From: a virus
Virus record (IMG/VR): IMGVR_UViG_3300032116_001409
Coordinates: 1 to 22,442 of that record
Strand: one strand, 5' to 3'
Length of the DNA stretch: 22,442 nt
Part shown: piece after piece, positions 1 to 22,442 of the stretch
How positions within the stretch are numbered: the first letter of the stretch is position 1
How the letters are laid out: every line of letters starts with the position of its first letter
Notes under the pieces: model-generated
The model's input: only the letters and a program-made list of their open reading frames with translations
The model's database searches: none
What the model was told of the DNA's origin: nothing
Program-made: the position numbers and the translations under genes

Positions 1-223
1 CGCCAGACAGGATTCCGCCCTCCCCGATCTCGCTGAGGACGTCGCCGCACAGCATCCAGCGACCATCGACGAGTTGTACGCCGGCCGGAACGTGTCGCGG
101 GTCGCCGTGCTCAGACTGAACGCCGTATAGCGCGACCGCCACGTCGTGAGGATAAACGAGAGCGAGAGCGCGAGCCTCCTCGTACGGGATCGGCAGTAAC
201 GACGACATTTCGGCGAGTGTCAT
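1..223 (-). CDS. Partial phage protein of unknown function (3' end off window)
   Basis: The reading frame starts with ATG at 223 and runs off the left edge, giving 74 codons without a stop. Its start overlaps the stop of the upstream lectin-like gene as ATGA, so translation is probably coupled. The visible N-terminus reads MTLAEMSSLLPIPYEEARAL and continues as an ordinary globular mix with no signal peptide or membrane segment. I do not recognise the family. Its position after the tail-fibre cluster suggests a late gene (virion, lysis or packaging), but that is inference from order only. Confidence 0.6.
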   Translation of the reverse strand, partial: MTLAEMSSLLPIPYEEARALALVYPHDVAVALYGVQSEHGDPRHVPAGVQLVDGRWMLCGDVLSEIGEGGILSG

Positions 224-1110
224 GAGGTGCGCCCCAATGTCGCATTGAACGTCGAAAGGGCTGAATGGAACGCGGCGACCTGTGCCGCCGTCATGGCGAG
301 GCCGATCGAGTAATGTCGCAAAGCCATGCCGGGTTGATCAGAACCAGGTGTTCCTGAGTTATTGTTCCTAAACACGAAAAAAGAATACGGATTTGAAGCT
401 ATGCCGGATGTGGCTGTCGTGCTGGTGACTTCTAGCGTTCCATTTCGGTACAACTCATGAGCGACCGTGGCCGTTCGTTGATTCAGAAGAAACGTCGAGG
501 GCCTTGCGCCTTGAACTCCGGTCGTCGCGGCAACGGTTGTCACTTTCCCAGCACGCCCTGTTTCGTAGGCCAGCGCGGCAGTGCGAATACTTGTTTGTAA
601 GCCGTATCGATCTGCTGTCCCATTGAACGACCCAAGCAAAAAAGGGTCTGTTCCGACCGCAGGTATAGGCCCGTGCCACGCGGAGAAGTGCATCCCCTCC
701 CACTGCGCCGCGGTTACCGCTGACGTAGCAAATCCCGTGTCGAGGTATTTCGCGGTCGTCTGCCCAACCGACAGCCCAACCGACTCCGAGTAATCGCCAG
801 AAACGAAAGGCCCGATATTCGTCTCCGCGGCGTTTCCATACTGCGCACCCGTCAGGCTTTGCCCGCGGTACAGCGGAACGAGGCAGGCGTTTAGGCCCGT
901 ACCCGCGAACACGTTGAACCGCAGGAACCGCGAGCGGATGCCAGCCGCGTCGATCGCGTTGCATAGCCGGGAACACGCGGCCAGCGTCTGGGCCGACACA
1001 CTGCCGCCGTTCGTGACGACCCTGGCGGCCCAGTCGGCCGCCTCCGCATGGATTGGCGACAGCCGGAGCGCAGAGACGCGGCGAATATTTGAGGCGTTGG
1101 ATACGCTCAC
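220..1110 (-). CDS. Lectin/LamG-like tail-associated protein (probable receptor-binding or fibre component)
   Basis: This 296-aa protein starts at GTG 1110, overlapping the TGA of the upstream small gene (GTGA). Reading further upstream in this frame gives only an arginine-rich shadow of the fibre gene, so the GTG is the better start. Residues 1-75 form a helical lead. From about residue 90 the protein is beta-rich and resembles concanavalin/LamG sheets, with an LYRNGTL strand, a FVFRNNNSG turn and a closing RHYSIGLAMTAAQVAAFHSAL segment typical of phage lectin-like domains. It is the last complete gene of a fibre cluster (collagen-like fibre, small beta protein, this protein). Role as adhesin is inferred from fold resemblance and context; no catalytic residues are apparent. 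Confidence 0.6.
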   Translation of the reverse strand: MSVSNASNIRRVSALRLSPIHAEAADWAARVVTNGGSVSAQTLAACSRLCNAIDAAGIRSRFLRFNVFAGTGLNACLVPLYRGQSLTGAQYGNAAETNIGPFVSGDYSESVGLSVGQTTAKYLDTGFATSAVTAAQWEGMHFSAWHGPIPAVGTDPFLLGSFNGTADRYGLQTSIRTAALAYETGRAGKVTTVAATTGVQGARPSTFLLNQRTATVAHELYRNGTLEVTSTTATSGIASNPYSFFVFRNNNSGTPGSDQPGMALRHYSIGLAMTAAQVAAFHSALSTFNATLGRTS

Positions 1111-1436
1111 GTCAGCTCCGAGCCGAACAGCGCGAACGAGAGCGAGGCCGACGACGCGTAGACCGTCACGACGTCCGTGGTGTCGAGCGTGATCCCCAGC
1201 GTGAGAAATGCCGAGTCGTTCGCGGTCAGCGTCGAGTCGTAGACGATGTAATGAGTCGCCGCGAGTGTCGCCCCGGCGGGCCGGACGGCCACGCGGAACG
1301 TCGCCGACGATGCGCCCTGGTTGCAGACGGACAGGGTCGAGGCGACCGCCGACGTGGCAGACGGGACCGTGTAGAGCGTCGCCGCAGTGGTGGCGGACGG
1401 ATTCGACTGCCCGAGCACCTTGTAGGCGGACGGCAT
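1107..1436 (-). CDS. Small beta-sandwich protein of the tail-fibre cluster
   Basis: This is a 109-aa protein starting MPSAYKVLGQSNPSATTAAT. It is rich in Thr, Ser, Ala and Val, alternates beta-strand-like segments, and contains a FRVAVRPAGATLAATHYIVY stretch of a kind common in small phage structural proteins next to fibre genes. It has no signal peptide, membrane segment or cysteine pair. The start ATG at 1436 lies directly after the stop of the collagen-like fibre gene, and its stop overlaps the next start, so the cluster reads as one operon. Probable virion decoration or fibre accessory protein; the exact role is unknown. Confidence 0.6.
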   Translation of the reverse strand: MPSAYKVLGQSNPSATTAATLYTVPSATSAVASTLSVCNQGASSATFRVAVRPAGATLAATHYIVYDSTLTANDSAFLTLGITLDTTDVVTVYASSASLSFALFGSELT

Positions 1437-2450
1437 TTACAGGCCCCCTGTAAGGAATGGATGGATAAACGACTCCGTCGACTGCCTGGCGTTCGTCGAC
1501 AGTCGAGAGTCTGACAGCGTCCCGCTGGTGATATTCGTCGCGTTCGTCGCGTCTGTAGTGGCCGAGGCGGCCAGGCCGGAGACGGAGCTCGAGGAGATCG
1601 TCGCAGCGGTCGTGAGAACCCCGCCCGTCGTCGTGACGACGACCTGCCCGGAAGTTGATCCGATCGCCCCTGCGGTCGAAATGTTCCCGTGGAAGTGTGT
1701 CGCCACGGCGGCGCCGATCGCGTCGCACCACTGCGACAAGTCGGCGGCGCTGTAAACCATCAAGATACCGTCGTAGACGCTGATAGCGTCCGCGGCTTGC
1801 GACGGGTCATAGATCGCGTTGGCGCGGTCAGCGACGCCGTCCGACAACGCGGTGGCCTTTCCGTCGAGCGAAGCCTGTAGGCCGGTGACCTGGGAGACTG
1901 CGATTGTCAGCGGATCGGCGCCTGCGGCGGCGTGGCTTGACGCGTGAGCTGACGGCGCGAACGTCGTCGGCTTATCGGTGATACCGCCCCAGGTCGTCGT
2001 CCCTGCGGGGCCGGTGGCGCCGGTGGGCCCCGTCTGGCCGGCCGGGCCTTGCGGGCCTGTAGCGCCGGTGGCTCCCGCCGGGCCTGTAGGGCCTTGCGGG
2101 CCGATCTCGCCCTGTGGGCCGGTGGCTCCGGTGGGTCCAGTGGCCCCGGTGGCCCCGGTGGCCCCGGCTGGGCCTGTCGGGCCAGTCTGGCCCGTCGGGC
2201 CTTGTGGGCCTGTCGGCAGAACGAGATTCAGAGTCTGGCTCGGAGCCGCCCCGGTGATCGTGGCCGAGGCCGCGGCCCCGTCTGTCACGGTTCCGATCGC
2301 GAGCGTGTTCGCTGGGCCCGTGGCCCCTGTCGCTCCGGTCGCCCCGGTGGGACCAACTGGGCCCTGCCCGCCGGCGACGCTGGCCGTGACGGTCTGCCCG
2401 CTGGTGGAGACGGCGATCGTCTCGTTCTCGACGTTGACGTTGATCCCCAT
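1437..2450 (-). CDS. Collagen-like phage tail fibre protein
   Basis: This 337-aa protein starts at ATG 2450, which overlaps the TAA of the preceding gene (TAATG). Residues 1-28 form a short head ([15 protein letters not shown]). Gly-X-Y collagen triplets occupy residues about 29-46 and 81-150, dominated by GPT, GAT and GPQ. A hinge with [10 protein letters not shown] at about 172-181 follows; that motif is frequent just after the shaft in phage fibres. The rest is an Ala/Thr/Ser-rich trimeric-looking region ending [10 protein letters not shown]. Collagen triplets in phage proteins normally make trimeric fibres, so a host-contact fibre is the likely role. The repetitive coding DNA produces a long antisense frame rich in PVGPV that is not a gene. 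Confidence 0.85.
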
Positions 2451-2770
2451 TAGCGGACCACCTCGAAGATTCCTTCCAGGGCCGTCCGCCTGGCCGAGCC
2501 AGGGGCGGTCCAGATCAGCCGCCAGAGGTACGAGCCAGGAGCGATCGCGTCGCAGACGGTCTCCGTCATGGCGAGATTGACCTGGCCCGACGCGAGACTG
2601 ACGGCCGAGACGGTGAGCTCGCCGACCTCGGCGCCGGTGATCGCCGAAACGACTTCCGCCTCGAACGTGTAGCCCGTGAGGTCGACCGAGAAGTCGACGA
2701 GTTGCGACAGCTCGTCGCCGTGCTTCACGGTGACATTCAGCGTCCCCGGCAGAGTGGATACGGTTGCCAT
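2450..2770 (-). CDS. BppU-like small baseplate/fibre-attachment protein
   Basis: The product is 106 aa from ATG 2770. A TTG six bases upstream is in frame, but the AGG of the upstream stop region is better spaced for the ATG. The sequence has a [20 protein letters not shown] segment and a closing [20 protein letters not shown] region. This resembles the N-terminal beta-sandwich of phage baseplate upper proteins, where a GDTF..DLTGY segment and a final ...G.F.V strand are typical. It sits immediately upstream of the collagen-like fibre, consistent with an adaptor that anchors the fibre to the tail tip. Family assignment is by pattern only. Confidence 0.55.
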
Positions 2771-2779
2771 GTTCAAAGC

Positions 2780-3112
2780 CTATGCGGGGCTTTCCCCGGA
2801 GAATCCCGGGTTGTACCGCTCGCGGTGCTCCTCTTCGCTCCATCGCTCCGCCCGCAGCTCCGCGGCGCGGCGGTATATCTCGTCGATCGGCAGGTCGACG
2901 AACTCCGGCTGGGGCGGATACTCGCGGCCGGGCCTCGGCCCTCGACGCTGGCGCGGTATATCGCGAAGCTCGTTCCGCCTCGCGTCGTAGAGCTTGCGGG
3001 CGCTGATCCCTGCGGCCGCCTGGGCCTCGGCGTCCGTCGCCCCTCGGTCCAGCTCACGCCGGACGATCCGCTCCTCCGTCTCCGTCAGGACGCGCCTACG
3101 CTTCCGCGTCAT
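2780..3112 (-). CDS. Small HTH DNA-binding protein at the early/late boundary
   Basis: This 110-aa basic protein starts [20 protein letters not shown]. Residues 10-50 look like a homeodomain-type helix-turn-helix: an [11 protein letters not shown] helix, [16 protein letters not shown], then a [10 protein letters not shown] recognition-like helix. An arginine/proline-rich linker and an acidic helical tail follow. The start overlaps the 3' end of the RusA gene by 17 bases. It lies exactly where the recombination genes end and the fibre genes begin, so either a late-gene activator or a terminase small subunit would fit. I cannot decide between them from sequence. Confidence 0.55.
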
Positions 3113-3554
3113 GGCAGGGCCTCACCTGGACGATCGTCCGCGCGGCCTCGCCTGGCTTCGCGTACCGTTTTCGGACGCGGCCGTCGACGACCTGGTCGTC
3201 GTCGAACCAGATCGCCCCGCTGTCGGTGATCGCGTCGGCCACTCCCTTCCCGAGGTTGTCCCAGTCGCAGCGCGGCGGGAACGCCGGGGCCGTTGCCCGA
3301 GGCTCGCCGGCCGCGTTTAGGTGGGACGGAGGCCGCGCGAACACCGCGAGGACCTCGAGCACGACCGGGCCGTCCGTCGGCCTGTGGCCGTTCCATCGCG
3401 CGGCAGCCGCCGCGGCGAGCTGGACCGCCTGGCGGTAGACGTGGATCGGGTGTTTCTTCTCGACGTACGCGCGGCCGTGGCCTCCTCGGGTGGAGATCTT
3501 CGGCCTCGGCTGCGGGACCGGAGGCCCCGGGATCTCGAACGTGAGCGCATCCAT
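3096..3554 (-). CDS. rusA: RusA-family Holliday junction resolvase
   Basis: This 152-aa protein carries the RusA core. An N-terminal strand (FEIPGPPVPQPRPK) is followed by a basic patch and a central metal-binding region with D97, D99 and N100 in CDWDNLGK, K103, D107 in ADAI, and the acidic D118-D120 followed by QV. The family is a dimeric, magnesium-dependent endonuclease that cuts four-way junctions, resolving recombination or branched DNA before packaging. Length is slightly above the usual ~120 aa, mainly at the C-terminus. It belongs to the early operon with the Sak4-like ATPase, SSB and initiator, and overlaps the next HTH gene. Confidence 0.9.
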   Translation of the reverse strand: MDALTFEIPGPPVPQPRPKISTRGGHGRAYVEKKHPIHVYRQAVQLAAAAAARWNGHRPTDGPVVLEVLAVFARPPSHLNAAGEPRATAPAFPPRCDWDNLGKGVADAITDSGAIWFDDDQVVDGRVRKRYAKPGEAARTIVQVRPCHDAEA

Positions 3555-3569
3555 GCCCCCGCTAGCGTG

Positions 3570-3893
3570 TCACGGCGGCCGCTTGAATCCAGCGAGCCTC
3601 CCGCGGACGAACGCCTGGCGTCGATCGGCCAGGTCGTCGTCTGATTTGCCGACGTAGATCACGACGGTGACGTCTGGATCGTTCCCCGACATGAGGCGGA
3701 CCGCCGCGACCAGCCGCAGGAGCCGCCGGCCGCACTCATGGCAGAACTCCGAATGGAACGTCGCCCGGAGGAACGAGTGGTCGTCGTCCCAGTGGTCGAT
3801 CCAGACCTGGTTCGGCGCGTGCTCTGGCTCGAGGCCGTAGATCGACAGCGTCGCGACCTGGAGATCCCGCTCGGTAATCATGACTCCCGGCAT
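3570..3893 (-). CDS. Hypothetical protein with a single CxxC motif
   Basis: The product is 107 aa, starting MPGVMITERDLQVATLSIYG. The only motif is FCHECGRRLLRLVAAVRL, with one CxxC pair at about residues 51-54, which could bind metal only with ligands elsewhere or in a dimer. Several Asp and Trp residues precede it (WIDHWDDDHS), and a conserved-looking strand DVTVVIYVGKSDDD follows. I do not recognise the family. A second in-frame ATG lies at 3881, and neither start has a convincing ribosome site. It is the first phage gene on the low-coordinate side of the attC-bearing insertion region. Confidence 0.5.
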   Translation of the reverse strand: MPGVMITERDLQVATLSIYGLEPEHAPNQVWIDHWDDDHSFLRATFHSEFCHECGRRLLRLVAAVRLMSGNDPDVTVVIYVGKSDDDLADRRQAFVRGRLAGFKRPP

Positions 3894-3965
3894 GATCGCC
3901 AGCGTGGACGATCATGGGCGCGAGTCCAGATCAGTCGAGGCGGGCCGCGGGATGCTATGCGTCGC

Positions 3966-4026
3966 CGATAACGTCCGCCGATTGCGTCATTCGGCGGCGA
4001 GATGCCGAAACGGCGGCGCGTTATGC
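3966..4026 (+). repeat. attC-like integron recombination site 1
   Basis: The bases match attC spacing: R'' CGATAAC (3966-3972), 5-base spacer, L'' CCGATTGC (3978-3985), 21-base loop region, L' GAAACGG (4007-4013), 6-base spacer, R' GTTATGC (4020-4026). ATAAC pairs with GTTAT. L'' pairs with L' at six of seven positions once the A at 3981 is left out as an extrahelical base, the position where attC sites carry their extra base. The cut would fall between G4020 and T4021. R''/R' match the consensus poorly outside AAC/GTT, and no matching left cassette boundary was found, so this is less certain than site 2. Confidence 0.45.
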
Positions 4027-4053
4027 CTCACGACGGGACGCTACGGGGAACAG

Positions 4054-4069
4054 GAGAACCACTGGTTCT
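4054..4069. repeat. Palindrome at left cassette boundary (collapsed attC or operator)
   Basis: AGAACCACTGGTTCT (4055-4069) is a perfect 15-base palindrome around C4062. It resembles attC site 2 with the whole L''-L' hairpin removed, leaving AGAAC-CAC and TGG-TTCT. Joining 4065 directly to 4341, as cassette excision would, extends it to the 17-base palindrome GAGAACCACTGGTTCTC. It could instead be an operator. Confidence 0.45.
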
Positions 4070-4340
4070 GTGGCTACTTGCCGCCCGTCAGCATCTGCCA
4101 CGCTTCATAGCAACCGCTTCCCACTGGTGAGCCTTGTAGCAAATACGCGGCGTTTTGAATCAGCACCCGCAGCCGCGTGACCTCGTCTTGCAAGTCTTCG
4201 TTTTCAGAGTGCATCCGCCGCTCTTCTGGTGTGCAATCGCAGTTCATCGGCTTCTTGTCGCATATAGGGCAATACATCCTACTTCTCCTCTACGCTCACA
4301 GAACCACGCGATGCAGCGGACGGGCCGCTGATCGCTGGCG
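4066..4340 (+). mobile_element. Integron-type gene cassette (275 bp)
   Basis: The unit is bounded by G^TT points at 4065/4066 and 4340/4341. Its first bases, read with the preceding G as GTTCTGTG (4065-4072), are the exact reverse complement of CACAGAAC (4297-4304), the R'' box of the attC at its right end. This self-complementarity is the diagnostic property of a cassette that once closed into a circle; the R' at its right end (GTTCTCAC) matches R'' over fewer bases. It contains one good ORF (4074-4277, minus), opposite to the usual cassette orientation but in line with phage transcription. No integron integrase gene is in the window. Confidence 0.65.
4074..4277 (-). CDS. Cassette-borne small zinc-ribbon/coiled-coil protein
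   Basis: This 67-aa protein begins MYCPICDKKPMNCDC, a compact cysteine cluster (C3, C6, C13, C15) that looks like a zinc knuckle or half of a zinc ribbon. An acidic heptad-like helix follows (about residues 20-42, SENEDLQDEVTRLRVLI), predicted coiled coil, with a short tail containing one more Cys. A strong ribosome site (GAGGAGAAG) lies upstream of ATG 4277, inside the strand complementary to the attC flank. The gene fills nearly all of the cassette between its two recombination points. Function unknown; a DNA- or protein-binding accessory factor is plausible. Confidence 0.65.
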   Translation of the reverse strand: MYCPICDKKPMNCDCTPEERRMHSENEDLQDEVTRLRVLIQNAAYLLQGSPVGSGCYEAWQMLTGGK

Positions 4341-4346
4341 TTCTCA
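4297..4346 (+). repeat. attC integron recombination site 2
   Basis: Every attC element is present in order: R'' ACAGAAC (4298-4304), 5-base spacer CACGC, L'' GATGCAGC (4310-4317), loop GGACGGGCC, L' GCTGATC (4327-4333), 6-base spacer GCTGGC, R' GTTCTCA (4340-4346). L' is the exact reverse complement of L'' once G4313 is removed as the extrahelical base, and AGAAC pairs with GTTCT. The asymmetry (8-base L'', 7-base L'; 5- and 6-base spacers) is what integron integrases use to choose the folded bottom strand. At about 50 bases it is at the short end of known sites. Confidence 0.7.
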
Positions 4347-4390
4347 CTTAGTCCGTTCAAGAAGCCCACGACCGGAGTCGCTCTACGATA

Positions 4391-4618
4391 TCAGCCACGA
4401 TGCCCTCCTCCCTGCGGCGTCGTCTCGCCGCGACGCCACTTGATCACCTTGGTACGCGACGCCTCGTCGCTCTCGGCCATCCTCTCGGCCAGGTGGGCCG
4501 CGCGGATCGGCTCGGCTCGCCGCGCTACCCACGGGGCAAGCGCGAGGCCGGAGATCGAGGCGGCCTCCTCCTCGGCCGGGACGGAGTCCGGCCAGTCTGG
4601 ATCGTATTCGTAGGTCAT
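4391..4618 (-). CDS. Hypothetical small early protein
   Basis: This 75-aa protein starts at ATG 4618, overlapping the TGA of the initiator gene (ATGA), so it is probably co-translated. The N-terminus is acidic (MTYEYDPDWPDSVPAEEEAA). It is followed by LALAPWVARRAEPIRAAHLA and a basic tail (TKVIKWRRGETTPQGGG). No family is recognised. Its place directly after the initiator is where phages often carry a helicase loader or small regulatory partner, but no such motif is visible. Its stop lies about 50 bases from the right cassette boundary, so the original C-terminus could have been altered by the insertion. Confidence 0.5.
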   Translation of the reverse strand: MTYEYDPDWPDSVPAEEEAASISGLALAPWVARRAEPIRAAHLAERMAESDEASRTKVIKWRRGETTPQGGGHRG

Positions 4619-5478
4619 GCGGCGCCCTCCTGTCGCAGTCGATCGGCCATAGCTCGTTTCGTCGCCTCGAATCGGGCCGCGTCGTCGCCCTGGAACGCCT
4701 GCGGCGGTCCTCGGTCATCGGTGCCGCGGTAGCCTCCCCGGGCCGGCTGGTCGCGGGCGTTGTCGAACTGGCCCCCGAGGACCTTATCAACGAAGCCCGG
4801 CGCGACGAGCTGCGGCAGCGTCACCGGATCGCGGAAGTATTTGCAGCGCGGCAGGGCCTCGATCGCCGCGAGGGCCTTCTGGAACCAGCCCTCCTCGGCC
4901 AGCCGGTCGGCGACCTTGTCGGGCGGGTCCGGGAGTTTCCACGGGCGCCCGGTCCCGGCGGCCCACGCCTGGCGGAGTGTGTCCCAGCCGGCAGGCTGGG
5001 CAGGCTCCCCACGCGCAGCCGTCCCGGGGGAAGAAGAAGAATTTCTATCTCCTCTATCCCCTCCCTCGGGGGCGCGCGGCCCCCCGGTGGGGGGCGCGCC
5101 GCCCCCCGGCGGGGGGCGCCGCGCGCCCCCGACCTTGTCGACCTGGTGGCGGACCGCCGTCAAAGCCCGTGATTTCGCGGCTTTTGCGAACCTGGAGTCC
5201 CATCCGGGGATACCAATGGTCCCATTCTCCGCGTCGATCACCAGCCAGCCGACCGTCTCGACCTGCCTCCAGAACTCCTCGTCGCCTCCGCACAGTCTCG
5301 CCAGGAGCCGGACCGACATACGGGCCGACCCGTCGGAGCTGTTTAGGGCCGCCCAGCCCCATAGCATGACGAGGCGGCCGACGACCTGGTCCGGCGCGAG
5401 GCCGGTCCGGTCGACGAGCTCGAGGACCTCGGGCTTCTGGGGGAGGCAGACGTCGTAGGGGACCCATTCACCGGCCAT
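4615..5478 (-). CDS. Phage replication initiator / replisome organiser (lambda O-like layout)
   Basis: This 287-aa protein has a winged-helix-like N-terminal domain (residues 1-105: EWVPYDVCLPQKPEVLELVD, then a VVGRLVMLWGWAAL helix and the FWRQVETVGWLVIDAENGTI wing). A Gly/Pro/Arg-rich disordered linker (about 112-165) and a C-terminal helical domain (166-287) follow. The N-terminal pattern is typical of phage DnaD- or O-like proteins that bind origin DNA, the C-terminal part usually contacting the helicase or its loader. Ribosome site GGAGGG lies 7 bases before ATG 5478. The DNA encoding the linker holds a large palindromic structure (separate entry), recalling lambda O with its embedded origin. 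Neighbours are a winged-helix protein upstream and a small unknown downstream. Confidence 0.75.
   Translation of the reverse strand: MAGEWVPYDVCLPQKPEVLELVDRTGLAPDQVVGRLVMLWGWAALNSSDGSARMSVRLLARLCGGDEEFWRQVETVGWLVIDAENGTIGIPGWDSRFAKAAKSRALTAVRHQVDKVGGARRPPPGGGAPPTGGPRAPEGGDRGDRNSSSSPGTAARGEPAQPAGWDTLRQAWAAGTGRPWKLPDPPDKVADRLAEEGWFQKALAAIEALPRCKYFRDPVTLPQLVAPGFVDKVLGGQFDNARDQPARGGYRGTDDRGPPQAFQGDDAARFEATKRAMADRLRQEGAA
5031..5130. other. Candidate replication origin inside the initiator gene
   Basis: A 12-base inverted repeat, GGGGGCGCGCGG (5068-5079) and CCGCGCGCCCCC (5119-5130), encloses two tandem hairpins of identical build: C6-GGT-G6 (5080-5094) and C6-GGC-G6 (5102-5116). Together they can fold as a cloverleaf. 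Immediately beside it (5031-5058) is an AT-rich purine/pyrimidine tract (AAGAAGAAGAATTTCTATCT), unusual in this GC-rich genome and a plausible unwinding element. Repeats plus an AT-rich flank inside the initiator's linker coding region match the plan of the lambda origin. Low-complexity Pro/Gly coding could alone produce part of the pattern. Confidence 0.45.
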
Positions 5479-5833
5479 GTGTCGCCCTCCACAGCCGCCC
5501 GCCGGCCGTCCCGTGTCCTTTCGCCCGCGCGACGAATCCGACGGCCTCGATCTGCTTCTGTTTGGCGAGTTTCCCGATCACCGCCCCGAACGCCCTCGCG
5601 TCGTGCGGGACCATACCGAGCCTCTGGCAGTGGTCGACGAGCTGCTCGCCGCTGCGGGCGACGCCGTCGGCCAGGAGCTCGAGGATCGCGGCCCGGGCGG
5701 CGTCCGCGTCAAACGCGGTGACGCGCTCGGCCTTCGCGAGGCAGGCCTCTCCGGCAGCGCGGCCCGCGTCGGCCCTCTTTGCCCACGCGAGCAGCGGCAG
5801 GGCCTCCATTGCTTCCATCGTTGTCCTGACCAT
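5468..5833 (-). CDS. Winged-helix DNA-binding early protein
   Basis: The product is 121 aa. A perfect ribosome site (AAGGAGG, 5 bases before ATG 5833) fixes the start. Residues 1-40 are an Ala-rich helical lead. Residues 40-120 have a winged-helix pattern: AARAAILELLADGVARSGEQ, VDHCQRLGMVPHDARAFGAV, IGKLAKQKQIEAVGFVARA and a final basic strand with GRLWRATHGR. The 'RAFGAV...L...G.I...G' core followed by a basic hairpin recurs in small phage replication-associated proteins. It precedes and slightly overlaps the initiator gene, so a helper in origin recognition or early regulation is likely. Exact role unknown. Confidence 0.65.
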   Translation of the reverse strand: MVRTTMEAMEALPLLAWAKRADAGRAAGEACLAKAERVTAFDADAARAAILELLADGVARSGEQLVDHCQRLGMVPHDARAFGAVIGKLAKQKQIEAVGFVARAKGHGTAGGRLWRATHGR

Positions 5834-6003
5834 CGTCGCCTCCTTGTGTGGTGCCCCGTGTCGTGGGGCGGCCGGTCGATCGCGGGGCGGAAAGGATGTA
5901 CGCCTCGCGGCCGACTACGGGAGATTTGTCGCGTCCTCCCGCTGCGCTCTCCCTGTCGCCGGCATGGGCAGCGACTTCGGCCGGGAGCGGCCGGGGCAAA
6001 TCC
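5834..6003 (-). other. Non-coding spacer with two hairpins downstream of SSB
   Basis: No convincing gene is seen in these 170 bases. Reading on the minus strand after the SSB stop, CGGCCG-CTCC-CGGCCG forms a 6-bp hairpin (5979-5994) without a T-run. Nearer the winged-helix gene GCCCC (5853-5857) pairs with GGGGC (5865-5869). They may modulate readthrough or mRNA stability between SSB and the initiator genes. Confidence 0.3.
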
Positions 6004-6489
6004 TCAAAACGGAATGTCGTCGTCCGGCATCGCGGCCGCCGCGTCGGCCTTCTGTGTCGAGGTCCGCCTGGTCGTCGGCTTCGACGACGCGGCCGCCACG
6101 GGCTCGGCCGCTTCGCCTGGCAGGAACTCGCCCACGTTGACGAACGTCCGCGCCCCGGAGACCTTGTGGTACACGCGAGCGCGGACGCGCCGGCCGGCGA
6201 GGTCCGTCAACTCGAGCCCGGCAAACTGCTCGCGCGTGTAGCCGAGCGAGGTCCGCAGGCCCGACAGGATCCGCTTGCCCCAGTTGACGTTCCGCGGGAT
6301 CCGCGCGAACACCCATCCGTACCGCCGCTCCGGATGCTCCAGGCGGACCTCGACCTTCTCCTCCTCGGCGTGAATGATCACGGCGCGGATCTGAAAGTCG
6401 TGATCGCCCTCCGGTACAAGCTCACGCTCGGGAGGCCGGCTGTCGTTCGTCTCAGTCGGGAAGTCGTCGTCGAGTCCAAAATCGACCAT
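6004..6489 (-). CDS. Phage single-stranded DNA-binding protein (DUF669-like)
   Basis: This 161-aa protein has an OB-fold-like body (about residues 20-128: GDHDFQIRAVIIHAEEEKVE, FARIPRNVNWGKRILSGLRT, RRVRARVYHK). A flexible Ala/Thr/Lys linker follows, and the protein ends exactly with the acidic tip DDDIPF. That tip is the classic SSB tail that docks replication and recombination partners. The body resembles DUF669 phage proteins, which act as SSBs and commonly sit beside Sak4-type recombinases, as here. Ribosome site AGGAGA precedes ATG 6489. It coats single-stranded intermediates during replication and annealing. Confidence 0.8.
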   Translation of the reverse strand: MVDFGLDDDFPTETNDSRPPERELVPEGDHDFQIRAVIIHAEEEKVEVRLEHPERRYGWVFARIPRNVNWGKRILSGLRTSLGYTREQFAGLELTDLAGRRVRARVYHKVSGARTFVNVGEFLPGEAAEPVAAASSKPTTRRTSTQKADAAAAMPDDDIPF

Positions 6490-6516
6490 GGGGTCGTTCT
6501 CCTGTAGTTGCGTCGG

Positions 6517-6729
6517 TCACCACTCGCCGCCGTAACGGGCGGCCATTCGATCGGCGTATTCGTCCTCGCAGCCCGCGCGGTACGCGGCCTGGCCGTAGCC
6601 GGGTCGGACCGGAACCGGGCAGGGCCTGGCCTCGACGGTCGGCGTCGCCTCGGCCTCGTCGCGAATGGGCGTGGCCTTGTCGGCACGATGCCGGCTGACG
6701 GCCTCGGGATCTCGGATCGGCTCAGACAT
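6517..6729 (-). CDS. Hypothetical small early protein
   Basis: This 70-aa protein (MSEPIRDPEAVSRHRADKAT) starts at ATG 6729, overlapping the upstream gene by 8 bases. The first half is charged and probably disordered. The last 25 residues (GYGQAAYRAGCEDEYADRMA) look like a short structured helix with a Trp end. No family recognised. Its place between the Sak4-like ATPase cluster and SSB implies early expression. Coding status rests on tight overlap and the natural-looking C-terminus. Confidence 0.5.
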   Translation of the reverse strand: MSEPIRDPEAVSRHRADKATPIRDEAEATPTVEARPCPVPVRPGYGQAAYRAGCEDEYADRMAARYGGEW

Positions 6730-6982
6730 TCGTCGCCTCCCTTACGTTCGCGGCTGCCGCGGTCGCCCACGCGACGACCGCCTCCATGTGGTGACGGCCG
6801 TAGTGGGCGTGGCCGTAGGCCTTCTCCGGCTTGTCGAGCCCCGCGATCGCCTGGGTGACCTCGTACCGCGTCATGCGGTAGCCGGCAGCCTGCGACGCGT
6901 CGAGGAGATCCGACAGCCGGAACCAGTCGCGGGCGTGGTCTCCGCGGAGTCCGGAGAATGTCAGGTGCTCGAGGATGCTCAC
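6722..6982 (-). CDS. Hypothetical early protein, possible HTH
   Basis: This 86-aa protein starts at GTG 6982, overlapping the TGA of the ATPase gene (GTGA). The sequence LRGDHARDWFRLSDLLDASQ followed by MTRYEVTQAIAGLDKPEKAY could form a small winged or HTH unit. A His-rich turn (HAHYGRHH) and an alanine helix follow. I do not recognise a family. Translational coupling to the recombinase suggests a function in recombination or its control. Confidence 0.55.
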   Translation of the reverse strand: MSILEHLTFSGLRGDHARDWFRLSDLLDASQAAGYRMTRYEVTQAIAGLDKPEKAYGHAHYGRHHMEAVVAWATAAAANVREATNV

Positions 6983-7932
6983 GACGCGGCCTCCTTTCGC
7001 GGCTCGATCTCGTCGTGGCGCGCGTTGAGAAGATCCGTAAGCTCGGACCAGTCCTCGGTCGAGATCTCGTCGGCCGACAGAAGCTCGTCGAGCCGGCTGC
7101 CGATCTTCCCGAGCGTCCGCACGTTCGATGCTGACGCGATGTAGGCCCGGATCTGTGCCGGCAGGGGCTCGGCGGCCGGGGCCTGTGCCGTGTTGACGGC
7201 TTTTGCAGGCTGCGGAGCCACAGCCACAGGCCCCGGGGCCGAGATTCCATCAGCGAGCCAGGCCGCGAGCTGCCGGCCGAGGTCCTCGCCGGCCTCGCGG
7301 ATCACCGCGTCCTTAAGCCACGCGGCCCGCGTCTTCGTCACAACCAGGTCGTGGTCCTGGGTGACGTCGCCCACCAGCGTGAACTCGTATTCGAGTCCGT
7401 CACGCTGGACGGGCTGCATCCCCACCTTGCGGACCGTGTTCCGTCCGCCCACGTTCTCGACGACGTACTCGACCTTGCTCCGCAGCGTACAGATCACATG
7501 GAGCGGCGCCCCGAGGATCGCGTCAACCAGTTGATTGTGCCGCGGCGTCGCATCACGCCAGGCCCCGAAGTTGCCGCCCGACTGGTTCCGCTTGCCTGCC
7601 TTGTCGACGAACTCCAAAATCCCGCCCTTCCCGGCCCATGCGTGGGAAAGGCTGTCGATCACCAGGACGCTATAGCCTCCATCGACGGCGGCCGTGATCG
7701 CGGCAAGGAACCGCTCGACCTCGTAGGTCTCCAGCTCCATCACGTCGAAGTCGAGACCGCCGGCGCCGCTATAGAGCGAGGCCGAGCCGCGTTCGGTATC
7801 GATGACGGCGATCCGGCCGCCGAGGCCAGACGCGATCCGCAGTGCCGTCATCGTCTTTCCGCTGCCGGCCGGCCCGACCAGCCCGAGCCGCAGCTTCGCC
7901 GCCGATTTCGTTGCCCTTTTGAACCCAGTCAT
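6979..7932 (-). CDS. Sak4/RecA-like phage recombination ATPase
   Basis: This 317-aa P-loop ATPase starts at ATG 7932 (ATGA overlap with the upstream gene); upstream extensions are arginine-rich shadow. Walker A is GPAGSGKT at residues 20-27, IAVIDTERGSAS follows at 41-52, and Walker B is VLVIDS at 88-93. A CTLRSKVEYVV strand and QRDGLEYEFTLVGDV precede a Pro/Ala linker and a C-terminal helical segment (about 265-315). This layout matches AAA_24/Sak4-type phage proteins, RecA-core ATPases that pair with a DUF669-like SSB to promote single-strand annealing. The partner SSB lies three genes downstream. Confidence 0.8.
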   Translation of the reverse strand: MTGFKRATKSAAKLRLGLVGPAGSGKTMTALRIASGLGGRIAVIDTERGSASLYSGAGGLDFDVMELETYEVERFLAAITAAVDGGYSVLVIDSLSHAWAGKGGILEFVDKAGKRNQSGGNFGAWRDATPRHNQLVDAILGAPLHVICTLRSKVEYVVENVGGRNTVRKVGMQPVQRDGLEYEFTLVGDVTQDHDLVVTKTRAAWLKDAVIREAGEDLGRQLAAWLADGISAPGPVAVAPQPAKAVNTAQAPAAEPLPAQIRAYIASASNVRTLGKIGSRLDELLSADEISTEDWSELTDLLNARHDEIEPRKEAAS

Positions 7933-8213
7933 CGCCCACCTCCGTAGTGTTTCCGCATCTCGTCGAGCGTCACCTGGCCGGTGACGAACAGCTCGACCAT
8001 TTCCTCGCGATCCATCCGGCGGGGCGCTCCTCGCCCCGGCCGGCACGATCCATCACGACAGCCGGCATCCCGCCGGTATCCTCCGCGTCGTGATCCTCCG
8101 ACGCGGCCTTCCTTGATCGAAGCCAACCCCCAGCCGACGACGAACACGGTCGTCGCGACGATCACGCCGACGGCGAACGACAGCCACGCGGCGAGCAGGC
8201 TTTCGGCAGTCAT
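7929..8213 (-). CDS. Small single-span membrane protein
   Basis: This 94-aa protein starts at ATG 8213, overlapping the previous stop (ATGA). Residues 5-31 (LLAAWLSFAVGVIVATTVFV and following) form one confident membrane helix. A cytoplasmic-looking Gly/Arg-rich loop (about 38-66) and a soluble amphipathic tail (MDREEMVELFVTGQVTLDEM) follow. It lacks the dual-start, multi-helix form of known holins and lies in the early operon just before the recombinase, so a lysis role is doubtful. Membrane tethering or superinfection interference is possible. The C-terminal 28 residues alone could be an independent small peptide. Confidence 0.55.
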   Translation of the reverse strand: MTAESLLAAWLSFAVGVIVATTVFVVGWGLASIKEGRVGGSRRGGYRRDAGCRDGSCRPGRGAPRRMDREEMVELFVTGQVTLDEMRKHYGGGR

Positions 8214-8458
8214 TTCCAGACCTCCCCCGTCTCGTCGGTGGCATACGGGTACGCGTCGTCGAGGGCCGCAAGCCACGCCAGACGGAGGTCCGGCGGGATC
8301 GCGTAGACCCCGGGCGACAGCGGCCGCATTGCGTCGGCCATGCGGCGCGACGCGACGATATGGCGGGCCACCTTGTGGAGGTGGTACGCCTTCCGCCGGA
8401 GCCAGCCCGTGTGGGGGCCGGAGCGGTAGTCGGTTCTGTGGTGTGCGGCGCGTTGCAT
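8210..8458 (-). CDS. Hypothetical small early protein
   Basis: This is an 82-aa basic protein (MQRAAHHRTDYRSGPHTGWL) with a His/Arg-rich first half, a central HKVARHIVASRRMADAMRPL helix, and a more ordinary tail (LRLAWLAALDDAYPYATDET) ending in VWK. It begins two bases after the upstream stop and overlaps the next start (ATGA). No family is recognised. The composition suggests nucleic-acid contact, but no motif supports it. Confidence 0.5.
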   Translation of the reverse strand: MQRAAHHRTDYRSGPHTGWLRRKAYHLHKVARHIVASRRMADAMRPLSPGVYAIPPDLRLAWLAALDDAYPYATDETGEVWK

Positions 8459-8460
8459 GG

Positions 8461-8739
8461 CTAGAACGGCATGACCTGGGCGGGCGTGACGTGAAACACC
8501 AGGACGTCGTCGTCGGTCACGGCGTAGCGTCCGCCGTTGACCGACCTAACTCGGCCGCTCATGGTCCGGCCGGCCGGCCATGATTCGTCCCGCCAGGTCA
8601 GCCACTCGCCCACGCGAATGTGTCGGCCGTAGCAGTCGTCGAGGCCGTCGACTTCGTGCGGAGCGGTCGCCGCCTGCCGGCCGTACAGGTCGGCCATGCC
8701 TTCCGCTGCGGCGAGGTATTCGCGGTCGTGGGCGTCCAT
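8461..8739 (-). CDS. Hypothetical small early protein with a beta-barrel-like C-terminus
   Basis: This 92-aa protein has a clear ribosome site (AGGAG, about 8 bases before ATG 8739). Residues 1-36 are helical (HDREYLAAAEGMADLYGRQA). Residues 38-92 alternate short strands (IRVGEWLTWRDE, GRVRSVNGGRYAVTDDDVLV) in a way that resembles a small SH3-like or bacterial tudor-like barrel. Function unknown. Early location between the excisionase-like and recombinase genes. Confidence 0.55.
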   Translation of the reverse strand: MDAHDREYLAAAEGMADLYGRQAATAPHEVDGLDDCYGRHIRVGEWLTWRDESWPAGRTMSGRVRSVNGGRYAVTDDDVLVFHVTPAQVMPF

Positions 8740-8749
8740 GCCTTTGCTC

Positions 8750-8908
8750 CTATGAGGGATATTTAATCGCGAAAGCAGTCGCGATCGTCACAAGGTCGTA
8801 GACACATCGAGCCATCGTCGAGTCGGTCCCGAGGTCCTGCCCGAGCTTCACCAGCGACAGAACCACCAGCCAGCCGTCCCAGTTGATCCGGTCCACAGCG
8901 TCCTCCAT
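8750..8908 (-). CDS. Small hydrophobic early protein, start uncertain
   Basis: The frame ends at 8750, 10 bases before the next gene. From ATG 8908 it gives 52 aa including INWDGWLVVLSLVKLG and CVYDLVTIATAFAIKYPS. The GTG at 8896 has a better ribosome site (GGAGG, 5 bases upstream) and would give 48 aa. The same frame keeps a protein-like sequence upstream (VEEIPVDKYPTRDVPSPPDV) but offers no ATG, GTG or TTG there. The middle is moderately hydrophobic but not a clear membrane helix. Family unknown. Confidence 0.45.
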   Translation of the reverse strand: MEDAVDRINWDGWLVVLSLVKLGQDLGTDSTMARCVYDLVTIATAFAIKYPS

Positions 8909-8985
8909 GACGTCGGGCGGGGAAGGTACATCCCGCGTGGGATATTTGTCAACGGGGATTTCTTCGACACTTCCACGCCGTCGCT

Positions 8986-9234
8986 TTAGGCGGATTTCCG
9001 GCTGCCAGGCCGCCGCCCGCAGAGCTTGCCTTGGCTCCGCAGGCTGTCCCGCGTCTTCGCCAGTCGCTCGATCTCGTCCGCGTCCACCAGGAGGGACCGG
9101 CTGGAGATCTTCTGGGACCAGATTTCGTTCCGGAGGGCCATCAGCCGGATATGCCGCTGGGAGCACCCATAGAGGGCGGAGGCCTCGGCTGTCCCGCAGA
9201 CTCGTCGCGGCGGTAGTTTGACTGGCACTCGCAT
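8986..9234 (-). CDS. Excisionase-like / MerR-type HTH protein
   Basis: This 82-aa basic protein is the first gene of the leftward early operon, divergent from the integrase across the attP region. The pattern VCGTAEASALYGCSQRHIRL followed by MALRNEIWSQKI and LLVDADEIERLAKTR is that of HTH_17-type excisionases (AEASALYGCS helix, RHIRLMALR recognition helix, wing, then DADEIERL). A GGAGG lies 2 bases before ATG 9234 and 8 bases before an in-frame GTG at 9228, so the latter may be used. Location next to attP and opposite int makes an Xis or directionality role, or early regulator, the best inference. Confidence 0.65.
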   Translation of the reverse strand: MRVPVKLPPRRVCGTAEASALYGCSQRHIRLMALRNEIWSQKISSRSLLVDADEIERLAKTRDSLRSQGKLCGRRPGSRKSA

Positions 9235-9275
9235 GTCCTCCGGAGTGTATTGCCCGTTTTCGCTGGTTCAACGCG

Positions 9276-9322
9276 AAAAAAAGGCCCCCGGGCCGCGGAA
9301 CGCGTATTGTTCCCGTGGCCCG
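9276..9322 (-). terminator. Intrinsic terminator after the tRNA-Arg fragment
   Basis: On the minus strand CGGGCC (9322-9317) pairs with GGCCCG (9294-9289), and inside it GGAAC (9313-9309) pairs with GTTCC (9301-9297), with a 7-base loop. GGGGCC and seven Ts follow (9282-9276). This is a strong Rho-independent terminator lying 7 bases past the tRNA discriminator. In a lysogen it would restore the 3' end and terminator of the host tRNA gene, and it insulates the early operon from transcripts coming through attP. Confidence 0.7.
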
Positions 9323-9328
9323 AGGAAA

Positions 9329-9383
9329 TACACCCCGCTGGGCTCGAACCAGCAACCTTCGGTTCCGTAGACCGATGCTCTAC
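9329..9383 (-). other. attP core: 3' part of a tRNA-Arg(ACG) gene
   Basis: On the minus strand the D-stem 3' arm GAGC, an anticodon arm TCGGT-CTACGGA-ACCGA (anticodon ACG at 9368-9366), variable loop AGGTT, T arm GCTGG-TTCGAGC-CCAGC and acceptor 3' strand GGGGTGT plus A are all present. The 5' acceptor strand and D-stem 5' arm are missing upstream, so this is not a functional tRNA. Such 3' fragments next to an integrase are the usual attP core of phages that integrate into tRNA genes and rebuild them. Int starts about 240 bases away. Confidence 0.8.
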
Positions 9384-9623
9384 GAGGCCGCAAGTCGCTG
9401 GGTCGCGAGGCAGTGGAGGACGACTATCGAGTGTAACGAATGCCCTAGTTGCGCCACCAAAAAATCCACCAGCGCACCCAGAGTGGGGGGGTGGGGGGGG
9501 CCATGGAGGGATGCGGCATAGGGGCCTCTTTGGTGGGATACCCGCCGCCCCGTCGGATAGGGCGGTTCGCAGTGATCGCAGGGGGGACATGGACAGCCCC
9601 CGCTGCGGTGGAAATGCTGGCCG

Positions 9624-10535
9624 ATGTTTCGCCGCGACGGTCCGGACAGTTTGAGCCAATACGCCCGCGAGGCTTACAGCCTGACGCGCGACGTGAAGGC
9701 GTCCACGCTCCGGCAGTATGTGATCGCCGCCGACCTGTTCGAGCGGTGGGCTGGGGCTCCGGTCCTCCTCGATCAGATCGACGAGCGGAGCGTCTCAGCC
9801 TGGCTCCGCGATTACGCGACGACGCACAAGCCCGATACGGTTCGCTCCAAGCGAAACTCGATCCTCGCGTTGTGGCGGGCCGCCTCGGATGACGGGCTGG
9901 CCGAGAATCCGATCGGTCGGAGGGTACGGAGGTGCACGGTCCCGGAGCCGATCGTCGTCGCGTGGACGAAGGGCGAGGTCGAGCAGCTCCTGGCGACGGC
10001 CGCCACGCTCCCGCGGCGGCATCCGTGCGGGCTCCGACGGAGCGAGTGGTGGACGCTGGCGATTCGCGTCGCCTGGGACAGCGGCTTACGCTGGGCCGAT
10101 CAGATCGAGATCCCGGTCTCGGCCGTCCGGCCGGACGGCTGGGTCACGGTCCGCCAGAGCAAAACAGGCAAGGCGGCCACGTTCCAGTTTTCGCCGTCGA
10201 CGATGGAGGCCCTTCGCGTCTCGCTCGAGCACTGCCCGCGGGCGCTGGTGATCCCGTGGACCGTGAGCGGCGAAACGTTTCGCGACCAGGTGACGCGGCT
10301 CGTCGCCAAGGCCAAAGTCCGCGAGGGGACGTGGAAATGGATCCGACGCGGCAGCGGTAGCGACGTGGAGCTGCAGGCCCGCGGGGCCGGCCATCAGCAC
10401 CTTGGGAATACGCCCCGTGTGTTTGAGCGGTCGTACGGGGACAAGTCCATCATCGGCCGGGCGATCCCCTCGCCTCGCGAGCTGGTCGTGGAGGCGTTCC
10501 GCCGCGAGCGTCAGCTCGGGCTGTTCGGCGACTGA
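9624..10535 (+). CDS. int: Tyrosine recombinase (phage integrase)
   Basis: This is a 303-aa integrase. Residues 8-90 form the SAM-like core-binding domain (DVKASTLRQYVIAADLFERW). Residues 110-280 form the catalytic domain: box I Arg R156 in DSGLRWADQ, the beta-hairpin Lys at K180 or K183 (RQSKTGKAA), K238-W-I-R241 in place of HxxR, and nucleophile Y271 in FERSYGD. The second His position, nine residues before Tyr, is Asn (N262 in HLGNTP); H257 or H259 may substitute. It has no N-terminal arm-binding domain of appreciable size. It is the only plus-strand gene and converges with the 10511 gene, overlapping it by 25 bases. Confidence 0.9.
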   Translation: MFRRDGPDSLSQYAREAYSLTRDVKASTLRQYVIAADLFERWAGAPVLLDQIDERSVSAWLRDYATTHKPDTVRSKRNSILALWRAASDDGLAENPIGRRVRRCTVPEPIVVAWTKGEVEQLLATAATLPRRHPCGLRRSEWWTLAIRVAWDSGLRWADQIEIPVSAVRPDGWVTVRQSKTGKAATFQFSPSTMEALRVSLEHCPRALVIPWTVSGETFRDQVTRLVAKAKVREGTWKWIRRGSGSDVELQARGAGHQHLGNTPRVFERSYGDKSIIGRAIPSPRELVVEAFRRERQLGLFGD

Positions 10536-11017
10536 GGCGGCCGGCCGTCCGGCCCGCGGAGCGTCCCGGCGTTTAGTTCGGGCCAGAGGGCCTCGGAGTG
10601 GATCGCCGCGAGCAGGCCCCACGCGGCGTGGCCGAGGTGGTCCTCGTTCCGATCGCCACCGAGGTATCGGTAGACGTGCCGGAGCGCGTGATTCAAGAGG
10701 TCGTGAACTGGCATCCCGCGCTCCCAGTTGTAATCCGAATACTTCGCGGCCCCTTCCGCACAGGCTCGCGCCACGGCCTCCAGGCCGATCGGCGAAATGA
10801 GATCGTATCGCGTCGCCTCCGCGTCGCTCGACCTCACGGCCCCTGTGGAAAAACGGACCGTCGATCCTTCCGTCTGTCGCTCCATCTCTCGCTCCCTCAG
10901 TTGTCGAATCATTCGAAGAGCGATCGAGGCTAGCCGACCTCCGGACCCAGTCCAGCAATTGGCCGGGCCGAGCCGGCGGCAGAGCTGCTCGGCCTCGAGG
11001 AGGTCCGCGTCAGTCAT
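10511..11017 (-). CDS. dATP/dGTP diphosphohydrolase-like protein (DUF5664 family)
   Basis: The product is 168 aa from ATG 11017; a GTG at 11023 is also in frame, and neither has a good ribosome site. Residues 1-50 form a helical extension. Residues 58-146 match the all-alpha dATP/dGTP diphosphohydrolase N-terminal family: RYDLISPIGLEAVARACAEG, AAKYSDYNWERGMP, LLNHALRHVYRYLGGDRNED and HLGHAAWGLLAAI, with the EGAxKYxxxNW and H-AAW signatures. Members are MazG-like enzymes proposed to hydrolyse deoxypurine triphosphates, shaping the nucleotide pool during infection. The C-terminus is disordered. Its 3' end overlaps the convergent integrase gene. Confidence 0.75.
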   Translation of the reverse strand: MTDADLLEAEQLCRRLGPANCWTGSGGRLASIALRMIRQLREREMERQTEGSTVRFSTGAVRSSDAEATRYDLISPIGLEAVARACAEGAAKYSDYNWERGMPVHDLLNHALRHVYRYLGGDRNEDHLGHAAWGLLAAIHSEALWPELNAGTLRGPDGRPPQSPNSPS

Positions 11018-11029
11018 GGGCACGGCCGA

Positions 11030-12241
11030 TCACGCGAGTCCGCCGATCTCCACTGGAGGCCCGGCGACGTGCATCGCCTGGAGACCCCCGTCCGGCCGGT
11101 AGACGAAAAGCTCCATGGCTCGCCGGCTGCCGACGAATCCGGAGGCCGCGTGCCAGTCGTCCGCAGGGCATAGCGCCGGTGCTATCCGCACCAGCACGCC
11201 GTCGATCGTCTCGATCGGCCGCGACCACTCGGCCGCCTGGTGGTGGAGGTGGCCGGTATGGACCTCGCGGTACGGGCAGCGGCTCCAGGCGGCGGCGGCT
11301 TCGTGGGCCATGAGCTGCGGCAGTCGCCGTTTCGCCCGGTGACCATGGACGAATCCGAGGAGATTCCCGCCGTCGGTCAGATACTTCCTCGGCGTGAACG
11401 TGCGGTCGACCGTGACGCGTTTCGATGTCGCGTACCGCTCCACGGCGATCCGGTGAAATGCCCAGGTCAGCGTCTCGTCGTGGTTGCCGTTGACGACCAG
11501 GGCGTCGGCCGGGGCGACCTCGGACGCGGAATCGATGACGCCGAGGAGGCTCGCGGTCCCGACCTCGATCATTTTCTGGATCCGGCCGTCCCGCTCCAGC
11601 GGCGTCCCCGAGGTGGTCGTGCCGGCGGGCGTGTCGTAGTGAAACAGGTCGCCCAGGCCGGCGACGGTGATCCGTCCGGGCGAGTAGCCGGCGGCCAGCT
11701 CGAGCAGCTCGCCGGCGGCGGCGCTCACCAGCCGGGCCGCGATGTCTAGGTCGTAGTCCGCCTCCCCGGTCGATCGCCCCCAGGCGTATTTCCCAAAGTG
11801 TGTGTCGGCCACGACGAGGACGGCCCAGGGGCGAGCCTTGACAGTTTTGGTCAAGGGCTTCGACGCCCTGGCGCGAATGGCCTCCGCGGCCCCGGAGATC
11901 ATTGCCTCGACGGCCTCGGCCACGCTCGGCCCGGCCTTCGGCCGCAGCCGGACGAACACCCGGAAAAGCTCGGTGACGACAGGCTCGCCGGTCTGGCGGT
12001 CGGCCGTCAGCCCTTCCCACTTCGTGGCCTCCGAGGCCGCGACCTCAAATCGCGTCAGGTCGGCTTCGATATGGCGGAGGAGGTCCTCGACCGTCCGGAT
12101 GTTCCGCGAGACGCTGCGGGCCTCCAGGTTGCCGCCTGCGGCCTTTTGCGTCACCTCCTCGATCGTCAGGCCGTCGCCGCCTGCGGCCTTTGTGGCGGCC
12201 TTCCTGGCGACGCGATCGGCTAGTCGTTTCGGCGTAGCCAT
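11030..12241 (-). CDS. Calcineurin-like metallophosphoesterase with N-terminal DNA-binding-like region
   Basis: This 403-aa protein has residues 136-380 as a two-metal phosphoesterase with all signature blocks: D146-x-H148 (VVADTHFGK), GD at 197-198 (GLGDLFHYD), GNHD at 252-255, H299 in FVHGHRAK, and HTGHLHH at about 328-334. Residues 1-100 hold a basic N-terminus and a helical SVSRNIRTVEDLLRHIEADL segment that may bind DNA. Phage members of this superfamily act as DNA-repair-type nucleases or phosphatases; the substrate here is unknown. It overlaps the upstream 81-aa gene by 22 bases and lies between tail-tip genes and the diphosphohydrolase-like gene. Confidence 0.85.
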   Translation of the reverse strand: MATPKRLADRVARKAATKAAGGDGLTIEEVTQKAAGGNLEARSVSRNIRTVEDLLRHIEADLTRFEVAASEATKWEGLTADRQTGEPVVTELFRVFVRLRPKAGPSVAEAVEAMISGAAEAIRARASKPLTKTVKARPWAVLVVADTHFGKYAWGRSTGEADYDLDIAARLVSAAAGELLELAAGYSPGRITVAGLGDLFHYDTPAGTTTSGTPLERDGRIQKMIEVGTASLLGVIDSASEVAPADALVVNGNHDETLTWAFHRIAVERYATSKRVTVDRTFTPRKYLTDGGNLLGFVHGHRAKRRLPQLMAHEAAAAWSRCPYREVHTGHLHHQAAEWSRPIETIDGVLVRIAPALCPADDWHAASGFVGSRRAMELFVYRPDGGLQAMHVAGPPVEIGGLA

Positions 12242-12465
12242 ACGCGCAGTCCCTGAGGTCCGCAGAGCTCGTATCCGCTGGCGGCGGCCTCCTCGATCAG
12301 CACGTCCGCGAGGGCCGAGGCCGAGGTCGCGATCTCGCCGGCTTGGAATCGCCGGCGGACCTCGAGCAGCTCCTCGCGGGCCTCGGCCGGCAGGCGGTCG
12401 AAGAAGTTTCGCGGGCCCGGCGTGATTTTGGCGACGCGGTCCGCCACGCGGTCGGCGAGCGACAT
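12220..12465 (-). CDS. Small helical, possibly DNA-binding protein
   Basis: This is an 81-aa protein. A GGAGG four bases before ATG 12465 favours this start over an upstream GTG at 12510. Residues about 17-45 (FFDRLPAEAREELLEVRRRF) followed by GEIATSASALADVLIEEAAA look like an HTH of the type found in small terminase-like or regulatory phage proteins, and the end GPQGLRVWLRRND is basic. Overlap with the phosphoesterase start suggests coupling and a shared task. Function otherwise unknown. Confidence 0.55.
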   Translation of the reverse strand: MSLADRVADRVAKITPGPRNFFDRLPAEAREELLEVRRRFQAGEIATSASALADVLIEEAAASGYELCGPQGLRVWLRRND

Positions 12466-12519
12466 TCTGCCTCCATGCTGGCGGGGCGGCCGTCCTGGCC
12501 GTGGTTTCACGCTACCGGA

Positions 12520-12834
12520 TCAAGTGGGCGGGTCAACGTCCGGCGGGGCCGTCGAGCCAGGCGGCAGGCCGAGCCATTTCGCCCCTGCGACGTTCATGGC
12601 CGATTGCCGCTCCTGGCATCCGCACGGCCCGCCGACGAACTTCTCGACGCGATCCTTCGTGATGCCGATCGCGTCGAGGGCCGACGCGACGCGGTCGCCC
12701 AGGCCGGGAACAACTGGGGCGCAGTTGCGGCGGACATCCAGCCGCGAGACACGCGCGCCACAAGAAACGCACGACAGCGTCTGCGAATCGATTTTGCACA
12801 GTTTCTCGCTCACCGACGCTTCACCCTTCGGCAT
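12520..12834 (-). CDS. Small cysteine-rich protein of the tail region
   Basis: This 104-aa protein starts at ATG 12834, overlapping the upstream gene by 14 bases; a GTG at 12813 preceded by AAGGGTGA is an alternative. It contains CVSCGARV at about 22-29 and GGPCGCQERQSAMN at about 68-81, preceded by a GLGDRVASALDAIGITKDRV segment. The 'GLGD.V......GI...CGCK.RQ..LN' arrangement recurs in small phage proteins near tail genes, but no function is established to my knowledge. The cysteine pairs could bind one metal ion. The C-terminus is Pro-rich. Confidence 0.6.
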   Translation of the reverse strand: MPKGEASVSEKLCKIDSQTLSCVSCGARVSRLDVRRNCAPVVPGLGDRVASALDAIGITKDRVEKFVGGPCGCQERQSAMNVAGAKWLGLPPGSTAPPDVDPPT

Positions 12835-13630
12835 TTGCGAAAATCAAGTAAGGATCCGGCGTGCCGCTGTAATACGCCCGCGCTTCCGTGACGGAGAAAT
12901 CTTCATCTACAGCGAAAGATTGCCCGGGGTACCCTCCATCGCTGAAAGCTTCTGTTACGGGAAAGGTGTTGGAAAAAACTTCTATATTTTCAACAGTAGA
13001 CTGAAACGGTGGGTTTAGTCGTCGAAACCTAAACGAATAACGAGAGGACATCGTGTTGGGTAGGCTATACGGGGGATTCCCACAGCTAGAAACCATGCCC
13101 TGCTGAAGACGGTAGAAGGTGTTGGAGGGAGCGTATTCGTTGTAGCTGTCGGGAGTGCAAGAATACGAATAGGTGACACTTGGACTACAGGAGCGTATGT
13201 GCATAGACAGGACGTGGTGCGTTTGCGACTGTAGCCCCGAGGAGCCATACGCCAACTGGTCTTCAACTGAAAAAGTAAATGCGCGAGTCACTCTGATCTC
13301 GAGGTTGTCACCTTCTCCTTTCTCAACCGTGATCGTTAGGTTTTGGCTATCATATCGATGCTGCGTAAACCCTATGATCGCTCCCGAAAAAGGGTGCAGA
13401 ATCGGCTTCCTAGCCAGCGAATATGTACCACTGAGGCTAGGCACAGTGACAGAAGCAGAAATGTTGTAAGGCTGGGACTGAGTGTAGGTTGCATGTGTGC
13501 GCCTTCCAGCCATTGATTTAGTGTTGCCAGGTGCGGTGATGTCGATCTCTATCGAGTCGGGAAATGCAAGCCAGCCGCCTCCTGGCCACCCGCAGGCCTT
13601 GCAGCATTCACTACACCCAAAAAAAACCAT
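12821..13630 (-). CDS. AT-richer tail-tip protein, candidate receptor-binding protein
   Basis: This 269-aa protein starts at ATG 13630, overlapping the upstream TGA (TGATG). It opens with a cysteine cluster (C6, C9, C10, C13 in MVFFGCSECCKACGWPGGGW). It continues as a beta-rich, Tyr/Ser/Thr-rich chain (ISASVTVPSLSGTYSLARKP, DNLEIRVTRAFTFSVEDQLA) with further Cys near 145-155 and 190. No enzymatic motif is seen. Base composition is markedly lower in GC than neighbours: sample 60-base lines at 12961, 13021 and 13141 contain 22, 30 and 29 G+C, against about 41 in the tape measure gene. Tail-tip position plus foreign composition fits an exchanged host-recognition protein. Confidence 0.6.
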   Translation of the reverse strand: MVFFGCSECCKACGWPGGGWLAFPDSIEIDITAPGNTKSMAGRRTHATYTQSQPYNISASVTVPSLSGTYSLARKPILHPFSGAIIGFTQHRYDSQNLTITVEKGEGDNLEIRVTRAFTFSVEDQLAYGSSGLQSQTHHVLSMHIRSCSPSVTYSYSCTPDSYNEYAPSNTFYRLQQGMVSSCGNPPYSLPNTMSSRYSFRFRRLNPPFQSTVENIEVFSNTFPVTEAFSDGGYPGQSFAVDEDFSVTEARAYYSGTPDPYLIFANAEG

Positions 13631-13977
13631 CACAAGCACTCCGCCGCGATCAGATACCAGTAGCCATTGAGCCCGCGGGCCACGATCACCCATTTCCCGC
13701 TAGCCACGTTCGCGAACTTATTGACGCAGTTTTCGAGGCTGGCGGACGACGTCGTCTCGCTTGGCGGGGTCCCGTTTTCATGGAGGGCGATCGTCGCTAT
13801 CGTTCCCTTACTCCAGGCGGCCGTCGTCTTCCCAAGCCGCACGGGCTCGCCGTCGTCGCCGCCCTGCCGGAAATGGATCGCCGACTGATCCCGGTTCCCA
13901 CGCTCGTAGGCCAGCGTCGCGGCCGCCATCCGCGCCGCGGTGCTTTCGGTCAATGCGACGGTTCGCTCGCCGGCCAT
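13630..13977 (-). CDS. Small tail-tip structural protein
   Basis: This 115-aa protein has a strong ribosome site (AAGGAGC, 4 bases before ATG 13977). The first 40 residues are helical (LTESTAARMAAATLAYERGN). The rest is beta-like (GTIATIALHENGTPPSETTS) and ends in GKWVIVARGLNGYWYLIAAE followed by CL. This compact Trp/Tyr-rich closing hairpin resembles small carbohydrate-contact or tail-tip domains. It lies between the 312-aa tail protein and the cysteine-rich tail-tip gene, coupled to the latter. Virion component by context; exact role unknown. Confidence 0.6.
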   Translation of the reverse strand: MAGERTVALTESTAARMAAATLAYERGNRDQSAIHFRQGGDDGEPVRLGKTTAAWSKGTIATIALHENGTPPSETTSSASLENCVNKFANVASGKWVIVARGLNGYWYLIAAECL

Positions 13978-13986
13978 GGTCGCTCC

Positions 13987-14925
13987 TTAAGCCGGGGCCG
14001 CCGGAACGATCGACGGCGTACCGAACACCGTCGCGAACGCGGCCGACGGATAAATATCGACCCCGCTGCCGGAGTTGATCACGCTCGGCGCGGTATTCGC
14101 GGCCTTCTTCGTTCCGTTGGAGTTGAGCGCGACCGGCTGTTTCACCGGCTTTCCGTCGGACCCCGTGATCACCTTCCGCTCGCCGCTCACAAGCTCATGG
14201 AAGCCCACGTCCCACGGCATACACTTCCACGTTTCAGGCTCTTTCCGAAACTCCCAGGTGGTCTCGACGATCGTCCGCTTCTCCAGCGGCGCGTCGTCGC
14301 CTGCCGTGCCTTCCACGGCGCTGCTCGACGCCTTCGCGAGCGCGACGTCCTGGATCTCCTTTTTCCTGGCGCCCTTGAAATAACACTTCCACTCCTTCGC
14401 GCCGCCGCCGGCCCAGGAGTCGGAGTTGACGCGGCCCGCGTAGGCATCGCGGTCGTCCATCCAGGTGTCGTCCTCGTAGTATTTGGTCAGGACCCACGAC
14501 TCCTCCTCTCGCTCGCGCTCGAGGCCCTCGATAGGATCCTTTGCGGAGTTTGTGATCGTGTTTCCGCTGGTGTCCTGGAATACGGGGATCGTGCTCGTAC
14601 CTCCCGAACACTCCCAGTAGTCGTCCGGAACGCCGGTCTCCTCGTTTACTTTCTTTGCCGGAGGAGGAATGTAGAACGTCACCGACAGAATCCAGAACAT
14701 CCCAGTCTTATCGGTCGGACTGAGGGAGAACTCCTGCGCCTTGCAGTCGGTGAACTCCCAATGCGACGAGCCGTAGCCGATCGGGATCGCGCCGATGATC
14801 GCGAGCTTCGCCGTCGCCGGAGAGTCGACGCGAATGATCCATTTCTCGACGACGCGCAGCGAGTCGCCGACCTTGCCGGTGAGCTCCACACCCTCGACGA
14901 CGCGACGCCAGACGACGACTGCCAT
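13987..14925 (-). CDS. Tail protein downstream of tape measure (distal tail/hub candidate)
   Basis: This 312-aa, mostly beta protein starts MAVVVWRRVVEGVELTGKVG directly after the tape measure stop. Strand-rich segments (AIPIGYGSSHWEFTDCKAQE, GMFWILSVTFYIPPPAKKV) alternate with acidic loops (LEREREEESWVLTKYYEDDT), and there is a late Ser/Gly/Pro tail. The gene right after the tape measure in long-tailed phages usually encodes the distal tail protein that caps the tube and holds the baseplate; the size fits. No peptidase or lysozyme motif is seen. Assignment is positional. Confidence 0.6.
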   Translation of the reverse strand: MAVVVWRRVVEGVELTGKVGDSLRVVEKWIIRVDSPATAKLAIIGAIPIGYGSSHWEFTDCKAQEFSLSPTDKTGMFWILSVTFYIPPPAKKVNEETGVPDDYWECSGGTSTIPVFQDTSGNTITNSAKDPIEGLEREREEESWVLTKYYEDDTWMDDRDAYAGRVNSDSWAGGGAKEWKCYFKGARKKEIQDVALAKASSSAVEGTAGDDAPLEKRTIVETTWEFRKEPETWKCMPWDVGFHELVSGERKVITGSDGKPVKQPVALNSNGTKKAANTAPSVINSGSGVDIYPSAAFATVFGTPSIVPAAPA

Positions 14926-14928
14926 AGG

Positions 14929-17238
14929 TCAGGCCCCCGGGAGATCGTAGGCGAGCGGCGGCTCCATATCGGCCGTGTTGTCGGCGATCTGCCGGAGGGC
15001 GTCGAGCTGCTGCTCCGCCACGTTCCCGGAGTCGCCGCGCATGATCCGGAACATTTCGGAAACGCCTTCCTTTGATCGCGAGTCGATTCCCTTGATCGCC
15101 TCCTTGACGTCGACCTCGACGGCTTGGGTGATCGTGACGGGATTTTTCGCGGCGGTATCGACGGCGGCCGCGGACGATTCCGCGCGAGCGACCGCAGCCC
15201 CGAGGGCTGCCGTCACCGGGCCGGCGATCGCCTGGCCTGTCGCCTGGGCGTTCGTCGAGAATGCGGCGCTGAATGCCGAGGCGGCTTCCGCCTGGTTCTG
15301 ATTCATGGCGGCGGCAAACTCGCGCCCCTGGGCGTTCCAGGAGTCGGCGCTTTGCTCGAGCTCCTTCGCCATGTCGCCAAATCCGGGAACGAAGCCTGCG
15401 ATCTCGGCGGCGGCCGAATAGAGGCCAGAGATAATGTCGGAGAACAGCCCGCCGATCACGTTGCCGACCGTCTCGAACACATTGAACGCGCCGATAAACA
15501 GATTGCCGACGCTATTGGCGAACGTCATCACCTCGCCCCACTGCTCGCCGACGGACGACAGGTACGAGAACACGCTCCCGAAGTTGGCGATCAGATAGTC
15601 GGCCACGCCGGCGAGGTACGTCGCGCCCTGGAGGATTCCCTGGCCGATCGACTGGCCGATGTTGGCGCCGCCGATCGATCCGACGAGGTCGACGAACGCG
15701 TTCGAGATTTCGGTCACCGCCGGAGCGAGGTAGGCGACGACTTGCTGGACGACGCCCGAGACGGCATCGCGGACCGAGTCGAACGAGTCTTTCATGGTGC
15801 GAACGTCCTGGCCCTGCGCGTTCGTCAGCGTCAGGCCGAGCCGCTCCGCTTCCTCTCTGGCCCTGGCGATCCCCTCCGCGCCGCCAGCAAATAGCGGCAG
15901 TAGGTCCGCGCCGGAACGTCCAAAAATCGCAACGGCCGCGGCCGCGCGCTCTGCCTGGGTCGGCAGCGACGAGATAGCTCCGGCAATCTCCTCGAATCTT
16001 TCGGCCGTCGACAGTCCGTCCAGGTCAGACGCGGAAAGGCCGATCGCCTTAAATGCCGACACGGCCCCGGCCGACCCTTGCGCCGCCTTCGCAAACGCGA
16101 TGTCGGCTTTCTGTGCGGCGTCGCCGACTGTATCCAGATCGACGCCGGCCCGATTCGCAGCGACCGACAAGCCAGCCATTTCTCCGTAGGTCAGACCGAA
16201 TCGCTCCGCCATCTTCGACGTCTTACCTATGACGTCCGCCTCGGCCTTTCCCATCGAAACCAGAGAGCCCACAGATCGCGAGACACTCGACGCGATAGAC
16301 CCGAAAAGCTGCGCGACGTTGAGCCCGATTAACACATTCAGCCGACTTGCCACGCCAGCCAGGCCGCTATCCATGGTCGAAGCAGCGGCGGCGGCCGACG
16401 CGATCTTCGGGGTCGCAGACGCGACGGCGCGGTCGAATGTCTCCTGAGAAATCGCTCCGGCATTTAGGAGCGACGTCAGTTCCGCCACTTGCTCCGCGAG
16501 ACGCTCCTCGGCCGTCATGTTCTGCCGCGCGATGGCGGCGCCTCTCGCGTGAGACGACGACAGCGCGTCAATAGCGGGGGCGAGCGCCGCGGCCTCCTGT
16601 TCCGCCAGCCGCATGGCGATTGCCGACTCGTCGAAAATGCCGGCCAGAACGTCAACGGGAGCGGCCGCCGGACCAATCGCGTCTAGCTCGGCCAGGAGGC
16701 CGTCGGCGACGGATCCGAGGTCGAGACTGACGTCCGATTGTGCAAGCGAAGAAACGACGCCCTGTAACCGCGAGACGGCGGCAGCCTCCTGGTCGGCCGC
16801 GGCAGCCGCGGCGAGGTACGACGAGTAGGCCTCGCGCCTCGCCTGCGCTGCAATGCCTTCCGCGAGGCCTCCGTTCGTGACGGCGTTTTTTATCTGATCG
16901 AGCTTCGCGAAATACTCCGATTCGGCGGAGGCGAGCTCTCTGGTGACTGCCACCGCGTCCGACTTGGCCTTTGCGGCGAGGTCAACCGCAGCCGCCAGCC
17001 CAGACATGGACGCGGAGAACTCCCGCGCGCTCACTGATCCAGAAAGAAAGTCCGCCGCCAGCCGCGAGACCTGCTCGGTCATTTGAGCGCCTGCGGCGCC
17101 AAGAGACGCCAGCGAGGACCGGAGCGACCCGGCGTCGCCGCCCATCGTGCGGAAAGCCTTGACGGCAGCATCGACGCCAGACTGGAGCCCGCCCGTCGAG
17201 GCAGTAAAAACGGCGGATACCTTGCCGATGCTTGCCAT
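14929..17238 (-). CDS. Tail tape measure protein
   Basis: This is a 769-aa protein and the longest gene in the window. The N-terminus (MASIGKVSAVFTASTGGLQS) is the usual tape measure opening, followed by long Ala-rich alpha-helical and coiled-coil stretches (about 60-260). A hydrophobic region around 300-350 (LNVLIGLNVAQLFGSIASSV) and another around 500-620 (YLAPAVTEISNAFVDLVGSI, LFIGAFNVFETVGNVIGGLF) are typical of segments that may enter the host membrane during DNA injection. By the usual ~1.5 angstrom per residue rule it implies a tail of about 115 nm. It follows the G/G-T chaperone genes, as expected. No lytic domain is evident. Confidence 0.93.
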   Translation of the reverse strand: MASIGKVSAVFTASTGGLQSGVDAAVKAFRTMGGDAGSLRSSLASLGAAGAQMTEQVSRLAADFLSGSVSAREFSASMSGLAAAVDLAAKAKSDAVAVTRELASAESEYFAKLDQIKNAVTNGGLAEGIAAQARREAYSSYLAAAAAADQEAAAVSRLQGVVSSLAQSDVSLDLGSVADGLLAELDAIGPAAAPVDVLAGIFDESAIAMRLAEQEAAALAPAIDALSSSHARGAAIARQNMTAEERLAEQVAELTSLLNAGAISQETFDRAVASATPKIASAAAAASTMDSGLAGVASRLNVLIGLNVAQLFGSIASSVSRSVGSLVSMGKAEADVIGKTSKMAERFGLTYGEMAGLSVAANRAGVDLDTVGDAAQKADIAFAKAAQGSAGAVSAFKAIGLSASDLDGLSTAERFEEIAGAISSLPTQAERAAAAVAIFGRSGADLLPLFAGGAEGIARAREEAERLGLTLTNAQGQDVRTMKDSFDSVRDAVSGVVQQVVAYLAPAVTEISNAFVDLVGSIGGANIGQSIGQGILQGATYLAGVADYLIANFGSVFSYLSSVGEQWGEVMTFANSVGNLFIGAFNVFETVGNVIGGLFSDIISGLYSAAAEIAGFVPGFGDMAKELEQSADSWNAQGREFAAAMNQNQAEAASAFSAAFSTNAQATGQAIAGPVTAALGAAVARAESSAAAVDTAAKNPVTITQAVEVDVKEAIKGIDSRSKEGVSEMFRIMRGDSGNVAEQQLDALRQIADNTADMEPPLAYDLPGA

Positions 17239-17239
17239 G

Positions 17240-17551
17240 TTATTGCCTGCTCAGTTTCGCCAGCTCGGCGGCGATCTCGTCTGGTGTCATTTCGCGATTA
17301 GGGTCGTAAGCCGGTAGGAACATCTCTTCGAATCGCGCGTCCGGCTTCCCGCCAGCCGCCGCGACCTGAAACATTGTCTGCCGCGCCGTCCGGAGCCAGT
17401 CCTCGCCGAAGGGCTCGACCCGGTAATACGCGATCCATCGGTAGAGCTGGTCGAGCGTGATCTCCTGTTTCCACTGTTCGACGTTCGCGATTCCGATATG
17501 GGCGGCCAGCCGGTAGACGAATCGCTCGACTAACCCCGACTGGCTTCGGAG
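17240..17551 (-). CDS. Tail assembly chaperone T domain, expressed as G-T by -1 frameshift
   Basis: This reading frame has no start codon of its own with a ribosome site. Its protein-like part begins at CTC 17551, directly after an A7 run in the upstream G gene, in the -1 frame. It encodes 103 residues (LRSQSGLVERFVYRLAAHIG onward, with EQWKQEITLDQLYRWIAYYR and a closing MTPDEIAAELAKLSRQ). Together with the first 108 codons of G it gives a 211-aa fusion. In lambda the equivalent G-T protein bridges the tape measure and tail tube during assembly; position just before the tape measure gene supports the same role. Confidence 0.8.
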   Translation of the reverse strand, partial: LRSQSGLVERFVYRLAAHIGIANVEQWKQEITLDQLYRWIAYYRVEPFGEDWLRTARQTMFQVAAAGGKPDARFEEMFLPAYDPNREMTPDEIAAELAKLSRQ

Positions 17552-17874
17552 TTTTTTTCGCGCTCGGCGACTACCTCGTCGCCGGCCTTTAGCACGGTCT
17601 CCCAACACCTCGCATAGATCCACATGATCTGACGGTGTCCGGCCCGGAGGATCTTCGCCTGGTCCGCGAGCGGCTTCCCGGCCTCGTCGCAGAGGCAAAC
17701 GGCGATCGTCTTCGCGATCAGATCAGCCGGCGGATCCTTACTCTCGGCCGCGAGCAGACGATGGGCCGTCGCGACCGCGTGCCAGTCGGCGAACGTGGGC
17801 GAGCGAAGGTGGACGTCGTCGCAGCCTGGAGGCGTGACGGTGATCACCTCGGGAGCGTATTCGAGCGGTTTCAT
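17530..17874 (-). CDS. Tail assembly chaperone G
   Basis: This 114-aa protein (MKPLEYAPEVITVTPPGCDD) starts at ATG 17874, overlapping the upstream stop (ATGA). It contains a LRSPTFADWHAVATAHRLLA segment and IAVCLCDEAGKPLADQAKIL, and ends at 17530 if ribosomes do not shift. Length and position (tail tube gene upstream, tape measure downstream) match phage G-type chaperones, which coat the tape measure protein before tube assembly. Codons 106-108 (GAA AAA AAC) form the slippery stretch that gives the longer G-T product. Confidence 0.8.
   Translation of the reverse strand: MKPLEYAPEVITVTPPGCDDVHLRSPTFADWHAVATAHRLLAAESKDPPADLIAKTIAVCLCDEAGKPLADQAKILRAGHRQIMWIYARCWETVLKAGDEVVAEREKNSEASRG
17551..17558 (-). 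promoter_or_regulatory. Programmed -1 ribosomal frameshift site
   Basis: The minus strand reads CG-AAAAAAA-C, with G-frame codons GAA AAA AAC. This contains the canonical slippery heptamer A AAA AAC (17557-17551). Slipping back one base moves ribosomes into the T frame, which is open to 17240. The frame relation and position match the conserved G/G-T shift of long-tailed phages. Confidence 0.8.
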
Positions 17875-18263
17875 AGGGAGCCTTCTTCTCCTGTTAGGCG
17901 GAACGTCGCCCGGCCCGTCAGGAACTCGCCCACGCTGCCGGTCACCTCGAACGAGTCGAGGTACGCGTATCGCGTGAGGGAGCCGCCGTCGTAGGTGATG
18001 TAGAGCGTCGCCCGTAGTCCGATCTGTGCCTGACTTACTTCAGGGCATCCGTACAGCGTGACGTCTATCGTGCCTGGATCAATCGCGTGGCAGTTGTATT
18101 GTCGAACGACTCGCGTGTTATTTCCGTCCCCGACGACGAGGCTGCCGATATGCGTCGCCTCGAAATACGTCGCCGTGCCAGGGTTGGCGCGGAACGACGT
18201 CAGGCGGCCGATCTGGGCGCTATTCCAGATCACGATCGACGGATGCGACGAGGGCGTGGGCAT
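17871..18263 (-). CDS. Tail tube-like protein 3
   Basis: This 130-aa beta-rich protein has strands GTATYFEATHIGSLVVGDGN, GTIDVTLYGCPEVSQAQIGL and RATLYITYDGG. It closes with DSFEVTGSVGEFLTGRATFR, a pattern very like the C-terminal strands of phage tail tube and T4-like tube proteins ('SFEVTGSVGEL..G...F'). It lies immediately upstream of the G/G-T chaperones, the normal slot for the major tail protein. Two further proteins of similar size and plan precede it. Which of the three forms the tube shaft cannot be told from sequence. Confidence 0.65.
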   Translation of the reverse strand: MPTPSSHPSIVIWNSAQIGRLTSFRANPGTATYFEATHIGSLVVGDGNNTRVVRQYNCHAIDPGTIDVTLYGCPEVSQAQIGLRATLYITYDGGSLTRYAYLDSFEVTGSVGEFLTGRATFRLTGEEGSL

Positions 18264-18291
18264 GGGTGGCGATTACTCCCAGCCGCAGTCC

Positions 18292-18648
18292 TCAGGCGAC
18301 AAAGTCGGACGTGTAGGAGGCGGTCCCCTTCTTGAGCTCGCCGGCAGAATCCGACAGCTCGACGTCGACACACTTAAGCGTCACGCCTTCGTAGGTCGTG
18401 GTCGTACCGACTTCCGGGGCGTCGGTTCCCAGGAACTCCACCGTCGCCGTCGTGACGATTCCATCCCCGGTCCCGGATCCGTTGTCCTCGAGGCCGTCCT
18501 CGTAGATGCGAGTCCCGCCGTGGGCGATCGACAGGTCGGAGGCGTCGAGCTTATTTCCACCGCTCACGCTGCGGGCCTGCTTGAACGTGATTTTCGTCAC
18601 GCCGTCAATGCCGCCGAACGACTCACCCTGCGAGGTAACGAGAGCCAT
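18292..18648 (-). CDS. Tail tube-like protein 2
   Basis: This 118-aa protein starts at ATG 18648, after a GGAG located in the upstream stop region. The sequence shows a SGGNKLDASDLSIAHGGTRI turn, an acidic loop (EDGLEDNGSGTGDG), a VTTATVEFLGTDAPEVGTTT strand pair and closing strands VTLKCVDVELSDSAGELKKG. The order (D-L-S turn, TR, E-D-G loop, paired strands, then ELSDSAGELKKG-type ending) parallels the following and preceding genes, suggesting a shared tube fold. Probable virion tail component. Confidence 0.6.
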   Translation of the reverse strand: MALVTSQGESFGGIDGVTKITFKQARSVSGGNKLDASDLSIAHGGTRIYEDGLEDNGSGTGDGIVTTATVEFLGTDAPEVGTTTTYEGVTLKCVDVELSDSAGELKKGTASYTSDFVA

Positions 18649-18654
18649 ATTTGA

Positions 18655-18999
18655 TCACTCCGCCGCGGGATAATAGGACCAGTTTGCCGCCCAGGTCGCA
18701 TATTTGCCGACCTCGTAGGTGATCTCGAAATCCTCGCAGATCCAGCCCGTCGTAACGTTGACAGCCGTGACCGCGAGGGTTGTCGTATCCTTCATGTTTC
18801 CCGAGGCGGAACACGTCGACGTCGCAACGCCTTCACCGCCCTCGACGAGAACCGGGTCGGCGTATTCGCGCTCGGTCGACGACAGATCCGTGACGTCTTC
18901 CTTTTTCGTGGAGGCCGTGACGTCGACCTGCTTGATCGACACGCTCTTCGCGCCGGCGGGGATCGTGGGGCCGGTCGTGGGGACTGTCGAGAGTGGCAA
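18655..18999 (-). CDS. Tail tube-like protein 1 (TTG start)
   Basis: This 114-aa protein starts at TTG 18999. An excellent ribosome site (GGAGGT, 7 bases upstream) justifies the rare start codon, and no ATG or GTG fits better. It is Thr/Val/Ser-rich and all-beta in appearance: VSIKQVDVTASTKKEDVTDL, EREYADPVLVEGGEGVATST, and closing strands WICEDFEITYEVGKYATWAA. The KEDVTDLSSTEREYADPVLV stretch aligns by pattern with the D-L-S/TR turn of the next gene. First of three consecutive tube-slot proteins. Confidence 0.6.
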   Translation of the reverse strand: MPLSTVPTTGPTIPAGAKSVSIKQVDVTASTKKEDVTDLSSTEREYADPVLVEGGEGVATSTCSASGNMKDTTTLAVTAVNVTTGWICEDFEITYEVGKYATWAANWSYYPAAE

Positions 19000-19059
19000 A
19001 GCGTAGACCTCCGGTGTTCGGGTTCGATTTTAGAACCGCGAGACGGCGGAGAATCTCGA

Positions 19060-19473
19060 CTACTCGACCCAGCGGACCTCGACCGATAGCTCGACCGTGT
19101 AGGTGGGAACGTCGCGGCCGTCGAGGTAGTCGGGCTGGCCGTCGCGCTCGTCGAGGACCAGGCATTGTTCAATCGTCGTCCCTTCGGCCTCGCCGGCGTA
19201 GAGGTGGATCGCGCCGGTGATCTGTCCGGCAACGTCCCACGCGGCGACGTAGTCGTCGGCGTAGATCGCGACCGCAAACCGTGCGACCGGAGGCGTGGCC
19301 TGCGGCTCCGGCGTGGCGTCGAGCGTGTCGTCGAGGAGCTGCTCGCGGGCCGTGGCTTCGCGGGCGTAGATCACGAAAGGCGGGCCGCCCTCGCCGGTCA
19401 TGCCGACCGGCCAGGCCTGGAGCGAGGTCGCGGCCTCGATTGCCTCTTTCAGCCAGACATGAGGGGCCGACAT
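19060..19473 (-). CDS. Tail completion/terminator-like protein
   Basis: This 137-aa protein has a ribosome site GGAG 7 bases before ATG 19473. It begins with an amphipathic helix (HVWLKEAIEAATSLQAWPVG), followed by PPFVIYAREATAREQLLDDT and alternating strands (VARFAVAIYADDYVAAWDVA, VPTYTVELSVEVRWVE). This N-helix plus 'PFV.Y' plus beta layout is that of the DUF3168/gpU-like tail terminators that cap the tube at the head side. It sits between the neck gene and the tube genes, the canonical place. Confidence 0.7.
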   Translation of the reverse strand: MSAPHVWLKEAIEAATSLQAWPVGMTGEGGPPFVIYAREATAREQLLDDTLDATPEPQATPPVARFAVAIYADDYVAAWDVAGQITGAIHLYAGEAEGTTIEQCLVLDERDGQPDYLDGRDVPTYTVELSVEVRWVE

Positions 19474-19995
19474 TTACACTCTCCCTGGATTCTTGCCGGA
19501 GGCGAGCTCGGCGGCCGCCTTCTCCAGGCCGACAGCCATTTCGGCCGCGAGCTTCTCGGCCGCCACTGGGCCGAACTCCTGGAGCGTCTTCTCCATCATT
19601 TGGTATGCCTTGACTCCTCCGGACGTTCCGAACTGGAGCCAGATCGCTTTGCGGCTTTCGAAAGAAGCCTTGTAGCCGAGGACGCCCCAGACGAACGAGT
19701 TGAAATCTCCATTCTTCCCGGTCTGGCCTGTGCGGACCGTAACGGCCCGGCGGAGCGCGCCGGTCGACCTTTTCTTCTCTCCGGCTTTGCGTCGGCCGCG
19801 CCTCGTATTCAGAGGCGGCGTATTCCTGCGGAGGATCGGAATCCCTGGTTTCATGACTCGACGCATGGCGGCCATAAGGTGTTTTTTTGCGATGTGTCGC
19901 GGCAGCGCCGCATACTTCGCGATCAGCCCCTGGATGACCTTATTGGAGTCGTAGGTGTTCGGCTCGAACGAGCTTTGCCAGGAGAGCGAAATCAT
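19474..19995 (-). CDS. HK97 gp10-like neck/tail component
   Basis: This 173-aa protein has a central basic region (MKPGIPILRRNTPPLNTRRG) followed by TGALRRAVTVRTGQTGKNGD and VWGVLGYKASFESRKAIWLQ, then FGTSGGVKAYQMMEKTLQEF and a helical Ala/Glu tail. The 'TG.L..A......G...G......Y....E.GT' pattern with a C-terminal helix is typical of HK97 gp10-type proteins that join head and tail. Its ATG overlaps the head-closure stop (ATGA). Role: neck component acting between head closure and tail terminator. Confidence 0.7.
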   Translation of the reverse strand: MISLSWQSSFEPNTYDSNKVIQGLIAKYAALPRHIAKKHLMAAMRRVMKPGIPILRRNTPPLNTRRGRRKAGEKKRSTGALRRAVTVRTGQTGKNGDFNSFVWGVLGYKASFESRKAIWLQFGTSGGVKAYQMMEKTLQEFGPVAAEKLAAEMAVGLEKAAAELASGKNPGRV

Positions 19996-20324
19996 GCGGC
20001 TTGTTCCTCGACGGTCAGCTCGAGGTCCTCGCGGTTCCCTTGCTCGACGACCGCCGAGACGTACAGGATCCGGTCGTTCCGCGAGACCCAGCGGAGCCGC
20101 ATCTCGCCCGTGATGTCGTCGCGGTAGCGCGTGTAGACCGTAGCGGAGATCCCGCCCCCGATCTGCCCGCGTCGCGATTGCTCGGAGTAGCTGGTCGCCT
20201 CGTAGGACCCGTAGATCCGGCAGACCTCAGACCATGTCTCCACAGTACCGCCGGCCGCGTTGCGGCTCTTGGTCGGGGCCTCGACGGCGAACACCTCGCG
20301 GTAAGATCCCGCCGGGCGACGCAT
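19992..20324 (-). CDS. Head closure protein (phage head-tail joining family)
   Basis: This 110-aa protein starts at ATG 20324, overlapping the connector stop (TGATG); an adjacent GTG would add one residue. The pattern FAVEAPTKSRNAAGGTVETW, then YEATSYSEQSRRGQIGGGIS, VYTRYRDDITGEMRLRWVSR, and LYVSAVVEQGNREDLELTVE is that of the SPP1 gp16/HK97 gp7-like joining family, a small beta barrel that plugs the portal-connector channel until the tail docks. Position after the connector gene fits. Confidence 0.8.
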   Translation of the reverse strand: MRRPAGSYREVFAVEAPTKSRNAAGGTVETWSEVCRIYGSYEATSYSEQSRRGQIGGGISATVYTRYRDDITGEMRLRWVSRNDRILYVSAVVEQGNREDLELTVEEQAA

Positions 20325-20881
20325 CACCAGCCCCCGTTCCAGCTACTGGCGGCCAGTAGCGTTTCGAATCCCTGCGGCAGCTCGACCGCGGATCCGTCCG
20401 CGAGGATCCCGCGATTCTCGAACGCGTGGAGGACGTACATCAGCAAGGCCGATTTGAGCGTGGGCTCGATCTCGGTCCCGGGGGCGACGCCGGCCCAGTA
20501 GGCGGCGGCGACCTTCCCTGACGGAACGGCGTCGAACGTGACGGTCGCCGGCATCGCGTCCGAGTCGACCTCGTACTCCGTCGCGTTGACCTCCACCTCG
20601 TCGGCCGTCACGACCAGGTCGTGATCGTCGTCGACGAGCAGAGGCGGGGCCGGGAGGTCGAGCACCGCCGGGGCGGTCTGCCAGGTGGCGCGGTATTGGG
20701 TGGCGACGAGCGTCAGGCCGAGCCGCCGCTCGATCAGCCGGCGGCCGGTGGCGATCGCCCGCAGGAGGAACGCGTCGAACTCCGTCTGGTCCGGCATCAG
20801 CCCGACTTGCTGCCGGGCCTCGGTCAGGCTGACAGGCTCGACGACAGGCCATTCGAGGACCTTGATCGTATCGGGTCGCAT
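20324..20881 (-). CDS. Head-tail connector protein (HK97 gp6-like)
   Basis: The product is 185 aa. It opens with VVEPVSLTEARQQVGLMPDQ and TEFDAFLLRAIATGRRLIER, the hallmark 'P(V)sL.EA...L.....D..L..lI..Ar..iE' helix set of gp6-type adaptors. LVATQYRATWQ, a beta insert (DDDHDLVVTADEVEVNATEY) and a C-terminal helix pair (PTLKSALLMYVLHAFENRGI) follow. Such proteins form a ring under the portal. It starts at ATG 20881, sharing its A with the stop of the preceding small head gene. Confidence 0.8.
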   Translation of the reverse strand: MRPDTIKVLEWPVVEPVSLTEARQQVGLMPDQTEFDAFLLRAIATGRRLIERRLGLTLVATQYRATWQTAPAVLDLPAPPLLVDDDHDLVVTADEVEVNATEYEVDSDAMPATVTFDAVPSGKVAAAYWAGVAPGTEIEPTLKSALLMYVLHAFENRGILADGSAVELPQGFETLLAASSWNGGW

Positions 20882-21069
20882 TAGCGGGTCTCCACGTTCG
20901 ACCGGGCCTCGACCGCCCTCTCGGCCCCTTCGGCAGCGAGGAACGTCCGCTGCGTGTCCGCGACGGCGATCCCCTCCGACTTCAGCGTCTGGGCCAGCGT
21001 GGGCGTTGCGTGGATCACCTCGCCGGCCCGGTAGCCGCGGTAGGCCTTCAGTAATCGCAGGGCTTCCAC
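20881..21069 (-). CDS. Small head-associated protein
   Basis: The product is 62 aa. A GGAGG four bases before GTG 21069 fixes a GTG start. The sequence ALRLLKAYRGYRAGEVIHAT followed by PTLAQTLKSEGIAVADTQ resembles the short 'Y.GY..GE.I......A..L...GIA' proteins often found between the capsid and connector genes of HK97-type phages. Function not established; possibly a head-assembly accessory. A strong hairpin lies between it and the capsid gene. Confidence 0.65.
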   Translation of the reverse strand: MEALRLLKAYRGYRAGEVIHATPTLAQTLKSEGIAVADTQRTFLAAEGAERAVEARSNVETR

Positions 21070-21087
21070 GTTGCCTCCGTTAGCGTT

Positions 21088-21123
21088 GACGGCCGGGCCG
21101 GCATCCCTGCCAGCCCGGCCGTC
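21088..21123 (-). terminator. Strong hairpin downstream of the major capsid gene
   Basis: GACGGCCGGGC (21088-21098) and GCCCGGCCGTC (21113-21123) are perfect 11-base inverted repeats. Inside, GGC/GCC adds three pairs after one mismatch, leaving the loop ATCCCT. It begins about 28 bases after the capsid stop and is not followed by a T-run on the minus strand. It may act as a partial terminator or an mRNA-stabilising stem that raises capsid yield over the downstream connectors. Confidence 0.6.
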
Positions 21124-21151
21124 ATCTTGTCGTGGTCTCGGGCTGAATCAA

Positions 21152-22348
21152 TCAGTCGATGATCAGCTTCGAGACGAACTCGGGAGCGTGGTTCGCGATG
21201 CCGACCCGCTGCTTCGCCACGAACACCGTCTGGTCGTTCAAGGCCTGGAGCTCGCGGAGGGCTTCCACCCGGAGGCCGGAAGCCTTGACCGCGACGGCGG
21301 TCGCCATCGAGAAGTCGCCATAAAGGGCGATCGTCCCGGCGGGGAGGCCGTTCGTGACGTAGACCGGCCGGCCGTAGACGGTCGGCTGCATCGCGTCGGA
21401 GATCATGGCGGCCCCGGTTCCGGCGTGGGCTGCCAGGAGAGCACCGAACCCGACCGGCGAGACCACCCAGGCGGTATTCATCGCGAGCGGATCGATCTGG
21501 CCGACCATCTGCGCGAGCTCGGTCGCCGTGGTGTCGTTGGCCGAGGCCACGACTACGTTGTTCGTCACCTCGCCGACGAGGCCGTCGATCCCGGCGGTCG
21601 CGTCGCCCTGGAGCCAGGCATAGTCGATCTTCGACGCGAACGCGTTACCCGTGTTCGTGCTGAAGAGCTGGGCCACGTCGACGACACTGTCCTCGATCAA
21701 GTCGTTCGAGACGGCCGTCGCCTTCCGGAGACCGAACAGCGTCACGTCGACGCCACTGGTCGCGAGGTCGGCGGGGGTCACCGCGCCAGCCTCGGCGTAG
21801 AACGCGGCAGCACCTTCGGCGACCTTCGGGAGCGTGAGCTTCTTCGCGATCGTGTTAAACACGGCCGCGACCCGGAGGCCGACTGACTGGCGGTTAAGGA
21901 CGTTGATGATCGAGCCGTAGAGCTCGGCCGGAGCGGTCAGCTCCGCGCCCGCCTCGTCGTACGTCGGGCTGGTCTCGCCCATGGCCCGCAGCTCGCCGCG
22001 GGCCAGGCTGCGGAGGTAGTTGCCGGCGACGATGGCGGAGTTGCCCGTCTCGAAGCCCTGGACGTTACCGGCCCGGACGTGGATCGCCGGGGCCTTCCGG
22101 GCGGCCGGGGCCTTTGCGTCGGAGTCGCTCGACCGGACCGACTTCAACACCTCGAGCTTCGCGTCGAGATCACGCTCGGCCTGCGCCTGGGCGCCGACCT
22201 CGTCGGCCCGCTTCGACAGCTCGGCCATGCGCTCCTCGACCTGCGCCCTCTCGGCGTCGCTCGTCGGCTCGACGGAGCGGAGGGTCTCGATCTCTGACGA
22301 AATCGAAACGGATTCGTCCTGGAGGCGGGCGAGCTTGGCGCTGGGCAT
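21152..22348 (-). CDS. HK97-fold major capsid protein
   Basis: This 398-aa protein starts at ATG 22348, with AGGA about 9 bases upstream; the longer frame beyond it (MSGVRIPPTG) is unsupported. Residues 1-75 form a coiled coil (KLARLQDESVSISSEIETLR, ERAQVEERMAELSKRADEVG), the delta scaffold domain of HK97-type capsids, followed by a linker where a protease would cut. From about 115 the HK97 fold follows: YLRSLARGELRAM, PAELYGSIINVLNRQSVGLR, LTLPKVAEGAAAFYAEAGAV, FGLRKATAVSNDLIEDSVVD, and the P-domain end LYGDFSMATAVAVKASGLRV. No separate scaffold gene is needed. Forms the icosahedral head. Confidence 0.92.
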   Translation of the reverse strand: MPSAKLARLQDESVSISSEIETLRSVEPTSDAERAQVEERMAELSKRADEVGAQAQAERDLDAKLEVLKSVRSSDSDAKAPAARKAPAIHVRAGNVQGFETGNSAIVAGNYLRSLARGELRAMGETSPTYDEAGAELTAPAELYGSIINVLNRQSVGLRVAAVFNTIAKKLTLPKVAEGAAAFYAEAGAVTPADLATSGVDVTLFGLRKATAVSNDLIEDSVVDVAQLFSTNTGNAFASKIDYAWLQGDATAGIDGLVGEVTNNVVVASANDTTATELAQMVGQIDPLAMNTAWVVSPVGFGALLAAHAGTGAAMISDAMQPTVYGRPVYVTNGLPAGTIALYGDFSMATAVAVKASGLRVEALRELQALNDQTVFVAKQRVGIANHAPEFVSKLIID

Positions 22349-22388
22349 GGTCGGGGTTCCTGTGGGTGGTATTCGGACGCCACTCACA

Positions 22389-22442
22389 CTACGGCCGGCC
22401 TGCGGCGGAGAATCTCGCGCGGCGTTCTATCGTAGGACGAAA
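22389..22442 (-). CDS. Possible C-terminal end of an upstream head gene
   Basis: From the right edge one minus-strand frame reads FRPTIERRARFSAAGRP and stops at 22389. A second frame (SSYDRTPREILRRRPAVV) stops at 22384. Either could be the tail of a capsid protease or portal gene, which would be expected directly upstream of the capsid gene. Too short to decide. Confidence 0.25.
   Translation of the reverse strand, partial: FRPTIERRARFSAAGRP

Follow-up and report, generated by a model that had tools for sequence, protein, structure and literature searches.

The locus considered here raises the question of whether a short segment of an operon in a freshwater phage is an integron gene cassette, and which recombinase could have placed it there. 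"The window" refers to the whole stretch of DNA that was analysed: a complete IMG/VR virus record of 22,442 b, encoding a capsid protein, a Sak4-like protein, a RusA-like resolvase, a replication initiator and a tyrosine integrase. The segment is likely a gene cassette of integron type that occupies an attI-like site carried by the phage; its recombination by an integron integrase is inferred. The basis is an attC hairpin like that of intI-bearing Planctomycetota contigs, complementary cassette ends, and a junction at G^TT (^, crossover) whose left side, the leader, is constant and whose right side varies. Further support comes from related phages, whose arrays reach 14 sites and whose ORFs lie mostly antisense to attC, pointing the same way as the replication genes.

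The attC site and the ends of the cassette

4066..4340, plus strand: gene cassette of 275 b, from the T of the left G^TT to the G of the right G^TT (complementary ends; alignment with L001 and L002)
4298..4346, plus strand: attC site (model R2, 36.1 bits, E 3.6e-7, sole match; grammar scan)
4298-4304, plus strand: R'' box ACAGAAC (sequence)
Next, plus strand: spacer CAC between R'' and the left arm (sequence)
4308-4319, plus strand: left arm (L'') GCGAT-G-CAGCGG, with one unpaired G at 4313 (sequence)
Next, plus strand: loop ACGGG between the arms (sequence)
4325-4335, plus strand: right arm (L') CCGCTGATCGC (sequence)
Next, plus strand: spacer TGGC before R' (sequence)
4340-4346, plus strand: R' box GTTCTCA (sequence)

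The site meets the attC criterion for an integron cassette (R''-L''-L'-R' with an unpaired base in L''). The original prediction, made without database searches, had claimed attC architecture at 4298-4346; this held, with box and spacer lengths slightly off (the paired arm is 11 bp, not 7). The R boxes, GTTCTCA and ACAGAAC, do not fit GTTRRRY and RYYYAAC, which are typical for integron cassettes.

Two covariance models were made in this analysis, both distinct from the IntegronFinder/HattCI models. R1: model from 40 phage sites; the window is among the seeds, and its R1 score is therefore by construction. R2: model from 20 attC sites of eight intI-containing fetched Planctomycetota regions, from seven genomes. 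The R2 seeds were located with R1, which is a selection bias; their nearness to intI is independent of it. The check by covariance model suggested with the original prediction was passed with R2, built from attC sites of intI-bearing contigs, which gave no other match in the window up to E 10.

A chance palindrome within an ordinary operon is all but excluded; no observation speaks for it. When both strands were scanned with a strict grammar (AAC, an arm of 5+6 bp with a single bulge, GTT), the window gave a single site and 60 shuffles from a first-order Markov model gave none. The R2 match has the E value given above, and the attC core pattern was found in 117 IMG/VR stretches.

The left end of the segment, GTTCTGTG (4065-4072), is the exact complement of CACAGAAC (4297-4304) over 8/8 bases, as had been predicted. 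On the plus strand of the window, GTTCTGTG occurs twice (4065, 8433) and CACAGAAC once. In the integrated site, R'' pairs with R' over only 5 bases, against 8 with the far left end; better pairing with the far left end is what a circular cassette predicts. The two cassette ends match over 5 bases beyond GTT. The criterion for an integron cassette that G^TT bounds both ends, and that these are complementary as in a closed circle, is thus met. The GC content of the cassette is 57%, against 66% for the window; this is not extreme, other stretches of the window going down to 47%.

A family of attC sites in related phages

R2 gave 298 matches (240 and 58) in the window and 124 viral loci. These loci were fetched mostly by the attC core pattern, the rest by the cassette ORF, and site counts are not prevalences. 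After exclusion of four end-cut or partial matches, 294 full sites remained. They come from 115 of the 125 sources; the sites of a given source always share one strand and number at most 14, a figure reached by two loci. In the 40 seed sites of R1, 94.5% of arm cells are paired, and 35 cells are changed on both sides versus 12.2 in shuffles; both this count and the covariation score exceed all 500 shuffles. Two of the five covariation measures were not above the shuffles (both-side changed pairs, 166/500; further pair types, 355/500).

Some viral loci belong to the same contig. Duplicate cassettes were removed by sequence, and intervals were used only if they measured 60-700 b and had no 60-mer in common with another. 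A circular intermediate is indicated by matching cassette ends, since the left end should then complement its own far R'' and not the R'' across the hairpin. Such a match, over at least 4 bases beyond GTT, was found in 108 of 130 distinct cassettes (60 loci); same-site comparisons matched in only 24/130 and 22/130, and 10,000 permutations gave a mean of 26.5 and a maximum of 41. Smaller tests agree (21 cassettes; 89 of 118 sites with such a left end versus 29.5 expected). The prediction that the segment once closed into a circle at G^TT is supported, the signature being general in these phages.

Of the 130 cassettes, 116 have their longest ORF antisense to attC, 13 have it sense and one is tied. 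R' boxes are mostly GTTCTCA, GTTCTGT and GTTATGC. The usual consensus is fitted by few phage sites (GTTRRRY, 2/272; RYYYAAC, 5/291) versus about half of host sites (10/19 and 8/19, respectively).

Half attC sites were also seen (L038, L050, L102): at junctions such as CTGATCCTGCGT^GTT, the left half appears to have been replaced by a ribosome site and start codon.

In a genome collection of 84,980 species, the exact phage-type attC pattern had no match. A looser pattern matched 41 genome stretches, once each; when read, only those of L140 (Marinobacter) and L170 (Sulfuritalea) resemble attC, and the others fit chance. The latter, a single attC-like site in a Sulfuritalea MAG (L170:6718-6770, minus strand), has an R' box, GTTCTAA, near those of the phages, and the same genome carries intI (L178).

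The attI-like leader

4008..4065, plus strand: attI-like leader, whose last base is the G of the left G^TT crossover (nhmmer leader profile)

An nhmmer profile, built without the window on 26 distinct leaders of other phages, matches 4008-4067 with 22.9 bits (E 1.9e-6); the best score on 50 shuffles was 10.2 bits. The profile includes the leaders found by pattern and six hand-picked edges; remaining edges, including the short palindromic form, were omitted. A pattern for the last 23 bases of the leader, which stops before GTT, was found in 25 IMG/VR stretches. In the fetched phage DNA this end occurs 26 times (two of these being one contig read twice), and GTT comes next in 26/26. To the right of the leader-GTT junction, 19 distinct 40-mers were found among the 25 occurrences that were long enough. 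Sorted by eye, 31 hand-picked left edges of arrays comprise 21 with the long leader (including the window), six with a short palindromic one and four without a clear leader. The window, L001 and L002 have leader and cassette in common and diverge at the right GTTCT (4340-4344).

By position, the leader is likely an attI site: a constant site with variable cassettes at G^TT. This is inferred from sequence without activity data, and the attI criterion of a complete integron is met by position only. The original prediction proposed a comparison with other alleles. The comparison was passed, other phages joining the leader at the same G^TT to other genes. The segment is also more than an isolated insertion, lying at the attI-like site of phages that keep cassette arrays.

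The cassette ORF and its relatives

4074..4277, minus strand: cassette ORF of 67 aa, antisense to attC polarity and in the direction of the neighbouring phage genes (ORF list)
4278..4289, minus strand: ribosome binding site region AGGAGAAGTAGG before the ATG of the cassette ORF (sequence; similar in several relatives)
4341..4382, minus strand: C-terminal remnant (..GLLERTK-stop) of a second, truncated cassette (ERTK endings elsewhere)

The cassette carries one ORF with a strong ribosome site, in phage sense and opposite to normal cassette orientation. This part of the original prediction held, and the reversal proves to be the rule in these phages. The sense-orientation criterion for a cassette ORF is accordingly unmet. 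An ORF sense to attC is usual in integron cassettes; it is not strictly defining.

No Pfam or PHROG match was found for the ORF product, and no match in INPHARED. Its relatives are near full-length in five viral loci and partial, mostly N-terminal, in 11 more. The proteins of L006-L015 share their first ~30-35 residues with that of window 4074-4277 (CPICDQK..NCDCTPEERRMH), and their C-terminal parts mostly differ, as though halves had been swapped between genes. The ERTK ending of the truncated remnant is found in 11 of 129 cassette proteins.

Cassette cargo was searched for among 99 proteins (the window ORF and 98 from a set of 116 cassette ORFs). Pfam: DUF551 in 15/99; Dam, Mom and HNH, one each. 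Among 25 of the 57 PHROG families matched, there are in addition Mom-like, methyltransferase, phosphoesterase and terminase small-subunit matches.

A rival explanation is that the hairpin is a conserved RNA element (a terminator or 5' leader hairpin) that precedes small phage genes, which are shuffled by homologous recombination between repeats. Several observations speak for it. Among the 16 loci with relatives of the cassette ORF, the hairpin lies directly upstream in eight, just before the ribosome site on the coding strand, and is absent there in the other eight (L003-L005, L011-L015), so that relatives without attC exist; hairpin copies are very alike, making homologous exchange possible (it may also occur); and some proteins have a common N-terminus with a differing C-terminus. 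Against it, it is the two ends of a cassette, separated by hundreds of bases, that are complementary, rather than the two flanks of a single hairpin (108 versus 24 and 22 of 130), the sites are detected by a model derived from attC sites of intI contigs, the partner of the leader switches exactly at G^TT, and an Rfam search of the window gave no family at gathering score. The RNA element is considered very improbable.

Gene setting

3096..3554, minus strand: RusA-like resolvase (PHROG 140, E 6.5e-24; synteny)
4615..5478, minus strand: phage replication initiation protein, on the opposite side of the array (PHROG 2509, E 9.8e-21; synteny)

Genes near the attC site are on the minus strand, as read from the ORF list. 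The RusA-like resolvase is the leader-side neighbour in the window and four other loci, 0.55-1.3 kb distant in these five sources. The cluster of the replication initiation protein includes 24 sources, among them the window; the initiator lies on the side away from the leader and on the same strand as the cassette ORFs in 23/23 sources that have both. A clamp-like gene, named from reading without a family search, is on the cassette-ORF strand in 19/20. For the leader-side ORF 3570-3893, 25 viral-contig stretches matched the pattern and none was a true relative. In INPHARED, the window capsid has a single distant match. An ORF with collagen-like GPTGPQG repeats (window 1437-2843, minus strand) could encode a tail fibre.

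Hosts and host integrons

The hosts of these phages are probably Planctomycetota; that of the window is inferred from its kinship with related phages. The terminase type of L046 co-occurs with the window-type initiator in five loci; none of this type was seen in the window. This terminase has a match of any kind in 59 of 392 Planctomycetota genomes (best, 812 bits; near full-length matches of 49-57% identity among the best). In another phylum, that of G075, only partial matches were found (29/299 genomes; best, 83 bits). One candidate prophage with a cassette (G358, Planctomycetota) was rejected: its attC lies ~4 kb from a terminase, but the flanking genes do not look phage-like.

R1 matched (E 0.01) 68 of the 392 Planctomycetota genomes, at most 15 candidates being scored per genome, and 70/392 have an intI over the TIGR02249 cut-off. 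An intI with E 1e-60 or better is present in 74 genomes, which include 26 of the 68 (12.8 expected; p 2.6e-5). The eight fetched regions have attC sites and intI in the same stretch. In host arrays, the longest ORF is sense in 13 of 17 intervals, antisense in three and tied in one (no length filter). Phage and host attC polarity can be compared because bulge and arm sequence are identical in both.

It could be argued that the locus is part of a host integron and was wrongly assigned to a phage or wrongly assembled with one; the window is a metagenome contig and many intI contigs are found in IMG/VR. However, phage genes lie on both sides, the same arrangement is found in other contigs and the orientation is opposite to that of host arrays. 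This possibility is regarded as highly unlikely.

The recombinase

No intI over the cut-off was found in 114 distinct virus records (four weak matches), and none in the window; many of these records are fragments, and some cassette loci are not among them. The criterion of a complete integron that intI lies in the element is thus unmet in the window. The CALIN criterion (at least two attC sites without intI, as used in PMC9892861) is also unmet, the window having one attC. Action of a host IntI on the phage boxes, which break GTTRRRY, has not been shown; a host IntI acting in trans and a phage-carried IntI are both possible.

Alternatively, the cassettes could be real but owe their movement to tyrosine integrases of the phages themselves and not to an IntI. 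Of 50 records, 29 have PF00589 matches; BLAST links 30 such proteins and the window integrase into one group; and the R boxes deviate from the usual IntI consensus. On the other hand, the 12 best identities to the window integrase are 23-51%, 21/50 records (fragments) have no PF00589 match, and likeness to IntI is weak at most (best E 1.9e-5). The window integrase also adjoins a tRNA-Arg-like 3' half (9331-9395), as an ordinary attP would; this half is taken here to be the likely attP core, and ARAGORN called no tRNA in the window. Movement by phage integrases is considered unlikely.

Returning to IntI, relatives of its gene were found in at least 559 of 600 IMG/VR stretches, and 80 contigs were kept (L292-L371). 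On these, the phage model gave eight weak matches in six contigs and R2 gave 106 matches to E 0.5. Orientation was counted from R2 rows to E 0.05 and two L348 sites from the phage model: over 20 loci there are 20 sense intervals (L308 alone supplies 10), 22 antisense and one tied. Of these loci, 12 are only antisense, four only sense and four mixed.

One of these contigs, L348:5736-8981 (IMGVR_UViG_3300033553_000822), is a candidate complete phage integron. Its intI is full and scores 410 bits with TIGR02249 (cut-off, 265). Other genes: two primase matches, a weak terminase small-subunit match and a Lar-like restriction-alleviation gene antisense to attC. R1 finds two attC-like sites, one with the R' box GTTCTCA; R2 lists one at E 0.44 and not the other. 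Judged by its longest ORF, the single measured interval is sense, although it also contains two shorter ORFs that are antisense.

Proposed mechanism and significance

In the proposed mechanism, an IntI-type tyrosine recombinase would cut one folded attC strand at G^TT; the cassette would circularise and then insert at the leader of another phage genome. The recombinase would probably be provided in trans by the host, probably a planctomycete, or by intI-carrying phages. The phage operon, running from the replication genes to the leader, would transcribe the array, and the reversed ORFs would therefore be expressed without the integron promoter Pc. The cassettes look like a common pool of small early phage genes, most without known function.

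A bolder reading, somewhat less likely than not, is that of a phage-specific integron lineage: a private Planctomycetota-phage pool of small, backward-reading early cassettes, captured at an attI-like leader where the replication operon ends downstream. The lineage would have a box specificity of its own (GTTCTSN) and a recombinase distinct from chromosomal IntI, carried by some phages (e.g. L348) and used in trans by others.

Integrons are known as bacterial devices for gene capture with one promoter. This phage group appears to have reversed the device: transcription would come from the phage operon, whose downstream end would be the attI-like site. If this is true, early genes, some possibly with a role in counter-defence, pass from phage to phage through site-specific recombination of folded single strands, and cassette exchange between phages becomes directly testable.

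Comparison with known systems

Planctomycetota integrons resemble the phage family in their attC sites, AAC-(CA)-arm-G-CAGCGGAC...CCGCTGA-GTT, and, in examples, in matching cassette ends. They differ from it by the presence of intI, mostly sense ORFs, mostly longer intervals and GTTAGGC-like boxes.

The intI-bearing viral contigs, especially L348, share with the phage family their origin in a viral collection, attC arrays and, in many of them, antisense cassettes; L348 also shares the GTTCTCA R' box and the Lar-like gene antisense to attC. They differ in having intI relatives (a score above the TIGR02249 cut-off is established only for L348) and in their mixed orientation.

Integron parts in phages have been published. 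Three complete integrons, one In0 and 17 CALINs were reported in 10,705 NCBI phage genomes, and IntI1 recombined five of six tested phage attC sites with attI1 (PMC9892861; Qi et al. 2023). The original view that integron cassettes in phages are very rarely noted is corrected by this work and by the number of IMG/VR stretches with the core pattern. The published elements resemble those described here in having attC cassettes in phages, mostly without intI, and cargo that includes DNA methyltransferases. They differ in orientation and sequence: the cassettes of TJE1 and PH101 are all in one direction and the attC of P12002L is divergent, whereas the family of the window has a single type of phage attC, an attI-like leader at array starts, mostly reversed ORFs, GTTCTSN-like boxes and hosts that are probably Planctomycetota. 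In the literature searched (preprints and most subscription papers were outside its scope), nothing was found that describes an attI-like leader in phages, ORFs that are reversed as a rule or a phage attC family that does not fit GTTRRRY. Cassettes in phages were thus already known; the backward-reading, phage-specific family with its attI-like site is probably new.

What the first reader, a model, noticed from the sequence alone, without database searches (positions are those of the whole stretch)
5031..5130. Cloverleaf palindrome plus AT-rich tract inside the initiator gene: candidate origin
A perfect 12-base inverted repeat encloses two hairpins of the form C6-GGY-G6, next to a 28-base AT-rich tract. 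All of it lies in the DNA coding the disordered linker between the DNA-binding and C-terminal domains of an O-like initiator. Lambda has its origin at the same place, but with direct iterons rather than nested hairpins. A hairpin-based origin would be an unusual variant.
Basis: partly seen in the sequence, partly recalled or inferred. Interest (0 to 1): 0.6.

Follow-up and report, generated by a model that had tools for sequence, protein, structure and literature searches.

The report
Phage origin of palindromic 22-bp iterons
The GC-rich palindromes inside this phage's replication-initiator gene are three back-to-back copies of a 22-base protein-binding repeat followed by a meltable tract, almost certainly the phage's replication start site built on the known phage-lambda plan rather than a new hairpin-based kind of origin.

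Summary
The palindromes and AT-rich tract are really there, inside the linker of a phrog_2509/9474-type initiator gene (4615-5478, minus strand). The "cloverleaf" reading does not survive comparison. The element is a tandem array of three 22-bp iterons, each a dyad GGGGCGC-N3-GCGCCCC (5113-5129, 5091-5107, 5069-5085), next to a purine/AT-rich tract (5028-5067). Its hairpins are the iteron arms plus the junctions between iterons.
Over 26 distinct linkers lag-22 self-similarity stands 19 SD above synonymous recoding. The tract uses AGA for 93 of 98 arginines, against 4 of 650 elsewhere in the genes.
Relatives carry three iteron classes (GCGCCCC, GCGCAC, GCGCGT half-sites). These swap as cassettes and match residues 107 and 111 of the initiator almost perfectly. 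Distant relatives (E. coli Rac YdaU; Pseudomonas, Xanthomonas phages) carry GTAACG/CGTTAC half-sites abutting a purine tract at the same place.
Best explanation: a lambda-ori / RepA_N-type in-gene iteron origin, bound by the initiator's own winged-helix domain. New member of a known kind. Function is inferred; nothing was tested at the bench.

The parts
4615..5478 (-). initiator gene (287 aa): N-terminal winged-helix domain, linker encoded by the origin, conserved C-terminal domain
   Evidence: phrog_2509 E 9.8e-21 and phrog_9474 E 6.2e-14 over residues 1-115; AlphaFold N domain pLDDT about 90 with a disordered linker 98-161; relatives at 57-84% identity over most or all of the protein
5113..5129 (-). 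iteron 1 (distal to the tract), dyad GGGGCGC-GCG-GCGCCCC
   Evidence: exact match to the consensus; dyad 97% paired in 25 relatives
5091..5107 (-). iteron 2, dyad, exactly 22 bp from iteron 1
   Evidence: 1 mismatch to consensus; dyad 99% paired in relatives
5069..5085 (-). iteron 3 (next to the tract), dyad, exactly 22 bp from iteron 2
   Evidence: 1 mismatch to consensus; dyad 82% paired in relatives; the half-site next to the tract is the conserved one
5028..5067 (-). purine/AT-rich tract, gene sense GAGGGAGGGGATAGAGGAGATAGAAATTCTTCTTCTTCC: candidate DNA-unwinding element
   Evidence: tract codons AGA 93/98 against 4/650 elsewhere in 26 genes; TCT 74/109 against 14/239; AAT 20/20 against 10/91
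5137..5163 (-). codons for residues 106-114 (LTAVRHQVD), end of the long helix after the winged-helix domain; residues 107 and 111 are candidate iteron-specificity positions
   Evidence: residues 107/111 track iteron class almost perfectly in 71 distinct genes

Best explanation
This is the phage's replication origin, of the lambda-ori / RepA_N in-gene iteron type. The initiator's N-terminal winged-helix domain (residues about 1-115) binds, probably as a dimer per site, to three 22-bp iterons in its own gene. Each iteron is a 17-bp dyad with half-site GCGCCCC. The 22-bp step (about two helical turns) puts all bound dimers on one DNA face, forming an O-some-like complex. The adjacent purine/AT-rich tract then melts, and the C-terminal domain recruits the replicative helicase or primase. 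Shown here: iteron array, dyads, tract, DNA-level selection, conserved location. Inferred: binding, melting, helicase or primase recruitment, and that replication starts here.
For: Lag-22 self-similarity is 0.659 against 0.443 +/- 0.011 under synonymous recoding, z = 19, in 26 distinct linkers. 22 is not a multiple of 3, so protein repeats cannot cause it. The consensus is GGGGCGC-N3-GCGCC(CC), with the centre and spacers free to vary. The array has 3 to 4 copies in class A relatives. Synonymous bias in the tract is extreme. Three iteron classes share the same layout and abut the same tract. Distant relatives at about 30% identity, including E. coli Rac YdaU, carry GTAACG/CGTTAC half-sites at fixed steps, most of them abutting an AGAG tract; 16 of 17 exceed synonymous recoding (at most 20 of 1000 recodings reach the observed count). 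The N domain's best solved matches are plasmid RepA initiators 4pql, 5kbj and 4pt7. For pSK41 RepA_N the Rep boxes are known to lie centrally in the rep gene and to encode a linker (PMC5703833). Lambda ori is four inverted-repeat iterons plus an AT-rich tract within gene O (PMC6022878, PMC7466680).
Against: No binding or replication data exist. The structural match to RepA is modest (Z 6.2, tied with CAP-like winged helices at 5.9). No helicase-loader gene was recognised next to the initiator here, whereas lambda and Rac have one. GC skew shows no switch at 5.1 kb in this partial contig. The host is unknown.
Confidence: 0.87

Rival explanations
1. One reading: a hairpin or cruciform-based origin in which the nested cloverleaf (outer 12-bp stem plus two C6-GGY-G6 hairpins) is extruded and recognised as a structure.
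For: Strong folding of either strand; the window's outer stem and both hairpins are perfect. Hairpins from iterons have been discussed for lambdoid origins (PMC7466680).
Against: In 25 relatives the outer stem keeps 61% and the two hairpins 65% and 59% of pairs, with no compensatory change in either hairpin, against 97/99/82% for iteron dyads. Spacers between iterons are free and asymmetric. In iteron 3 the left half decays while the right half next to the tract stays, which fits a binding site rather than a stem. The lowest-energy fold is a single long hairpin.
Confidence: 0.05
2. The iterons are initiator binding sites that autoregulate the gene or control copy number and incompatibility, and replication starts elsewhere.
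For: Iteron arrays in plasmids can do this (established knowledge). No replication mapping exists.
Against: The array sits mid-gene rather than at a promoter; no promoter-like site was found around it. It is always next to a conserved easily melted tract, the lambda-ori arrangement. No second iteron array was found in the window, though the contig may be incomplete.
Confidence: 0.06
3. Repetitive or coding artefact: GC-rich low-complexity codons for a Pro/Gly/Arg linker, or an inserted mobile palindrome.
For: The linker is compositionally biased and the window is about 70% GC here.
Against: Synonymous recodings do not reproduce the repeat. The same period occurs with different sequences in classes A and B, which encode different linker peptides. 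No copy elsewhere in the window and no exact outer-arm match in IMG/VR.
Confidence: 0.02

Closest known systems
Bacteriophage lambda ori within gene O (and phi80, 82, Stx-phage variants)
   Same: [quoted passage not shown] variable iteron number (4 in lambda, 6 in Stx phages) (PMC6022878, PMC7466680).
   Different: Initiator family differs by profile (phrog_2509/9474, no Pfam hit). The 22-bp GC-rich iterons lack the central A-tract. The tract is purine-rich. No lambda-P-like loader recognised beside it.
RepA_N plasmid initiators (pSK41, pTZ2162 type)
   Same: N-terminal winged-helix domain of about 120 residues binding four Rep boxes centrally within rep, with the ori-encoded linker dispensable (PMC5703833); best solved-structure match of the N domain (4pql, 5kbj, 4pt7, Z about 6).
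   Different: About 10% sequence identity, no Pfam RepA_N hit; phage rather than plasmid; different box sequences.
YdaU / phrog_2509 'replication initiation protein' of the E. coli Rac prophage, TL-2011b, and Pseudomonas and Xanthomonas phages
   Same: Homologous N-terminal domain (28-40% identity) and an equivalent in-gene layout: half-sites at regular steps, usually ending at an AGAG purine tract.
   Different: Half-site is GCGTTAC rather than GCGCCCC; steps of about 11-13 bp rather than full 22-bp units; C-terminal domains unrelated (for example DnaT-like).

Membership tests
Lambda-type in-gene iteron origin | Tandem iterons with dyad symmetry inside the initiator gene | tested here: met
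Lambda-type in-gene iteron origin | Adjacent AT-rich / easily melted tract under DNA-level selection | tested here: met
   AGA 93/98 against 4/650 and AAT 20/20 against 10/91
Lambda-type in-gene iteron origin | Origin lies between the DNA-binding and the C-terminal domains of the initiator | tested here: met
   N domain confident, 98-161 disordered; C-terminal domain conserved
Lambda-type in-gene iteron origin | Initiator binds the iterons and replication starts there | not testable with these tools
   Needs EMSA/footprinting and origin mapping
Lambda-type in-gene iteron origin | Helicase loader (lambda P or DnaC-like) encoded next to the initiator | tested here: inconclusive
   None recognised among the genes examined around the initiator; not every small ORF was scanned
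Phage lambda O protein family | Sequence membership (Phage_rep_O profile) | tested here: not met
   No Pfam hit at E <= 0.001, nor a relevant one at E <= 1; phrog_2509/9474 instead
phrog_2509 / phrog_9474 replication initiation protein (YdaU-like) | Profile match of the N-terminal domain | tested here: met
   E 9.8e-21 and 6.2e-14, residues 1-115; Rac YdaU hits the same families
RepA_N plasmid initiators | RepA_N Pfam domain | tested here: not met
   No RepA_N hit at E <= 1
RepA_N plasmid initiators | Winged-helix N domain of RepA fold | tested here: inconclusive
   Top of the list but Z 6.2, within 1 of CAP-type winged helices
Hairpin / cruciform-recognised origin | Conserved nested stems, ideally with compensatory changes | tested here: not met
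   61/65/59% of pairs kept, 0 both-sided changes in the two hairpins

The most novel reading that the evidence does not exclude
In this phage family the origin cassette and a specificity switch travel together. Two residues one helical turn apart (107 and 111), at the end of the helix that follows the winged-helix domain, set which 3-4 bp flank of a common GCG half-site is read: small residue/H for GCGCCCC, H/A for GCGCAC, E/N for GCGCGT. Recombination swaps iterons plus this helix end between otherwise nearly identical initiators, changing replication (incompatibility) specificity in one step.
Probability: 0.35. Interest if true: 0.6.

Novelty: new member of a known kind. Interest (0 to 1): 0.42.

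Why it matters
It locates the origin of an uncultured phage lineage to about 100 bp by comparative evidence. It shows that the lambda / RepA_N 'origin inside the initiator gene' plan extends across the phrog_2509/YdaU initiators, including the E. coli Rac prophage, whose oriJ is described as active (PMC3945230). Relatives with nearly identical DNA-binding domains but three different iteron sequences form a natural specificity-swap series that makes the DNA-recognition code of such initiators directly testable. It also corrects the idea that this is a hairpin-based origin.

Tried and rejected
Hairpin/cloverleaf origin: pairs not conserved. Interspersed repeat of the genome: no other copy in the window and no exact outer-arm match in IMG/VR. 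Intrinsic terminator: no T-run follows the palindromes; the only terminator-like site in 4.5-6.6 kb is at 6034. Protein-level explanation of the repeat: rejected by synonymous recoding. GC-skew support: none in this partial contig. Host identification from GTDB genomes: two scans found no relative. Solved-structure sequence search with the profile: 0 hits. Generic lag test on distant relatives was mostly negative, because their half-sites alternate orientation; a half-site count was used instead. The long purine run in most distant relatives is not in excess of synonymous recoding, so the tract is strongly supported only in the close family. Class-to-residue coupling on independent branches: 4 and 3 supported pairs, all concordant but too few for p < 0.05. 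Class C relatives do not show lag 22: their units are spaced 21-22 bp.

Full report
What is in the sequence. The window is a 22,442-base virus record. The initiator gene is the 287-aa ORF 4615-5478 on the minus strand. Residues 1-115 match phrog_2509 (E 9.8e-21) and phrog_9474 (6.2e-14), both 'replication initiation protein'. They exceed chance: fold z-scores are -6.8 and -5.2, and among 2000 synonymous recodings 0 reach the dyad score and 1 the direct-repeat score.

What organises it. Read in the gene sense, the element is three copies of a 22-bp unit, each containing the dyad GGGGCGC-N3-GCGCCCC: 5113-5129 (perfect), 5091-5107 (1 mismatch) and 5069-5085 (1 mismatch). Tandem Repeats Finder independently reports period 22 at 5068-5130. 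His outer stem joins the first and last arms of the array. The predicted single-strand fold is one long hairpin, not a cloverleaf.

Comparative test. A scan of IMG/VR gave 64 relatives at 57-87% identity; a profile scan gave more. Their linkers carry the same plan with different sequence. Class A, like the window, has GGGGCGC-N3-GCGCCCC. Class B has GTGCGC-N4-GCGCAC. Class C has ACGCGC-N3-GCGCGT. In 26 distinct linkers lag-22 self-similarity averages 0.659 against 0.443 +/- 0.011 under synonymous recoding with each gene's own codon usage (z = 19; lag 44 z = 16). Class C is the exception, because its units are spaced 21-22 bp. Since 22 is not a multiple of three, the repeat is in the DNA, not the protein. 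Where iteron 3 decays it is the left half that goes; the half next to the tract stays. His stated refutation, 'relatives with the same linker protein but no conserved palindromes', is therefore met for the hairpins and not met for the iterons.

The tract. After the last iteron comes AGAGAGARGAGATAGAGGAGATAGAAATTCTTCTTCTTCC in relatives (in the window GAGGGAGGGGATAGAGGAGATAGAAATTCTTCTTCTTCC, 5028-5067). Over 26 genes, AGA encodes 93 of 98 arginines in the tract but 4 of 650 elsewhere; TCT 74 of 109 serines against 14 of 239; AAT 20 of 20 asparagines against 10 of 91. Such codon choice in a GC-rich gene is strong evidence that the DNA itself is selected, as expected of an unwinding element (inference).

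Wider family. tblastn to annotated phages finds 28 records matching only the N domain, including Rac YdaU, TL-2011b, Xanthomonas CP2 and Pseudomonas VW-6S and PAN70. Their linkers carry GTAACG/CGTTAC half-sites; most end in CGTTACC[AT]A[GA]AG... purine tracts. In 16 of 17 genes tested the half-site count is reached by at most 20 of 1000 synonymous recodings; one (Vibrio phage 1.211) has none. The purine run alone is mostly not in excess there. E. coli Rac has an active origin, oriJ (PMC3945230); that oriJ is this element in ydaU is an inference from the sequence.

Structure. AlphaFold gives a confident N domain (blocks near 90), a long helix at 93-115, and disorder at 98-161. VIA-align puts plasmid RepA initiators first (4pql, 5kbj, 4pt7; Z about 6.2, 78 residues), but CAP-type winged helices follow within 1 Z unit, so this shows a winged helix and only hints at RepA.

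Iteron class and protein. Classes A and B occur with N domains differing at as few as 3 residues in the compared segment, and class changes at least 10 times on the N-domain tree (shuffled labels 21-29) and 15 times on the C-domain tree. So an origin cassette moves between otherwise similar genes. In 71 distinct genes residues 107 and 111 are small/H in class A (40 of 40), H/A in class B (25 of 25) and E/N in class C (5 of 6, the other H/N). Both lie upstream of the first iteron but next to it, so plain physical linkage could produce this, and independent branch pairs are too few (4 and 3, all concordant). I put this forward as a testable hypothesis only.

Comparison with what is known. Lambda ori lies within gene O and has four iterons, each an 18-bp inverted repeat, plus a high-AT region (PMC6022878); Stx phages have six (PMC7466680). 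The same paper says that each lambdoid iteron is an inverted repeat and that the most stable hairpins of gene O come from iterons. In pSK41, N-terminal RepA_N binds four Rep boxes centrally within rep, and the ori-encoded part is a linker (PMC5703833). The present element works like these. By sequence the protein is neither lambda O nor RepA_N; it belongs with phrog_2509/9474.

Mechanism and certainty. Shown: the iteron array, its dyads, the tract, selection on DNA, the conserved location. Inferred: binding by the protein's own N domain, melting of the tract, helicase or primase recruitment by the C-terminal domain, and that replication starts here. The finding is a good prediction of an origin, but the claimed unusual hairpin variant is not supported.

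Noticed in passing
window 6004-6489 (-): 161-aa protein ending in MPDDDIPF, an acidic tip like that of single-strand DNA-binding proteins, with no PHROGs or Pfam hit at the thresholds used.
   Followed up: no
window 6979-7932 (-) and 3096-3554 (-): Sak4-like ssDNA-annealing ATPase (AAA_24) and RusA-like Holliday junction resolvase near the origin: a recombination module around the initiator.
   Followed up: partly
window 1107-2450 (-): Collagen-like GPxG repeats in a probable tail-fibre protein, with tandem repeats of period 9/18/45 at 2008-2216.
   Followed up: no
window 8021-8037 (+): A lone iteron-like palindrome GGGGCGCTCCTCGCCCC with one mismatch to the class A iteron consensus; may be chance.
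   Followed up: no
L116, L123, L126, L127, L134 linkers: In these class B relatives the purine tract is read partly in another frame (EEIEEIRGDR instead of ERRDRGDR) while its DNA stays purine-rich with GATA steps: frame changes tolerated, DNA kept.
   Followed up: partly
L030, L061, L102: Class A relatives with a fourth 22-bp iteron, which lengthens the linker peptide (as in the six-iteron Stx phages).
   Followed up: partly
L075 ydaU (E. coli Rac prophage): GTAACGC-N5-GCGTTAC palindrome plus a further GCGTTACC abutting AGAGGAAGAGGAAGAGGAAGATATAAATA inside ydaU: candidate position of oriJ.
   Followed up: partly
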